Of a stretch of 64,000 bases of DNA, positions 1 to 64,000 are shown piece after piece (position 1 is the stretch's first letter; every line of letters begins with the position of its first letter). Position numbers and translations under genes: made by a program. The stretch is from NCBI RefSeq assembly GCF_003730275.1, contig NZ_QTTA01000010.1, positions 1-64,000 of the forward strand, given 5' to 3'. Below the pieces are notes generated by a model. It searched no databases, had not been told where the DNA came from, and worked only from the letters and a program-made list of their open reading frames with translations. Origin of the DNA: Brevundimonas halotolerans (lineage in GTDB: Bacteria > Pseudomonadota > Alphaproteobacteria > Caulobacterales > Caulobacteraceae).

Positions 1-247
1 CGTCGAATACCTTCTCCCAGATCCCCGCTGCGGCCCAACGGCTGAAACGCTTGTGCGCCGTCTTCCACTTGCCGTAGCGCTCGGGAAGGTCCTGCCAGTG
101 AGCGCCGGAACGCAGCACCCACAGCACCCCGTTCACGAACAACCGGTTATCGGACCCGGTCCGCCCGGGATCCGACGCCTTCCCCGGGAGCAGCGGCTCG
201 ATACGGGCCCACTGCGCTTCATCCAGTTCGTACCGCTTCACACCCAT
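1..247 (-). CDS. IS5-family transposase, N-terminal part (runs off the window)
   Basis: The reverse strand reads from an ATG at 247 through 82 codons to the window edge. It begins [20 protein letters not shown] and continues with [19 protein letters not shown]. This is the DUF4096-type N-terminal domain of IS5-family transposases (IS427-like group), which precedes the DDE catalytic domain; the catalytic part lies outside the window. A good ribosome site (GGAGGT) sits just upstream of the ATG. The family call rests on recognisable motifs; intactness cannot be judged from here. Confidence 0.85.
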
Positions 248-325
248 CACAGACCTCCGTCAAAGCGGAGACCTATGAATCACGCATTCAGGCCCAAGCG
301 AATCCCTGAATGTCGATTGGACCTA
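1..325 (-). mobile_element. Terminal part of an IS5-type insertion sequence
   Basis: The transposase start plus about 75 bp of upstream sequence form the 5' end of an insertion sequence. A hairpin (CATTCAGG at 285-292 pairing with CCTGAATG at 305-312) lies between the transposase start and the neighbouring pip stop at 336. A CTAG tetranucleotide at 323-326 could mark the junction, since some IS5 groups target such sites, but the other end is outside the window, so the terminal repeat and target duplication cannot be confirmed. The boundary at 325 is an estimate. Confidence 0.4.
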
Positions 326-335
326 GGCCGCGAGG

Positions 336-1316
336 TCAGTCCGGCAGGCCCGCCGCCCAGTCGGTGGCGCGCACCAGACTGTCGACAATCCCCGGCTCGG
401 TCGAGGCGTGGCCCGCGTCGCCGACCACTTCCAACCGCGCTTCCGGCCAGGCCCGGTGCAGGGCCCAGGCCCCCGACATCGGCGTCACCACATCGAACCG
501 GCCCTGGGCGATCCACGCCGGGATATGCCGGATGCGGTCGATCTTCTTCAGCAGCCAGCCGTCCTCGGGCAGGAAGCCGCCGTTGCGGAAATAGTGGTTC
601 TCGATCCGGGCAAAGGCGATGGCGAATTCAGCCTCGGCGAACTTGTCGGGGCGGGAGTCCGGCCCGCGCACGCTGACCGTCTCCCCCTCCCAGCTGGACC
701 AGGCGATGGCGCATTCGTTTCGCGCGGCATCGTCCTTGCCCGTCAGTCGCGTCTCATAGGCCGCCATCAGGTCGTCGCGCTCGGCCTCCGGGATGGGCGC
801 CAGGAACCGCTCCCAGGCATCGGGGAAGATCATCGACGCCCCGTCCTGATAGAACCAGTGCAACTCCTTCTTCGTCAGCAGGAAGATGCCGCGCAGCACC
901 AGCGCCTTGACCCGCTCGGGATGGGTCACCGCATAGGCCAGCGACAAGGTCGAACCCCACGACCCGCCGAACACCACCCACTTGTCCACGCCGCACCGCT
1001 CGCGCAGCCGCTCGATATCCTCGATAAGGGTCCAGGTGGTGTTGTTCTCCAGCGAGGCGTAGGGCCGCGACTGACCACAGCCGCGCTGGTCGAACATGAT
1101 GATCCGGTAGGCCGACGGATCGAAGTAACGCCGCATGCCCGGGCTGGTCGCACCGCCCGGCCCGCCGTGCAGCACCAGCACCGGCTTGCCCTGCGGATTG
1201 CCGCTTTCCTCGAAATAGATCTCGTGCCCGTCCGGGGTCTTCATCATCCCGCTGGCAAAGGCCTCGATCTCGGGGAACAGGTCGCGGCGGTCGCCCTCAG
1301 GCTTGGGAAAGGACAT
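336..1316 (-). CDS. pip: Proline iminopeptidase (alpha/beta hydrolase, S33)
   Basis: This 326-residue protein releases N-terminal proline from peptides in the cytoplasm. The S33 signatures are present: the oxyanion-loop motif HGGPGG at residues 50-55, DQRGCGQS at about 76-83, the nucleophile elbow GGSWGS with Ser119, and a C-terminal GDAGH carrying the catalytic histidine. Length is normal for the family (about 310-330). It lies 18 bp downstream of the DUF423 gene on the same strand, so the two are probably cotranscribed. An insertion sequence has landed just beyond its stop codon without disrupting the frame. Confidence 0.93.
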   Translation of the reverse strand: MSFPKPEGDRRDLFPEIEAFASGMMKTPDGHEIYFEESGNPQGKPVLVLHGGPGGATSPGMRRYFDPSAYRIIMFDQRGCGQSRPYASLENNTTWTLIEDIERLRERCGVDKWVVFGGSWGSTLSLAYAVTHPERVKALVLRGIFLLTKKELHWFYQDGASMIFPDAWERFLAPIPEAERDDLMAAYETRLTGKDDAARNECAIAWSSWEGETVSVRGPDSRPDKFAEAEFAIAFARIENHYFRNGGFLPEDGWLLKKIDRIRHIPAWIAQGRFDVVTPMSGAWALHRAWPEARLEVVGDAGHASTEPGIVDSLVRATDWAAGLPD

Positions 1317-1334
1317 CGGTACTCGCTCTACAGT

Positions 1335-1709
1335 TCAGGACAGGTCAGGCGGGCGCATGCGAAACGCCCCATAGGCAAACAACAGCCAGGCGGCGATCAT
1401 CAGCAGGCCTCCGATGGGGGCCACCGCACCCAAAATGCTCAGGCTGGCCATGCCGACCAGCGCCAGGGACAGGGCAAAGACGGCGCCACCGACCACGGCC
1501 AGCCATCCGGCCCAGCGGATGGCCGCGCTGTGTCGGGCCAGGGTGGCGGCAACGACGGCCAGCAGGGCATGGATCAGGCCATAGTGGGCCCCGGTGGTCA
1601 GCAGGGTCTTGACCTGCGGTCCTGCCCCATGGGCCGCGAACGCCCCCAGCAGAACACAGAGGGCACCGAGGCCACAGGCCGTCACCGCCAGGGTGCGATT
1701 CACCGTCAT
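1335..1709 (-). CDS. DUF423 family small membrane protein
   Basis: The 124-residue protein has four predicted membrane segments and the DUF423 (YgdD-type) pattern: LLGAFAAHG near the N-terminus, a TTGAHYGLIHALL segment, and a glycine-rich third and fourth helix. Its biochemical role is unknown across the family. It begins 49 bp from the divergent MFS transporter gene and is followed closely by pip. Confidence in the family is good; nothing in the sequence gives a function. Confidence 0.8.
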   Translation of the reverse strand: MTVNRTLAVTACGLGALCVLLGAFAAHGAGPQVKTLLTTGAHYGLIHALLAVVAATLARHSAAIRWAGWLAVVGGAVFALSLALVGMASLSILGAVAPIGGLLMIAAWLLFAYGAFRMRPPDLS

Positions 1710-1758
1710 ACGGCGACGCTAGCCCACGGAATCGCCGGAGTCTGCTATCGGACAGATC

Positions 1759-2940
1759 ATGACGCCGCCGTTCCGCCTTGCCCTTCACTATGTGTTGCTC
1801 TTCGGCGTCACCGGGGTCAGCCTGCCGTTCGCCGGCCTGTGGCTGAAAAGTCTGGGGCTGGACGGCGCGGAGATCGGCACCCTGCTGGCTGTGCCGATGC
1901 TGGCGCGCTTTCTGACCGGGCCGATGATCGCCGTCTGGGCCGATGGCTTCGCCACCCGCCGTGCGCCCATCGCCATCCTCGGCTGGGTAGCGGTGGCCGG
2001 CTATGGCGCCGCCGCCCTGGTCGAGGGCTATGTGCTCTGGACCGCCTGCTGGTTCGTGGCCGCGACCGCCACCTCGGCCATCATCCCCCTGATCGATGTG
2101 CTCAGCCTGCGCGTCGCCCGGCGCGAGGGCTTTTCCTTCTCCGTCCCGCGCGGCTTTGGCTCTGCGGCCTTTGTGCTGGCCAATCTGGCCATGGGCGCAC
2201 TGCTGATTCAGCTGCCGGTCGCGGCGGTGATCGTCTGGATCGTGGCCGGCAGTGCCCTGATGGCCCTCTATGCCCAGTTCGGCCTGCCAGCGGAGGTCGT
2301 CAGCGCCGCCGGCCGCGCCTCGGGCCGCAACCGGTTTCTGGGGCTGGGACGCCTGCTGGCCGATCCGGTCTTCATGATGGCCCTCCTCGCCATCGGCGCG
2401 GTGCAGGCCAGCCACGGCTTCTACTACGGTTTTTCCGCCATCCTCTGGACGCAGCAGGGTCTGTCGACCGGCCTCGTCGGCGCGCTCTGGGCCGGGTCGG
2501 TGATCATCGAGATTGGCTTCATGTGGTGGCTGGATCCCTGGCGACGGCGTCTCGGCATCGGCCCTTGGCCCATGCTGGCCGTCGGGGTCGGGGCGGGTGT
2601 CCTGCGCTGGACGGCCCTGGCCTTCAGCCCGCCGCTGGCCCTGCTGTGGCCGCTTCAGGCCCTGCACGCCCTGACGTTTGCCGCCACCTATCTGGCCGGG
2701 GTCGAGATCGTCGAACGTCTGGCCCCCGAAGACGCTCAAACCGCCGCCCAGACCCTGTCCTCGACGGTATCCGCAGGGGTCCTGATCGGCATCGCCACCG
2801 TCCTGTCGGGGCCGCTCTACGACAGCTATGGCGCGGGGGGCTATCTGGCGATGGCGGGCATGGCGGCGCTGGGCGGGCTGGCCGCGCTCAGCCTTCGACG
2901 ACGCCTTGGCTCAGGCCGCGCGGGGGCGGGGCAGGGGTGA
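1759..2940 (+). CDS. MFS transporter, MFS_1-like (HcaT/NupG-type)
   Basis: A 393-residue polytopic inner-membrane protein with about 12 hydrophobic segments. The N-terminus (VTGVSLPFAGLWLKSLGL, then IGTLLAVPMLARFLTGP) matches the MFS_1-like family that contains 3-phenylpropionate permease HcaT and nucleoside symporters. Substrate cannot be read from sequence. It is divergent from the DUF423 gene, and its last 30 bp overlap the convergent gene that ends at 2911. The tail (RRRLGSGRAGAGQG) is cytoplasmic and basic. Confidence 0.85.
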   Translation: MTPPFRLALHYVLLFGVTGVSLPFAGLWLKSLGLDGAEIGTLLAVPMLARFLTGPMIAVWADGFATRRAPIAILGWVAVAGYGAAALVEGYVLWTACWFVAATATSAIIPLIDVLSLRVARREGFSFSVPRGFGSAAFVLANLAMGALLIQLPVAAVIVWIVAGSALMALYAQFGLPAEVVSAAGRASGRNRFLGLGRLLADPVFMMALLAIGAVQASHGFYYGFSAILWTQQGLSTGLVGALWAGSVIIEIGFMWWLDPWRRRLGIGPWPMLAVGVGAGVLRWTALAFSPPLALLWPLQALHALTFAATYLAGVEIVERLAPEDAQTAAQTLSSTVSAGVLIGIATVLSGPLYDSYGAGGYLAMAGMAALGGLAALSLRRRLGSGRAGAGQG

Positions 2941-3504
2941 CAGGTGCCGCGCCATGGCCTCGGCCGCCAGTCGCACAGCGCGGGTGATCGCCGACCCGTC
3001 GCCCTCCGGCACGCGCAGCAGGCCCACCAGCGGTGCCTCGGGCCCATCCGGCAAAGAGCACAGCAGCCGGTACAGCAGATAGTTTCCCGGGTCGGTCACT
3101 GTATCCGACGACAGCCGTGTCGCAAGGCCGGCCTCGGACAGAGTCTGGGCCATTTCCAGCGCGGGGGCGGTGGCGCGGGCCACACCCGGCCCTGTCGGCA
3201 CCAGTCGCGCCTTGCCGTTCAGTACACGGTTCTCGGCCCGGGTCTGGATCAGAAAGTCACCCGCGCCGTCCGCCCGTCCCACCAGCAGCGCTGCCCGACA
3301 GGCCGGATCGCGCAGGCGTTCCATCAGGGTGCGGGCCAGGGATTCCGGCGCTTCGGCCTTCACCGGGATCAGGCGCGCGCCCGGCGGTGTCCAGTCGCTG
3401 TCTGCATCCGTCCCGTCCGCGCCCCAGGCCAGATCCGGCTCATAGGCGCAGAGCATAAGCCCGGGTCGCAAATCCGGCTGGGCATCGGCGGGCGTGTCGA
3501 GCAT
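2911..3504 (-). CDS. Peptidase C15 (pyroglutamyl peptidase)-like protein lacking catalytic residues
   Basis: A 197-residue protein whose C-terminal half resembles pyrrolidone-carboxylate peptidase. SDTVTDPGNYLLYRLL aligns with the family's S..AG.Y.CN...Y segment and GLLRVP with the family's GFIHVP. In this alignment the catalytic Cys is replaced by Leu and the catalytic His by Arg, so the protein is probably not an active C15 peptidase. This is motif comparison by eye and the relationship is tentative. The gene is convergent with the MFS gene and overlaps its 3' end by 30 bp. Confidence 0.4.
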   Translation of the reverse strand: MLDTPADAQPDLRPGLMLCAYEPDLAWGADGTDADSDWTPPGARLIPVKAEAPESLARTLMERLRDPACRAALLVGRADGAGDFLIQTRAENRVLNGKARLVPTGPGVARATAPALEMAQTLSEAGLATRLSSDTVTDPGNYLLYRLLCSLPDGPEAPLVGLLRVPEGDGSAITRAVRLAAEAMARHLSPLPRPRAA

Positions 3505-3607
3505 GGGCCTGAGAGAGCTGTGACGGACATATGACGGCGGGGGACCGTGTCGTCATCGGGGCCGGATCGTCAACCCCAAAACAGGAATGTAACGCCGGTT
3601 TCCCCTG

Positions 3608-6133
3608 TCAGGAGAGGTCGCCGACCGCCGCATCCAGCAGCAAGAACGCCCGCCCACCGTCCGAGGCCAGACGGTTCAAAACAGCCGGCCCGTCCCCACT
3701 CGCCGCATGGTCCTTCAGAATGCGCGACCACGTCCGGACATAGGCTTCGGCGTCCATCTTCAGCTCGGGATCGCTCAGCACCCGGCGCGACACACTCCGT
3801 ACGGCGGCGGGAGCCACACGGCGCACGATCTGGCGCGCCGTGTCGGCATCGCGGCTGACAAAGGCCTCGGCGGCCTCCTCAATGCGCGAGCGCGGCAGCA
3901 GGGCATTGGGATCGACCCCCATACGCCGGATCGAGGCCAGCATCCGTTCGTTCAGGGCTTCTGTGTCGGCGGGCGGCATCACCGGCGTGTCCAGATCCAT
4001 CGGCCCGTCGTCCGGCTCATCGCCCATCAGATCCTTCCAGCCCATCCCCTCGTCGGCGGGGCGGGCCTTGGGGCCATCATTACGGTTGCGCAGACCGAAC
4101 CCGCGCCCTTCCGGCTCGGTCCGGGGACGGCGCAGGGCAGGGGGCTCCGGTTCCGCGAGGGGCGGCATGTCGGGGGCGCCGCGCCGACTACGCCCGCCGT
4201 CGCCCGACACCACCCCCATCAGGCGCACGGCCTCGGTCAGCATTTCATAGTTGCGTTTGACCCGCTCCTGGAAGCCGGCATCCAGCGCCTCGGTGTCGTC
4301 GGCTGCCTTGCGCGACGCCTCCGACAGGGCCGCCAGGCCTTCCTCGACCGCGGCCCGCACGGCATCGACCCGCTCGCGTGCCTGCTCGGGCAGGTCGGCG
4401 GCGCGCTGGTCCAGATCGTTGATCGAGTCATCGACCCTTTGCAGGGCGGCATTCATCCGCTCAATGGTGGCCTCAAGCCGTTGCAGCGCCCGGTCCCCCG
4501 CTTCATCGACCAGATCGGCCGTGTGGGTGACCACCTTGCGCGCCCCGTCGATCCGCGCCTCTGCGGCGGCCTCGGCCTTCTGCGAGGCCTCGAACACGGC
4601 TTCACCCAGACGGTCGGCGCGCAGCTGGGCCTCTTCCGTGGCTTCGGCGGCGGCCCTGCGGCTCTCCTCGGCCGTGGCCTTCAACACCTCCAGAGCCTTG
4701 CGGCTTTCCTCCAGCAGGGTGTCGCGGGCATCGGCCGACAGGGCCTCGAACCGGTCCAGCGAGACCTTGGTGGCGCTGTCGAAATTATCAGCCTCGCGCT
4801 GGGACATCTCGATCAGGGCGCGGAACTGGTCCGCAGCCGCCTCGACCAGATCACGCAGGGCATCGGTGCCCGTGGCCGTGGTCTCGACCAGTTCGGTGCT
4901 GGTCGAGCGGACGACCGACAGCTGCTCGGTCAGTTGCGCCCGCTGGCTCTCGACCTGGGCCGAGAAGTCTTCCTGGTCGGTGCGCAGCGAATAGGCGGCG
5001 GTGACCAGCGCCGCGCGCTGTTGTCCCAGACCTTCCTCGACCGACTGGATCTGTTCGGCGACGCCGGCCCCGGCATTCTCGAGGCGCAGGGTCTGGCGGG
5101 CCAGATCATCGGCGGCGGCCCGGGCGGCTTCCTGGGCTTCCCCGGCGGCGGCGGCCATATCGGCGGCCCGCGCGGCCAACGCCGTTTCGGCCTCTCGCAG
5201 CTGGGTCTGGGCCAGGTCCGAGGCCTCGACCACCATGCGCGACTGGCGATCCACGACCTCCAGCACCTGTGCGGCCTGACCTTCCAGCGTGCCGCCCAGC
5301 GCGGCCATGGCCTCGCGCTCACCCGACAGACTTTCGACCAGTCGGCGGGCTGTCCTTCCGGCGGTCTCGGCGGCCTCGTTCAGCAGACGGCTCTCCTCGG
5401 CCAGAGACCGGCGCAGTTCGGCCATGTCCTGACGAGCGCGTTCGGCGGCCAGCGCCGCTTGGTCGATGTCGTTCCTCAGCCCGACCAGAGCCTCGCCCGT
5501 CTTGTGCGCAGCCAAAGCGGTCGGCGCCATCAGGGCTTCCGACAGGCCCCGGGCCCGGCGGGTCTCGGCCGCAATCAGCCGTGACTGGTGCACGGCGCGG
5601 GCCAGCAAGAAGGCCAGACCCGCAGGCGCCAGTGCGACCAGAATATAGAAGGCCAGTCTCAGCGGCTCGATGGGCGCTGACCCGAACCCCGCCTCATAGG
5701 CGGCCCAGGCACCGACGCCCCCGGCCCACAGGGCGGCGGCCAGGCCTGCGGTCCAGTAGCCACCGCTGGCGCTGATGTGCTCGGCGGGCACCGTGTCCAG
5801 AGCGGCGCGGAGCGGCGCCAGTTCAGAGCTTTCGGACGAGTCTTTGGCGGCGTCGGTCGGCACCGCCTCACCCTTGGAGACCGGCACCGACAGCGAGGTT
5901 TTGGCCTCAGTTTTCGGCTCGGGAATGGGCGGGGGGGCTTCCGCGGCCTCGGCGGTGGCCGCCTGCTCGCTCTGGCGACGCTTGCGGCGCTCGGCCCGTG
6001 TCTCGGCGGCCGGTTGGGCCTGCGGCTCCGGTGTGTCCTTGCTCACAGCGGTCGCCTCTCCCTCGCGCGCGGCCGTGTCTGCGCCCTCGTCAGGAGCGGT
6101 CAGGTTCAGCGGCGGCCGTTGGCGGGATTTCAT
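3608..6133 (-). CDS. tipN: TipN-like polar coiled-coil membrane protein
   Basis: With the start at 6133 (MKSRQRPPLNL) the protein has 841 residues; a further in-frame ATG exists at 6190. It has an acidic, proline-rich N-terminal stretch, two hydrophobic segments at about 127-148 and 158-180, then a very long Ala/Glu/Gln/Arg-rich coiled coil from about 185 to 600, and a C-terminal region with MGVDPNALLPRSR and an Arg-rich helix. This layout and size match Caulobacter TipN, the new-pole marker (about 890 residues) that orients polarity and cell division. The assignment rests on architecture and lineage rather than residue-level alignment. It is monocistronic, with gene-poor flanks of about 100 bp. 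Confidence 0.65.
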   Translation of the reverse strand: MKSRQRPPLNLTAPDEGADTAAREGEATAVSKDTPEPQAQPAAETRAERRKRRQSEQAATAEAAEAPPPIPEPKTEAKTSLSVPVSKGEAVPTDAAKDSSESSELAPLRAALDTVPAEHISASGGYWTAGLAAALWAGGVGAWAAYEAGFGSAPIEPLRLAFYILVALAPAGLAFLLARAVHQSRLIAAETRRARGLSEALMAPTALAAHKTGEALVGLRNDIDQAALAAERARQDMAELRRSLAEESRLLNEAAETAGRTARRLVESLSGEREAMAALGGTLEGQAAQVLEVVDRQSRMVVEASDLAQTQLREAETALAARAADMAAAAGEAQEAARAAADDLARQTLRLENAGAGVAEQIQSVEEGLGQQRAALVTAAYSLRTDQEDFSAQVESQRAQLTEQLSVVRSTSTELVETTATGTDALRDLVEAAADQFRALIEMSQREADNFDSATKVSLDRFEALSADARDTLLEESRKALEVLKATAEESRRAAAEATEEAQLRADRLGEAVFEASQKAEAAAEARIDGARKVVTHTADLVDEAGDRALQRLEATIERMNAALQRVDDSINDLDQRAADLPEQARERVDAVRAAVEEGLAALSEASRKAADDTEALDAGFQERVKRNYEMLTEAVRLMGVVSGDGGRSRRGAPDMPPLAEPEPPALRRPRTEPEGRGFGLRNRNDGPKARPADEGMGWKDLMGDEPDDGPMDLDTPVMPPADTEALNERMLASIRRMGVDPNALLPRSRIEEAAEAFVSRDADTARQIVRRVAPAAVRSVSRRVLSDPELKMDAEAYVRTWSRILKDHAASGDGPAVLNRLASDGGRAFLLLDAAVGDLS

Positions 6134-6257
6134 GGACACTCTGCTCGATGCGCGGGCGTCGCACCCCCCGGCGCGACCTCGGAAAGTCAACCTAACGGGT
6201 CAGGACGCAGGCGCAAAGCGGTTCAGATGAACGAAGCGCGCAAGGGCAGGGGATGGA

Positions 6258-6443
6258 TCAGCAATCCCGCTTGGCGGCCGTGCCGACCAGCACCGTGGAG
6301 GTCGGCCGCTTGTCGCAATCGGTGACGCGCTGCACTTCCGGGCGGGATGTGGGTTCGGCGCGCGATTCCACGCCGAACTGGGCAAGCGCCGCCGCCGCCA
6401 GCATGGCGATAAAGCCGATGATCATTTCGATCAGGGCCTGCAT
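6258..6443 (-). CDS. Small single-pass membrane protein, function unknown
   Basis: A 61-residue reading frame starting MQALIEMIIGFIAMLAAAAL, with one hydrophobic helix at about 5-21 followed by a polar tail ending in DC. It sits between the divergent tipN and phospholipase D genes. It could extend upstream in frame to other starts; the chosen ATG has GGGGAG about 10 bases ahead. I recognise no family. The clear membrane helix and favourable codon use support it as real, but it is short. Confidence 0.45.
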   Translation of the reverse strand: MQALIEMIIGFIAMLAAAALAQFGVESRAEPTSRPEVQRVTDCDKRPTSTVLVGTAAKRDC

Positions 6444-6584
6444 CGGCGGCCAATACTCCCCATCATGCCGCGATACCGCGACAACACCAGCCCTCTTATG
6501 CGCCAATTTCGCGGTCCGGACAATCATCGGCATGTGAAGAATCGCTCCGGATTGACCCGGGCCGTGCGATAGGGGACGGAGAGA

Positions 6585-8129
6585 ATGGTCAATTTGGCTG
6601 TGGGATACCGGTGGGGCATGAGCCAGTTCACAGACGGAGATGACGCCCGCCTGACCGTCGGCTCCCCGCTGATCGACCGGCCGGGAGCCTGCTGGAAAAC
6701 CGCCAAGGCGTCCCGGTTCGCCGTGCTCATGGACAATGAGGCCTATTTCGAAGCCCTGGCCTCGTCTCTGGCCAAGGCGCAAAAGTCCATTGTCCTGCTG
6801 GGCTGGCAGTTTGATCCCCGCACGCGACTGGACCCCGAGACCCGCCCCGACGATCATCAGGCCCAGATCGGCCACCAGCTGCGTATGCTGGTCAAGACCC
6901 GGCCCGAGCTGGATGTCCGCCTGCTGATCTGGAACTCGCCGCTGCTGATCGCCGCGTCGCAGGGCTTCTATCCCCACCGGGCCCAGGGCTGGTTCCGCAA
7001 GCGCATGGTCGAGTTCCGACTGGACCAGCCCGGGCCGCTGGGTGCCTGCCACCATCAGAAGGTAATCGTCATCGACGACGCCGTGGCCTTTACCGGGGGC
7101 GGCGACGTCGCCACCGACCGCTGGGACAATCCCGAGCACCTGGACGACGATCCCCGGCGCTGCATGCCGTCCGGCCTGATCGCCCCGCCGCGGCATGAAA
7201 CCATGTGCGTCATGGATGGCGACGCCGCCCGCGCCCTCGGCGACCTCGCCCGCGAGCGCTGGTTCCGCGCGACGTGGGAGCGGACCCGGCCCGATGTCGT
7301 AGAGACGGATCCCTGGCCTGACGGGATCGAGCCGGACCTTGTCGATGTGCCCGTCGGCGTCTCCCGTACCGAGCCGCGCTGGGCGGGACGACGCGAGGTC
7401 CGTGAGGTCGAGGCCTTGCATCTGGCTTCAATTGAATCAGCCAAATCCCTGATCTATTTCGAGAACCAGTATTTCACCTCGCCCCGGATCGCGGCGGCCC
7501 TGGCCAGGCGTCTGGAGGAGCCGGACGGGCCCGAGGTCGTCCTTATCTCCACCGGCCAGAGCCCCAGCTGGTTCGACCGTCTGACCATGGACACCACCCG
7601 CTCCGAAGTCCTTTACCGGCTCGAGCAGGCCGACCGCCACAACCGCTTCTTCGCCTTCAGTCCCGTGACCGAGGGCGGCCAGCGCCTGATCGTCCATGCC
7701 AAGGTGACGGTCATCGACGACAGCGTCCTGCGGATCGGCTCGGCCAATCTCAACAACCGCTCCATGGGCTTCGACACCGAATGCGACATCGCCGCTGAAC
7801 CGCTCGACGAGGCCGGGCGGCAGGCGATCCGGCGGCTACGCCAGACTTCGGTGGCCCATTTCATCGGCGCGCCTTTGGACGCCTATCGCGCAGCCGAGGA
7901 GGTGACCGGCTCGGTCGGGCGGGCCATCCTGACGTTCGGGGCGGACCGCATGCGCGTGCTGGGCGCCAACCCGCCCTCGCGCGCCGAGGCCTTCATCGCC
8001 GAATGGCAGCTGGGCGATCCGACGTCGACCGATGATGCCTGGCGTCCATGGAAGCGCCGCAATCCGACCCACCGCCCGGATCAGGCGCTGGCCGGCGGCA
8101 GTTCGAAATCGACGATCAGCGGCAGGTGA
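6585..8129 (+). CDS. Phospholipase D / cardiolipin synthase-like protein
   Basis: The protein (514 residues from the ATG at 6585; an alternative ATG at 6618 gives 503) contains two HKD motifs of the PLD superfamily. The first is HHQKVIVIDD with H157, K159 and D164, followed by TGGGD; the second is HAKVTVIDDSVLRIGSANL around residue 373. Such enzymes transfer or hydrolyse phosphatidyl groups. No N-terminal membrane segment is visible, unlike classical cardiolipin synthases, so it resembles the soluble PLD family often paired with an EEP-domain gene. Here the EEP gene follows convergently, overlapping by 49 bp. The GGAGAGA site favours the 6585 start. Confidence 0.85.
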   Translation: MVNLAVGYRWGMSQFTDGDDARLTVGSPLIDRPGACWKTAKASRFAVLMDNEAYFEALASSLAKAQKSIVLLGWQFDPRTRLDPETRPDDHQAQIGHQLRMLVKTRPELDVRLLIWNSPLLIAASQGFYPHRAQGWFRKRMVEFRLDQPGPLGACHHQKVIVIDDAVAFTGGGDVATDRWDNPEHLDDDPRRCMPSGLIAPPRHETMCVMDGDAARALGDLARERWFRATWERTRPDVVETDPWPDGIEPDLVDVPVGVSRTEPRWAGRREVREVEALHLASIESAKSLIYFENQYFTSPRIAAALARRLEEPDGPEVVLISTGQSPSWFDRLTMDTTRSEVLYRLEQADRHNRFFAFSPVTEGGQRLIVHAKVTVIDDSVLRIGSANLNNRSMGFDTECDIAAEPLDEAGRQAIRRLRQTSVAHFIGAPLDAYRAAEEVTGSVGRAILTFGADRMRVLGANPPSRAEAFIAEWQLGDPTSTDDAWRPWKRRNPTHRPDQALAGGSSKSTISGR

Positions 8130-8824
8130 TCCGACGCCATCCGGGCCAGCGGCGAGAAGGATGACCGCACCCCAGTCACCCGAATCTCCGGGCTGACGAA
8201 CGCATGGTCGATCCGGATCGCCGGGAAGCTGGAGGGAAACGTCTTCACCGACGGCTTCAGCCCCAGCCGCCGCTGCGCGTCATCCAGCCGCCGGGTCAGG
8301 ATGCGATAGGGGCGGGTGATCGAGGTCGCATTGAAGTCCCCGGTCAATATGGTCGGCCCGGTGCAGTCCTTGCGCCCCAGCCAGTCGCGTCCGACCAGCG
8401 CCGTGGCTTGCCGCTGCTGCTCGCGCGGCACCAATCCGAAGTGGGTGTTCATCACATTCAGGTCGTGGCCGTCGATCTCGATCCGCACCCACAGGGCGCC
8501 GCGCGGCTCCAGACCGGGAATGCCCGCCACGCTCGGCAGGGCGTCCGTCTTGACCAGCCGCTCGGGCAGATGGGTCAGCACGGCATCGCCGTATAACTCT
8601 GCCTCGACCCGCATGGCCGGGTGGAAGTGGACCGTCATCTCCAGCTTGCGCGCGATCTCGGCGGCCTGGTCGACACCCCCCGTGCGGGCGCGGCCGACAT
8701 CCAGCTCCTGCAGGCAGACGATGTCCGGCTCATACTCGGCGATGACGCCGACGATCCGGTCCAGATCCAGCTTGCGGTCCATACCGACGCAGCGGTGCAC
8801 ATTGTACGACATCAGGCGCGGCAT
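8081..8824 (-). CDS. Endonuclease/exonuclease/phosphatase (EEP) family protein
   Basis: A 247-residue cytoplasmic metal-dependent phosphoesterase. The EEP core is visible in order: MSYNVHRCVG, CLQELDVG (metal-binding Glu), MNTHFGL, TGDFNAT (catalytic Asp and Asn), and the C-terminal SDHLPLIVDF (catalytic Asp-His). The substrate (nucleic acid, lipid head group or other phosphodiester) is not evident. It faces the phospholipase D gene, and their 3' ends overlap by 49 bp; PLD and EEP genes are frequent neighbours in proteobacteria, suggesting a shared lipid role. Confidence 0.88.
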   Translation of the reverse strand: MPRLMSYNVHRCVGMDRKLDLDRIVGVIAEYEPDIVCLQELDVGRARTGGVDQAAEIARKLEMTVHFHPAMRVEAELYGDAVLTHLPERLVKTDALPSVAGIPGLEPRGALWVRIEIDGHDLNVMNTHFGLVPREQQRQATALVGRDWLGRKDCTGPTILTGDFNATSITRPYRILTRRLDDAQRRLGLKPSVKTFPSSFPAIRIDHAFVSPEIRVTGVRSSFSPLARMASDHLPLIVDFELPPASA

Positions 8825-8885
8825 GGGTGCCTCCTGACAGCAGAACAGGGCCAGCTTCGGTCACCAATCGGGCCGTCAGATGGCG

Positions 8886-9575
8886 TCACAGCTCGACCAG
8901 TCGATCCGACAGCTCATTGAGATTGTCCGGTCCCGGAGGGAAATGCGCCGACAGCACCTCACCGGACAGGGCGATCGCCGCCTCAAACCCCTCGATGGGG
9001 CGTCCGGCGCGCAGTTCGCGCGTCAGGGCCGACGTCACATCCGCCCAGATTTCAACCGGCACGCGGCTGTGGATGCCTTCGTCGGCGACCACCTCGACCC
9101 GGTGCTCGTCCAGCGCGCAAAAGATCAGTACCCCGGTGCGATTGGCCGTCACATGGATGCCGTGCGCCAGGAACTGGTGGATGGCCGCCTTGCGCACCCG
9201 GTGCCGACGGATCGAGGCAGGGGTCATCAGCCGACGGACCACCGGCAGGCCGTGGATCAGGAACACCGCCAGAAAGATCACCACCTGCACCAGCGCATAG
9301 GCCCCCAGCGTCTGGGCCATGGTCACCGGCGTCGCCGCCAGCTGCGCCGCCTGCCAGCCATCCGAAAACCCGGGCAGCCAGGCCGGGCTGAAGCCCAGCG
9401 GGATCAGCAGCAGCGGCAGGATCATGGCTGCCGCCGCCGCCCAGGCGAGGCCCACCTCGCGATACGACGAGACGCGCCGGGCGATGACGCAGAAGATCTC
9501 ACCCGAGGTGGCCTGTTCGGCCTCCTCGACGGCGCGGCGGATACGGTCGTGATCAGCAGGAGAAATACGCATCAC
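8886..9575 (-). CDS. TPM-domain membrane protein
   Basis: A 229-residue protein with an N-terminal AEQATSGEIFCVIARRVSSY segment, two membrane helices at about 43-62 and 90-110, and a cytosolic part (FLAHGIHVTANRTGVLIFCALDEHRVEVVADEGI). This is the TPM (TLP18.3/Psb32/MOLO-1) fold split by a membrane insertion. Function is unknown. It is the third gene of a lemA-TPM-TPM operon; its start overlaps the stop of the preceding TPM gene by 4 bp (ATGA), implying translational coupling. Confidence 0.85.
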   Translation of the reverse strand: MMRISPADHDRIRRAVEEAEQATSGEIFCVIARRVSSYREVGLAWAAAAAMILPLLLIPLGFSPAWLPGFSDGWQAAQLAATPVTMAQTLGAYALVQVVIFLAVFLIHGLPVVRRLMTPASIRRHRVRKAAIHQFLAHGIHVTANRTGVLIFCALDEHRVEVVADEGIHSRVPVEIWADVTSALTRELRAGRPIEGFEAAIALSGEVLSAHFPPGPDNLNELSDRLVEL

Positions 9576-10396
9576 CAGCCTCCCGAGGCGCCGCCGCCGC
9601 CAAAGCTGCCCCCTCCGCCACCAAATCCACCGCCGCCGCCGAAACCTCCGCCACCGCCCCCGCCGCCACGCGAGCGCAGGGCCTCGGATGCCGCCCAGAT
9701 CAGGATCGGCGCAATGTCCGACCCGCCCCGCCGGCGCCGCCCGCTGGCACTGCTGACGATGCCGATCACGGCAATCAGGATAAAGCCGAACACCAGGGCG
9801 ATGATGATCAGGGCCCCGACCGGCACCTCGGCATCGGCCGCCTCGACCGCCGCCGCCCGGGCCATGGCCTCTTCGGGGTCGAGCCGCAGCTGTTCCTCAA
9901 TGGCCACCACCCCCTGTTCGATGCCGCGCTCGAACCCGCCTTCCTTGAAGGCCGGGGTGATCTGCTCGTGGATGATCAGGGCCGACAGGGCATCGGTCAG
10001 TATGCCCTCGAGGCCATAGCCGACCTCGATGCGGATCTTGCGCTCTTCCAGGGCAACGATCAGCAGCACGCCGTTGTCGCCGCCCTCCTGGCCGATCTGC
10101 CAGTGACGCCCCAGCCGCGTGCCGTAGTCGGCGATGTCATAGCCGTCCAGCGCGCGCACCGTGACCACCACCAGCTGATCACTCGTGTCCCGCTCCAGCG
10201 CGGCCAGCCGCGCCTCAAGCTCGGCTTCCCTGGCCGGGCTCAGCAGATTGGCCCCGTCGACCACCCGCCCGGTCAGCTCGGGAAAGGCCGGCTGCGTCAG
10301 CCCCGGCAGCGCCAGAACCAGCCACACCGCCATCGCCATCAGGCCCGCGACAAGGGCCCGCCATGTCAGTCGCTCGACGATCAGGGCGCGGGTCAC
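9572..10396 (-). CDS. TPM-domain protein with Gly-rich tail
   Basis: A 274-residue protein with an N-terminal signal or anchor helix at about 16-32, then the TPM domain (GRVVDGANLLSP, LVVVTVRALDGYDIADYGTRLGRHWQIG, DNGVLLIVALEERKIRIEVGYGLEG). A second helix (VPVGALIIIALVFGFIL) follows, and the extreme C-terminus is almost pure Gly/Phe/Ser. The arrangement matches the YgcG-type TPM proteins that sit next to LemA. The extracytoplasmic TPM domain may bind metal or partner proteins. It overlaps both neighbours by 4 bp. Confidence 0.9.
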   Translation of the reverse strand: MTRALIVERLTWRALVAGLMAMAVWLVLALPGLTQPAFPELTGRVVDGANLLSPAREAELEARLAALERDTSDQLVVVTVRALDGYDIADYGTRLGRHWQIGQEGGDNGVLLIVALEERKIRIEVGYGLEGILTDALSALIIHEQITPAFKEGGFERGIEQGVVAIEEQLRLDPEEAMARAAAVEAADAEVPVGALIIIALVFGFILIAVIGIVSSASGRRRRGGSDIAPILIWAASEALRSRGGGGGGGGFGGGGGFGGGGGSFGGGGASGGW

Positions 10397-11007
10397 TGTG
10401 CGGGGGTCGCTCCGGTGTTGAACTGCACCTGGGGCGCAGTCTCGGCGCCTGGCGACGCCGTAAACAGCGGCAGGGGCTCAGACCCCGAATGGAAGGTCGA
10501 GGCCCAGATATTGCCCGGGAAGGTCCGCAGCGTCGTATTATAGACCCGCGCCGCCTCATTGTAGTCGCGGCGCGCCACGGCGATCCGGTTCTCGGTCCCC
10601 TCCAGCTGGCTCTGCAGGGCGATGAAGTTCGCGTTCGACTGGATCTGCGGATACTGCTCGACGACGAGCATCAGTCGCGACAGCGCCTGGCTTAGCTCAC
10701 CCTGCGCCGCCTGATAGCGGGCCACGGCCGCCGGATCGGACAGGGCGTCGGCGTCCAGCTGGATCGAGGTGGCGCGCGAGCGGGCCTCGATCACCCCGGT
10801 CAGGGTCTCGCGCTCGGCAATCGAGGCGCCCTGCACCGTGGCCACCAGGTTCGGAATCAGATCGGCCCGCCGCTGGTACTGGGCTTCGACATCGGCCCAT
10901 TTGGTGCGCGCGGCCTCTTCCTGCGTCGGGATGGTGTTGTAGCCACAGCCCCCCAAGGTCAGGGTGACCGCCGCAACGGCGAGAACGGGAGTGCGCAGGA
11001 TAGTCAT
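10393..11007 (-). CDS. lemA: LemA family lipoprotein
   Basis: Starting at the ATG at 11007, preceded by AGGGGG, the protein has 204 residues. It begins with a lipoprotein signal (TLGGCGYN) and continues with the LemA helical core: RADLIPNLVATVQGAS, a long amphipathic helix, FIALQSQLEGTENRIAVARRDYN and VYNTTLRTFPGNIWA. It heads the lemA-TPM-TPM operon, a conserved envelope cluster of unknown mechanism. A longer frame extends upstream to 11145 but overlaps folD and lacks the signal peptide, so the internal start is preferred. Confidence 0.92.
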   Translation of the reverse strand: MTILRTPVLAVAAVTLTLGGCGYNTIPTQEEAARTKWADVEAQYQRRADLIPNLVATVQGASIAERETLTGVIEARSRATSIQLDADALSDPAAVARYQAAQGELSQALSRLMLVVEQYPQIQSNANFIALQSQLEGTENRIAVARRDYNEAARVYNTTLRTFPGNIWASTFHSGSEPLPLFTASPGAETAPQVQFNTGATPAQ

Positions 11008-11092
11008 CGGTAGCCCCCTTTGGCCGAACTTAGGCCGATCCGGGACCCATGCTTCGGCCCCTCGGGGAGTATCGGCCCGGAATGCCTCCGCT

Positions 11093-12019
11093 TCAAGCGC
11101 CCAACTGTGACGGTTCCACACCCGCCGCGCGACAGGCGGCGGCATAGGTGTTGGCCAGCAGGCAGGCGATGGTCATCGGCCCGACCCCGCCCGGCACCGG
11201 CGTAATGGCCCCCGCGACGGCTGCTGCCGAGGCATAGTCCACATCGCCGACCACGCGGGTCTTGCCCTCGGCGGCCTTGAGCGGATCGGCCGACGGCACC
11301 CGGTTAATGCCGACATCGATGACGGTCGCGCCCGGCTTGATCCAGTCAGCGCGAATCATCATCGGCCGCCCCACCGCCGCCACCAGAATATCCGCCCGGC
11401 GGCAGACCTCGGCCAGATCCCGCGTGCGCGAATGGGCGATGGTGACGGTACAGCTCTCGGCCAGCAGCAGTTGGGCCATCGGCTTGCCGACAATGTTCGA
11501 GCGCCCGACCACCACGGCCTCCAGCCCCGACAGATCGCCCAGCGTGGCCTTCAACAGCTTGATGCACCCCAACGGCGTGCACGGGACCGGCCCGGGCTGG
11601 CCGGTCGCCAGTCGTCCGGCGTTGATCACGTGAAAGCCGTCGACGTCCTTGTCCGGGTCGATGGCCGCCAGCACCGCCGTCTCGCGGATGTGGGCGGGCA
11701 GGGGCAGTTGCACCAAAATGCCATGCACCGCCGGGTCGGCATTCAGCTGCGCCACCAGATCCAGCAGCTCCGCCTCGGTCGTCTCGGCCCCCAGCCTGTG
11801 GGTGAAGGAGTTCAGCCCCGCGCGCGCCGCCGTCTCGCCCTTGCTCTTCACATAGATGCGGCTGGCCGGGTCCTCGCCCACCAGCACCGCCGCCAGTCCG
11901 GGCACGATCCCCGTGTCGGCCATCAGCCGGGCTGCGGCCTCGGCCACCTGATCGACCAGGGCCGCCGCACGGGCCTTTCCGTCGATGATCCGGGCGGTCG
12001 GGGAGGGGGTGGCGGTCAT
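11093..12019 (-). CDS. folD: Bifunctional methylenetetrahydrofolate dehydrogenase / methenyltetrahydrofolate cyclohydrolase
   Basis: A 308-residue cytosolic enzyme interconverting 5,10-methylene-, methenyl- and 10-formyl-tetrahydrofolate with NADP. The FolD signatures are present: [16 protein letters not shown] with the catalytic Lys, [19 protein letters not shown], the cofactor-binding [17 protein letters not shown], and the C-terminal [16 protein letters not shown]. Length is slightly above the usual 285-300. It lies upstream of lemA on the same strand with an 85-bp gap and is divergent from the PPC-repeat gene. Confidence 0.97.
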
Positions 12020-12125
12020 GGCGGGTCCGTTCTGCCGATCCCTCGTCAGGAATCGTTGCGGTCAGGCGATTTACACAGGCCGGGGTTCGGCGTCTATGAT
12101 CGGGGAAAGCTGTGAAGGGGATACC

Positions 12126-13967
12126 ATGCGCCGATTCCACGGGACCAGATTGCTCGGCCTTGCCGGCGCCTCGGCGCTGGCCCTGCTCGCGGCCAGTGGC
12201 GCGTCAGCCCAGGACGCCGGCACCCTTGTGCTGGGCGAGGGTCTGGATGCCGCGCTTGAGGAAGGCGACACCATCAACGATCTGGGCGCCCCTTATGACA
12301 GTTATACGGTGACGCTCTCGGCCGGTCAGCGGTTCGAGGTCGAGATGCGCTCCGACGACTTTGACGCCTACCTCGAACTTTATGGCACCGACATGGACGA
12401 ACCTGTGGCCGTCGATGACGACAGTGCGGGCGACGGTACCGATGCCCGCCTGCGCTACACCGCCGACGCCGATGGCCTCTATACGTTACGCGCCCGCGCC
12501 TTTTCCGAGGGGGCCTTCGGGACCTACAATCTGATTGCCCGTGAACGTCCGCCGGCCCCGCCCGCGCCCGAGCCCGGCACCATCGCCCTCGGCCAATCGC
12601 TGGAGGGCGTCATCGACGATACCGATCCCGTCGACGATCAGGACGTGGCCTATGACGCGTATCGCTTTTCCGCCGACGAGGGCGAGCGGATGGTCCTGCT
12701 CCTGACCTCTGACGCCTTCGACACCTATCTGCAGGTCGGTCGGGTGACGGATGGCGGGTTCGAGGAACTGGCCTTCAACGACGACGACGGTGAAACCCTC
12801 AACTCGCGGCTGGTGTTCGCGGCCCCGGCGCGCGGCGACTATGTCATCCGGGTCCGTCCTCTCTCGGCCAGCGAGGGCGGGACCTACACCCTCTCCCTCC
12901 AGCCCGCCCCGCCGCCGCCCGAGGCCAAGCGGCTGACCCTCGGCGACAGCCTCACCGGCACGATCAATGCGGAGACGCCGGTCAATGACGAAGGCTACCG
13001 CGCGCACCTTTACCGCTTCGACGGACGCGAGGGTCAGCGCATCGACATCCGCCTCGAGGCCGAGGATTTCGACACCTATCTGGTGCTCTATCGCGACGAC
13101 GGCACACCGCCGACACGTCTGGGCGACAACGACGACAACGACGGCACCAACTCCCGCCTGATCCGCACGCTCGAGGGCTCCGGCCCCTATCTGGTCGAAG
13201 TGCGCGGCTTCAGCCAGACGGTCGAGGGCGACTATACGCTCAGCCTCGCCGAGATCGCGCCCGAGCGCCCGCCCGAACCCATCGCCTTCGGCGCCATTCA
13301 GGAAGGCGTCATCGACGACAAGGACCCGCTGGACGGTCAGGACCGCAACTACGATTCCTTCCGCTTCACCGGTGTCGAGGGCAATCGCGTCCAGATCATC
13401 GCCCGCTCGGGCGACTTCGACACCTTCCTGAGGATCAGCTCTGCCGAGGGTGAGTTCGAAGCCCTGGCCACCGACGACGACGGGCTGGGCGAAGGCACCG
13501 ACTCACGCCTGAACTTCACCCTGCCGGCGGACGGCGACTATGTGATCCGCCTGTCCCCGCTCAGCGCGGACAATGAGGGCCTCTATTCCCTCGAACTGAT
13601 CGACCGGGGCCCCGCCCCCGCGCCGGGCAGTATTCTGGTCGGGGCCACGGCCCGTGGTACCCTGGGTGAGGCTGATGCCGCCGCCGGCGACGGCAGCTAT
13701 TTCGACGCCTACCGCATCCACGCCAAGGAAGGGGAGACTCTGATTATCACCATGGTTTCCAATGCCTTCGACGCCTTTGTTATTGTAGGTCGCGAAAAGG
13801 ATGACGATGATATCGAGGTGCTGGCCAGCGACGACGACGGCCTGTCCGACACCCACGCGCGTCTGGAATGGGAAGTCCCCGACGACGGCGTCTACATCAT
13901 CCGCGCCGGCAGCTACGGCCAGTCCGAAACCGGCGCTTACGCCCTCAAGGTCGAACGCAAGCCCTGA
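12126..13967 (+). CDS. Secreted protein of five tandem PPC domains
   Basis: The start at 12126 has AAGGGG upstream and gives a 613-residue protein with a signal peptide cleaved after ASA at about residue 28. The rest is five bacterial pre-peptidase C-terminal (PPC) beta-sandwich domains of about 115 residues. Each has an acidic turn such as DDFDAYLELYG, DAFDTYLQVG, EDFDTYLVLY, GDFDTFLRIS or NAFDAFVIVG, followed by DDD(G) and a closing YVIRVRPLS-like strand. Pro-rich linkers separate the repeats. PPC domains usually accompany secreted proteases; no catalytic domain is present here, so it is a stand-alone, probably calcium-binding, exported repeat protein. Confidence 0.85.
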   Translation: MRRFHGTRLLGLAGASALALLAASGASAQDAGTLVLGEGLDAALEEGDTINDLGAPYDSYTVTLSAGQRFEVEMRSDDFDAYLELYGTDMDEPVAVDDDSAGDGTDARLRYTADADGLYTLRARAFSEGAFGTYNLIARERPPAPPAPEPGTIALGQSLEGVIDDTDPVDDQDVAYDAYRFSADEGERMVLLLTSDAFDTYLQVGRVTDGGFEELAFNDDDGETLNSRLVFAAPARGDYVIRVRPLSASEGGTYTLSLQPAPPPPEAKRLTLGDSLTGTINAETPVNDEGYRAHLYRFDGREGQRIDIRLEAEDFDTYLVLYRDDGTPPTRLGDNDDNDGTNSRLIRTLEGSGPYLVEVRGFSQTVEGDYTLSLAEIAPERPPEPIAFGAIQEGVIDDKDPLDGQDRNYDSFRFTGVEGNRVQIIARSGDFDTFLRISSAEGEFEALATDDDGLGEGTDSRLNFTLPADGDYVIRLSPLSADNEGLYSLELIDRGPAPAPGSILVGATARGTLGEADAAAGDGSYFDAYRIHAKEGETLIITMVSNAFDAFVIVGREKDDDDIEVLASDDDGLSDTHARLEWEVPDDGVYIIRAGSYGQSETGAYALKVERKP

Positions 13968-13981
13968 GCAGGCGTCAGCCG

Positions 13982-15070
13982 CTACAGCCGCTGAAACGCC
14001 TTGCCGTCGGCATCGAACAGATAGGCGTGCTCGGCCTGCAGCTTTAGCTCCAGCCGGTCGCCTGACTTCGGCCGCGCCGACCCGGCCAGCTGGGCCGTCA
14101 TACTGTCGTGGCCCTCGCCGATGTCGATATAGGCATAGGTGGCATTGCCCAGAGTCTCGACAAAGTCGGCCCGCCCGTGAATCGCCTCGCCCGGTCCGTC
14201 CAGCGACAGGTGCTCGGGCCGGATCCCTAGCGTAAGCGTATCGCCCGGCTTCGCGCCCTCGGCCTTGACCGCGGCCCGCAGCGTATCGCCGCCGGCGGTC
14301 TTCAGCACCGCGCCCTTCGGCCCGGCCTCGACCAGCGTCACGGAGATCATGTTCATCTTCGGACTGCCGATGAATTCGGCGACGAAGCGGTTGCAGGGGT
14401 GCTCATACAGGTCCATCGGCGCGCCGACCTGTTCGATCACCCCGCCGTTCAGCACCACGATCCGGTCGGCCAGCGTCATGGCCTCGATCTGGTCGTGCGT
14501 CACATAGACCATGGTGGTCTTCAGCCGCTGGTGCAGGGCCGCAAACTCATAGCGCATGCGCACCCGCAGGGCCGCGTCCAGGTTCGACAGCGGCTCATCG
14601 AACAGGAACACCTGCGGCTCGCGCACAATGGCCCGTCCGATGGCCACCCGCTGGCGCTGCCCACCCGACAGGGCCTTGGGCTTGCGGTCCAGATAGTCGG
14701 TGATGTTCAGGATAGCCGCCGCCGCATCGACGCGCCGCTCGATCTCGGCCTTGTCGTGCTTGGCCAGCTTCAGGCCAAAGGCCATGTTCTCGCGCACTGT
14801 CATGTGCGGATAAAGCGCATAGGACTGGAACACCATGGCGATGCCCCGGTCCGAGGGCGACAGCTCATTGACCACCCGGTCGCCGATCGTCACCTCGCCC
14901 GCGCTGACGTCCTCCAGCCCCGCGATGGTGCGCAGCAGGGTCGACTTGCCACAGCCCGACGGTCCGACGAACACGACGAACTCCCCGTCGGCGATGTCGA
15001 GGTCGATGCCCTTCAGCACCTGCACGGCGCCAAAGTCCTTCCGCACGCCGTTGAGACGGACGCCTGCCAT
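13982..15070 (-). CDS. Sugar-type ABC transporter ATP-binding subunit (UgpC/MalK/MsmK family)
   Basis: A 362-residue ATPase with Walker [11 protein letters not shown]-loop [12 protein letters not shown], signature [14 protein letters not shown], Walker [16 protein letters not shown] and the H-loop THDQ. A C-terminal OB/TOBE regulatory domain of MalK type follows (GIRPEHLSL). Such subunits energise import of sugars or glycerol-3-phosphate. No permease or binding-protein gene lies beside it, so it may serve transporters elsewhere. A perfect palindrome of LacI-operator type (15107-15118) lies 37 bp upstream of the start codon, suggesting sugar-dependent repression. Confidence 0.92.
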
Positions 15071-15106
15071 CGCGCTTCCTGCCCTTCGTTTCTCGTTGCG
15101 GTCAAC

Positions 15107-15118
15107 GTAACCGGTTAC
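15107..15118. promoter_or_regulatory. Putative LacI-family operator
   Basis: GTAACCGGTTAC is a 12-bp perfect palindrome with the central CG and the AACCGGTT core typical of LacI/GalR-family operators. It sits 37 bp ahead of the ABC ATPase start on the reverse strand, in the position expected for a promoter-proximal operator. No LacI-family gene is present in the window, so the regulator would have to be encoded elsewhere. Confidence 0.55.
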
Positions 15119-15259
15119 AGGCCCCGATCAAGCGCGGCGTGACAGGAACATGTCGCCAGGGTTTTCCCATGCCCCTCCAGCCGCCGGGCGACCTGCCCGA
15201 CCCGCTGATCCGGAACCCCGGAGGGTTGACGTGGGCCCCGGGACAGGAGACGGCGAGAC

Positions 15260-16315
15260 ATGACCCTCACCGAGCCCGCACTAACATCGCTTGCCCATGG
15301 TGGCGGCTGTGGCTGCAAGATCGCCCCCGATCTCCTCCAGGCGATCCTTGCGGGCACACCGCAGGCCGCGCCCTTTGCGTCGCTGATGGTTGGCAGGGAG
15401 ACGTCTGATGATGCGGCGGTCTGGCGCCTGAACGACAGCCAGGCCCTGGTCGCCACCACAGACTTCTTCATGCCGATGGTCGATGATCCGTTCGACTTTG
15501 GCCGTATCGCCGCGACCAACGCCTTGTCCGATGTCTATGCCATGGGGGCGACTCCCATCCTCGCGCTGGCCATCGTCGGCATGCCGATCGGCAAGCTGTC
15601 CGTCGGGACGATCGGCAAGGTGCTGGAGGGCGGCGCCTCGGTTTGCGCCGCCGCCGGGATCCCGATCGCCGGCGGTCACTCCATCGACAGCGTCGAGCCC
15701 ATCTACGGGCTCGTGGCCCTCGGCCTGGTCCATCCGGAAAAGGTGCTTGCGAACCGCACGGCCCGGGAAGGTGACGTCCTGATCCTGACCAAGCCTCTCG
15801 GCGTCGGCGTTCTGAGCGCGGCCTTCAAACAGGGGCGGCTGGACGACGCGGGTTACAAAGCCCTCATTGCATCCACCACCCAGCTGAACACCCTGGGCGC
15901 ACGCCTCCCGGACCTTGAGGGCGTCCACGCCGTCACTGATGTCACGGGCTTTGGCCTGCTGGGTCACGCCTTGGAGATGGCGCGCGGGTCCGGGATGGCC
16001 ATCGAAGTCGACGCTGACGCCCCCGCCTGTCTGCCGTCGTCCATCGCGCTCGCTGAAGCCGGGGTCCGCACCGGCGCGTCGACCCGCAACTGGACGGCCT
16101 ATGGCGCCGCGGTGATCCTGCCGGATGGCCTCGCACCCTGGCGACGGGACCTGCTGACGGATCCTCAGACCAGCGGCGGGCTTTTGATCTCGGTAGCTCC
16201 GGACCGGGCTGAAGAGGTCCTGGCTCTGGCCCGGACCCTTGGCTTCGCCTCTGCGTGTCGGGTCGGCCGGGTGCTGGAAGGACCCGCTGGCGTCACAGTG
16301 GTTCAGGGTCCGTGA
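15260..16315 (+). CDS. selD: Selenide, water dikinase (selenophosphate synthetase), Cys form
   Basis: A 351-residue enzyme making selenophosphate from selenide and ATP. The N-terminal loop HGGGCGCK places Cys17 and Lys20 exactly where SelD has its catalytic Cys/Sec and Lys, so this is the cysteine variant with no in-frame UGA. Other family motifs are DDAAVW, TTDFF, NALSDVYAMGATP, AGGHSI, TDVTGFGLLGH and DPQTSGGLL. The start of mnmH overlaps its stop (GTGA), so the product is evidently dedicated to tRNA 2-selenouridine formation. Confidence 0.96.
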   Translation: MTLTEPALTSLAHGGGCGCKIAPDLLQAILAGTPQAAPFASLMVGRETSDDAAVWRLNDSQALVATTDFFMPMVDDPFDFGRIAATNALSDVYAMGATPILALAIVGMPIGKLSVGTIGKVLEGGASVCAAAGIPIAGGHSIDSVEPIYGLVALGLVHPEKVLANRTAREGDVLILTKPLGVGVLSAAFKQGRLDDAGYKALIASTTQLNTLGARLPDLEGVHAVTDVTGFGLLGHALEMARGSGMAIEVDADAPACLPSSIALAEAGVRTGASTRNWTAYGAAVILPDGLAPWRRDLLTDPQTSGGLLISVAPDRAEEVLALARTLGFASACRVGRVLEGPAGVTVVQGP

Positions 16316-17406
16316 TTCGCACGACGACCGATCTGAGCCTTGCCGCCCGTCAGGGCTACGATGCGATCATCGACGTCCGTAGCCCGGCAGAGTTCGCCGA
16401 AGACCATATCCCGAGCGCGATCAACCTGCCTGTTCTCGACGATGCCCAACGCGCCGAGGTCGGTACGATGTTCGTGCAGCGCTCCAAATTTCTCGCGCGG
16501 CGCACCGGCGCGGCCTGGGTCGCCCACAACATCGCCGACCATCTGCAGACCGCGCTGGCGGATCATGACGGGGGTTTTCGGCCCCTCGTCTACTGCTGGC
16601 GCGGCGGCCAGCGGTCGGCCGCCATGGCCACGGTCATGGAGCAGGTCGGCTGGCCGGTGACCCGGCTCGAGGGCGGGTATCAGACCTGGCGGCGAAAGGT
16701 CGTGGCCGATCTCTATGGCGAGGAGCCCCCCGGTGATGCGGCACTGAACCTCATTCTTCTCGACGGGTATACCGGCAGCGGCAAGACCGAGCTCCTTCGC
16801 CGGCTCTCGCACGAGGGTGTCCAGACGATTGACCTTGAGGCCCTGGCCGATCACCGGGGCTCACTGTTCGGCGCGACGCACGTTCCCCAGCCCGGCCAGA
16901 AGCTGTTCGAGACCCGCCTGGCCGAGGCGCTGGCCTGTCTGGACCGGACACGGCCGATCATCGTCGAAGCCGAATCCAGCCGTATCGGCAACCTCTCGCT
17001 TCCACCGGTCCTCTGGACGGCGATGAAACGGGCGCCCCGCATCGAGCTGATCGTACCGGTCGAGGCGCGCGTCGCGCATATCCTGGGCGAGTATCAAGCG
17101 ATTGGTGCCGATGTCGAGGCGCTGCAGGCCGCGCTCGCCCGCCTCCCTCGCCACCATAGCCGGGAGACCATCGCGGGCTGGTCCGCCGCTGCGCAACAGG
17201 GACGTCTTCCCGAGCTCGTCACGGATCTGATGCTGCAACACTATGACCCTGCCTACCGCCGCGGGGCAGCCGCCAGACGATCCGTCTTATTGCGCCTAAT
17301 GCTCGAGCGCATGTCCGACAGTGATCTGCAAGAAGCCGCCAGACGTATCGCAGAAACGGTCGCCCAGGTCAGCGCGCCCGGGCCGGGGCGTTCACACGAG
17401 GCATGA
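16312..17406 (+). CDS. mnmH: tRNA 2-selenouridine synthase (SelU)
   Basis: The chosen start is the GTG at 16312, which overlaps the selD stop by 4 bp and gives 364 residues; longer readings would extend into selD. The N-terminal rhodanese domain contains DVRSPAEFAEDHIPSAINLP and the catalytic-loop cysteine in VYCWRGGQRSAAM. A C-terminal P-loop domain begins LLDGYTGSGKTELL. MnmH converts 2-thiouridine at the wobble position of Lys, Glu and Gln tRNAs to 2-selenouridine through a geranylated intermediate. It is the second gene of a two-gene operon with selD. Confidence 0.95.
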   Translation: MIRTTTDLSLAARQGYDAIIDVRSPAEFAEDHIPSAINLPVLDDAQRAEVGTMFVQRSKFLARRTGAAWVAHNIADHLQTALADHDGGFRPLVYCWRGGQRSAAMATVMEQVGWPVTRLEGGYQTWRRKVVADLYGEEPPGDAALNLILLDGYTGSGKTELLRRLSHEGVQTIDLEALADHRGSLFGATHVPQPGQKLFETRLAEALACLDRTRPIIVEAESSRIGNLSLPPVLWTAMKRAPRIELIVPVEARVAHILGEYQAIGADVEALQAALARLPRHHSRETIAGWSAAAQQGRLPELVTDLMLQHYDPAYRRGAAARRSVLLRLMLERMSDSDLQEAARRIAETVAQVSAPGPGRSHEA

Positions 17407-17422
17407 CGGCATAAGCAAGGAA

Positions 17423-17497
17423 TGGTGGATGCGACAGGGATTGAACCTGTGACCCCCTCGGTGTGAACGAGGTGCTCTCCCGCTGAGCTACGCATCC
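17423..17497 (-). tRNA. tRNA-Val (anticodon CAC)
   Basis: The reverse strand folds into a complete cloverleaf: acceptor stem GGATGCG/CGCATCC, D arm GCTC/GAGC, anticodon stem CCTCG/CGAGG around loop TTCACAC (anticodon CAC, reading GUG), and T arm ACAGG-TTCAATC-CCTGT. The 3' CCA is encoded. It stands alone between mnmH and gph on the opposite strand to mnmH. Confidence 0.97.
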
Positions 17498-17519
17498 GAC
17501 CGGTCAGGAGGCGGGGTGT

Positions 17520-18239
17520 TTAGCCCGGCGATCCGGCAAGGGCAAGGGCCTGTTCGGTCTCGGCCACACAGCGCGCCACCAGCGCCGGAAAGGCGTCGTA
17601 ATGGTCCAGCACCGCCCACGGCTTCATCGCGGGAATCGCCATGTCGGCATAGCCGAAGCTCACCGCCACGAACGGCAGGCCGGCGGCGTGGGCGGCCCCG
17701 GCGTCCAGACTGCTGTCGCCGACCATCAGGGCGCGGTCGGCCCGTCCGCCACAGGCCGCAATGGCCTCCATCAGGTGGGCGGCATCGGGCTTGCGTGCGG
17801 AGACCCGGTCCGGGCCGTACACACAGGCGAACAGGCCGGTCAGGCCCAGCGCATCCGTCAGGGCCACCGACAGATCGGTCCGCTTGTTGGTCGTCACCGC
17901 CAGCGTATAGCCCTCGGCCTTCAGCGCGGTCAGTGCCGCGACACAGCCGGGATAGGGCCGGGTCAGGTCGGCGATCCGCCCGACATACAGCTCCAGGAAC
18001 AGGGCGAACCGCACATCCAGCGCGTCGTCCCCCAGCGGCGCCCCCGCCGTCTCATATCCGCGCCGCAACAGGGCCCGCGCCCCATGCCCGATCAGGTCAC
18101 GCCCCTGCGCCAGCGGCAGTTCGGCGAGGCCATCGGTCGCCAGCACCGCGTTCAGCGTGCCGATCAGGTCTGGCGCGGAATCGACCAGCGTCCCGTCAAG
18201 GTCGAACAGCAGCGTCCATTCCTTCGCCTTTGCAGACAT
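17520..18239 (-). CDS. gph: Phosphoglycolate phosphatase (HAD family)
   Basis: A 239-residue HAD hydrolase with motif I LFDLDGTLVDSAPDL, motif II in LAVTTNK, motif III Lys in SARKPDAAHL and motif IV MVGDSSLDAGAA. The helical cap after motif I and the overall length fit Gph, which clears 2-phosphoglycolate formed during repair of 3'-phosphoglycolate ends. Other small phosphomonoesters are possible substrates within this subfamily. It is divergent from glmU with 77 bp between start codons. Confidence 0.85.
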   Translation of the reverse strand: MSAKAKEWTLLFDLDGTLVDSAPDLIGTLNAVLATDGLAELPLAQGRDLIGHGARALLRRGYETAGAPLGDDALDVRFALFLELYVGRIADLTRPYPGCVAALTALKAEGYTLAVTTNKRTDLSVALTDALGLTGLFACVYGPDRVSARKPDAAHLMEAIAACGGRADRALMVGDSSLDAGAAHAAGLPFVAVSFGYADMAIPAMKPWAVLDHYDAFPALVARCVAETEQALALAGSPG

Positions 18240-18316
18240 ATAGCCTCCCCTTATGCCGTCTCATGCGTTATGCCGCCCCGGACGACCAGACGGACGACTA
18301 GACGAGGGACGATCAC

Positions 18317-19681
18317 GTGACCACCCACAGCCATACCGGGCCCGCACGCGCTGCCGTGATTCTGGCCGCGGGGCAGGGCACCCGCATGAAGTCCCGCCTG
18401 CCCAAGGTGCTGCATCCGGTCGGCGGCCGCGCCATGCTGGACCACGCCATCGACGCGGCCGAGGCCCTGGGCTGCGAGCGGATCGTCGTGGTCGTCGGCA
18501 CCCACTCGCCCGAGGTTCGCGCTCACGTCGTCGCCCGTCTGGGCGAGGCCGCCATCGCCATTCAGGACCCGCCCATGGGCACCGGCCACGCCGTCCTGTG
18601 TGCGCGCGAAGCGCTGAACGGCTTCGACGGCCAGGTCGTCATCACCTATGGCGACGTGCCCCTGCTCAAGGCCCACGACATCGCCCCGGTGTTCGAGGCC
18701 GCCGATGCCCTGTCGGTGATCGGGTTCGAGGCCCGCGACCCCGGCGCCTATGGCCGTCTGGTCATCCGGGGCGGCGAGCTGGCCGCCATCACCGAGGCCA
18801 AGGAGGCCTCCGCCGAGGTTCTGGCCATCCGGACCTGCAACTCCGGCGTCATGTCGGCCCCGGCCCGTGTCCTGTTCGACCTGCTGGACAAGGTCGGCAA
18901 CGACAATGCCAAGGGCGAATACTATCTGACCGACGTCGTCCAGCTGGGCCGCGAGGCCGGGGTGCCGACCCGCGCCGTCATGGCGTCCGAGGATGCGGTC
19001 ATGGGCGTTAATGCCCAGTCCGAGCTGGCCGAGGCCGAGGCCCTGTTCCAGAAGGTCCAGCGCGACACCTTCCTCGCCCGCGGCGTCACCATGCCCGCGC
19101 CCGACACCGTCCATTTCGCCTGGGACACCGATCTGGAAGCCGGCGTGGTCGTCGAGCCCTATGTCGTGTTCGGCCCGGGCGTGAAGGTCGCATCCGGTGC
19201 CCGCATCCGCAGCTTCAGCCATATGGAAGGCGCGACCGTCGGCGAGGACGCCATCGTCGGCCCCTATGCCCGCCTGCGCCCCGGCGCCCGTCTGGACCGC
19301 GACGTCCACATCGGCAATTTCGTCGAGGTCAAGAACAGCCACATCGGCGAGGGCGCCAAGGCCAACCACCTGTCCTACCTCGGCGACGGCCAGGTCGGCC
19401 CGCGCGCCAACATCGGCGCCGGCACCATCTTCTGCAACTATGACGGCGTCTTCAAACACAAGACCACAGTGGGCGAGGGGGCTTTTGTCGGCTCCAACAG
19501 CTCGCTGGTCGCCCCCGTCACCATCGGCGCCGGCGCCATGACCGCCTCGGGCTCGGTCATCACCGAAGACGTCCCCGACGGCGCCCTCGCCCTCGGCCGC
19601 GCCACCCAGACCGTCAAGGACGGCTGGGCCGCCCGCTTCATGCAGATGATGACCGCCAAGAAGGCCAGCCAGAAGAAATGA
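18317..19681 (+). CDS. glmU: Bifunctional GlcNAc-1-P uridyltransferase / GlcN-1-P acetyltransferase
   Basis: A 454-residue enzyme making UDP-GlcNAc for peptidoglycan and LPS. The N-terminal nucleotidyltransferase shows [38 protein letters not shown] and EYYLTDVV. The C-terminal left-handed beta-helix shows [33 protein letters not shown] and [13 protein letters not shown]. Translation starts at a GTG (18317) after GAGGGA. The stop at 19681 is followed at once by a large palindromic element that may terminate transcription. Confidence 0.97.
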
Positions 19682-19683
19682 TC

Positions 19684-19814
19684 CTCCCCCGACGCGCAGC
19701 TTCGGGGGAGGGGGACCGCCGAACGGCGGTGGAGGGGGCGAATACCAGACGCCACCTCCTGACCTTTGCCCCCTCCACCCCTCCGGGGTCCCCCTCCCCC
19801 GCAAGCAGGGGAGG
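19684..19814. repeat. Intergenic multi-hairpin palindromic element
   Basis: The glmU-rpiA gap is a nested inverted repeat. A 14-bp arm at 19704-19717 pairs perfectly with 19787-19800, and 9-bp arms at 19731-19739 pair with 19768-19776. Smaller hairpins flank them: CTCCCCCGA at 19684-19692 with 19702-19710, and ACCGCC-gaac-GGCGGT at 19715-19730. It resembles the dispersed REP/BIME-like elements of alphaproteobacterial intergenic regions and could act as a terminator or mRNA-stability element between the two genes. Confidence 0.75.
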
Positions 19815-19821
19815 AGCCTAA

Positions 19822-20505
19822 ATGTCCGATTCCCAAAAACGCATCGCCGGCGAGGCCGCCGCCCTTCGGGTCGAGGCGGGCATGAAGGTCGGTCTCGGCA
19901 CAGGCTCGACCGCCGCCTGGTTCGTCAAGGCGCTGGCCGCGCGCAACCTGCGCGACCTGCGCTGCGTGCCGACGTCGGATGCGACCGCTGACCTCGCGCG
20001 CGAGCTGGGCCTGACGCTGTCGACGCTGGAAGACACCCCGCGCCTCGACCTGACCGTCGACGGGGCGGACGAGGTCGGACCGGGTCTGGCCCTGATCAAG
20101 GGCGGCGGCGCGGCCCTGCTGCGCGAGAAGCTGGTGTGGGAGGCCTCGGACCGCTGCCTCGTCATCGCCGACGCGGCCAAGGTGGTGAAGACGCTCGGCG
20201 CCTTCCCCCTGCCGATCGAGGTCGTCGCCTTCGGGCACAAGACCACGGGCAACCGCATCGCCGATGTACTGGCCGACCACGACATCGCCATGCCCGCCCG
20301 GGTCCGCACCGCCGAGCGCGGACTGGTGCGCACCGACGGTGGCAATCTGATCTATGACGCCAGATGCGGCGCCATCACCGACCCCAGCCGCCTCGCCGAC
20401 GACCTGAAACTGATCACCGGCGTCGTCGAACACGGTCTGTTCCTCGACCTCGCGGATGAGGCGATCATCGGGACCGACGACGGGGTTGAGGTGTTGGTGC
20501 CGTGA
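19822..20505 (+). CDS. rpiA: Ribose-5-phosphate isomerase A
   Basis: A 227-residue enzyme of the pentose phosphate pathway interconverting ribose-5-P and ribulose-5-P. Motifs GLGTGSTAAWFV, DLTVDGADEVG (catalytic Asp), KGGGAALLREK (catalytic Glu and Lys) and TDGGNLIYD are intact. Length is typical. The next gene begins with a GTG overlapping the rpiA stop, so the two are translationally coupled. Confidence 0.97.
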   Translation: MSDSQKRIAGEAAALRVEAGMKVGLGTGSTAAWFVKALAARNLRDLRCVPTSDATADLARELGLTLSTLEDTPRLDLTVDGADEVGPGLALIKGGGAALLREKLVWEASDRCLVIADAAKVVKTLGAFPLPIEVVAFGHKTTGNRIADVLADHDIAMPARVRTAERGLVRTDGGNLIYDARCGAITDPSRLADDLKLITGVVEHGLFLDLADEAIIGTDDGVEVLVP

Positions 20506-21008
20506 AAGCCCCCGGTCGTGATTTCCGGGGCCGTCTCTGGCACTTGATCCGCATCTTTCATCACATAGGAAGACTGAACGCAGCCGCCGACGCCATGCGG
20601 GCTCAGGATTGGGTGAAGGCGGAGCGTAACATCGAAGCCTGCTTCAACCAGTTTGGACTTCAGATTCCCAGTCGCGACGCCATACCCATGATGAATATGT
20701 CGGCGGCGGTGATCTACTACCGAAATCACAAGGCTGAGCCGGCGCTCAAGGCGCTCGAGGCGACGATTGACCAGCTTAGGGCAGGACGCGTCGGCAGCCT
20801 CTCTGACGCCAGCTATCTCGCCAGATATTGTTTCGAGTTGGCGGAGTTTTGCGCAGGCCGGTTCCCCGATCACGAGCCCGCCTTCCTGGCGGAGGCATCC
20901 CGTGCCCAGGAGCAAACGCTGCCGTTCAACCCGCGAAAGGTGAGGAGGGACTTCCTCAGCCTGTTTCCCTTGTCCCCCCGAGGTGAGGACGTCGCGACCT
21001 GGCGGTAA
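20502..21008 (+). CDS. Hypothetical protein coupled to rpiA
   Basis: A 168-residue protein beginning at a GTG that overlaps the rpiA stop (GTGA). It has no signal peptide or membrane segment. The content is mainly helical (LNAAADAMRAQDWVKAERNI, EPALKALEATIDQLRAGR) with a TPR-like feel: short paired helices with Ala and Tyr at spaced positions. I recognise no family. Its codon use is less GC-biased at third positions than rpiA, which suggests recent arrival or weak selection. The start and coupling are well supported; the function is unknown. Confidence 0.65.
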   Translation: MKAPGRDFRGRLWHLIRIFHHIGRLNAAADAMRAQDWVKAERNIEACFNQFGLQIPSRDAIPMMNMSAAVIYYRNHKAEPALKALEATIDQLRAGRVGSLSDASYLARYCFELAEFCAGRFPDHEPAFLAEASRAQEQTLPFNPRKVRRDFLSLFPLSPRGEDVATWR

Positions 21009-21128
21009 CTTGCCAGCAATGCTGTGTGTCTGGCCTCCTTGCCCCACCCACCCCTCATCCCTAAGTCCCTGAGACGACGGAGCGACCCGCTCTGCAGCAC
21101 CCCTTTTCACCCTGTTTTCGCCGGAGCG

Positions 21129-21313
21129 GATTTCAGACGGTTCAGACGGTTCAGACCCTTTTTTTCCCACCGTCTGAATTCGGCACTGCCGCCGATTTCA
21201 GACCCTTCAGACGGTTCAGACGGTCTAATTTCACCGTCTGATTTCCGGACCGCCCCCGGTTTCAGACTATTCAGACCATTCAGACGGTCTTTTTTCACCG
21301 TCTGGTTCAGGAG
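21129..21313. repeat. Three ~64-bp tandem units of 9-bp-spaced TTCAGAC repeats with inverted partners
   Basis: The 312-bp gap before gor holds about 120 bp of unremarkable sequence, then three imperfect units starting at 21129, 21194 and 21258. Each carries three TTCAGAC heptamers at an exact 9-bp period (first unit at 21132, 21141 and 21150), a T-rich stretch, and an inverted CCGTCTGA copy (GTCTGAA at 21172-21178 in the first unit). Each unit can therefore form a hairpin with the T-tract in its loop. The last unit ends about 7 bp before the gor start. A fourth copy lies inverted at 33804-33844. Confidence 0.85.
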
Positions 21314-21319
21314 CCCCGA

Positions 21320-22720
21320 ATGCCCACGACCTACGACTACGACCTCTTCGTCATCGGTGCGGGCTCGGGCGGGGTGCGGGCGGCGCGGCTGACGGCCCTG
21401 TCGGGCAAGACGGTCGCCGTGGCCGAGGAGCACCGCGTCGGCGGCACCTGCGTCATCCGCGGCTGTGTGCCCAAGAAATTCATGGTCATGGCCTCCGAGG
21501 TCAGCCACGCGCTGGAAATCGCCGAGGGCTATGGCTGGAACATCGAGGGCGCGACCTTCGACTGGAAGCGCTTCCTCGAGGCCAAGGACGTCGAGATCGC
21601 CCGGCTGTCGGGCATCTATGTCGCCAATCTGGGCAAGGCGGGCGCCGAGCTGATCCACGGCCGCGCCCGGCTGAAGGACGCGCACACGGTCGAGGTCCTC
21701 AAGAAGGACGGCTCGGTCGACCGCACGGTCACGGCCGAAACCATCCTGATCGCCACCGGCGGCCGCCCCTGGGTGCCCGGGGACCTGCCGGGCATCGAGC
21801 ACGCCATCACCTCGGAAGAGGCCTTCCACCTGCCGGAACTGCCGAAGAGTATCCTGATCGCGGGCGGCGGCTATATCGCGGTCGAGTTCGCCGGCATCTT
21901 TGCCGGCCTCGGCGTCGAGACCACCCTGGTCTATCGCGGGCCCAACATCCTGCGCGGCTTTGACGATGATGTGCGCGCCCATCTGGCGGGCGAGATCGAG
22001 CGGCGCGGCATCAAGGTGGTGCTGGGCTGCCAGCATTCGTCGATCGAGAAAACCGCCGACGGCCTCGTCAGCCATCTCGAGAACGACATGAAGCTGACGA
22101 CCGAGGCCGTCATGTTCGCCACCGGCCGCACCCCCTACGTCAAGGGCTTGGGGCTTGAGGAGGCCGGCGTCGAACTGACCGAGGGCGGGGCGATCAAGGT
22201 CGACCAGTATTCGCGTACCAGCGTCGACAACATCTGGGCCATCGGCGACGTCACCGACCGCATCAATCTGACCCCCGTCGCCATCCGCGAGGCCGTCGCC
22301 TTCCACGAGACCCGCTACAAGGACAATCCCTCGTCGTTCGACTATGAGGCCGTCGCCACCGGCGTCTTCAGCCAGCCGCCGGTCGGGGTGGTCGGCCTCA
22401 GCGAGGCCGAGGCGCGGCGTCACTGCTCGAAGGGGGTGGACGTCTATCTGACCCGCTTCCGGCCCATGAAGACCGTCTTCGTCGGCTCGGACGAGCGGGT
22501 GCTGATGAAGCTGGTGGTCGATGCCGACACCCAACGCGTGGTCGGCGTCCACATCGTCGGCCCCGAGGCGCCCGAGATGATCCAGCTGGCCGCCATTGCG
22601 GTCAAGGCCGGCCTGACCAAGGCCCAGTGGGACGCGACCTGCGCCGTTCACCCGACGCTGGCCGAGGAACTGGTCACCCTGAAGGACAAACAGTCGGTCG
22701 CCGCGACCGCCGCCGAATAG
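21320..22720 (+). CDS. gor: Glutathione-disulfide reductase
   Basis: A 466-residue FAD/NADPH disulfide oxidoreductase that regenerates reduced glutathione. It has the FAD-binding VIGAGSGGVRAARL, the redox-active GGTCVIRGCVPKK (Cys44/Cys49), an NADPH Rossmann motif AGGGYIAVEFAGIFAGLG, the second FAD motif IWAIGDVTDR, and the dimer-interface HPTLAEE with the catalytic His-Glu. Length and motifs fit Gor rather than lipoamide or mercuric reductase. Its upstream region is the TTCAGAC repeat block, and a GGAG site precedes the ATG. Confidence 0.95.
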   Translation: MPTTYDYDLFVIGAGSGGVRAARLTALSGKTVAVAEEHRVGGTCVIRGCVPKKFMVMASEVSHALEIAEGYGWNIEGATFDWKRFLEAKDVEIARLSGIYVANLGKAGAELIHGRARLKDAHTVEVLKKDGSVDRTVTAETILIATGGRPWVPGDLPGIEHAITSEEAFHLPELPKSILIAGGGYIAVEFAGIFAGLGVETTLVYRGPNILRGFDDDVRAHLAGEIERRGIKVVLGCQHSSIEKTADGLVSHLENDMKLTTEAVMFATGRTPYVKGLGLEEAGVELTEGGAIKVDQYSRTSVDNIWAIGDVTDRINLTPVAIREAVAFHETRYKDNPSSFDYEAVATGVFSQPPVGVVGLSEAEARRHCSKGVDVYLTRFRPMKTVFVGSDERVLMKLVVDADTQRVVGVHIVGPEAPEMIQLAAIAVKAGLTKAQWDATCAVHPTLAEELVTLKDKQSVAATAAE

Positions 22721-22723
22721 GAA

Positions 22724-24640
22724 TCAGAACCCGGCCAGCCGGTCCCGGATCGGCTTCAGGCCCGCCAGCAGGGGCTCGATCTCCGTCGCATTCTTCTTCC
22801 ACTTGTCGGGGGCGGGCGGGGTCAGGGTGTGGCGCGACTCCGGCAGCTTGCCGCCGGTCCGCTCCGCCAGCGCCGCGTCGAACTCAAGATCGGCGAAGTC
22901 GCAGATGCCGCGCACCACCGCCGCCGGATCGGCCACGAAGTCGGCATAGCGGACGACGTGGCGCCGGTCCGCCGGCAGGGCCGACAGGTCGTCCATAATG
23001 GTCTGGTTGGTCGTCGCCCACTGGTAGGCCGCGATCTCGGGCAGGGGCTTGTCCTTCAGGCCCTGCCAGCCCTGCGGAAGCAGCAGCGACCACGGCCCCT
23101 CCCAACCCGGCAGCTGGGGGTAGGTGACCCAGCCGCCTGACCGCCAGGCGTCGATGATGCTGGAAACATTCTCCTCCGGCTCGCGCCACAGGAAGACGAA
23201 CCGCGCGTCCGGGAACAGGGCGTTGAAGAAGGGGATCCGCAGGGCGTTCTTGGGCGTCTTCTCCAGCAGCCGCACGCTGTCCTGGTTGGCAAAGGGCCGC
23301 TCGGCCCCGTCACGCAGCTTCTCGGCCAGCCGGGCCTTCATCGCCAGGCCGATCGGGTCGCTGAAGTGCTCGGCCGTGACGCGGTTGGAGTCGATGCCGG
23401 GGGCACCGGGCCGCAGGGCCTTGAAGCCCTCGACCAGCCAGTGGGCCTCGCCGCCCACGGTGTGCAGCTGGGGCGTCACCGCCAGGGTCTCGAACAGGGC
23501 CGTGCTACCCGAGCGGGGCGCAGCCACGATGATCACCGGCCGGTCATAGTCCGGCGTCTGCAGGATGGCCGAGGGGCGCGCCGGGGCCGGGCTCGCGCCC
23601 GCGGCTGCGGGGGCGGGCTGACCCATCATGCCCGTGGCGACCCCGCCGCCCATGGGCGCGACGCCCGGGTTGACGCCGTAAGCCCCGATCCGCTGCCGGA
23701 CCACGGCGGGCACGGGCATCATGTTGGAGCTGACCCTCAGGTCGTCGCCCAGCGCCGTGACCTGCTGCATCAGCATCTGCAGCCGCTTCTGGTAGTGGGG
23801 GATGCCCCGGTCGGTGTCGGCGAACAGCGACCACAGCTGGCGCCAGTCCTGCCGGAAGCCGTGGGTCAGCCGGGCGAACTGCTGCAGATGTGCCCGGCCC
23901 TCGTCGCCCTGCCGGACCGAGCCGGTCTCAGCCACGAGGTCGCTGAGCAGCTCATCGACCTCGGACGGCGGCATGACCCGGTAGATGTTGAACTGCTCGA
24001 CCGCCAGCGGCGCCCGCTGACCGGGTCGGAAGGGGATCGGCGTCTCGGGCAGGGACTGGGTCGCGGCCGCCTCGGCCAGGTCCCAGAACCGGCCGTTGCC
24101 GGTCGTGTCCGCCACGAGGTGCACCCTCGAGATGTCGGAGCCGTTGTCGACCTTGTGGACCCGCCAGTTGTCGAAGATCCAGGCCTCCCCCGGCGCCATG
24201 TGGACCACTTCGTCATCGCAGTGGAAGCGAACGTCCGGCGTCGTCACGATCGGCACATGCAGCCGCACCCGGTGAAACCAGTGGTAGTTGATGTCCGTGT
24301 GCTCGGGGACCGACGACCCCGGTCCCAGCCGCATCAGCCGCGACCGGCTCCACACCACGCCGAAGTGGCTGAGCACCTGCTGGATATAGGGCGAAGACTG
24401 CAGGTGCGGCGTCGGCGCCATGGCCCCGGCCACGTCGTCGTTCTCGGTGCCGCCCACAGTGATCAGCCGCAGGGCGCTGTTGCCGGGGATGTTGTTCGGA
24501 TGCTTCGCCCAGGCGTCAGCCGGGAAAGCCTCGACCTCGCGCCGCAGTTGGTCCACGTCGAAGCGGAAGGGCAGCTTGATGAAGGGGCGGGACAGTTTCA
24601 CGCGATCAGGGCCGATACTCGAGGAGAGGGCAAGCCCCAC
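22724..24640 (-). CDS. Aspartyl/asparaginyl beta-hydroxylase-like domain fused to a sulfotransferase
   Basis: This 638-residue protein has two enzyme domains. Residues ~17-185 resemble Asp/Asn beta-hydroxylase: EHTDINYHWFHRVRLHVPI gives H114 and D116, and FDNWRVHKVDNGSDISRVHL gives H162 and R172, the expected Fe(II) and 2-oxoglutarate ligands. After a helical middle section and a Pro/Ala/Gly linker (about 325-360), residues 367-638 form a PAPS-dependent sulfotransferase. That domain has the 5'-phosphosulfate loop AAPRSGST (373-380) and FLWREPEENVSS as the 3'-phosphate-binding segment. Substrates are unknown; a peptide or polysaccharide modified twice is conceivable. The stop is 3 bp from the convergent gor stop. 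Confidence 0.8.
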   Translation of the reverse strand: MGLALSSSIGPDRVKLSRPFIKLPFRFDVDQLRREVEAFPADAWAKHPNNIPGNSALRLITVGGTENDDVAGAMAPTPHLQSSPYIQQVLSHFGVVWSRSRLMRLGPGSSVPEHTDINYHWFHRVRLHVPIVTTPDVRFHCDDEVVHMAPGEAWIFDNWRVHKVDNGSDISRVHLVADTTGNGRFWDLAEAAATQSLPETPIPFRPGQRAPLAVEQFNIYRVMPPSEVDELLSDLVAETGSVRQGDEGRAHLQQFARLTHGFRQDWRQLWSLFADTDRGIPHYQKRLQMLMQQVTALGDDLRVSSNMMPVPAVVRQRIGAYGVNPGVAPMGGGVATGMMGQPAPAAAGASPAPARPSAILQTPDYDRPVIIVAAPRSGSTALFETLAVTPQLHTVGGEAHWLVEGFKALRPGAPGIDSNRVTAEHFSDPIGLAMKARLAEKLRDGAERPFANQDSVRLLEKTPKNALRIPFFNALFPDARFVFLWREPEENVSSIIDAWRSGGWVTYPQLPGWEGPWSLLLPQGWQGLKDKPLPEIAAYQWATTNQTIMDDLSALPADRRHVVRYADFVADPAAVVRGICDFADLEFDAALAERTGGKLPESRHTLTPPAPDKWKKNATEIEPLLAGLKPIRDRLAGF

Positions 24641-24664
24641 AGATACGCCCCGTCCGGGAGGGGG

Positions 24665-25369
24665 TCAAAGACGATCGATCTTATGCTGGCCATGCAGCTG
24701 GCGAATGAAGGGGCGACCGGGGTCCCGCCCCGCGAGCCGTTCCCGGACCTCGCCGACCACGAACCGGGTGATGGCGGGCAGGGCGAGGTCTTTCAGATCA
24801 TCCAGCGGGATCCAGGCCACGCGTTCCAGCTCGTCCCCGTGGTCGGTGCGCGCCGGCAGGTCCATGGCGTCCGCATCCGCCAGAAAGAAGCGGGCGTCGA
24901 ACCGTCGTGGTCGTCCCGGTGGCGTGATGGCCCGGGCGATGTAGCGCAGGCCTGCCAGATCGGCCTGATGCCCGGTCGACAGGAAGTTGCGCCACGGCCC
25001 GGCCAGACTGCGCGCGGGCGCCGGGCGGCCGACGATGATACCCGTCTCCTCGTGGGTCTCGCGGACGGCGGCCAGCGCCAGCGCACGGGCGCGTCGTTCG
25101 GGCATCTCGCGCTCCAGCAGCGCAAGCTCGTCCGGCGAGAGATCGGTGGCAAAGGGGGCGGTATAGTCCCCGCGCTCCACCCGCCCGCCGGGAAAGACCC
25201 ACTTGGACGCCATGAAGACATGGCCGGGTGCCCGACGGCCCATCAGCACCTCGGCCTGTCCGGCGCGGCTGCGCGTCAAGATCAGGGTGGCGGCGTCGCG
25301 GGGGCGAACCCGGGCGCCGACATCGGGCGAATCAGCCAGATCCGCGCGCGCATCGAACGGTTGGCTCAT
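24665..25369 (-). CDS. NUDIX hydrolase
   Basis: A 234-residue NUDIX enzyme. The Nudix box runs GG(R)VERGDY...AAVRETHEETGI, with a long insertion between the first glycine and the REXXEE core, as in the CoA-pyrophosphatase-like/ADP-ribose group. The N-terminal DAATLILTR and VLMGRRAPGHVFMASKWVFPGG are typical of the family. Its start overlaps the rnr stop by 4 bp, so the two form an operon (rnr-nudix), and a role in nucleotide or RNA-derived product clearance is plausible. Confidence 0.88.
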   Translation of the reverse strand: MSQPFDARADLADSPDVGARVRPRDAATLILTRSRAGQAEVLMGRRAPGHVFMASKWVFPGGRVERGDYTAPFATDLSPDELALLEREMPERRARALALAAVRETHEETGIIVGRPAPARSLAGPWRNFLSTGHQADLAGLRYIARAITPPGRPRRFDARFFLADADAMDLPARTDHGDELERVAWIPLDDLKDLALPAITRFVVGEVRERLAGRDPGRPFIRQLHGQHKIDRL

Positions 25370-27657
25370 TTGCGGCGCCGAGGCCCCTTCGGCTTGCCGG
25401 AAGGCGGACCACTCTTGCCCCCGCGCGGACCCTTGCCGCCCCGGGGTGGTCCACCGCGGGGACCGCCTCGGCCGCCGGAGTTACCGGGCGGCTTGCCCTC
25501 CTCGGCATCCGACAGCATTTCCAGCACCAGCCCGCCCGTCAGGGGGGTCGCCTCGACCAGCTTGACCTCGACCGTGCGGCCCAGCGTCCATCGGTCGCCG
25601 CTTCTATGGCCGATCAGGGCGTGGGCCGCCTCGTCGTGCTGGAAATAGTCCCGGCCAAGCGACGAGATCGGGATCAGGCCGTCGGCGCCGGTCTCCTGCA
25701 GCCGCACGAACAGGCCGAAGCGCGTGACGCCCGTGATCCGTCCTTCGAAGGTCGCCCCGACCCGCTCCTCGAGGAAGGCGGCGACATAGCGGTCGGTGGC
25801 GTCGCGCTCTGCGGCCATGGAGCGGCGCTCGGTCATGACCAGATGCTCGGCGATCCCGGACAGCTCGGCAACCTCGCGCTCGGTCAGGCCATCCTTGCCG
25901 AGGCCAAGCGCCCGGATGAGCGCCCGGTGGACGATCAGGTCCGAGTACCGCCGGATCGGCGAGGTGAAGTGGGCATAGCGGTCAAGGTTCAGCCCGAAGT
26001 GGCCGATGTTGTCCGGCGTGTAGATGGCCTGCATCTGGCTGCGCAGGACGACCTCATTGACGATCTCGGCGTGGGGCGTGTCGCGCATGCTGTCCAGCAG
26101 GGCGTTGAGCTTCTTGGTGGTCGGCGGCTCGCCCTTGTTCCACGGCCGGCCCAGCGTCTGCAGGAAGTCAGCGAGGTTGAACACCTTCTCCTGACTGGGG
26201 GTGTCATGCACGCGGTAGATCAGGGGCGTGCGCTTCTGCTCCAGCGTCTCTGCGGCCGAGACGTTCGCCTGGATCATCATCTCTTCGATCAGCCGGTGGG
26301 CCTCCAGCGAGACCCGCGGTTCAATCGAGATGATCTCGCCCTTCGGCGACATGTTGATCTTGCGTTCCAGGCTCTCGATGGCCAACGGCGCCCGCTTCTT
26401 GCGCCCCTTCAGCATGGTGCGATAGGCGGCCCACAGGGGCTTGAGGATGACGTCGACTATGGGACCGGTCACATCGTCGAACCGGCCGTCGGCTGCGGCC
26501 TGTGCCTGTTCGTAAGACAGGCTGGCATGCGAGCGCATCAGGCCCCGGACGAAGCGGTGGCTGCGCTTCTTCCCTTCGGCGTCGAACACCATGCGCACGG
26601 CCAGACAGGCGCGGTTCTCGCCGACCTTCAGGCTGCACAGGCCGTTCGACAGCACCTCGGGCAGCATGGGTTCGACCCGGTCCGGGAAATAGGTCGAGTT
26701 GCCCTTGTCGCGGGCCTGTTGATCCAGTGCGGTGCCGGGCCGGACATAGGCGGCGACATCGGCGATGGCGACCCAGACGATCCAGCCGCCCGGGTTGTTG
26801 GCATCCTCATCCGGCTGGGCAAAGACCGCGTCGTCGTGATCGCGCGCGTCGGCCGGGTCGATGGTAATCAGCGGCAGGTTGCGCAGGTCCTCGCGCCCCT
26901 TCAGCGAGGGCAGGGCCTGATCTTCGGCCTCGGACTCGACCGTCTCGGAAAAGCCGGTCGGCAGGCCATGGCTGTGGATGGCGATCAGCGAGGCTGCGCG
27001 GGGATCATCCTCGCGGCCCAGTTTCTCCAGCACCTTGCCGCGTTTCGGTCCATGGCGGTCGCAGCCCTTTTCGACGGTGGCCAGCACCAGATCCCCGTCC
27101 TTCAGGCCTTCGACCTGGCTTTCGGGGACGATCAGGGTGTCCTTGGCCCGGCGGTCGACCGACTCGATCCGGACCTGTCGGGCCGACCTGCGGATCACGC
27201 CCAGCACCCGGTCGGCCCCGGTGTCCAGCTTCTTGATCAGCCGGGCTTCCCAGCCATTGTCGCCGCGCGCGAACCGGACCAGCAGCCGGTCGCCCATGCC
27301 GGGCGCGGGGCCGCGATCCTTGCGATCGGGCATCAACACGGCGGAGGGCGCGTCGTCCGAGGCCTCGACCAGTCGTACAATCAGCTCGCCATCGACATCG
27401 CGCTCGACGATGTCGGCCACGCCCACGGGCGGCAGGCCCCCGGCTTCGCTCAGACCCTTGCGACCACGCCGGCCCAGGCGGCCCTCGTCTTCCAGTTCGC
27501 GGATCATCTGGCGCAGCGCACGGCGATCCGCGCCCTTCAGTCCGAAATGCTGGGCGATGTCGGTCTTCTGGGCCGAGCCGGTCTCGCGCAGGAAGGCGAG
27601 CAGGGTGTCCTTGTCCGGAAGTCCGGCGGGCGGGCGTGGGTGCGACTTCTTCATCAT
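25366..27657 (-). CDS. rnr: Ribonuclease R
   Basis: A 763-residue 3'-5' exoribonuclease degrading structured RNA. The N-terminal winged helix (LLAFLRETGSAQKTDIAQHF) is followed by cold-shock domains and the RNB catalytic core, with TIDPADARDHDDAVFA supplying the metal-binding Asp residues and HFTSPIRRYSDLIVHR. An S1 domain (GATFEGRITGVTRFGLFVRL) and a very basic Gly/Arg/Lys tail follow. The start is at the tandem ATGATG (27657/27654) behind GAGGGG; open frame continues upstream to 28257 but only as antisense of the cystathionine synthase gene. Confidence 0.95.
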   Translation of the reverse strand: MMKKSHPRPPAGLPDKDTLLAFLRETGSAQKTDIAQHFGLKGADRRALRQMIRELEDEGRLGRRGRKGLSEAGGLPPVGVADIVERDVDGELIVRLVEASDDAPSAVLMPDRKDRGPAPGMGDRLLVRFARGDNGWEARLIKKLDTGADRVLGVIRRSARQVRIESVDRRAKDTLIVPESQVEGLKDGDLVLATVEKGCDRHGPKRGKVLEKLGREDDPRAASLIAIHSHGLPTGFSETVESEAEDQALPSLKGREDLRNLPLITIDPADARDHDDAVFAQPDEDANNPGGWIVWVAIADVAAYVRPGTALDQQARDKGNSTYFPDRVEPMLPEVLSNGLCSLKVGENRACLAVRMVFDAEGKKRSHRFVRGLMRSHASLSYEQAQAAADGRFDDVTGPIVDVILKPLWAAYRTMLKGRKKRAPLAIESLERKINMSPKGEIISIEPRVSLEAHRLIEEMMIQANVSAAETLEQKRTPLIYRVHDTPSQEKVFNLADFLQTLGRPWNKGEPPTTKKLNALLDSMRDTPHAEIVNEVVLRSQMQAIYTPDNIGHFGLNLDRYAHFTSPIRRYSDLIVHRALIRALGLGKDGLTEREVAELSGIAEHLVMTERRSMAAERDATDRYVAAFLEERVGATFEGRITGVTRFGLFVRLQETGADGLIPISSLGRDYFQHDEAAHALIGHRSGDRWTLGRTVEVKLVEATPLTGGLVLEMLSDAEEGKPPGNSGGRGGPRGGPPRGGKGPRGGKSGPPSGKPKGPRRRK

Positions 27658-27762
27658 CCCCTCATAACGCGCTTCGGCCTCTGTCGTCCCGCGCTTTGTC
27701 GTCTGCGGCTTGACCTGAGCGGGCGGTGGGACCAGCTTCCGGCCAAACCTCAGGAGTTCTGG

Positions 27763-29166
27763 ATGTCGCTTGCCCCCCAACCGGTTCTTGCCGGTCCCAC
27801 CGCCTCGCTGCTCGACCTGATCGGCAAGACGCCCATGGTCGAGGTCAGCCGCATGAACACCGGCAAGTGCCGCCTGTTCCTGAAGCTGGAAAGCCAGAAC
27901 CCCGGCGGCTCGATCAAGGACCGCATCGCCCTGTCGATGATCGCTGCGGCCGAGAGGGAAGGCTGGCTCAAGCCCGGTGGCACGATCGTCGAGGCTACGG
28001 CGGGCAACACCGGTCTGGCCCTGACGCTCGTCGGGCAGGCCAAGGGCTACAAGGTCCTGCTGGTCATCCCCGACAAGATGTCCAAGGAGAAGATTCAGCA
28101 CCTGCGGGCCATGGGCGCCGACGTCCGTTTGACCCGCTCCGATGTGCCGCACGGGCACCCCGAGTACTACACCGATATGGCCGAACGGCTCGCCCAGCAG
28201 ATCCCGGGTGGGTACTACGTCAACCAGTTCGCCAATGACGCCAACACCCTCGCGCACTTCGAGACCACGGGGCCCGAAATCTGGGATCAGATGGACGGCA
28301 AGGTTGACGCCTTCGTCGCCGGTATCGGCTCGGGCGGGACAATCACCGGCATCGGCCAGTTCCTGAAGTCAAAGGGGTCAAAGGCCGAGATCATCCTGGC
28401 CGACCCCGTTGGCTCGACGCTGGCCGGCATCGTCAACGAGGGGGTTCCCGGTCCGGAAGGCAGCTATACGGTCGAGGGGATCGGCCAGAATTTCGTGCCT
28501 GAAACCGCCCATATGGACCTGATTGACAAGGCCTATTCCATCCCGGATGCCGAGGCCATCGCCACAGTCCGCGAGCTGCTGCTCAAGGAAGGCATCCTCG
28601 CGGGCTCGTCCTCCGGCACGCTGATCGCTTCCGCGCTGCGCTGGTGCCGCGAGCAGACCGAGCCAAAGACCTGCGTGACCTTCGTCTGCGATACCGGGGC
28701 CAAGTACCTGTCCAAGGTCTATAACGATGCCTGGCTGGCCGACCAGGGGCTGGGCGAGCGCGAGCTGCATGGTGACCTGTCAGACCTGATCACCCGCAAG
28801 TACGAGGACGGCGCCGTCGTCTTCGCCGGGCCGGATGACACGCTCGACACCGTGTTCAAGCGGATGCGCGGGGCGGACGTCTCGCAGCTGCCGATCTTCA
28901 GTGAAGGGCGGCTGGTCGGCATCGTCGACGAGAGCGATCTGGTGCACACCATGAACACCGACGCGATCACCCGCGAGGAGCGCTTCCGGATGCCGGTCTC
29001 CAAGGTCATGACGCGAGAGCTGGATACGGTTCAGGTCAATGAGCCGCTTGAGGCCCTGGTGCCGCTGTTCGACCGTGATCGCGTGGCCATCGTGCTGGAC
29101 GGGGAGAAGTTCGTGGGCCTGATCACCCGGACGGACCTGATCAACCACCTGAGCCTGAACCGGTAA
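27763..29166 (+). CDS. Cystathionine beta-synthase (PLP fold plus C-terminal CBS pair)
   Basis: A 467-residue enzyme condensing serine and homocysteine to cystathionine, the first step of reverse transsulfuration. The fold-type II PLP core shows NPGGSIKDR (Lys52 Schiff base), EATAGNTGLAL, GSGGTITGIG and GSSSGT. The C-terminus from about residue 340 carries two CBS domains (QLPIFSEGRLVGIVDESDL, VAIVLDGEKFVGLITRTDL). Cysteine synthases lack these, and a cystathionine gamma-lyase gene lies 1.5 kb downstream, so CBS is the better call. The ATG at 27763 has AGGAG 7 bp upstream. Confidence 0.92.
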   Translation: MSLAPQPVLAGPTASLLDLIGKTPMVEVSRMNTGKCRLFLKLESQNPGGSIKDRIALSMIAAAEREGWLKPGGTIVEATAGNTGLALTLVGQAKGYKVLLVIPDKMSKEKIQHLRAMGADVRLTRSDVPHGHPEYYTDMAERLAQQIPGGYYVNQFANDANTLAHFETTGPEIWDQMDGKVDAFVAGIGSGGTITGIGQFLKSKGSKAEIILADPVGSTLAGIVNEGVPGPEGSYTVEGIGQNFVPETAHMDLIDKAYSIPDAEAIATVRELLLKEGILAGSSSGTLIASALRWCREQTEPKTCVTFVCDTGAKYLSKVYNDAWLADQGLGERELHGDLSDLITRKYEDGAVVFAGPDDTLDTVFKRMRGADVSQLPIFSEGRLVGIVDESDLVHTMNTDAITREERFRMPVSKVMTRELDTVQVNEPLEALVPLFDRDRVAIVLDGEKFVGLITRTDLINHLSLNR

Positions 29167-29167
29167 G

Positions 29168-29920
29168 ATGGGCCCGGACCGTCGCCAGCTTCTGATCGGG
29201 AGCCTCGCGGCGACGACGGGCAGCTGGCCGCGACCGGCCCGTGCCCAGGATCCGGCTGCGCTGGGCATTTCACTGGTCACCTATCCCAGCGGGTCTTTCC
29301 CGATCAACGGGCTGCTGTTCTCGCCGGTCGGTGAAGCCCGCCGTGGGCCCATGGCCGGGGCGGCGGTCGCCTTGCTGCATGGCGGCGGCGGCGCTCAGGA
29401 TGACGTGCACATCTTCACCGAAGGGGCCCTGTCCCTGACGGCGCAGGGCTATCACTGCCTGATGCCCAACTATTTCGACGCGACGCCCAGCCAGCGACGG
29501 AGCACGGCTGTGGCGGCGCGACGATGGCGCAAGGCGATCCTTGACGGGCTGGGGTGGCTTGGCGGGCGACCGGGCGTTGATCCCGACCGCGTCGGCGCGC
29601 TGGGCTTCTCCCGGGGGGGCTCGCTGGGGCTGGATGGTGTGCTCGAGGAAGGCGGCGCGCGGGCGTTCGTCGGCGTGGCCTCGGGCGGATCACTGGACGT
29701 CGCCGATATCCGCCACCGACCGCCGGTGCTGTGCGTCTATGCCGATGGTGATCCTCTGGTGTCGGCCCGACGCGTGCGGGAGCGGGCCGAGACCCTGTCG
29801 GCCGCCGGGGTGCCGGTCGAAACGTATGAGCTGACCTCGCCCCGCCACCGCTTCGATCCCGGTGAATGGCGGACCATATTCGATGTGGCCGGACGGTTCT
29901 TCGACCGGACCCTGACATGA
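29168..29920 (+). CDS. Tat-exported dienelactone-hydrolase-like alpha/beta hydrolase (first of pair)
   Basis: A 250-residue protein beginning one base after the stop of the cystathionine synthase gene. The N-terminus DRRQLLIGSLAATTG...ARAQD resembles a twin-arginine signal. The mature part has LLHGGGGAQDD (oxyanion), the nucleophile elbow GFSRGGS, an Asp in VYADGDPLVSA and a late His in SPRHRF. It looks like a periplasmic dienelactone hydrolase-family enzyme of unknown substrate. It overlaps its paralogue by ATGA and so is cotranscribed with CBS and CGL genes. Confidence 0.78.
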   Translation: MGPDRRQLLIGSLAATTGSWPRPARAQDPAALGISLVTYPSGSFPINGLLFSPVGEARRGPMAGAAVALLHGGGGAQDDVHIFTEGALSLTAQGYHCLMPNYFDATPSQRRSTAVAARRWRKAILDGLGWLGGRPGVDPDRVGALGFSRGGSLGLDGVLEEGGARAFVGVASGGSLDVADIRHRPPVLCVYADGDPLVSARRVRERAETLSAAGVPVETYELTSPRHRFDPGEWRTIFDVAGRFFDRTLT

Positions 29921-30633
29921 CAGCCACTCGCCGACGGCTTCTGATGGCGGCTGTTACAACGCCCTTTCTGGTCGGGGCTGTCCGCGCACAGCAGGCAGCT
30001 TTCTCTGTCGAGACACTGACGTTTGAAAGCCGGGGCAAGCCGATCCGCGCGGCGCTATACACGCCTGCGCAGCCGAATGGCGCGGCGGTCGTCTTCCTGC
30101 ATGGCTCGGGTGGCATAGGCCCGGCCTATCTGACGCTGGCCGAGCAGTTCGCTGTCGAGGGCTTCAAGGTGCTTGTGCCCGCCTACTACGACGCGGCGGC
30201 GGATGATGGGGTGCGGCCCGAGCCGGTCATGGACGCCTGGCGCGCGGTCGGCAGCGACGCCGTGGACTGGATGATCGAGTCCGGCATTGACCGGCGCCGC
30301 ATTGGCATCATGGGCTATTCGCTGGGATCCTATGTGGCGGTCGACGGAGCACTCGGGAACAGTCGCGCGGCGGCGGCCATTGGTGTCGCAGGCGGCTGGG
30401 ATGTCTATGTCCCGCGCCCGCCGCGTCGCCGCATTCCCGTTCTGATCCTCCAGTCCGAGAACGACACCCATGTCTCGCCCGAAAGCACCCGCCGGTGGGT
30501 CGAGTTTCTGCGGCAGGCGGACGTACCGGTCCGGCTGCAGGTGTTGCGTGGCGCCGGGCACCTCTATACCCCCGCCCAGTGGCAAGAGGTTCACCGCATG
30601 GCGTCGGACTTCTTCAAGCGAACCCTTCTGTAG
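29917..30633 (+). CDS. Tat-exported dienelactone-hydrolase-like alpha/beta hydrolase (second of pair)
   Basis: Starting at the ATG that overlaps the preceding stop (29917), this 238-residue protein has a twin-arginine signal TRRRLLMAAVTTPFLVGAVRA. The hydrolase core follows: FLHGSGGIGPAY, nucleophile elbow GYSLGSY, ILQSENDTHVSPEST with the catalytic Asp, and GAGHLY with the His. It is a diverged paralogue of the upstream gene, and the two probably arose by tandem duplication. The cystathionine gamma-lyase gene starts 15 bp downstream. Confidence 0.8.
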   Translation: MTATRRRLLMAAVTTPFLVGAVRAQQAAFSVETLTFESRGKPIRAALYTPAQPNGAAVVFLHGSGGIGPAYLTLAEQFAVEGFKVLVPAYYDAAADDGVRPEPVMDAWRAVGSDAVDWMIESGIDRRRIGIMGYSLGSYVAVDGALGNSRAAAAIGVAGGWDVYVPRPPRRRIPVLILQSENDTHVSPESTRRWVEFLRQADVPVRLQVLRGAGHLYTPAQWQEVHRMASDFFKRTLL

Positions 30634-30648
30634 AGAGCCCATCCCCGC

Positions 30649-31812
30649 ATGACCGACCGCAAGAACCGCCCGGGATTTTCCACGCGCGCCATCCACGCGG
30701 GACAACGGCCCGACCCGACCACGGGCGCAGTCATGACGCCGATCTACGCCACCTCGACCTATGCCCAGGAAAGCCCGGGCGTGAACAAGGGCTATGAGTA
30801 TGCGCGGGGCAAGAACCCGACGCGCGAGGCGTTCGAGGCCTGTATCGCGGACCTGGAGGGCGGCACGCACGGCTTTGGCTTTGCCAGCGGCATGGCCGCG
30901 ACCTCGACGGCGCTGGAACTGCTGGATGCCGGCAGCCACATCGTCACGGGCGATGATCTGTACGGCGGCTCGTGGCGGCTGTTCGAGCGGGTCCGGCGGC
31001 GGTCGATGGGGCTGGACTTCGCCTATGTGAACATGGCCGATCCGGCGGCGGTCGAGGCGGCCATCACCGACAAGACCCGGATGATCTGGGTCGAGACCCC
31101 GACCAATCCGCTGATGAAGCTGGCGGACATCGCGGCCCTGTCGAAGATTGCAAAGGCCCGGGGCCTGATCCTGGTGGTCGACAACACCTTTGCCACGCCG
31201 TTCTGCCAGCAGCCGATCGGTCTGGGGGCCGACATCGTCATGCACTCCGCCACCAAATATCTGAACGGGCACTCGGACATTGTCGGCGGGGTGCTGGTGA
31301 CGGCAAACCCGGAGCTGGCGGCCCAGCTGAAGTTCCTGCAGAACTCGGTGGGCGGCATCATGGGACCGTTCGATGCCTTCCTGGCGAACCGGGGGCTCAA
31401 GACGCTGGGCCTGAGGATGAAGGCCCACTGCGAGAATGCGCTGGCGGTGGCCCGCTGGCTGGAGACCCGAAAGGGCGTGGCCAAGGTCATTTATCCCGGC
31501 CTGATCAGCCATCCGGGGCACGAGCTGGCCTGTCGCCAGATGACCGGTGGGTTCGGCGGCATGGTCAGTGTGGTGATCGACGGCGATCTGGACCGGACCC
31601 GCAAGGTGCTGGAGCGGGTCGAGGTCTTCACCCTCGCTGAGTCGCTGGGCGGGGTCGAAAGTCTGGTGAACCACCCGGCCATCATGACCCACGCCTCGGT
31701 GCCGAAGGAGGTTCGCGAGGCCGGCGGCGTCACCGACAGCCTGATCCGCCTGTCGGTGGGGGTCGAAGACGTCGACGACCTCATCGCCGACCTGGACCAG
31801 GCGCTGGGCTAG
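30649..31812 (+). CDS. Cystathionine gamma-lyase (Cys/Met metabolism PLP enzyme)
   Basis: A 387-residue fold-type I PLP enzyme. Family motifs are TRAIHAGQ, PIYATSTYAQ, YEYARGKNPTREAFE, FASGMAATST, WVETPTNPLMKL, DNTFATPF and SATKYLNGHSD, with Lys203 as Schiff-base lysine. Cystathionine gamma-lyase splits cystathionine into cysteine, 2-oxobutyrate and ammonia; gamma-synthase is hard to exclude by motif. The operon with cystathionine beta-synthase and the LAESLGGVESL motif favour the lyase and a complete methionine-to-cysteine route. Confidence 0.88.
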   Translation: MTDRKNRPGFSTRAIHAGQRPDPTTGAVMTPIYATSTYAQESPGVNKGYEYARGKNPTREAFEACIADLEGGTHGFGFASGMAATSTALELLDAGSHIVTGDDLYGGSWRLFERVRRRSMGLDFAYVNMADPAAVEAAITDKTRMIWVETPTNPLMKLADIAALSKIAKARGLILVVDNTFATPFCQQPIGLGADIVMHSATKYLNGHSDIVGGVLVTANPELAAQLKFLQNSVGGIMGPFDAFLANRGLKTLGLRMKAHCENALAVARWLETRKGVAKVIYPGLISHPGHELACRQMTGGFGGMVSVVIDGDLDRTRKVLERVEVFTLAESLGGVESLVNHPAIMTHASVPKEVREAGGVTDSLIRLSVGVEDVDDLIADLDQALG

Positions 31813-32015
31813 GGTTCGACGTGGCCCTCAGCGGGGGCGTAATGCTCGCGGCAGAGGTCTCGCAGGGCGGCGTTCAGGGTGCCGCCATAAAGGGACTCGC
31901 GGATGCGCTCATAGCCCTCGAGCTTCAGCTGGATCTTGATGTCGCCGACGGTCCGGCAACGGCCCTCGCGCGCCAGTTCATAGGCGCGCTCTAGTGTCGT
32001 GGATCGAAAGGTCAT
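31809..32015 (-). CDS. Small conserved-looking protein, function unknown
   Basis: A 68-residue soluble protein, MTFRSTTLERAYELAREGRC followed by a predicted helix-turn-helix-like pair of helices (TVGDIKIQLKLEGY, TLNAALRDLCREHY). The arrangement could be DNA- or protein-binding, but I recognise no named family. Its stop overlaps the convergent cystathionine gamma-lyase stop by 4 bp. No ribosome site is visible upstream; a TATATA box 6 bp before the ATG suggests a leaderless transcript. Confidence 0.65.
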   Translation of the reverse strand: MTFRSTTLERAYELAREGRCRTVGDIKIQLKLEGYERIRESLYGGTLNAALRDLCREHYAPAEGHVEP

Positions 32016-32018
32016 GCG

Positions 32019-32030
32019 CCCTATATAGGG
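32019..32030 (-). promoter_or_regulatory. Putative -10 element giving a leaderless transcript
   Basis: CCCTATATAGGG is a perfect 12-bp palindrome immediately ahead of the ATG at 32015. Its TATATA centre (32027-32022 on the reverse strand) is 6 bp from the start codon, so transcription initiated at normal spacing would begin at or next to the A of ATG. No convincing -35 hexamer is seen. The palindrome could also be an operator. Confidence 0.4.
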
Positions 32031-32044
32031 ACTACGGCCAAGGT

Positions 32045-32743
32045 TTAGAAGTAGAAGCCGACGTTGGCGACGAGGGCGGAGCCGTACTGGTCACCGAACA
32101 GGGTCGGGTCGGCGTCGGTGTCGTGGTAGCGCAGGTCGAGGTCGACTGCCGGGGCCAGCTGCCAGGTCACGCCGACGTCCCAGCCGGTGTAGTCGACCGA
32201 CAGATCCTGCTCGCGGCGCCCGATGCCGGCAGACAGGGCGGTGTCGAGCGTCAGGTCCCAGCTGGCGCGTGCCTCGACCCAGGTCCAGGCTTCGGTGGAA
32301 CCTGTGCCGTCGGGTGAGTACTGCAGGCGCAGCTTGGCCTTGGCCGGGCCGATGGCGCGGCTGACGTCGGCGGTGAACTCCCAGGCATCATCGTCCGTGC
32401 CCGGATTGGCGTCGACGCGCCACTTGTGAGTGGCGTTCAGATCCAAATCGAATCCGCCCATCTGGGGGCGAATGCCGAAGCCCGCTTCGATCTCGAGGTT
32501 CGAGCCCGAGCTGTCGATCGTTTCGGCCCCGGCGCCGCCGTAAAAGAAGCCGTCGCCGCTGGTCCACTCCGTCAACGCCCAGCCGTAGGCGTCCGTGCCC
32601 GACTTGGACACGTCCTTGGAACGGTTGTCGGTACCGGCACCGACGCCGAAGGCCCAGTCGCCGCCGGCCATGCTCTGGGCGGCGGCCGGGGTCGCAATGG
32701 CCAGAAGGGTCAGGGCCGAAAGGCCGGTCAGAAGGGCGCGCAT
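32045..32743 (-). CDS. TorF-type putative outer-membrane porin
   Basis: A 232-residue protein with a signal peptide (LTLLAIATPAAAQS) followed by alternating polar/apolar strands typical of a beta-barrel and a terminal aromatic VANVGFYF. The region NRSKDVSKSGTDAYGWAL plus SGDGFFYGGAGAE matches the N-terminal pattern of TorF/Gcw_chp putative porins common in alphaproteobacteria. Transported substrates are unknown. It is 41 bp downstream of the nitronate monooxygenase gene on the same strand. Confidence 0.75.
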   Translation of the reverse strand: MRALLTGLSALTLLAIATPAAAQSMAGGDWAFGVGAGTDNRSKDVSKSGTDAYGWALTEWTSGDGFFYGGAGAETIDSSGSNLEIEAGFGIRPQMGGFDLDLNATHKWRVDANPGTDDDAWEFTADVSRAIGPAKAKLRLQYSPDGTGSTEAWTWVEARASWDLTLDTALSAGIGRREQDLSVDYTGWDVGVTWQLAPAVDLDLRYHDTDADPTLFGDQYGSALVANVGFYF

Positions 32744-32784
32744 GATGGCTCCGTATAAGGACGAATCCGTGGGACGCCGCCCCC

Positions 32785-33717
32785 TTAGCCGAAGTTGCTC
32801 TCGCTGGCGAATTGTTCCGACGCCTGACGGTATTCCTGTTGCATGCGCGACACGAGCTCGGCCACCGGCAGCACGTCATGCACGCCGCCCGACCCCTGAC
32901 CGGCGGACCAGACGGTTTTCCAGGCCTTGGCTTCATCGGCCATGTCCAGCTTGTGCTCTGGCAGGCTCTTGGGGTCGATGCCGTTCTCGATCAGCGAGGG
33001 CGTCAGGAAGTTGGCGGGAATGCCCGAGACGGCCGGCGTATAGGTGATGTCCGAAGCGCCGGCGTCGACGATCATCTGCTTGTAAGCGCCCTGGGCCATG
33101 GACTCCGTCGTCGAGATGAAGCGGGTGCCCATATAGGCGAAGTCGGCGCCCAGCATGCGGGTGGCGGCGATGTCGCGCCCGGTCGACAGACAGCCTGACA
33201 GGATCAGGGTGTCGTCAAAGAAGCTGCGCACCTCCTCGATCAGGGCAAAGGGGTTGACCACACCGGCATGACCCCCCGCGCCATTGGCCACCAGAATCAG
33301 GCCGTCGACCCCGGCTTCGGCGGCCTTTCGTGCATGGCGGACATTGGCGATGTCGTGGAAGACCACCCCGCCATAGCCGTGCACCGCATCGACCACATCG
33401 CGAACCGCGCCCAGCGAGGTGATGATCAGCGGCACCTGTTCCTCGACCGAGACCATCATATCGGCCATCAGGCGGGGGTTGGTCGGATGGACGATGTGGT
33501 TGACCCCGAACGCAGCGGCATCGGGCTTGAGCCGCGCCTTGATGGCGTGCAGCCACTCCCGATAGCCCTCGGTCGTGCGCTGGTTCAGCGACGGAAAGGT
33601 GCCGATGACGCCGGCATTGCAGGCCTCGACCACCAGATCCGGCCCGGAGACCAGAAACATGGGCGCCGCAATCACCGGCAGCTTCAGCCCCTTTTGCAGG
33701 GACGCGGGAATGGTCAT
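32785..33717 (-). CDS. Nitronate monooxygenase (2-nitropropane dioxygenase family)
   Basis: A 310-residue FMN-dependent TIM-barrel enzyme oxidising toxic alkyl nitronates such as propionate-3-nitronate. It shows LPVIAAPMFLVSGPDLV at the N-terminus, GANGAGGHAG-type flavin/active-site loop (LVANGAGGHAGVVNPF), LSGCLSTGRDIAATRMLGADFAYMGTRF and a helical C-terminus. The motifs match class II NMO-like proteins. Some family members act as enoyl-ACP reductases (FabK), but the length and the active-site histidine loop fit NMO better. Confidence 0.88.
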   Translation of the reverse strand: MTIPASLQKGLKLPVIAAPMFLVSGPDLVVEACNAGVIGTFPSLNQRTTEGYREWLHAIKARLKPDAAAFGVNHIVHPTNPRLMADMMVSVEEQVPLIITSLGAVRDVVDAVHGYGGVVFHDIANVRHARKAAEAGVDGLILVANGAGGHAGVVNPFALIEEVRSFFDDTLILSGCLSTGRDIAATRMLGADFAYMGTRFISTTESMAQGAYKQMIVDAGASDITYTPAVSGIPANFLTPSLIENGIDPKSLPEHKLDMADEAKAWKTVWSAGQGSGGVHDVLPVAELVSRMQQEYRQASEQFASESNFG

Positions 33718-33803
33718 GGACGGCTCCTCCGTTGTCTTTCGCTACGGATAGACGGCTGTCGCCGGGTAAGGCAACGGTCGAGTGGCGGGCGGCGAGGGCG
33801 GGC

Positions 33804-33844
33804 GTGAAAAACACCGTCTGAACCGTCTGAATGGTCTGAAATCA
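33804..33844. repeat. Dispersed copy of the TTCAGAC repeat unit (inverted)
   Basis: On the reverse strand this is one unit of the block found at 21129-21313: three TTCAGAC heptamers at a 9-bp period (complement at 33816-33822, 33825-33831 and 33834-33840) next to an A/T tract. It lacks the opposing CCGTCTGA arm. It lies at the start of a 608-bp region without genes (33718-34324). Confidence 0.8.
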
Positions 33845-33995
33845 TGGTGGCGGCCCTCCGGCGATGTCGGCAACCGGACAGTATCGGTGATGCGTGAGCC
33901 AGGGCAGGAAGACCGGTCCGGGAAACGGCGGGCCCGTTGAAAGGGAGGGGGAATTCGGGGGCGGCCATCGTAGCTGAGGGTGTCGGCTCAGCAGT

Positions 33996-34140
33996 CCTTC
34001 TCCCCTCGGGGGAGAAGGTGTCGGGCAGAGCCTGACGGATGAGGGGGAGCCTGCCACGGACGGACCCGGTCAGCGCGCGTCCAGTGGCCCCCTCATCCGA
34101 GCCGCTGTCGCGGCCCACCTTCTCCCCCGAGGGGAGAAGG
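33996..34140. repeat. 145-bp palindromic intergenic element with 25-bp perfect terminal inverted repeats
   Basis: The 25-bp end at 33996-34020 (starting CCTTCTCCCC) is the exact reverse complement of 34116-34140, and each end is itself nearly self-complementary. Inside, GGATGAGGGGG (34037-34047) pairs with CCCCCTCATCC (34088-34098). No open frame of note lies within. It looks like the mobile or REP-like palindromes scattered in intergenic regions of alphaproteobacteria. The rest of 33845-33995 shows nothing I can name. Confidence 0.8.
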
Positions 34141-34152
34141 GAGCAGAAAGAG

Positions 34153-34255
34153 GTTCATCACAAAGAACACAGAGGAGGCACGAAGAACACAACGAAGGCA
34201 GCGGGCTCGACCTCGTTGTGTCCTATGTGGAAGCGTTGTGGTCGCTGTGATGAAC
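34153..34255. repeat. 103-bp imperfect inverted-repeat element upstream of queF
   Basis: GTTCATCACA at 34153-34162 pairs perfectly with TGTGATGAAC at 34246-34255. Inside, AACACAACGAAGG-like and CCTCGTTGTGT-like segments pair imperfectly, so most of the element can fold into one long stem. It directly abuts the preceding 145-bp palindrome. It has no coding capacity and may be a miniature inverted-repeat element or a structured leader for queF, whose start is 70 bp downstream. Confidence 0.6.
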
Positions 34256-34324
34256 TGCTTCGCGAAGAGGAAGCCCTAGAACCCGGCCATTTTCACGCCG
34301 CTCGCAACCCGCTAAAGGCCTCCC

Positions 34325-34786
34325 ATGACCACCGACACATCCGGCCTGAGCCAGCTGGGCGCGCAGACGCACCAACCGACCGATCCCGACTCCGCCCATC
34401 TCGAGCGAGTGCCCAATCCGCATGCGGACACCCTGTATGTCGCGCGCTTTTCGGCGCCCGAATTCACCAGCCTGTGCCCGGTGACGGGCCAGCCGGACTT
34501 TGCCCATCTGGTGATCGACTATGTGCCGGGGGACTGGCTGGTCGAGTCCAAGAGCCTAAAACTGTATCTGACCAGTTTCCGCAATCACGGCGCCTTCCAC
34601 GAGGACTGCACCGTGGCCATCGGCAAGCGGCTGGTGGCCCTGCTGGACCCCACATGGCTGAGGATCGGCGGCTACTGGTACCCGCGCGGTGGCATTCCCA
34701 TCGATGTGTTCTGGCAGACCGGCGGGGTGCCTGAGGGCGTTTGGCTGCCGGAGCAGGGCGTGGCGGGGTATCGCGGGCGGGGGTGA
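34325..34786 (+). CDS. queF: NADPH-dependent 7-cyano-7-deazaguanine (preQ0) reductase, type I
   Basis: A 153-residue unimodular QueF that reduces preQ0 to preQ1 in queuosine synthesis. The nucleophile Cys51 and Asp58 lie in [16 protein letters not shown], the family motif [21 protein letters not shown] is split across residues 74-94, and the C-terminal [14 protein letters not shown] is typical. It stands behind the intergenic repeat island. No preQ1 riboswitch is obvious in its leader. Confidence 0.95.
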
Positions 34787-34855
34787 GGGGGGCTTCTCAC
34801 CCCTTCCTCATCCTCCGCTCATGACGCGAAGGACCCGGCCTGCTCCAAGGGGCGC

Positions 34856-35719
34856 ATGACGACGCCATCCATCCCCCGTCCCCCGCTTGAGCTGATCGGT
34901 CGCCGCTGGCTGTCGGGGGCGCAGGGGTGGGCGGATCGCGGGCCTTGGCGGGGGTCTGCGTTCGAGCTCCTTATGTTCGGGATCAAGCAGGGGTGGGCGT
35001 GTCTGTTCGGGGGGTTGTTGCTGGCCCTGATCGTCGCGACCTTCCTGTGGTGGCCCGAGGAGGCCGCGGTTGCGCGCTATGACGCCCTGGTGGTGGGGGC
35101 GGTGGCGATCCAGGCGGGCATGCTGATCTTCAAGCTGGAAAGCTGGGAGGAGGCGCGGGTCATCCTGTTGTTCCATATCGCCGGGACGATCATGGAGCTG
35201 TTCAAGACAGCGCACGGGTCGTGGGTCTATCCCGAGGCGTCGATGCTGAGGATCGGGGATGTGCCGCTGTTCTCGGGCTTCATGTATGCGGCGGTGGGCA
35301 GCTATATCGCGCGGGTGCAGCGCATTTTTCACATCCGGGTGCGGGACTATCCGCCGGTGTGGATGACGGGGGTGCTGGCGGCGGGAATCTATCTGAACTT
35401 CTTCCTGCACCACTGGCTGCCCGATGTGCGGGGGCTGCTGTTCCTGATGGTCGGGGTGTTGTTCGGGCGGGGGTGGTTTTACTTCACCCCGGACCGGCGG
35501 CGGCGGTCGATGCCGTTGCTGGCGGGCTATGGGCTGGTGGCGCTGTTCATATGGATCGCCGAGAACGTCGGGACCATTGCGCGGGCGTGGACCTATCCGG
35601 GGCAGGAGGCGGGCTGGGAGCCGGTGTCGCTGGACAAGCTGGGCAGCTGGTTCCTGCTGATGATCATCTCGATCGTGCTGGTGTCGCTGGTGCACCGGCC
35701 AGAGGGGGAGTCGCGTTAG
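34856..35719 (+). CDS. DUF817 family integral membrane protein
   Basis: A 287-residue membrane protein with about seven or eight helices and the DUF817 hallmarks: ELLMFGIKQGWACLFGG, RVILLFHIAGTIMELFKTAHGSW, PLFSGFMYAAVGSYIARV and RLFDFRF-like basic loops (here RIFHIRV). Acidic and His residues within the helices (HIAGTIMELFK) suggest a conserved polar site in the membrane. Function is unknown. Its stop overlaps the convergent nitroreductase stop by 4 bp. Confidence 0.83.
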   Translation: MTTPSIPRPPLELIGRRWLSGAQGWADRGPWRGSAFELLMFGIKQGWACLFGGLLLALIVATFLWWPEEAAVARYDALVVGAVAIQAGMLIFKLESWEEARVILLFHIAGTIMELFKTAHGSWVYPEASMLRIGDVPLFSGFMYAAVGSYIARVQRIFHIRVRDYPPVWMTGVLAAGIYLNFFLHHWLPDVRGLLFLMVGVLFGRGWFYFTPDRRRRSMPLLAGYGLVALFIWIAENVGTIARAWTYPGQEAGWEPVSLDKLGSWFLLMIISIVLVSLVHRPEGESR

Positions 35720-36309
35720 CGCACCGCAACATGCCGGTCGGGGTCGGGGCGAGGCCGTTCCAGCGGCGGGGTCTCAAGCGTGCCGATGTGGATGAAGCCG
35801 GCGATGCGCTCGTCCTCGCCGATGCCGAACAGGCTGAGGGCGCGGGGGTCGTAGGCGTACCAGTCGGTGATCCAGCTGGCGGAGAAACCGTGCGCAAAGG
35901 CCGCGTGACTGAGGTTCATGGCCAGGGCGCCGGCGGACAGTTCCTGTTCCCAGACGGGCACCTTGTGGTCGCGGACCGGGGTCGAGACGACCATGATGGT
36001 GACGGGCGGGGCGGTCAGTTTGGCCAGGACCGCGCGGGCCTTGTCGGGGTCGGGCTGGTCGTCGGCGAGCGGGCTGAGGGCGTGGCTGAGGGCCGCGCGA
36101 GTGTCGGGGGTCAGGACCACCAGCCGCCAGGGGAAGAGCTTGCCATGGTCGGGGGTGCGCAGGCCGATGCTCAGGATGGCATCAAGGTCGGCCGCAGAGG
36201 GGCCGGGGGCGGCGAGCGCCTGGGCCGGGGCCGAGCGGCGCTGTTGCAGGTATTCGATCAGCGCCGGATCGCGGCGGGGCAGGGCGAGGGGGGCGGCAAG
36301 CTCGGTCAT
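35716..36309 (-). CDS. Nitroreductase family protein (YdjA-like)
   Basis: A 197-residue FMN-binding flavoprotein. Family motifs are the N-terminal RRSAPAQALAAPGP (phosphate-binding Arg-Arg-Ser), RTPDHGKLFPWRLVVLT, a central helix QELSAGALAMNLSHAAFAHGF, and GIGEDERIAGFIHIGT. It resembles the small YdjA-like nitroreductases. NAD(P)H-dependent reduction of nitro or quinone compounds is the likely activity; the physiological substrate is unknown. It is divergent from cysE. Confidence 0.87.
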   Translation of the reverse strand: MTELAAPLALPRRDPALIEYLQQRRSAPAQALAAPGPSAADLDAILSIGLRTPDHGKLFPWRLVVLTPDTRAALSHALSPLADDQPDPDKARAVLAKLTAPPVTIMVVSTPVRDHKVPVWEQELSAGALAMNLSHAAFAHGFSASWITDWYAYDPRALSLFGIGEDERIAGFIHIGTLETPPLERPRPDPDRHVAVR

Positions 36310-36410
36310 ACGCTGTAGCTAGGCGCGCGACGTGGGCCCCGCCAGTGGGCGGGGTGGCGATTCGGCGGGCGGGAGCCTATCTTTCGCGCTGAACCGAAGA
36401 GTGAGGATGC

Positions 36411-37250
36411 ATGGCCACGCCCCGACTGGAGCCCCGACTGGAGGCTGTTCCCGAAGCGTCTGACCTGTGGGCCCAGCTGCGCCGGGCCGCCGAGCAGGCG
36501 TCTCGCGACGAGCCGGATCTGGCCTCGCAGATGAATGCGGTGATCCTGTCCCATGGTAATCTGGGTGCCGCGCTGAGCTTTCAGATTGCGCGCAAGCTGG
36601 GCGATGCCGAGCTGGGTGCCATGACGGTGCGCGAGGTGTGCCTGGCGGCATTCGAGGTCGATCCGGGGATTGTCGCGGCGGCCGAGGCGGACCTGCAGGC
36701 GGTCGAGGAGCGCGATCCGGCGATCCGGTCGCTGCTGCAGCCGTTCCTGTATTTCAAGGGGTTTCAGGCGCTGCAGGGCTGGCGGGTGGCGCACTGGCTT
36801 TGGCTGGAGGGGCGCGAGACCCTGGCCCTGCACTTCCAGAGCCGGATTTCCGAACTGTTCCAGGTCGACATCCATCCGGGCGCGCAGGTGGGATCGGGCC
36901 TGTTCCTCGACCACGGCACCGGCATTGTGATCGGAGAGACGGCGGTGGTGGGCGATGAGGTGTCGATGCTGCACGCGGTGACGCTGGGCGGCACTGGCGC
37001 CGGGCGCGGCGACCGACATCCCAAGATCGGCAAGGGCGTGCTGCTGGGCGCCGGGGCCAAGGTGCTGGGCAATATTGTCGTCGGAGACTATGCCAAGGTG
37101 GCCTCGGGCTCGGTGGTGCTGAAGCCGGTGCCGGCGGGGTGCACGGTGGCGGGTGTGCCGGCGCGACTGGTCAACTGCCCGACCGACGCCACGCCCGCGC
37201 GGACCATGGACCACACCCTGGCCGACATTGTGTATGACTTTGTCATCTAG
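36411..37250 (+). CDS. cysE: Serine O-acetyltransferase
   Basis: A 279-residue enzyme making O-acetylserine, the acceptor for sulfide in cysteine synthesis. The N-terminal helical domain (DLWAQLRRAAEQASRDEPDL) precedes the hexapeptide left-handed helix: DIHPGAQVGSGLFLDHGTG, VIGETAVVGDEVSMLHAVTLGG and RHPKIGKGVLLGAGAKVLG, with catalytic His in the DHGTG and RHPKI segments. The C-terminus ends with Ile, as needed to bind O-acetylserine sulfhydrylase. Cysteine can thus be made here both de novo and by reverse transsulfuration. Confidence 0.95.
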   Translation: MATPRLEPRLEAVPEASDLWAQLRRAAEQASRDEPDLASQMNAVILSHGNLGAALSFQIARKLGDAELGAMTVREVCLAAFEVDPGIVAAAEADLQAVEERDPAIRSLLQPFLYFKGFQALQGWRVAHWLWLEGRETLALHFQSRISELFQVDIHPGAQVGSGLFLDHGTGIVIGETAVVGDEVSMLHAVTLGGTGAGRGDRHPKIGKGVLLGAGAKVLGNIVVGDYAKVASGSVVLKPVPAGCTVAGVPARLVNCPTDATPARTMDHTLADIVYDFVI

Positions 37251-37321
37251 GCCCCAGCGGGCTTTCCCTTGCGGGTCCGCTTCTCTAGGGTCCGCGCCGA
37301 ACGAACCCTGAAAGGCATGCC

Positions 37322-37531
37322 GTGAACGAGACAGACCAGAAGCGCCTCGAAACCTATCTGAAGCGCACCTTCAATCATGGCGGCATCAAGCTGAAGCCCC
37401 GTAAGACGGCCGACTCGGTCGAGGTCTATGTCGATGACGAATTCATCGGCCTGGTCTTCGAGGACGAGGACGGCGATGGCTCGTTCATGTTCGAGATGGC
37501 CATCCTTGGCGAGGACCTGCCGCCGGCCTGA
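37322..37531 (+). CDS. DUF3126 family protein
   Basis: A 69-residue acidic protein starting at a GTG (37322): TDQKRLETYLKRTFNHGGIK, then VEVYVDDEFIGLVFEDEDGD and SFMFEMAILGEDL. This pattern is the DUF3126 family, nearly universal in alphaproteobacteria and often beside cysE, as here (71 bp downstream). Function unknown. A strong terminator follows 21 bp after the stop. Confidence 0.88.
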   Translation: MNETDQKRLETYLKRTFNHGGIKLKPRKTADSVEVYVDDEFIGLVFEDEDGDGSFMFEMAILGEDLPPA

Positions 37532-37552
37532 GGTCGCTTGCCGCCGAATTGA

Positions 37553-37588
37553 AAACCCCCGCCGGAGCGATACCGGCGGGGGTTTCCT
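37553..37588. terminator. Rho-independent terminator, bidirectional
   Basis: AAACCCCCGCCGG (37553-37565) pairs perfectly with CCGGCGGGGGTTT (37573-37585) across a 7-base loop, followed by CCTTTT on the + strand and preceded by A residues on the other side. It can end both the rightward cysE-DUF3126 unit and the leftward H1-like gene, whose stop is at 37604. Confidence 0.9.
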
Positions 37589-37603
37589 TTTGCGATCAGC
37601 CGA

Positions 37604-38110
37604 TCAGCGCTTGCCGAAGATGGCGTCGAAGATCTTTCCGACGAAGCTTTTGCTTTCGGCAGGTTTGGCAGCGGGCGCCGGCGACGGAGCCGGGCTGGGC
37701 GCCGGATGAACCGGAGCGGGCGTTACAGCGGCGGCGCGGGCCGTGGTGGCCGGCTTGGCGGCAGCGCGCGGCGCGGCAGCCTTCTTGGCGGCGGCTGGAC
37801 GGGCCGGCGTGGCGCGCGTGCCCGCAGGCTTCTTCGCGGCCGCCGGAGCCTTGGCCGCGGGCTTCTTCACGGCGGCGGGCTTTTTGGCAGCGGCCGGTTT
37901 GGTGGCGGCAGCCGGCTTCTTGGCCGCAGGCTTGGCCGTGGCGCGGGCCACGGGGGCCTTCGCAGGCGCAACCTTGGCCGGAGCGGCCTTGGCGGCGGCG
38001 GGCTTGGCCGTCGTTTTCGCCGTGGACTTCGGTGCCGCTTTAGGCTTGGAAGCCGCAGATGCTTTTGCGCCCGTGCTGGACGTACTCGACTTGGATGGAA
38101 CCTTGGCCAT
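37604..38110 (-). CDS. Histone H1-like Lys/Ala/Pro-rich protein
   Basis: A 168-residue protein dominated by KPAAAK/AKKPAA repeats from about 15 to 125, followed by a Pro/Ala segment (PAPVHPAPSPAPSPAPA) and an amphipathic C-terminus FVGKIFDAIFGKR. The composition is that of eukaryotic H1 C-terminal tails and bacterial H1-like proteins, which bind and compact DNA without sequence specificity. No globular domain is visible. It is divergent from prmA. Confidence 0.75.
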   Translation of the reverse strand: MAKVPSKSSTSSTGAKASAASKPKAAPKSTAKTTAKPAAAKAAPAKVAPAKAPVARATAKPAAKKPAAATKPAAAKKPAAVKKPAAKAPAAAKKPAGTRATPARPAAAKKAAAPRAAAKPATTARAAAVTPAPVHPAPSPAPSPAPAAKPAESKSFVGKIFDAIFGKR

Positions 38111-38195
38111 GTATTCCCCGACCCCTCGGATGAATGTGACGCGAGACGCCGCGCCGACGATGCAATCGATTCGCGATGATAGCGACGTCTGAGAA

Positions 38196-39065
38196 ATGTC
38201 AGAGTCCGCAATTCAAATAATCGCACATGGGTCGCGCGATGCAACCGAAGCCCGCGTCGCCGAGTGGGATGCCGACCCGATGCTGGAGGGTGTGACCTAT
38301 TCCATCCTCGAGGAGGATGAGGATCGAGGCATCTGGCGCATCGATGCCTTTCCGACGACAGCCGATGAGGTCGAGCGGCTGGTGACGTCGCTGAAGGGCG
38401 ATGCGGCGCTGACGACCACGGTTGAGGATCTGGCCGATGCCGACTGGCTGGCGATGTCGCTGTCGGGCCTGCCGCCGGTGCGGGCGGGGCGGTTCTTCGT
38501 CTATGGGGCCCACGATCAGGGGCGAGTGCCGCTGAATACGGTGAACCTGAAGATCGATGCGGGGGCCGCCTTCGGCACCGGCCATCACGGCACGACGGTC
38601 GGGTGCCTGATCGCGTTTGACGAACTGCTGAAGCGCGAGCGGTTCGAGCGGGTACTGGATGTGGGCGCGGGCACGGGTGTGCTGGCCATCGCGGCGGCGA
38701 AGACCGGCAGCCGGGTGGCCCTCGGCACCGACATCGACGCGCCGTCGGTGCGGATTGCCAATGAGAATGCCGCCCTCAATCAGGCCAAGGCCAGCTTCGT
38801 CCACGCCTCAGGCCTGAACGACCAGAAGGTGCGGGGGCAGGGGCCCTACGATCTGGTGTTCGCCAATATTCTGGCGCCGCCGCTGGTGGCCTTGTCGCAG
38901 CCGATCCGGACGGCCCTCTTGCCGGGTGGGGTCGCCATCCTGTCGGGTCTGTTGCGGACGCAGGAGCGCCGGGTGACGGCGGCCTATACGTCCAAGGGCT
39001 TCCGGCTGGAGCGGCGAATTCATCGCGATGCCTGGAGCGCGCTGGTGCTGCGCCGCGGGGGGTAG
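38196..39065 (+). CDS. prmA: Ribosomal protein L11 methyltransferase
   Basis: A 289-residue SAM-dependent enzyme trimethylating lysines and the N-terminus of ribosomal protein L11. The substrate-recognition part is N-terminal; the catalytic domain has [18 protein letters not shown], the SAM loop [37 protein letters not shown] and the NILAPPL motif. GxGxG and NxxxPP(L) identify PrmA rather than other N5-glutamine methyltransferases. The leader is 85 bp, divergent from the H1-like gene. Confidence 0.93.
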
Positions 39066-39122
39066 AATTCCCTCCGGTCGCCCCCTCCCAATTGCGGGGC
39101 TGGGGGTGTTAAGTCTGGCCGC

Positions 39123-40934
39123 ATGAGACAGACATTCGACGAGACCACCGACCCCGGCTTTGGTGCGCGCCACCTGCCGCTTCTGAGACGCGAGATGCAG
39201 GCCCAGGGCCTGGACGGCTTTCTGGTGCCGCACGAGGACGAGCACCAGAACGAGTATCTGCCGGCGGCCAATGACCGGCTGGCGTGGATATCAGGCTTTA
39301 CCGGCTCGGCCGGCGCCGGCGTTGTGATGAAGGACAAGGCGGCCGTGTTCGCGGACGGTCGCTACACGGTGCAGGTCAAGGCCCAGGTGGATCAGGGCCA
39401 GTTCGAACTGCGCGACTTCAACGAGACGGCGGTGGCGCGCTATCTGTCCGAACAGCCCAAGGGCTCGGTCGTCGGATACGATCCGCGTCTGCACAGCCCC
39501 GATGCCCTCGCCCGGATGCAGAAAACGGCCAAGCGCGCGGGCGTGACGCTGAAGCCGGTCGACAGCAATCCGCTGGACAGTGCCTGGGGGGCGGAACGCC
39601 CGGCCCAGCCGCAGGCGCCGGTGGTGCCTCATCCGCTGGAGTATGCGGGCGAGGATGCCGCCGACAAGCGCGCCCGGATCGGCAGGGCCATCGAGGAGGC
39701 CGGGGCCGACATGGCGCTGCTGACGGCGCCGACCTCGGTGGCGTGGTTGTTCAACATTCGCGGCGGCGATGTGATCCGCTCGCCCCTGCCGCTGGGACAG
39801 GCGCTGATCGACGGCGACGGGCGCGCGCGCCTGTACCTGGATCCGGCCAAGGTGACCAATGAACTGCCCGGCTGGCTGGGCGAAGATGTGACGCTGGAGC
39901 ATCCGGACACCCTGGCCGCCGCGCTGGACGAGACGTCCGGTCGTGCGGTGCTGATCGATCCGGGCCAGAGCGCGGCCTGGTATTTCGACCGGGTGGAAGC
40001 GGCGGGCGGTACCGTCGTGCGCGGGCAAGATCCCTGCACCCTGCCGCGCGCGGTCAAGAATCCGGTGGAAATCGAGGGGTCGCGTCAGGCCCATATCCGC
40101 GACGGGGCGGCGCTGGCCCGGTTCCTCCACTGGCTGGACACCGAGGCGCAACAGACCCTGCCCGACGAGCGGGCCGTGGTCGAAAAGCTGGAGCAGTTCC
40201 GCGAGGGGACAGGTGCCCTGATGGACCTGAGCTTTGACACCATTGCCGGGTCGGGCCCGAACGGAGCCCTGCCGCACTACAAGCCGGTGACGCGCACGAT
40301 TCGCCGAATGGAGAAGGGCTCGCTGCTGCTGGTCGACGGCGGCGGCCAGTATCTGGACGGCACGACCGATGTGACGCGGACGATCGCGGTGGGCGAGCCT
40401 TCGGACGATAAGCGGCGCATGTTCACCCTGGTGCTGAAGGGCCATATCGCCATGGCCGTAGTGCGCTTTCCAGAGGGCACGACGGGGCACCAGTTGGACG
40501 CCCTGGCGCGCCACCCGCTTTGGATGGCCGGGCACGACTATGACCACGGCACCGGCCACGGGGTCGGCAGCTATCTCGGCGTGCACGAAGGGCCGCAGCG
40601 GATCGCCAAGGCGGTCAACACCCAGCCGCTGCTGACCGGCATGATCGTGTCGAACGAGCCCGGATATTACCGCGAAGGGCACTGGGGCATCCGCATCGAG
40701 ACGCTGCAGGTGGTGACGCCGCCCGAGGCCATCGACGGTGGCGAGCGGCCGATGCACGGGTTTGAGCAGCTGACGCTGGCACCGCTGGATCGTCGGCTGA
40801 TCGACGTCGATCTGCTGACGATCGACGAGCGGGCCTATGTCGATGCCTATCACGCCGAGGTGCTGGCCAAGGTCGGGCCGCTGCTGGACGGCGCGGTCCT
40901 CGACTGGCTGACGGTGCAGTGCGCGGCGCTGTGA
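39123..40934 (+). CDS. pepP: Xaa-Pro aminopeptidase (aminopeptidase P, M24B)
   Basis: A 603-residue metallopeptidase cleaving N-terminal residues before proline. It has two N-terminal creatinase-like domains and a C-terminal pita-bread domain. The dinuclear metal ligands are visible: Asp in VDGGGQYLDGTTDVTRT, His in GHGVGSYLGVHEGPQ, Glu in VSNEPGYYREGHWGIRIE and the late Glu in FEQLTLAP. The long three-domain form, about 600 residues, resembles eukaryotic cytosolic APP and is common in alphaproteobacteria. No signal peptide. Confidence 0.93.
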   Translation: MRQTFDETTDPGFGARHLPLLRREMQAQGLDGFLVPHEDEHQNEYLPAANDRLAWISGFTGSAGAGVVMKDKAAVFADGRYTVQVKAQVDQGQFELRDFNETAVARYLSEQPKGSVVGYDPRLHSPDALARMQKTAKRAGVTLKPVDSNPLDSAWGAERPAQPQAPVVPHPLEYAGEDAADKRARIGRAIEEAGADMALLTAPTSVAWLFNIRGGDVIRSPLPLGQALIDGDGRARLYLDPAKVTNELPGWLGEDVTLEHPDTLAAALDETSGRAVLIDPGQSAAWYFDRVEAAGGTVVRGQDPCTLPRAVKNPVEIEGSRQAHIRDGAALARFLHWLDTEAQQTLPDERAVVEKLEQFREGTGALMDLSFDTIAGSGPNGALPHYKPVTRTIRRMEKGSLLLVDGGGQYLDGTTDVTRTIAVGEPSDDKRRMFTLVLKGHIAMAVVRFPEGTTGHQLDALARHPLWMAGHDYDHGTGHGVGSYLGVHEGPQRIAKAVNTQPLLTGMIVSNEPGYYREGHWGIRIETLQVVTPPEAIDGGERPMHGFEQLTLAPLDRRLIDVDLLTIDERAYVDAYHAEVLAKVGPLLDGAVLDWLTVQCAAL

Positions 40935-40951
40935 CGGCGGGGCCAAGCGTG

Positions 40952-40967
40952 GTAGACTGGGTTCTAC
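40952..40967. promoter_or_regulatory. Inverted repeat before vapB, candidate VapBC operator
   Basis: GGTAGA and TCTACC around a short GC-rich spacer form a 6-bp dyad ending 1-2 bp before the vapB start. VapBC complexes usually bind palindromes in this position to autorepress. The evidence is only the symmetry and location. Confidence 0.45.
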
Positions 40968-40968
40968 C

Positions 40969-41229
40969 ATGCTGAACATCAAGAATCCGAAGGCCCATGC
41001 ACTGGCCGTCAAGGTCGCCGAACGGACAGGGGAAACCCTGACCGACGCGGTCATTCATGCCCTCGAGGAGCGGCTGGAACGAACCCCGGAGCGTGTCCGC
41101 AAGAAGGCGAGCATGGAAGAACTGCTGGTGATCGTGGAGAACATCCGGCGGAATCTGCCCCCCGAGTTCTTTGAGGAGGAGGACCCCACCGCAAAGTTCT
41201 ACGACCCCGAGACGGGACTGCCGGCTTGA
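40969..41229 (+). CDS. vapB: VapB-type antitoxin (PSK transcription-factor family)
   Basis: An 86-residue antitoxin, MLNIKNPKAHALAVKVAERT with a ribbon-helix-helix-like N-terminus and a C-terminal toxin-wrapping segment (EFFEEEDPTAKFYDPETGLP). This is the Rv0623/PSK_trans_fac type. It precedes its cognate toxin with a TTGA overlap. VapB normally represses the operon together with VapC; a possible site for this is the 34-bp gap after pepP, which contains GTGGTAGACTGGGTTCTACC, an imperfect inverted repeat just before the ATG. Confidence 0.88.
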   Translation: MLNIKNPKAHALAVKVAERTGETLTDAVIHALEERLERTPERVRKKASMEELLVIVENIRRNLPPEFFEEEDPTAKFYDPETGLPA

Positions 41230-41608
41230 TTGTCGACACCTCGGCACTGGTCGCGGTTCTGAACTCCGAGCCGGAAGCGCTTCCGTTCCTGCAAAAAATG
41301 AGCACTGAGCCGGTAAAGATCTCGGCGGTGACATTGTTTGAATTCAGCATGGTGATCGACCGCTACAAGCGGCGTGAAGCCTCCTTGGGGGCTGATCGGC
41401 TGTTGGCCATGATCGAGGCTGAAGTCGTGTCGGTCGATGTGGAAGCCGCGCGCGGGGCCCGGCTTGCGTATGCGACCTATGGCAAGGGCAACCATCCAGC
41501 ACGTCTGAATTTCGGCGATTGCTTCGCCTATGCCCTGGCGAAGGAGACGGGAGAGCCCTTGCTGTTCAAGGGCGATGACTTTGCCCGGACCGATGTGAGG
41601 TCGGCGGT

Positions 41609-41612
<4 letters not shown>
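41226..41612 (+). CDS. vapC: VapC-type PIN-domain toxin
   Basis: A 128-residue PIN ribonuclease. The four acidic active-site residues are visible: Asp4 (MIVDTSALV), Glu39 (LFEFSMV), Asp98 (NFGDCFAYALA) and Asp117/118 (FKGDDFARTDV), so it looks active. It starts at a rare TTG that overlaps the antitoxin stop, which would keep toxin translation below that of VapB. VapC toxins cleave tRNA or rRNA when the antitoxin is degraded. Its own stop overlaps the TTG start of a DUF2272 gene. Confidence 0.92.
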
Positions 41613-44970
<3,358 letters not shown>

Positions 44971-45072
44971 CTAGCATCGTCAGCGTGCCTTCCCAGCGCC
45001 GATGACAGGAAGTTAATCTGACGGCGGTCGCGGCCGCGTCTAGGGTCGCCAGGAGTGTTGTCCGGAGGATTC

Positions 45073-46032
45073 ATGCGCCGTCTGTCGAAATCCGCGTCTG
45101 CCGTGCTGGCCCTGATCGCCGCCGGGGCCCTGTCCGCCTGTGTGCCCGGCACGACAGAGACGACTGCCGGACCTGATCCGGTCGTGTCGTCCCAGCTGTG
45201 GGCCGATCTAACGACCCTGGCCGCCGACGATATGGAGGGACGCGGGGCGGGGACGCCGGGCGGCGAGCGAGCCCGAAACTACATCGTCTCGCGCTTTGAG
45301 CAGATCGGCATTGCCGCCCCGCCGATGGGGCGGTTCCAGCCGTTCAGTGCCGAGGGGCGGTCGCATGAGGGGCGCAAGACCTTCAACGGCGTGAACATCC
45401 TGGGCCTGATCCCCGGCACGCGGGTCGGCAATCGCTATATCGTCGTGACGGCCCACTATGACCACGTCGGGATGTATGGCGGCGAGATCTACAACGGGGC
45501 GGACGACAATGCCTCGGGTGTGGCGACCATGCTGGCACTGGCTGAATATCTGAAGGCCAATCCGCCCGAGCACAGCGTGCTGTTTGTCGCCTTCGACGGC
45601 GAGGAGCGGGGCCTTCTTGGCGCCAAACATTTCGTCGAGGCGCCGCCATTCCCGCTGGAATCGATCGCGCTGAACCTGAATTTCGACATGACGGCGCGGG
45701 CCGAGACCGACGGCTATCTGTGGGTGACCGGCACCTATCAGAACCCGACCCTGCGGCCCCTGCTGGAGGGGATCGGGCCGATCGGGTCGGTGTCGCTGGC
45801 GTTCGGCAAGGACACGCCGCAGGACACGGGCGCGGACAACTGGGTCAGCGCCTCGGACCACGGGGCCTTTTACGCGGCAGGGGTGCCCTTCCTGTATCTG
45901 GGGGTGGATTTCCATCCGGACTATCACAAGCCCAGCGATGACGCCGAGCGCATCACGCCCACGGTGTTCCGGAATGCGACCGATCTGTCGATCCAGTCGT
46001 TCCGGGCGCTGGACACCGGCATGAGCCGCTGA
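45073..46032 (+). CDS. M28 family lipoprotein peptidase
   Basis: With the start at 45073 (GGAGG upstream) the protein has 319 residues, beginning with a lipoprotein signal ending LSAC. The zinc-peptidase core has TAHYDHVGM (His-Asp), NGADDNASGVATML, VAFDGEERGLLGA (catalytic Glu-Glu), FDMTARAE and the late His in DFHPDYHKPSDD. M28 enzymes are aminopeptidases or carboxypeptidases of the periplasm. A second lipoprotein gene follows 19 bp downstream. Confidence 0.88.
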   Translation: MRRLSKSASAVLALIAAGALSACVPGTTETTAGPDPVVSSQLWADLTTLAADDMEGRGAGTPGGERARNYIVSRFEQIGIAAPPMGRFQPFSAEGRSHEGRKTFNGVNILGLIPGTRVGNRYIVVTAHYDHVGMYGGEIYNGADDNASGVATMLALAEYLKANPPEHSVLFVAFDGEERGLLGAKHFVEAPPFPLESIALNLNFDMTARAETDGYLWVTGTYQNPTLRPLLEGIGPIGSVSLAFGKDTPQDTGADNWVSASDHGAFYAAGVPFLYLGVDFHPDYHKPSDDAERITPTVFRNATDLSIQSFRALDTGMSR

Positions 46033-46051
46033 CGCACAGGAGAGCAAGCCG

Positions 46052-46636
46052 ATGATGTTCCGACGGATCGCCCTCGTGGGCTGTGGCGTGGCGGCGCTGA
46101 TGCTGGCGGGCTGCGAGCCGCCGCTTGAACCGGCCGATGCCCCGGCCGCCAATGGGTCGATCGATACCGCCGGCCTGCCCGAGGGCTTCTCGAACGACCT
46201 TCAGGACGATGTGTCGGGTTTCTACATGCCGACCACCGAGGTGCGTCAGGGGCCCTGGCGGCTGGACCACGTCTTCCTGGGGCAGCAGCAGGACTTTACC
46301 GCCTGGGAGGGCGGTACGCGCGAGGGCCAGTTCGCGCCGGTGATGCTGGAGTTCGTCGATGAGACCAGCCCCACGGTGCAGACCGAGCTGGGCGAGGTGC
46401 GGACCCACCGGGTGCGGGTACTGCCGCGCTTCTACAGCGTCGAGAACGGCCTGCTGCGCTTTGTCGGGGTGTCGGAAAAGCTGGGCGTCGTGCAGCTGGA
46501 TGCCCAGCTGAATGACGAGGCGCTGGCGACCGCGCGCCGCAATCTGGGCGCAGAGGGGGCCGTACTGAACGGCACGCTCAGCATCGACGAACTGCCACCA
46601 AAGGCGGTGGGCTTTCGCTGGTGGGCGGGGGACTGA
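46052..46636 (+). CDS. Putative lipoprotein, function unknown
   Basis: A 194-residue protein with a lipobox in MLAGCEPP, then a soluble domain containing FYMPTTEVRQGPWRLDHVFLG, PVMLEFVDETSPTVQTELGE and VRTHRVRVLPRFYSV. I recognise no named family. AGGAGAG is just ahead of its ATG pair (46052/46055), and it is probably cotranscribed with the upstream M28 peptidase. Its stop is 30 bp from the convergent cyclophilin stop. Confidence 0.7.
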   Translation: MMFRRIALVGCGVAALMLAGCEPPLEPADAPAANGSIDTAGLPEGFSNDLQDDVSGFYMPTTEVRQGPWRLDHVFLGQQQDFTAWEGGTREGQFAPVMLEFVDETSPTVQTELGEVRTHRVRVLPRFYSVENGLLRFVGVSEKLGVVQLDAQLNDEALATARRNLGAEGAVLNGTLSIDELPPKAVGFRWWAGD

Positions 46637-46666
46637 CGTCACCCCGCCCGATCGCGGTGTCGCGGA

Positions 46667-47131
46667 CTAGTTGACCGTCGCCTTGACGATCTTGCCGGGG
46701 GCGCGCGGCGGCTCGCCCTTGGGCAGGGCATCGACGTGTTCCATGCCCGACTCGACCACACCCCAGACAGTGTACTGGCGGTCGAGGAAGGTGGCGTCGT
46801 CGAGGCAGATGAAGAACTGGCTGTTGGCGCTGTTCGGGTCGTTGGTGCGGGCCATCGAGCAGACGCCGCGCACGTGCGGTTCAGCCGAGAACTCGGCCTT
46901 CAGGTTCGGCTTTTTCGAGCCCGAGGTGCCGGTGCCGGTCGGATCGCCGCCCTGGGCCATGAAGCCGGGGATGACGCGGTGGAAGACCACGCCGTCGTAA
47001 AAGCCTTCGCTGGCCAGTTCGGTGATACGGGCGACATGGCCGGGCGCCAGGTCCGGGCGCAGGCGAATAACAACGTCACCGCCGGTGTCATTGCCGGTGT
47101 CGAGCGTGAAGGTGAGGGTCTGTTCAGTCAT
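46667..47131 (-). CDS. Peptidyl-prolyl cis-trans isomerase, cyclophilin type
   Basis: A 154-residue cytosolic cyclophilin. Motifs are VVFHRVIPGFMAQGGDPTGTG, an EFSAEPHVRGVCSMARTNDP segment, NSANSQFFICLDDATFLDRQYTVWG and the closing ALPKGEPP. The catalytic Arg (FHR) and the Gln/Phe pocket are intact. The start at 47131 was chosen because no signal peptide or homologous residues lie in the longer upstream frame to 47401, which is antisense to rlmE. Confidence 0.95.
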   Translation of the reverse strand: MTEQTLTFTLDTGNDTGGDVVIRLRPDLAPGHVARITELASEGFYDGVVFHRVIPGFMAQGGDPTGTGTSGSKKPNLKAEFSAEPHVRGVCSMARTNDPNSANSQFFICLDDATFLDRQYTVWGVVESGMEHVDALPKGEPPRAPGKIVKATVN

Positions 47132-47183
47132 ACGGGCTCCTTTTGTCGTGGCGGGGTCATAGCGGCTGAACGCGTGGGGCGCT

Positions 47184-47915
47184 ATGTCGGGTGTCATGAG
47201 TGAAGATGAAAAGTCTCCCCCCCGTCGCAAGATGGTGCGTCTGCCGACGGCGGGCACCGCTGCGGGCCGGGGCATGGGGACCAAGATGAAGACCGCGGAC
47301 GACAAGTCCATGTCCAGCCAGCAGTGGATCAAGCGGCAGCTGGCCGACAAATGGTCGGAGCGGGCGCGGGCCGAGGGCTGGCGCAGCCGGGCGGCTTTCA
47401 AACTGCTGGAGATCGACGACCGTTTTCACCTGATCAAGCCGGGGTCGCGGGTCATCGATCTGGGAGCAGCGCCGGGCGGCTGGGCCCAGGTGGCGGTCAA
47501 GCGCGGCGCCACTGCGGTGGTGGGCGTCGATCTGCTGCCGGTCGAGCCGGTGACCGGTGCCACCATGATCCAGGCCGACTTCACGCATCCCGGTGTCGAC
47601 CAGCAGATGATCGACCTGCTGGGCGGAGCGCCCGACCTGGTCCTGTCCGATATGGCGCACAACACCGTCGGCCATCGCCAGACCGACCACCTGAAGATCA
47701 TTGCCCTGATCGAGATCGCCGCCGACTTTGCCATCCGCACCCTGAAGCCCGGCGGGCATTTCGTGACCAAGAATTTCCAGGGCGGTGATGCGGGCGGGGT
47801 GCTGGCCCAGCTGCGGGCCGAGTTCGAAACTGTGAAATACGTCAAGCCGGCGTCCAGCCGGAAAGACAGTGCCGAGGTGTTTCTGGTGGCGATGAACCGG
47901 CACCGGCCGCGCTGA
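47184..47915 (+). CDS. rlmE: 23S rRNA (uridine-2552 2'-O)-methyltransferase
   Basis: A 243-residue FtsJ-type enzyme that methylates U2552 of 23S rRNA. The SAM-binding VIDLGAAPGGWAQVAV and the K-D-K-E catalytic set (Lys in SRAAFKLLEID, Asp in LVLSDMAHN, Lys in GHFVTKNFQGG, Glu near the end in SRKDSAEVFLV) are present. Relative to E. coli it has a basic N-terminal extension (PPRRKMVRLPTAGTAAGRG). An alternative ATG is at 47196. It is divergent from the cyclophilin gene. Confidence 0.94.
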   Translation: MSGVMSEDEKSPPRRKMVRLPTAGTAAGRGMGTKMKTADDKSMSSQQWIKRQLADKWSERARAEGWRSRAAFKLLEIDDRFHLIKPGSRVIDLGAAPGGWAQVAVKRGATAVVGVDLLPVEPVTGATMIQADFTHPGVDQQMIDLLGGAPDLVLSDMAHNTVGHRQTDHLKIIALIEIAADFAIRTLKPGGHFVTKNFQGGDAGGVLAQLRAEFETVKYVKPASSRKDSAEVFLVAMNRHRPR

Positions 47916-47927
47916 GCGGGTCGGGAA

Positions 47928-50076
<2,149 letters not shown>

Positions 50077-50091
50077 GGGAGGGTTTCGGCC

Positions 50092-50490
50092 ATGGATATG
50101 ACGCCTGAGTTTATCGTACTGGCCGCCACACTGGTGCTGGCGCTGGTCCAGATTCTGGCCGCCGGTGCTGCGCGTACCGCCGAGCTGGGCGGCAAGTGGA
50201 ATGCCGGGCCGCGCGACGGCAATCCGCCGCCTCCGGGCAAGTTGGCCGGACGGTTGAAGCGGGCCCAGGACAATCTGCTCGAGACCCTGCCGCTGTTCAT
50301 CGCCGCTGTGCTGATGGCGGTGGTGGCCGACAAGACCGGTGAGCTGACGGCGTGGGGCGCTCACCTCTATCTGGCGGCGCGTCTCCTTTATGTGCCGCTC
50401 TATGCCTTTGGCGTGCCCTATGTGCGCAGCCTCGTGTGGATGGGTGGCCTGGCCGGTCTGGTCATGATCATCGCCGCCCTGTTTGTCTGA
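50092..50490 (+). CDS. MAPEG family membrane protein
   Basis: A 132-residue protein with four membrane helices and the MAPEG pattern: an AARTAELGGKWNAGPRDG loop, RLKRAQDNLLETLPLFIAAVL in helix two, and ARLLYVPLYAFGVPYVRSLVW in helices three and four. MAPEG proteins in eukaryotes use glutathione; bacterial ones of this class are mostly uncharacterised. It lies 15 bp after guaB and 9 bp before rsmB, so it is cotranscribed with the guanine cluster. Confidence 0.87.
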   Translation: MDMTPEFIVLAATLVLALVQILAAGAARTAELGGKWNAGPRDGNPPPPGKLAGRLKRAQDNLLETLPLFIAAVLMAVVADKTGELTAWGAHLYLAARLLYVPLYAFGVPYVRSLVWMGGLAGLVMIIAALFV

Positions 50491-50499
50491 AAGAGCTGA

Positions 50500-51759
50500 A
50501 TGACCCCTGCTGCCCGTCTCGCCGCCGCCGCCTCCATCCTGGACTCCATCGCCCAGGGACGCCAACCGGCCGAGGTGGTGGTCAAGGCCTGGGGCCAGCA
50601 GAACCGCTATGCCGGGTCCAAGGACCGCAAGGCGATCGCCGACCGGGTCTATAAGGTCCTGCGTGCGCGCGGACGTCTGTCGTGGATCATGGGCGGACGC
50701 GAGGACGGGCGGGCGCTGGTGATCGGGTCGCTGGCCACACTGGACGGTCTGTCGCTGGAAGAGATCGAGGCGCTGCACACGGGCGAGGGCTATGGCCCGG
50801 GGCCGCTGTCCAAGCACGAGCGGGGACGGCTGGCGATCAAGGACAGCGAGCTGCCCGGCTGGGTCGAGGCGGGCCTGCCCGAATTCGTGGTCGAGGATCT
50901 GAAGGCGACCTTTGGCGAGGGCTGGGCCGCTGAAGCCCACGCACTGATGGCGCCGCGCGCGCCGATCGACCTGCGCATCAACGGCGCCGTGGCCACGGTC
51001 GAGGATGTCGAAGCCGAGCTGCGCGCCGCGGGTCTGTCGCCCGAGCCCATGCCGTGGTCGCCGTGGGGGCTGCGCCTGACGTCGGAGCCGCCGCCCAACA
51101 TTCAGGCGCTGGAGGGCTTCAAGGCCGGACGCTTTGAGGTTCAGGACGAGGGCAGTCAGGTGGTGACCTGGCTGGCGGATGCCCGGCCGGAGATGACGGT
51201 CGTCGACTATTGCGCGGGCGGCGGCGGCAAGACGCTGGCGCTGGCCCAGGCCATGCAGGGCAAGGGCCGGCTGGTCGCCTGCGACGTCGTGCAAAAGCGG
51301 CTGGACAACATCCAGCCGCGGCTGGCGCGCGCCGGGGTCGAGGCCGAGCTGGGGCTGCTGGGCCAGAATGGCGGCGGGGCCGAGGCCCTGAACGGCGAGG
51401 CCGATCTGGTGTTCGTCGATGCGCCGTGCTCGGGCTCGGGCACGCTGCGGCGGCATCCGGAGGAGGCCTGGCGGCTGAAGCCGGACGAGGTCGAGCGGCT
51501 GCACGCCCTGCAGGTCCGGATCATGGGTCAGGCCGCGAAACTGGTGAAGATGGGCGGGCGGCTGGTCTATGTGACCTGCTCGCTGCTGAGCCGCGAGAAT
51601 GAGGCCAGCCTCGATGCGTTCGAGGCGGCCAACCCCGGCTTCCGTCCGGTGCCGGTGACGCCGCCCTGGGCCGAGGGCCCGCAGGCGCGGGTGCGGTTGT
51701 CGCCCGGCTCGACCGGCACCGACGGCTTCTTCTTTGCCGCCTATGAGCGAGGAGAATGA
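50500..51759 (+). CDS. rsmB: 16S rRNA m5C methyltransferase, RsmB/NOP2 family
   Basis: A 419-residue RNA cytosine-C5 methyltransferase. An N-terminal helical region resembling the NusB-like part (SILDSIAQGRQPAEVVVKAW) precedes the SAM-binding VDYCAGGGGKTLALAQAM, FVDAPCSGSGTLRRHPE with the release Cys, and VYVTCSLLSRENEA with the catalytic Cys. The two-cysteine mechanism identifies the NOP2/RsmB family; which rRNA base is modified is not certain. Its stop overlaps the start of the nucleosidase gene. Confidence 0.88.
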   Translation: MTPAARLAAAASILDSIAQGRQPAEVVVKAWGQQNRYAGSKDRKAIADRVYKVLRARGRLSWIMGGREDGRALVIGSLATLDGLSLEEIEALHTGEGYGPGPLSKHERGRLAIKDSELPGWVEAGLPEFVVEDLKATFGEGWAAEAHALMAPRAPIDLRINGAVATVEDVEAELRAAGLSPEPMPWSPWGLRLTSEPPPNIQALEGFKAGRFEVQDEGSQVVTWLADARPEMTVVDYCAGGGGKTLALAQAMQGKGRLVACDVVQKRLDNIQPRLARAGVEAELGLLGQNGGGAEALNGEADLVFVDAPCSGSGTLRRHPEEAWRLKPDEVERLHALQVRIMGQAAKLVKMGGRLVYVTCSLLSRENEASLDAFEAANPGFRPVPVTPPWAEGPQARVRLSPGSTGTDGFFFAAYERGE

Positions 51760-52457
51760 CGGCACGGCTGGAACGCTATGGCGCGGTCACGGTGCTTCCG
51801 GTCATGGCGGCACTGGCCGAGTATGGCGCGGATCTGCGGGCGCGCATCCAGCCGCTGATGACCGGCATCGGTCCCGTTGAGGCCGCAGTCGCTCTGACGG
51901 CGGCCCTGGCCCGGTTGGAGGCGAAGGGTGAGCAGCCTGATCTGATCGTGTCGCTGGGGTCGTGCGGATCGCGGACGCTGGAGCATGCGGCGGTCTATCA
52001 GGCGCACTCGGTCGAGTACCGCGACATGGACGCGAGCGCGCTGGGATTTCCGAAGGGGGTGACGCCGCTGTCGGACCTGCCGGCGACTTTGCCGCTGCCG
52101 TGCCCGATCCCTGGCGTGCCGACCGCGACCCTGTCGACCGGCGCCGATGTGGTGTCGGGCGCAGGCTATGACGCCATCGGTGCCGAGATGGTCGATATGG
52201 AAACCTGGGCGCTGGTGCGGGCGGCGCAGACGTTCGATGTGCCGCTGGTCGCCCTGCGCGGGGTGTCGGACGGTCGGGCCGAGCTGAAGGCGCTGGAGGA
52301 CTGGACGTCCACCCTGCATCACGTCGATGAAAACCTTGCGAACGTCTGGGACCGGCTGGTGGCTGTGCTGGAAGCGCACGGCCTCGCCGCCCTTGATCGT
52401 CGCGCACCTGACCGACTAGACCCCGCCCAACCTGCCGCCCCGGAACCGATCGCATGA
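51756..52457 (+). CDS. 5'-Methylthioadenosine / S-adenosylhomocysteine nucleosidase
   Basis: A 233-residue purine-nucleoside phosphorylase-fold protein. The pattern [32 protein letters not shown] and [16 protein letters not shown], with the catalytic Asp in [11 protein letters not shown], fits MTA/SAH nucleosidase and related phosphorylases. It would recycle by-products of SAM use and release adenine. It is coupled by ATGA overlaps to both rsmB upstream and guaA downstream, joining SAM-dependent rRNA methylation with purine metabolism. Confidence 0.8.
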
Positions 52458-54013
52458 GCCAGCCCGAACACCAGAAAGTCCTGATCGTCGATTTCGGCAG
52501 TCAGGTGACGCAGCTGATCGCGCGCCGGCTGCGCGAGGCGAAAGTCTATTGCGAGATCCATCCGTTCCAGAAGGCCGAGGCCGCGATGGCGGCCATGAAC
52601 CCGGCGGCGATCATCCTCTCGGGCGGACCCGAGAGCGTGCACGAGGAGGGCAGCCCGCGCGCGCCGCAGGCGGTGTTCGAGGCGGGCGTTCCGGTGCTGG
52701 GCATCTGCTATGGCGAGATGACCATGTGCGAGCAGCTGGGTGGCAAGGTCGAGGGCGGCCATACCCGCGAATTCGGCCGCGCCGAGATCACCGTGCAAAA
52801 GGCTTCGCCCCTGCTGGATGGGTTGGCGGGCGTCGGCGAGGACGAGCCGGTCTGGATGAGCCACGGCGACAAGATCGTCGCCATCCCCGAGGGCTTTGAT
52901 GTGATCGCGACCTCGCCCGGCTCGCCCTATGCGGTGATCGGGGACGAGGCGCGGCGCTTCTACGGCATCCAGTTCCACCCCGAGGTGATGCACACGCCGC
53001 GCGGCGACCGGATGCTGAAGAACTTCACCCACGGCATCGCCGGGCTGAAGGGCGACTGGACCATGGCCGCCTATCGCGAGGAAAAGATCGCCCAGATCCG
53101 CGAGCAGGTGGGGGATGCGAAAGTCATCTGCGGCCTGTCGGGTGGGGTCGACAGTTCGGTGGCGGCGGTGCTGATCCATGAGGCCATCGGCGACCAGCTG
53201 ACCTGTGTGTTCGTCGACACCGGCCTGCTGCGCAAGGATGAGGCCAAACAGGTAACGACCCTGTTCCGGGAGCACTATAACATCCCGCTGATCCACGTTG
53301 ATGCGTCGAAGGAATTCCTCGGCGAACTGGCCGGACAGGCGGACCCTGAGACCAAGCGCAAGATCATCGGACGGGTCTTCATCGAAATCTTCGACCGGGA
53401 GTCGAGCAAGATCGAGGGCGCCGAATTCCTGGCCCAGGGGACTCTGTATCCCGATGTGATCGAGAGCGTGTCCTCGTCGAGCGGCAAGGCCCATGTGATC
53501 AAGAGCCACCACAATGTCGGGGGGCTGCCGGACTATATGAAGCTGAAACTGGTCGAGCCGCTGCGCGAACTGTTCAAGGACGAGGTGCGGGCGCTGGGCC
53601 GCGAACTGGGCCTGAGCGACGCCTTTGTCGGCCGCCATCCCTTTCCCGGGCCGGGCCTGGCCATCCGCATCCCCGGCGAAATCACGCCGGACGCCGTCGC
53701 GACCCTGCAGGAGGCCGACGCCATCTATCTGGACGAAATCCGCAAGGCGGGCCTGTACGATGACATCTGGCAGGCGTTCGCCGTGCTGCTGCCGGTCAAG
53801 ACGGTCGGGGTGATGGGCGACGCCCGGACCTATGAGAAGGTGCTGGCCCTGCGCGCCGTCACCTCGACCGACGGCATGACAGCGGACTTCTTCGAGTTCC
53901 CGTGGGACGTGCTGGGCAAGACCGCGACGCGGATCGTCAACGAAGTGCGTGGCGTGAACCGCGTGGTCTATGATGTGACGTCCAAGCCCCCGGGCACGAT
54001 CGAGTGGGAGTGA
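52454..54013 (+). CDS. guaA: GMP synthase (glutamine-hydrolysing)
   Basis: A 519-residue enzyme aminating XMP to GMP. The N-terminal glutaminase has ILSGGPESV, the nucleophile Cys85 in [17 protein letters not shown] and FHPEVMHT. The ATP-pyrophosphatase domain has [14 protein letters not shown], and the dimerisation domain ends [17 protein letters not shown]. It completes the guaB-to-guaA run and starts by ATGA overlap with the nucleosidase gene. Confidence 0.98.
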
Positions 54014-54017
54014 GGAT

Positions 54018-54725
54018 ATGTGGTTCTGGACGTCGCTTGCTTTGCTGCTGCCGCTGGATCCGTCGATGGAAGGCGCTTCACCGTTGATCGACCGTCCGGC
54101 GGTCATAACGAACCCTCAGTGGGCCGAGAAGCCGATTGCTCCGCTCATGTCGCTCGCCGACACGTACGGGATTGAGAGCGGGCGCTATGTCGTCGAGTGC
54201 GAGAACCCTGCAAGCAGAGCCGTCATTGGCTGTGAAGCCACACTCGTCGGCGAGCAGTCGATATCCAGTGGCGACCCCCACATCGAAACACGGGTGGGGT
54301 ATGCGACCGGGGGCCTGTGGCTCACGCCGGCGCAGTTCGATGGCTTGGCCATTTGGTCGCTCGTGTCCTTCGAGGTCAGGTTCGCGACGGTTGATGGGCA
54401 ACGCACGGTCCAAGTATCGGACATCGTCTGTGTCCGCTGCCTCACCCAAGAATACGGCGAAGAGGCGAGCCCCGAGGTGGTGCGCAAGAATCAGGCGGAC
54501 TTCCCGCTCGAAGCAGCCCGGATCGGCGAGCGGTCGGGCTACGCCGTTCTTCGCTGCCGCGCCAATGGGACAGCTCCCGTGACAGAGTGCAGTGTCTGGT
54601 TGGAGAGGCCGTTCGGTTTGGGCTTCGGCCGTGAGGCCCTCAAAGCGGCTCAGGAAAACCGCCTGGAACCCCTTATGGGAGCATCAGGGCTGGTCAGATT
54701 CGTGGTCCCGTTTGAGGCGGAGTGA
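54018..54725 (+). CDS. Hypothetical protein with two TonB-C-terminal-like repeats
   Basis: A 235-residue protein with a short hydrophobic N-terminus (MWFWTSLALLLPLDP). Two similar segments follow: GRYVVECENPASRAVIGCEA near residue 55 and GYAVLRCRANGTAPVTECSV near 174, the latter followed by ERPFGLGFGREALKAAQ. This G-x-V-x-x-x-C...C-x-V pattern with a trailing helix resembles the TonB C-terminal domain. It lies only 4 bp after guaA, but its codon use is less GC-biased. Family is tentative and function unknown. Confidence 0.6.
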   Translation: MWFWTSLALLLPLDPSMEGASPLIDRPAVITNPQWAEKPIAPLMSLADTYGIESGRYVVECENPASRAVIGCEATLVGEQSISSGDPHIETRVGYATGGLWLTPAQFDGLAIWSLVSFEVRFATVDGQRTVQVSDIVCVRCLTQEYGEEASPEVVRKNQADFPLEAARIGERSGYAVLRCRANGTAPVTECSVWLERPFGLGFGREALKAAQENRLEPLMGASGLVRFVVPFEAE

Positions 54726-54758
54726 CGGACTTCAGGCAGCCGCCGGAGTAGCATAGGT

Positions 54759-55553
54759 CTAGTCGATCAACCCCAACGCGCCGGCGCTGCGGTACAGCAT
54801 ATAGGCGGCGACGACGAAGATCAGGCTGGCGAAGACGGTGTTGAGCGCGCCCTTGTGGGTCGAGAGGGTCTTGGCGAGGCCTGCGCCGATCAGACCCCCG
54901 ACCAGACCGCCGCCGATGAAGATCCCGGCCAGCGGCCAGTCGACCCAGCCGGACAGGGCATAGTTGGCCGCCGTGGTCAGCCCGAACGCGGTGACGCCGA
55001 CCAGCGACGAGCCGACCGCGTAGAAGATCGGCATACGGGTGGCGTACATCAGGCTGGGCACGATCAGGAAGCCGCCGCCGATGCCGAAAAAGCCGGACAG
55101 TATGCCGGTGGCGGTGCCGGTGGCGATCAGTTTGGGTGCATTGCCGGCGGTCAGGGTCACATCCGGGTCGCCGTCGCCCTTGCGTCCGCGCAGCATCAGC
55201 ACGCCGACGATCACCATCAGCACGGCAAACAGAGCCAGCAGCTTCTGGCCGTCCACGGCCTTGCCCAGGGTCGAGCCCAGCAGGGCACCCACGACCCCGG
55301 CCGCAGCAAACAGGCCGGCGATCTTCCACTTGATCGTGCCGTGACGCGCGTGGGGGATCAGATTGAGCGCGGCATTGGCGGCCACCGCCAGCGCGCTGGT
55401 GCCGATAGCCAGATGCGGCTCCTTCACTCCGACCAGATAGACGATCAGGGGCACGGCCAAGATTGAGCCACCTCCGCCGACGAGGCCGAGGGAAAAGCCG
55501 ACCAGCGACCCGGCGGCCGCGCCGAGCCCGTACTGCAAGAGGGAAAGGTCCAC
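54759..55553 (-). CDS. TauE/SafE (TSUP) family sulfite/organosulfur exporter
   Basis: A 264-residue polytopic membrane protein starting at the GTG at 55553, which has AAGGAG 7 bp ahead. It shows the TSUP motifs SLGLVGGGGSILAVPLIVYLVG, GTSALAVAANAALN, GILSGFFGIGGGFLIVPSLM and GLTTAANYAL. TSUP proteins export sulfite, thiosulfate or sulfoacetate. It is the last gene of the persulfide-detoxification operon and probably removes the sulfite or thiosulfate produced by the upstream enzymes. Confidence 0.9.
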   Translation of the reverse strand: MDLSLLQYGLGAAAGSLVGFSLGLVGGGGSILAVPLIVYLVGVKEPHLAIGTSALAVAANAALNLIPHARHGTIKWKIAGLFAAAGVVGALLGSTLGKAVDGQKLLALFAVLMVIVGVLMLRGRKGDGDPDVTLTAGNAPKLIATGTATGILSGFFGIGGGFLIVPSLMYATRMPIFYAVGSSLVGVTAFGLTTAANYALSGWVDWPLAGIFIGGGLVGGLIGAGLAKTLSTHKGALNTVFASLIFVVAAYMLYRSAGALGLID

Positions 55554-55563
55554 GCGGGACTCC

Positions 55564-55971
55564 TTAGAGCCGGGGACGCAGGCCCGACAGGTCATAGCCG
55601 GCGTCGCGCGCGGCGGCGATCAGGGTGTCGGGGTCTGAAGACGGCGCCCTGGACAGCGCCCACAGCATGGCAGTCCGGGTGCCGCTGCGACAGAAGCCGA
55701 AAATCGGGCCGGGCAGGGTGTCGAGGGCGTCGGCCATGGCTGCGACGTCGTCCGGGCCGATGCCGGCGCCGGTGACGGGGATGTGGCGGAAGGCGAGGCC
55801 GTGCTTTTCGGCAGCGGCCTTCATGTCTGCCGCGCTGGGCTGACCGGGCTCCTCGCCGTCGGGGCGGTTGGAGATGATCGCGCGAAAACCGGCGGCGGCG
55901 ACGATGGCTACCTCTTCCGGTGCGATCTGGGGTGAGGTGCTGAGACCCTCGTCAAGCGGGCGTCCGGCCAT
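55564..55971 (-). CDS. TIGR01244-family sulfur transferase (Blh phosphatase-like domain)
   Basis: A 135-residue protein with the DSP-like DUF442 fold: LSTSPQIAPEEVAIVAAAGF, ISNRPDGEEPGQP, FRHIPVTGAG, and the P-loop GFCRSGTRTAMLWALS with a catalytic Cys-x5-Arg. In TIGR01244 proteins this Cys probably carries persulfide sulfur. It stands alone here, whereas in some bacteria the same domain is fused to the persulfide dioxygenase (Blh). It belongs to the bigR-controlled operon. Confidence 0.9.
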   Translation of the reverse strand: MAGRPLDEGLSTSPQIAPEEVAIVAAAGFRAIISNRPDGEEPGQPSAADMKAAAEKHGLAFRHIPVTGAGIGPDDVAAMADALDTLPGPIFGFCRSGTRTAMLWALSRAPSSDPDTLIAAARDAGYDLSGLRPRL

Positions 55972-55999
55972 GATGTCCTCCGTTGATTGTCTTGTTGCG

Positions 56000-56416
56000 T
56001 CAGGCCGAGCGGCCTGCAGTGAAGCGGAACAGTGTCATGCCGGCCAGCATGGCGACGACGAAGATCGCGGCCTGCCAGCTGGCGGTGGTCAGGGCCGCCA
56101 GCGCCGGGCCGGGGCACAGGCCGACCAGTCCCCAGCCGAGGCCGAACAGGATGGCGCCGCCGATCAGGGGCCGGTCGATCAGGCGGCTGGCCGGGACCCG
56201 GAACTCGTCAGCCAGTACGGGGGCGTGCATCCGCCGGTGGATCAGATAAGCCAGCCCGGACGGGATCAGGGCGCCGCCCATGACGAAGGCCAGCGACGGG
56301 TCCCAGTCACCGGTCACGTCCAGGAAGGCCAGGACGCGGGCGGGATTGACCATGTCGGAGATGATCATGCCGGCGCCGAACAGCACGCCGCAGAGAATGG
56401 CGATGAGCAGGCGCAT
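56000..56416 (-). CDS. DUF6691 / YeeE-YedE C-terminal half membrane protein
   Basis: A 138-residue protein of four membrane helices with GVLFGAGMIISDMVNPARVLAFLDVTGDWDPSL and LFGLGWGLVGLCPGPAL. This is one of the two halves of a YeeE/YedE-type sulfur-compound channel, whose conserved cysteine (LCPGP) is thought to pass thiosulfate. The partner half is the next gene upstream, separated by only 1 bp between stop and start. Confidence 0.9.
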   Translation of the reverse strand: MRLLIAILCGVLFGAGMIISDMVNPARVLAFLDVTGDWDPSLAFVMGGALIPSGLAYLIHRRMHAPVLADEFRVPASRLIDRPLIGGAILFGLGWGLVGLCPGPALAALTTASWQAAIFVVAMLAGMTLFRFTAGRSA

Positions 56417-56417
56417 C

Positions 56418-56846
56418 TCAGATCATCCCCGTCAGATGGCGGGTGACGAAGACGGTCAGGGCCGCTGTCGCCATGAACAGGCCCGTGGCCGCAAGCGAAC
56501 GTGGCGACAGCCGGGCGATGCCGCAGACGCCGTGGCCGCTGGTGCAGCCGGACCCCCAACGGGTGCCGAACCCGACCAGCAGTCCGCCGACGATCAACAG
56601 CGGCAGACTGGAGGTGACGAAGACCTCGGGCGTGCGGATCACCAGACCGGCCAGCAGGGCCCCGCCCAGCAGACCGCCGAGGAAGCCGAGGCTGAGCCCG
56701 CGAGGGCCGCTGCCGCCCAGACGCAGGCCACTGGCCATCAGGCCCGAAATACCGGCCACGCGGCCATGCATCAGCAGGAACAGGCCAGCCGAAGCGCCGA
56801 CCAGCAAGCCGCCGGTCAGCGGCCAGATATAGGAGATGGGCTCCAT
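56418..56846 (-). CDS. YeeE/YedE N-terminal half membrane protein
   Basis: A 142-residue membrane protein, [20 protein letters not shown] with [14 protein letters not shown] and the conserved-Cys motif [26 protein letters not shown]. YeeE-type proteins import thiosulfate or related sulfur compounds across the inner membrane. With the DUF6691 gene it reconstitutes a split channel. The start at 56846 follows GGAG-like sequence and lies 11 bp after the dioxygenase stop. Confidence 0.9.
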
Positions 56847-56857
56847 AAGCTCGGGTC

Positions 56858-57799
56858 CTAAAGGGTGTTGAGGGGCAGCTTGAGGTAGCGGGTGCCGTTC
56901 GATTCCGGCTCGGGCGGGCGGCCGCCGTTCATATTGACCTGAACCGACGGCAAGATCAGCCGGGGCATGGCCAGGGTCGCGTCCCTCTGGGTGCGCATGG
57001 TGACGAACTCGTCCTCGCTGATGCCTTCGCGCACGTGGATATTGCCGGTGCGCTCGGCCCCGATCGTGGTTTCCCAGGCGAACTCGGTGCGGCCCGGGGG
57101 CGCCTTGTAATCGTGGCACAGGAACACCCGCGCCTCGTCCGGCAGGCTGAGCAGCCGATGGATCGAGCGATAGAGGGTGCGGGCGTCGCCGCCGGGGAAG
57201 TCGCAACGGGCGGTGCCATAGTCGGGCATGAACAGGGTATCGCCCGGGAAGACCGCATCGCCGATCACATAGGCCAGACAGGCGGGGGTGTGACCGGGTA
57301 CATGCAGAACCGTGGCCTCAAGCGTGCCGACGGTGAAGCGGTCGCCGTCGTTGAACAGCTGGTCAAACTGGCTGCCGTCGCGACGGAATTCGGTGCCTTC
57401 GTTGAAGATCTTGCCGAACACCTCCTGCACCGTCACGATTTCATGGCCGATGGCGAGGCGTCCGCCCAGCTTTTCCTGAAGATAGGGGGCGGCCGACAGG
57501 TGGTCGGCGTGGGCGTGGGTTTCCAGCAGCCATTCGATGGTCAGGTCCTCGGCCTCGACATGGGCGACGAGCGCATCGGCCGAGGCATGGGAGGTGCGGC
57601 CCGACGGCGGGTCAAAGTCGAGGACGCTGTCGATCAGCGCCGCCTTCTTCGTCGCCGGGTCATGCACGATATGGCTGACGGTAAAGGTGGCCTCGTCGAA
57701 GAAGGATTTGACGATCGGTCGTTTGGCGGGATCCGCAAGGGCGGCGGTGATCGCCGCGGCGGCATGATCGCGGGCGGTGTCGGGGGAGGGGGCGGACAT
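56858..57799 (-). CDS. Persulfide dioxygenase-like metallo-beta-lactamase hydrolase
   Basis: A 313-residue MBL-fold protein. The metal ligands are THAHADH (94-100), the His in [18 protein letters not shown] and the Asp in [21 protein letters not shown]; this last segment is characteristic of ETHE1/Blh/SdoA-type persulfide dioxygenases, which oxidise glutathione persulfide to sulfite with one iron. C-terminal [12 protein letters not shown] fits as well. It is the first gene of the operon that includes YeeE/YedE, TIGR01244 and TauE genes and is divergent from the bigR-like gene. Confidence 0.92.
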
Positions 57800-57825
57800 C
57801 AGAAATCTCCGTGCTGTGGAGACCC

Positions 57826-57853
57826 GATATAAACAGTTTCATAATTACTGCAA
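57826..57853 (-). promoter_or_regulatory. Promoter of the persulfide-detoxification operon
   Basis: On the reverse strand, TTGCAG (57853-57848) and TATATC (57831-57826) are 16 bp apart and lie 27 bp ahead of the dioxygenase ATG, with a GGAG ribosome site between. The -35 hexamer falls inside the palindromic operator at 57841-57865, the usual arrangement for a repressor that blocks polymerase. Confidence 0.65.
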
Positions 57854-57865
57854 GTATGTAATTAT
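57841..57865. promoter_or_regulatory. Operator palindrome for the BigR/SqrR-type regulator
   Basis: ATAATTAC (57841-57848) and GTAATTAT (57858-57865) are perfect 8-bp inverted arms around a 9-bp spacer (TGCAAGTAT). AT-rich dyads of this kind bind ArsR-family winged-helix dimers such as BigR. It overlaps the leftward -35 hexamer and lies 9 bp before the regulator's own ATG, so it should repress both directions. Confidence 0.75.
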
Positions 57866-57874
57866 CTGGACGTG

Positions 57875-58252
57875 ATGACCCAGCTTCCCCATATGGACGC
57901 CATGAGCGCCGAGACCCTTCCCCTGCCTGACGTACAGGCCATGGTCCGTCTGAAGGCCAAGGCCCCGGAGGCCGCCGACCTGCTTCGGCAGATGGCCAAT
58001 CCCACGCGTCTGCTGATCCTGTGCCACGTTGTGCATCAGGAGCGGGCGGTCGGCGAGATGGAACGCGACCTGGGACTGAAGCAGCCGGGCCTGTCGCAGC
58101 AACTGGCCGAGCTGCGTCAGGCCGGTCTGGTCAAGACCCGGCGGGAGTCGCGCTCGATCTACTATTCCATTGCCGATGCGCGGGTGCAGGCCCTGATGGG
58201 TATGCTCCACGACATCTTCTGTGCCGTGCCGGACGACGATCAGCCGGCGTAG
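57875..58252 (+). CDS. bigR: ArsR-family persulfide-responsive repressor (BigR/SqrR type)
   Basis: A 125-residue winged-helix protein (ATG 57875; a GTG at 57872 adds one residue). The DNA-binding part shows LLRQMANPTRLLILCHVV, LKQPGLSQQLAELRQAGLVKTRRES and SIYYSIAD. Cysteines at 50 and 116 (LLILCH and HDIFCAV) are 66 residues apart, matching the C41/C107 pair that forms the tetrasulfide switch in SqrR. No ribosome site is evident, so translation may be leaderless. It faces the persulfide operon it probably represses; its last 13 bp overlap a gene remnant. Confidence 0.9.
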   Translation: MTQLPHMDAMSAETLPLPDVQAMVRLKAKAPEAADLLRQMANPTRLLILCHVVHQERAVGEMERDLGLKQPGLSQQLAELRQAGLVKTRRESRSIYYSIADARVQALMGMLHDIFCAVPDDDQPA

Positions 58253-58365
58253 GCGGCCTCGAGCGCGGCGATGTCCAGCCGCTTCATCTCCATCATGGCG
58301 TGAAACACCCGCTTGGCCCGCGCCGGGTCGGGGTCTGACAGCATGGCCGGCATGACCAGTGGCAT
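58240..58365 (-). pseudogene. Remnant of a PhnB/VOC-family gene (C-terminal 41 codons)
   Basis: The reverse strand encodes only the last piece of a VOC protein: VMPAMLSDPDPARAKRVF then MMEMKRLDIAALEAAYAG and a stop. This is the characteristic C-terminus of PhnB-like (3-demethylubiquinone methyltransferase-like) glyoxalase-fold proteins (DPDP..A.RV..AM..M.K.DIAALE). A TAA closes the frame shortly upstream, so the N-terminal two-thirds is missing. It appears to be the stub left after a deletion or insertion beside bigR. Confidence 0.6.
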
Positions 58366-58426
58366 TTGACCTATGTCGATTTGGCTTTAACGTTCGCTGG
58401 CTGGCACGGAGCGGGGGGCAACAGCC

Positions 58427-59584
58427 ATGTTGAAGGTCGGCTCTCAGCTCCGTCCCCGTCGCAACAAGCGCCTGCCAAAAACGCCTGTCGGGTGGCTTGT
58501 CACATGCCTTCTTGGGCTGCCGGTCGCTGTGCTGTTCCTGGGAGCCCTCGTATCTCTCACCGCAGGCGCATCCTATCTGGGCTATCTCGCGTCAAGGGCA
58601 ACGGTATTTGATACATGGGGCGCTCTGAACGTCGTCTCGACGGTGCTGGCGCTGATCGCCGTCGTGGGAACGGCCTTGGCGGTGTGGCGCCTCCGGATGG
58701 TCACTGCTCTTCTCCTTGCGGCGCTCCCTATCCCGGCCACATTCGTCATCGAAGGCAGCCGCTGTGACACGCCCGCCTCGTGTCAAGCTATGGGCTGGGC
58801 AGCCCTGCCTCCAAGCGCTTTCGATTGGCAGGTCCGCATCCGGCCAGTCACGGATCCGAATGAGGCCAGGGCCATTGCGTCCAGTGCGCTTTTTGAAGCG
58901 AAGGTGGAGGACGGCCCTTACCTAGAGAAGCGGTTTGGCGATCACTGGATCGTTTCCACGATCGATGACGACGGCTGGCCCGGCGCAAAGGCCGTCAGGA
59001 TCGATACGCGGACCGGCCGGACGGCCTTCGTGACCTGCCCGGGGGACAGGATCCAATGCGGCATGGAGCGCCCCACAGTTTCGGACGGCCAGCGCGTCTA
59101 TCGAAACGCCCAGCTTGGTTTGAGTGCGGTTTTTCCCGCATCCCTCCCGGTCTGCACGACACGATACGATGGCGGAGAACCGTTGGGCTTCCATGCCATG
59201 GTGCGTGCGCCAGACATACCGTGCGAGACGCTTGATCTGTCCCGTGAGATGGGTGTCGAAGTCGTGCGGTGGCGTCGGAACGGATGCACAGATCTGGAGG
59301 ATCCATCTGTGCCATGGCGTCCCCTGACTCCCGAAACGTCAAAGCTGTTCAGGGGCCAAAGGATCACGCTGGGCGGCGTTCCAGCATTGGCGTGCGAAGT
59401 GCGAGAGGAAGGTCATATCTCGATCATCCTGTATGCGTCCCCTCCATCAGGCTCCGATCTTGGCGAGAGTTACGCCGCTTACGTGATGACCACGCCTGCG
59501 CACCTGAACGAAGACATTCGAGCGTTTGAGGTATTCCTTCGAAACGTCAGCCTCGGGGCTGCGGCTCGCGAGCAGGCTGGCTGA
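58427..59584 (+). CDS. Membrane-anchored hypothetical protein
   Basis: A 385-residue protein with three N-terminal hydrophobic segments (about 20-50, 63-82 and 88-106), followed by a roughly 270-residue soluble part with several Cys residues (SRCDTPASC, TCPGDRIQC, FPASLPVC). The soluble part ends in beta-rich segments (RITLGGVPALACEVREE). I recognise no family. Codon use differs from the neighbouring core genes, and the gene sits where a VOC gene was lost, consistent with insertion of foreign DNA. Confidence 0.65.
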   Translation: MLKVGSQLRPRRNKRLPKTPVGWLVTCLLGLPVAVLFLGALVSLTAGASYLGYLASRATVFDTWGALNVVSTVLALIAVVGTALAVWRLRMVTALLLAALPIPATFVIEGSRCDTPASCQAMGWAALPPSAFDWQVRIRPVTDPNEARAIASSALFEAKVEDGPYLEKRFGDHWIVSTIDDDGWPGAKAVRIDTRTGRTAFVTCPGDRIQCGMERPTVSDGQRVYRNAQLGLSAVFPASLPVCTTRYDGGEPLGFHAMVRAPDIPCETLDLSREMGVEVVRWRRNGCTDLEDPSVPWRPLTPETSKLFRGQRITLGGVPALACEVREEGHISIILYASPPSGSDLGESYAAYVMTTPAHLNEDIRAFEVFLRNVSLGAAAREQAG

Positions 59585-59654
59585 ATCTCCGCTATGAATC
59601 GGAAGCGGACGCGGCGCCTATGGCGCATGGCTGACATTCGTTGTGGGGACTGAG

Positions 59655-60002
59655 ATGGCAATGATTCTTTACGGCATTCCGAACTGCGACACGGTCAAGA
59701 AGGCGCGGGTGTGGATGGAGGGGCAGGCGCGCCCCTACGCCTTTCACGACTACAAGAAGGCGGGCGTCGAGGAGGGACGGCTGCGGGGCTGGGTCGAGCG
59801 TGCTGGCTGGGAGAAGCTGCTGAACCGGGCCGGGACGACGTTTCGCAAACTGCCTGAGGCGGACAAGGCCGATCTGGATTCTGACAAGGCCGTGGCCCTG
59901 ATGCTGGCCCAGCCCTCGATGATCAAGCGACCTGTGCTGGAGGCGGGCGAGGTTCTGCTGGTCGGGTTCAAGCCGGAGGAATGGAACGCCGCGCTCGGAT
60001 AA
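59655..60002 (+). CDS. ArsC/Spx-like thioredoxin-fold reductase (YffB type)
   Basis: A 115-residue ArsC-like protein, MILYGIPNCDTVKKARVWME with a single catalytic cysteine, followed by the FHDYKKAGVE, LLNRAGTTFRKL and MIKRPVLE motifs that contact glutathione or substrate. The KRPV Arg and single NC-type Cys fit the YffB/MgsR group rather than true arsenate reductases. The in-frame GTG at 59643 and ATG at 59661 are alternatives. The gene is single. Confidence 0.88.
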   Translation: MAMILYGIPNCDTVKKARVWMEGQARPYAFHDYKKAGVEEGRLRGWVERAGWEKLLNRAGTTFRKLPEADKADLDSDKAVALMLAQPSMIKRPVLEAGEVLLVGFKPEEWNAALG

Positions 60003-60096
60003 CGTCGCGCGCCCCTGCATCCAAACCGCCGCAGGGTGACGACTACACCATGACAGGCCCGTCGATGACCGATCGGGCCTATGCGGAGATCGAGAG

Positions 60097-60522
60097 ATGG
60101 AAGACCTGTTTCGTTCGTACTGGTGGTTGCTGTTCCCGATGGCGTGGTTCGTGTTCGGCGGCTTTTCCAGTTGGCTGAACTATCGCAAACAGCGCGAGAC
60201 GCTGAAGTTGCTGAAGACCTATGCCGACAAGGGGCAGGAGCCGCCCGAGGCCCTGCTGCGCGTGCTCGACAAGCCGATCGATTCCGACAGCGAGCTGTGG
60301 GCCGGCGCGACGGCGTCGGGCAGTGGTGGTGACGACGGCACCTGGTTCACCGTGGTGCTGATGGGCTTGCTGGCGGCAGGGTTCGGCTATGCCAGCTGGA
60401 CGAATATGTACGGCCAGTCGGACGCCTTTCTGATCGTGGCCATGGTACTGGGGGCCGTTGGCGTGGCCTGCCTCGTGTCCGGCCTGATGAAGCTGGGGCG
60501 GCGGCGAAGCAACCGATCCTGA
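60097..60522 (+). CDS. DUF6249-like membrane protein preceding an ECF sigma gene (module 1)
   Basis: A 141-residue protein with an N-terminal membrane helix, a basic-charged cytoplasmic segment (YRKQRETLKLLKTYADKGQEPPEALL) and two closely spaced C-terminal helices. Its layout and the D-K-G-Q-x-P-P-E signature are shared with the protein at 62312-62713, which precedes the second sigma factor. It is cotranscribed with the sigma gene beginning 5 bp downstream and may be a regulator or target of that system. Confidence 0.75.
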   Translation: MEDLFRSYWWLLFPMAWFVFGGFSSWLNYRKQRETLKLLKTYADKGQEPPEALLRVLDKPIDSDSELWAGATASGSGGDDGTWFTVVLMGLLAAGFGYASWTNMYGQSDAFLIVAMVLGAVGVACLVSGLMKLGRRRSNRS

Positions 60523-60527
60523 GGTCC

Positions 60528-61085
60528 GTGTGGGGCAGGGCTGTGATCGACACCCGATCCGATGCCGAACTGGTCGCGGCCGCCCGTTCCGGGTCGGACG
60601 CGGCCTTTTCGCGTCTGGTCGAGCGGCATCAGGCGGCACTGCGCGGGTTTCTGCGGCCGCTGATGGGCGGCGGCTGGGCCGAGGCCGACGATCTGGCGCA
60701 GGAAGCGCTGGTGATCGCCTGGCAACGGCTGTCGGAGCTGAAGCGGGCCGAGGGCTTTCGCACCTGGCTGATGGGCATCGCCTGGCGCAAGGCGTTCAGC
60801 CGCATCCGATCGACACGGCGGGGTTCGGCCCGGGATCTGGCCTGGCTGGAGGGGCAGGGGGTGCCGGCGGGCGTCCAGCCCGAGGACGCCCTTTCGCTGG
60901 ACCGGGCCCTGTCCGGCCTGTCGCCGCCGGAGCGGGCCTGTGTGCTGCTGTGTCTGGCGCAGGACTGGTCGCATGCCGAGGCGGCGACGGCCTTGAATCT
61001 GCCGCTCGGGACGGTCAAGTCTCACGTCAGCAGAGGTCGGGCCCGGCTTCTGTCAGTTCTGGGAGGCGCCCATGACGCCGGATGA
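60528..61085 (+). CDS. RNA polymerase ECF-type sigma factor (module 1)
   Basis: A 185-residue sigma-70 family factor. Region 2 is AAFSRLVERHQAALRGFLRP with EADDLAQEALVIAWQRLSEL and FRTWLMGIAWRKAFSRIR. Region 4 is LSGLSPPERACVLLCLAQDWSHAEAA followed by the helix-turn-helix LNLPLGTVKSHVSRGRARLL. Translation starts at a GTG (60528, or 60543). It overlaps the next membrane-protein gene by 14 bp, as sigma/anti-sigma pairs often do. Confidence 0.9.
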   Translation: MWGRAVIDTRSDAELVAAARSGSDAAFSRLVERHQAALRGFLRPLMGGGWAEADDLAQEALVIAWQRLSELKRAEGFRTWLMGIAWRKAFSRIRSTRRGSARDLAWLEGQGVPAGVQPEDALSLDRALSGLSPPERACVLLCLAQDWSHAEAATALNLPLGTVKSHVSRGRARLLSVLGGAHDAG

Positions 61086-61371
61086 CACACTGAAAGCCTT
61101 CCTCGCGGCCGGAACCCCCGGGCCGCGTGATGCGACCTTTGAGCTGGCCGTGGCCGAGCGCGTGGCGCGCCGCCGTTTCTGGATGAGCCAGCTGGCGCTG
61201 CTACCGTGGGTGCTGGTGGCCTGTCTGTTGACCGTGTTTGCCCTGCCGGTGCTGAGGGTCATGGGGCCTGCGCTGGCGCCGCTGGCTGAACAGGTTGGCA
61301 TGATCGGCGGGGTGGCGGCGCTGACGCTGGTGACGGCGGGCCTGCTGGTGCGGCGGTTCAGGCCGTCCTGA
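61072..61371 (+). CDS. Small membrane protein, putative anti-sigma factor (module 1)
   Basis: A 99-residue protein with a charged N-terminal stretch (TPDDTLKAFLAAGTPGPRDATFELAVAERVARRR) and two membrane helices. Its start lies inside the sigma gene, implying coupling. It lacks the HxxxCxxC zinc motif of classical anti-sigma factors, but position, membrane anchoring and small cytoplasmic N-terminus suit an anti-sigma role. The function is inferred from context only. Confidence 0.7.
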   Translation: MTPDDTLKAFLAAGTPGPRDATFELAVAERVARRRFWMSQLALLPWVLVACLLTVFALPVLRVMGPALAPLAEQVGMIGGVAALTLVTAGLLVRRFRPS

Positions 61372-62173
61372 AGCGCGCCGCCTTGGCGAAGTGGTCGGAG
61401 GGCCACACCTCGCCGACCGGCTGATCGCCGACAATCGCGGCCTCGACCGGGGTGAAGGCTGCGGCCTCATACAGGATATGGTCGATCTGCACCGAGCGGT
61501 GGCCGAGCGCAGTGTTGAGCGTGGTGCGGTCGGCCTGATCCGGATGCAGGGTCCACAGGGCCTCGGAAAAGCGGGCGCGCAGCGGGGCCATCTCGGGGTT
61601 GTCGAGGGGCGCGTTCAGATCGCCCATCAGGATTAGCGGCGTGCCGTCGTCGGGCAGCCAGTCCAGCAGGTGGCCGATCTGGCGGGCACGGATGGCGCCG
61701 CCCTCGGGCGTGTGGTGGAAGTGGGTGTTGGCGATGTCGACTACCGTGCCGTCTGCCCGGCGGCAGCGGATGCGCTGGGCGGTGCGGTAGTCGTCCAGTG
61801 GCTCCAGCTTGACCCAGTCGTAATCGAGGATCGGTAAACGCGTCAGCAGGGCATTGCCGTAGCGGCGGGGCTGATCCTCGGCATCGACCGAGCTGAACAC
61901 CATCTGCATGCCCAGCCGGTCGGCGAGCGTCCGGGCCTGATTGGGCAGGGCGTCGCCGTCCTGAAGCACTTCCTGCAGGCCGATGACGTCAGCGTTGGTC
62001 GCGCGAAGGGCCGCCTCGATCAGCGGCAGGCGCGCGGGCCAGTCGCCCTGGTCGTGCCAGATGTTGAAGGTGGCGACCGTCAGGCCGGAGGCGTAGCCAC
62101 CGGCTCGACCCGTCGCGCAGGCGGCGAGCGACAGGGCGGGGAGGGCGGCCAGCAGGCGACGGCGGGTGGTCAT
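61358..62173 (-). CDS. Exported endonuclease/exonuclease/phosphatase family protein
   Basis: A 271-residue EEP enzyme with the N-terminus TTRRRLLAALPALSLAACATG, which combines a twin-arginine-like pair and a lipobox. The core shows TVATFNIWHDQGDW, VIGLQEVLQDG, ANTHFHHT, MGDLNAPLDNPE and PSDHFAKAARF. It is a periplasmic or membrane-tethered phosphodiesterase of unknown substrate. It lies between the two sigma modules on the opposite strand and overlaps the module-1 membrane gene by 14 bp. Confidence 0.87.
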   Translation of the reverse strand: MTTRRRLLAALPALSLAACATGRAGGYASGLTVATFNIWHDQGDWPARLPLIEAALRATNADVIGLQEVLQDGDALPNQARTLADRLGMQMVFSSVDAEDQPRRYGNALLTRLPILDYDWVKLEPLDDYRTAQRIRCRRADGTVVDIANTHFHHTPEGGAIRARQIGHLLDWLPDDGTPLILMGDLNAPLDNPEMAPLRARFSEALWTLHPDQADRTTLNTALGHRSVQIDHILYEAAAFTPVEAAIVGDQPVGEVWPSDHFAKAARFRTA

Positions 62174-62311
62174 GACGCGATACTCCGTACGGCCGGCGGC
62201 AACCTTACGAAGATTTCACCCGGGGCGACGCATCTGTTCAACCCTGTCAGCGCCTCTTCCCCCATAGAAGCCGGGAACATTCTGTTTCAGGCCGCTTGAG
62301 AGGATCAAACC

Positions 62312-62713
62312 ATGGACGAGGGCATCGTCGCCATTTTCATCGTCGGGACCATCTTCGCCGCTATCGTGGCGATCGTTGTCGGACCCAGCTATCTGAAGAG
62401 TCGCGAGCGTCGGGAGATCCAGACGACGGTTCGCACCGCCATCGACAAGGGCCAGCCCCTGCCGCCCGAGGTGATCGAGGCGCTGAGCAAGGACATCACA
62501 AAGAATCTGCCGTCGCGCACCAAGGACATCCGCCGCGGAATCATCTGGCTGGCTGTAGGTATCGGCATCGCCGGTTTCAGCCTGATCAATAATCTGGGCG
62601 AGCGCGAGTGGAGTGACCATGTCGGCGACGGTATGCTGGCCTTCGCCGTCATTCCGGCGACCATCGGCCTGGCCTTCCTGATCCTGAGCTTCTTCAACAA
62701 GAACAGGGACTGA
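62312..62713 (+). CDS. DUF6249-like membrane protein (module 2)
   Basis: A 133-residue protein with one N-terminal helix (AIFIVGTIFAAIVAIVVG), a cytoplasmic segment (RREIQTTVRTAIDKGQPLPPEVIEALSKD) and two C-terminal helices. It is a paralogue of the protein at 60097-60522: same three-helix plan and the DKGQ-x-x-P-E motif. It lies 26 bp ahead of a second ECF sigma gene. Function is unknown. Confidence 0.8.
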   Translation: MDEGIVAIFIVGTIFAAIVAIVVGPSYLKSRERREIQTTVRTAIDKGQPLPPEVIEALSKDITKNLPSRTKDIRRGIIWLAVGIGIAGFSLINNLGEREWSDHVGDGMLAFAVIPATIGLAFLILSFFNKNRD

Positions 62714-62739
62714 GGCCGGGATCGAAGGGGGACACGACC

Positions 62740-63300
62740 ATGACCCAACCCGGCCTGTCCGACCGGCACGATGTGGAGCTGGCCGCCCTGGCGGCGGCCA
62801 GCGACCGGCGGGCGTTCGGCGAACTGGTGCGGCGACATTCGTCGACCGTGCGGGCACTGCTGCGGCGGATGGGGGCCCAGCCCTCGCTGGCCGATGACAT
62901 CGCCCAGGATGCCTTCATCCTGGCCTATGAGCGGTGCACCGAGTTTCGCGGCGAAGGCACCTTCGCGGCCTGGGTCAAGCGTATCGCCGCGCGCCTCTAT
63001 CTCAAACGACGCGAGAAAGAGGCGCGCTATGTTTCGGAAGATTCGGCAGAAGATCAGGTGTCGAGTGTCGATCCCCTTGGCCGGTTCGACCTGGATGCGG
63101 CCCTGCAGACCCTGAGCGAGGCAGAGCGCCTGTGTGTGTCCCTCGGCCACGGGGCCGGGATGACCCATCCGGAGATCGCGGCTGCCCTAAATTTGCCGCT
63201 TGGAACGGTGAAGTCTCATGTCAAACGTGGTCTGGATAAACTCCGCCAGATACTCAATCCCGGGGCTGGCGAAACAGGGAGGGACTCGCATGTCGGTTGA
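62740..63300 (+). CDS. RNA polymerase ECF-type sigma factor (module 2)
   Basis: A 186-residue sigma factor. Region 2 shows AFGELVRRHSSTVRALLRRM and LADDIAQDAFILAYERCTEF. Region 4 shows LQTLSEAERLCVSLGHGAGM, then LNLPLGTVKSHVKRGLDKLR, which is nearly identical in its helix-turn-helix to module 1. Its final 11 bp overlap the following membrane-protein gene. The two factors look like products of a local duplication of the whole three-gene cassette. Confidence 0.92.
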   Translation: MTQPGLSDRHDVELAALAAASDRRAFGELVRRHSSTVRALLRRMGAQPSLADDIAQDAFILAYERCTEFRGEGTFAAWVKRIAARLYLKRREKEARYVSEDSAEDQVSSVDPLGRFDLDAALQTLSEAERLCVSLGHGAGMTHPEIAAALNLPLGTVKSHVKRGLDKLRQILNPGAGETGRDSHVG

Positions 63301-63709
63301 TGAATTCGATCCCTTCATCGAGCGCGCCTTTGACCGGACGCCGCCGATGCCGGACACGGCCCTGTTCGTGGCCGATCTGGACGCCCGCCTGCAGAGTGGC
63401 GCTCGCTTCCGCGCAGTCGGTCTGGGGATTGCGGGTGCGATCGGCGGGGTCGTGGCCCTGCGCGAGATGCTGACCCTCGACATGGATCTGGGCGGCGCCG
63501 AGGCCCTGCCGGGCGTGGACGCGGCGCAGGCGGCGGGCCAGTCGATCAATCTGGATGTGGCCTCGGCCCTTCAGGCGGCGCTGGAGCGCTGGGGCGTGGC
63601 GGATCTGGCTCTGGGCGGTCTGGGCAGTATGCAGATGTTCTGGATCGCGGCGGCGGCCGTGGCGGCCCTGGCGCTGGCCGGCGTGGTGCGCCTGTCGCAG
63701 GACGTCTGA
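63290..63709 (+). CDS. Small membrane protein, putative anti-sigma factor (module 2)
   Basis: A 139-residue protein starting inside the sigma gene (ATG at 63290). A charged N-terminus (DEFDPFIERAFDRTPPMPDT) precedes a hydrophobic segment at about 46-62 and a second one at about 112-133 (MFWIAAAAVAALALAGVV). It lacks a zinc-binding anti-sigma motif. It occupies the same position as the module-1 gene at 61072, although sequence similarity is low. Role as an anti-sigma factor is inferred from position. Confidence 0.7.
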   Translation: MSVDEFDPFIERAFDRTPPMPDTALFVADLDARLQSGARFRAVGLGIAGAIGGVVALREMLTLDMDLGGAEALPGVDAAQAAGQSINLDVASALQAALERWGVADLALGGLGSMQMFWIAAAAVAALALAGVVRLSQDV

Positions 63710-63788
63710 GCCGGACGCCACGGCCTGCGGGTGACGTGGTCCCCCGGGGCGGTTATGCTGCAATGCGAAAGCTGTCCCGGAGCCGACC

Positions 63789-64000
63789 ATGTCCAGCCAG
63801 AAACAGGAAACCGTCCGTCGCCTTGCCGCGCCGGATATCCAGTCCCGCAAGGGCAAGGAGCCGCTGGTCTGCCTGACCGCCTATGACGCGCCGACGGCGG
63901 CGCTGCTGGACGAGCATTGCGACCTGCTGCTGGTCGGCGACAGCGTGGGCATGGTGGTGCACGGCCTGCCCAATACGGTCGGCGTGACGCTGGAGATGAT
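63789..64000 (+). CDS. panB: 3-Methyl-2-oxobutanoate hydroxymethyltransferase, N-terminal part
   Basis: The frame from the ATG at 63789 runs off the window after 70 codons. It contains the start of PanB: a basic [20 protein letters not shown] segment and [20 protein letters not shown], with the metal-binding Asp in GDSVG. PanB makes ketopantoate for pantothenate and coenzyme A. The remaining two-thirds lies to the right. Confidence 0.92.

Follow-up and report, generated by a model that had tools for sequence, protein, structure and literature searches.

Brevundimonas genomes carry a genus-wide family of short tandem arrays in which GAC recurs every 9 bp and is followed by a run of T, and which lie 3′ of predicted promoters. 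The window, meaning the whole stretch of DNA that was analyzed, comprises 64,000 nucleotides of a 2.54-Mb genome of Brevundimonas halotolerans (G000). Three units stand upstream of gor, at 21132–21178, 21197–21241, and 21261–21304, with repeat periods of 65 and 64 bp; each holds TTCAGAC three times at steps of exactly 9 bp, which bears out both the coordinates and the phasing reported in the initial annotation, then a T-rich tract (only TCTAATTT in unit 2) and an inverted partner (CCGTCTGAA, CCGTCTGAT, or CCGTCTGG). Across the window, TTCAGACNNTTCAGAC with at most two mismatches was matched 10 times, eight of them exactly, against 0.14 matches in shuffles. The features are as follows; those with no other basis given were read directly from the sequence.

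21039..21067, + strand: predicted gor promoter, TTGCCC, 17 bp, TAAGTC; a similar block precedes gor whether or not a species has the array
21132..21156, + strand: unit 1 array, TTCAGAC three times in 9-bp steps, linkers GG and GG
21159..21165, + strand: unit 1 T-run
21170..21178, + strand: unit 1 inverted partner, CCGTCTGAA
21197..21221, + strand: unit 2 array, linkers CC and GG
21234..21241, + strand: unit 2 inverted partner, CCGTCTGA
21261..21285, + strand: unit 3 array, linkers TA and CA
21290..21295, + strand: unit 3 T-run, whose end lies 24 nt upstream of the start codon of gor
21298..21304, + strand: unit 3 inverted partner, CCGTCTG
21309..21313, + strand: predicted gor ribosome site, AGGAG
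21320..22720, + strand: gor, glutathione-disulfide reductase (TIGR01424, 700 bits, above cut-off)
32785..33717, − strand: gene 3′ of the fourth array, loosely named FabK-like enoyl-ACP reductase (TIGR03151, 92 bits, below the cut-off of 453)
33807..33811, − strand: fourth-array T-run
33816..33840, − strand: fourth array, TTCAGAC three times, linkers CA and GG
33869..33881, − strand: CTGTCCGGTTGCC, a block upstream of arrays in G000 (7 exact genome copies, all at arrays)

The promoter block ahead of gor was likened to the Caulobacter-type consensus; a strict scan of the gor leader with the E. coli consensus found no promoter. A fourth unit had also been noted elsewhere, and its array and T-run are indeed present at 33807–33840 on the minus strand, but the CCGTCTGA partner is missing. 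Just past this fourth array, a palindromic repeat (TTCTCCCCTCGGGGGAGAAGG ... CCTTCTCCCCCGAGGGGAGAAGG), which resembles the palindromic inserts seen between arrays at other loci, occupies 33985–34140; a CACAAAGAACACAAAGAAGG tandem repeat comes next, at 34159–34200.

Genome-wide, the TTCAGACNNTTCAGAC pair was matched exactly 89 times in G000 and not once in the reversed control. Our own clustering of these matches gave 24 loci (22 outside the window and two inside), containing 38 arrays with between 2 and 7 heptamers each. The array search was made without requiring T, and the T-run was scored afterwards: TTT lay within 11 nt 3′ of 33 of the 38 arrays, TTTT of 25, and the exact GGTRTTTT of 18, whereas TTTT lay within 11 nt 5′ of none of those arrays outside the window. 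The proposal that the units form a family therefore held well beyond the two loci at which it would have been given up, with 24 loci in G000, members genus-wide, and a 9-bp spacing that recurs across the genus. The TTCAGAC pair was present in 53 of 101 genus genomes, and a wider pattern (GAC three times at 9-bp steps, with TTTT four bases on) in 80 of the 101, with 816 matches versus 31 in the reversed control; 41 genomes had at least 10 matches and 21 had none. In 159 genomes from 21 other genera of the family, the same pattern gave 37 matches versus 63 in the control, and the array family is thus confined to the genus at the search sensitivity used. Arrays were found in records of B. vesicularis, B. 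alba, B. aurantiaca, B. diminuta, B. lenta, B. viscosa, and B. poindexterae (L084, G285), and array places in genomes G007 and G043 were the same as in the B. aurantiaca and B. alba records, respectively. Rfam 15 gave no matches above the gathering threshold in 14 kb of the window plus 20 loci of two species, and no description of such arrays was found among the titles and abstract openings of open-licence papers, a body of literature in which absence is weak evidence.

TTCAGAC is the commonest repeat word across the genus, and other words (ATTAGAC, ATCGGAC, AGTGGAC, GATCGAC, TCAAGAC) occupy most loci of some lineages; the bases before GAC are TTA in B. vesicularis, ATCG in B. aurantiaca, AGTG in G270, GATC in G269, and TCAA in G277. 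Among 15 genomes with several matches, words differed within a genome at 0.48–2.13 of six bases in 10 and were mixed (2.95–3.31 of six) in five (G271, G275, G283, G284, G286), compared with 3.59 of six between genomes, so that the words are coherent in most, not all, genomes examined. The four bases before GAC were invariant in 58 G000 units, which had been selected by TTCAGAC, whereas the two bases after GAC varied (entropy 1.48 and 1.29 bits); in 29 B. poindexterae units, selected by GAC and T alone, the four bases had an entropy of 0.22 bits at one position and 0 elsewhere. In these two genomes, the unit is a fixed heptamer with a free 2-base linker; heptamers of B. aurantiaca and B. alba were less strict. 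The period had been described as not codon-neutral, which needs reversing since 9 bp is exactly three codons; a coding peptide was nevertheless rejected, as some genomes have words containing TGA or TAG and the three units ahead of gor lie in different frames.

Neutral minisatellites, in which slippage alone would keep the repeats uniform, would account for the fast change in copy number, both in the 2 to 7 heptamers per array and in the two or three units at gor among close relatives. Slippage cannot make one word common to unlinked loci, however, the period recurs across the genus, and the heptamer stays constant while adjoining bases vary; this reading is disfavored and highly improbable.

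The gor leader allows the words to be compared at one locus. Named records supplied 80 gor loci, of which 31 had strict-pattern arrays, with four degenerate-looking arrays (L101, L103, L118, L147) counted as "none" in the presence counts and the gor-tree analysis. The T-run nearest gor ends 13–30 nt upstream of the start codon in all 30 measured leaders of the 31, irrespective of the word, and a TAA[AG]T box precedes the first GAC by 40–42 bp in 14 leaders spanning three words, by 32 and 52 bp in two others, and was not found in 15. For 16 of 18 genomes (G278 and G280 were dropped for want of a strict gor array or of a search-pattern match), the gor word was compared with words elsewhere after the gor string had been removed once from the own-genome list, three of the 16 having no such string to remove. 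It differed at a mean of 1.77 of six inter-GAC bases from loci of its own genome versus 3.02 of six from other gor arrays. Own-genome loci were closer than the average gor array of other genomes in 12 of 16 genomes; they were closer than even the nearest gor array in four (G269, G270, G272, G277), all with derived words, and in 12 of 16 the gor array of another genome was equally close or closer. Genomes that share TTCAGAC naturally have the same word at gor. In four genomes (G275, G281, G283, G286), the gor word does not follow its own genome. By eye, and unscored, arrays at ribE (L077, L215, L234), yaiI (L050, L225), murG (L066, L202), and scoA likewise carry the word of their own genome in different species.

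On the gor tree, array presence requires 13 changes, at least seven of them forced by strong branches. TTCAGAC is scattered over 24 of the 80 rows and seven other words occupy one row each, for which reason TTCAGAC is probably the ancestral word and some lineages probably switched word in place. One gor locus (L158) lies on a contig labelled Pseudanabaena biceps, a cyanobacterium, and its gor falls inside Brevundimonas on the tree; this contig is probably contamination.

Regulatory words normally stay constant while genes diverge, since many sites pin one reader. Here, the same leader can carry different words in related species, and in several derived-word lineages each word fits its own genome, an unusual situation whose cause would be either a fast-changing reader or repeated rewriting of the sites by a mobile element. 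We lean tentatively, and at less than even confidence, toward the arrays being transcribed docking platforms for a putative sequence-specific, co-evolving reader. An array lying 3′ of a predicted promoter would be transcribed into RNA, on which a trans-acting reader, probably multimeric and most likely an RNA-binding protein, would dock with an occupancy set by repeat number and linker. The docked reader would tune the transcript, and at gor it may act via the predicted hairpin beside the ribosome site, with a change in gor expression as the outcome. The reader is proposed to be multimeric because selection by such a protein would be expected to keep the heptamer constant, leave the linker free in sequence but not in length, and let copy number vary; similarly, co-evolution with one reader is suggested by words that change at the majority of loci in a lineage, that at gor among them, the word shift of a lineage then reflecting that co-evolution. 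Among the options raised in the initial annotation, putative binding sites for a cooperative protein appear, from sequence, to fit best. The broader version of this proposal, a genus-wide regulatory code rewritten per lineage, in which dozens of arrays per genome, at conserved positions such as the gor leader, would switch word together under a single putative fast-changing reader (protein or guide RNA), is doubtful; if true, the rewritten code would parallel, in bacteria, the rapidly evolving zinc-finger/hotspot systems. The words predict whose species' extract should bind which array, which makes either cause easy to test.

A gene caller, trained on the window, was used to place 61 array loci from three genomes in their gene context. 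The T-run side lay a median of 85 bp before a gene start or 30 bp from a convergent stop, and the opposite side ∼290 bp from a gene. Genes after arrays included, by profile, gor, argC, ribE, murG, yaiI, and scoA, plus one more named loosely (10 proteins). The next gene was co-directional with the array in 35 cases and opposed in 26, an orientation that is about random, which means that many arrays cannot be plain mRNA leaders. The 26 opposed arrays point at a convergent gene, whose 3′ end lies a median of 30 bp away (10th–90th percentile 4–62, range −7 to 318), and some have promoter-like upstream blocks, as would be expected of multi-copy small-RNA genes (promoter, short leader, array, U-run) whose RNAs serve as reader decoys with gor-type leaders as targets. 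Such genes are quite improbable, since a stable hairpin generally does not stand directly before the T-run, making termination doubtful, and no RNA family was matched in the 14 kb and 20 loci scanned.

Promoter-like sequence was assessed with a hand-made matrix over 144 elements, a set that includes related genomes, some of them twice, and from which exact copies alone were removed. The array strand had the higher score in 111 of the 144 and the lower in 32; scores of at least 8 were reached by 57 on the array strand versus 16 on the other strand and 18% of random stretches. In G000, all seven exact copies of CTGTCCGGTTGCC sit just upstream of arrays (reversed control, 1), and in a looser form the block CCGTTCT..CCCGACC..CATACTGTCCGGTTGCC lies 38–54 bp before the array at 12 of 24 loci. 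Larger blocks are shared among eight aligned loci of G043 and nine of G007, some rows being partial. In B. aurantiaca and B. alba, GGTCTTTGA lies 44–149 bp upstream of the first array at 9 of 20 loci (e.g., L205, L212, L219) and 8 of 17 loci (e.g., L220, L231), respectively, often directly behind a TATAAT-like box, and resembles the boxA of ribosomal-RNA antitermination; its genome-wide counts in the two species (28 vs. 20 and 35 vs. 10 in controls) indicate that it is not exclusive to arrays.

A shared upstream block is also what a small non-autonomous dispersed repeat (MITE- or REP-like) with its own promoter-like block would leave behind, each lineage acquiring its own word through its own expansion. 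The fixed spacing of the block at 12 of the 24 G000 loci and the larger blocks of G043 and G007, the about random orientation to genes, and the mixed words in 5 of 15 genomes keep this reading alive, and the 13 presence changes on the gor tree (at least seven forced) and the palindromic inserts flanked by arrays add to it. The comparison with the close relative B. poindexterae points the other way: in a comparison of strict-pattern loci run from the B. poindexterae side, 10 of its 11 array loci matched G000 array loci, with aligned flank segments 78–94% identical, and one had no partner among the G000 loci compared; copy number and inserts differed. Within strict-pattern loci, this speaks against rapid mobility. 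A clean empty site with a target-site duplication, as looked for in a MITE, was not found, 10 of the 11 compared loci being occupied in both genomes, and IS200-type (Y1, PF01797) transposases, the one type searched, occurred in 3 of 101 genus genomes and not in G000; a Y1 transposase was accordingly rejected as the driver, being absent from 98 of 101 genomes. The distance between the gor array and the start codon is, moreover, kept while the word differs. Dispersal of this kind is possible though rather doubtful. As for the mobile hairpin element suggested in the initial annotation, the matched loci, the scarcity of Y1 transposases, and a hairpin that is not general all weigh against it, although mobility over longer time scales may still apply.

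The hairpin itself was assessed first at gor, where the last repeat is predicted to pair with bases 3′ of the T-run. Stem scores averaged 6.94 versus 5.24 for swapped arms (SD 0.27, maximum 6.15 of 1000 permutations); stems of at least seven pairs formed in 22 of 31 leaders versus 32% of swapped arms, and stems of at least five in 28 of 31, yet also in 75% of swapped combinations. In ten related leaders (eight distinct), seven pairs were kept in 100% of cells, and five of the seven vary, always via G-U on one side. Pairing fell to 0–50% in a slid control; a shuffle control is uninformative for this hairpin, since no pair changes on both sides. Over the 144 elements, the own downstream arm was better than other arms at p ≤ 0.05 in 26, and array plus downstream side folded with a mean z of −0.61, compared with −0.67 for the preceding 80 bases. 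Because the pairing signal is weak over these elements, the hairpin is a local feature, not what defines the array family. The RNA-level switch that had been considered finds its evidence in the gor leader only, where one clade shows conserved pairing with wobble-type changes confined to one side; across the 144 elements, array plus downstream side had no folding advantage over the 80 preceding bases. Inverted partners, reported for each unit, are real at the three gor units, but the exact GTCTGAA partner occurs at only 3 of 24 loci genome-wide. Two further candidates were rejected: upstream anti-repeats, striking in six B. aurantiaca copies, are weak overall (upstream-side pairing at p ≤ 0.05 in 14 of 144), and terminators were found at one site versus 0.7 in shuffles.

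Variation of the wobble type, as seen in one clade's gor hairpin, is the mark of an RNA, and it counts against DNA operator arrays, in which a transcription factor or nucleoid protein would bind 9-bp direct repeats as a roadblock or insulator 3′ of promoters. So do the 3′ T-run, the promoter-like score on the array strand, and a period of 9 bp, which is not one helical turn and would place adjacent proteins on rotated faces. The heptamer with its 2-bp linker and fixed period does resemble tandem half-sites, and random gene orientation suits a DNA mark; we regard such operators as unlikely.

The docking-platform reading has partial counterparts among known systems. TRAP (trp RNA-binding attenuation protein) reads G/U-AG triplets a few bases apart and controls a few trp genes; the arrays share with TRAP leaders tandem short repeats for a multimeric protein (putative here) and a hairpin near the ribosome site, but have a 9-nt period, dozens of loci, and a lineage-dependent word. 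The GGA motif of CsrA/RsmA is widely conserved and is repeated in CsrB-type decoy RNAs and in leaders, a comparable use of a short repeated motif; unlike in CsrB/RsmZ decoys, where GGA recurs in loops, GGA is absent from TTCAGAC, a word that changes from species to species, although GGAC does occur in some of the others. REP/BIME elements with RAYT are likewise dispersed and intergenic, and an inverted partner is found here at some loci; the arrays differ in their tandem 9-bp period, in a hairpin that is not general, and in the lack of a Y1 transposase in G000. A REP-type palindrome was not found in every copy, an exact partner being present at 3 of 24 G000 loci and the own arm being better in 26 of 144 elements. 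Type III toxin-antitoxin RNAs place long tandem repeats before a toxin gene, whereas these repeats are 9 nt and the profile-named next genes (gor, argC, ribE, murG, yaiI, scoA) are not toxins.

Caulobacter CIR repeats, from a related genus, are also dispersed and intergenic; they are ∼110 bp long with two arms, carry GANTC, and show high conservation between species (Chen and Shapiro 2003, via PMC2229807). The arrays are instead tandem nonamers of changing word, with GANTC inside 2 of 38 arrays in G000, 2 of 27 in G007, 15 of 18 in G043 (B. alba), and 5 of 14 in G285. The CCGTCTGAA nonamer, with 114 copies in G000 versus 9 for the reversed control, matches the Neisseria DNA uptake sequence GCCGTCTGAA at 9 of its 10 bases (PMC1852404). 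Uptake signals generally number at least 1,000 per genome, and Neisseria favors the opposite hairpin order (PMC1852404). With 114 copies only and a word that varies by species, the arrays depart from an uptake sequence, which would be a single word in hundreds to thousands of copies per genome, and the likeness is probably due to chance, because the word is a different one in other species of the genus.

Intergenic palindromes as long as ∼200 bp, repeats of the CCCCTCTCC...GGAGAAGG and CACCTCCCC...GGGGAGG types, were seen by eye directly behind one array and ahead of a second at L032, L034, L038, L045, L047, and L049 in G000 and at L268, L269, and L272 in B. poindexterae. At the orthologous site L038/L272, each species has a different type of palindromic insert, and the arrays look like favored landing sites for such repeats. 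In B. alba, arrays at L220, L228, L231, and L236 were seen by eye to be flanked by a segment resembling CAAAACC on one side and a GTTTTACCCGGGTAAAAC-like palindrome on the other, and could occupy the loop of a stem.
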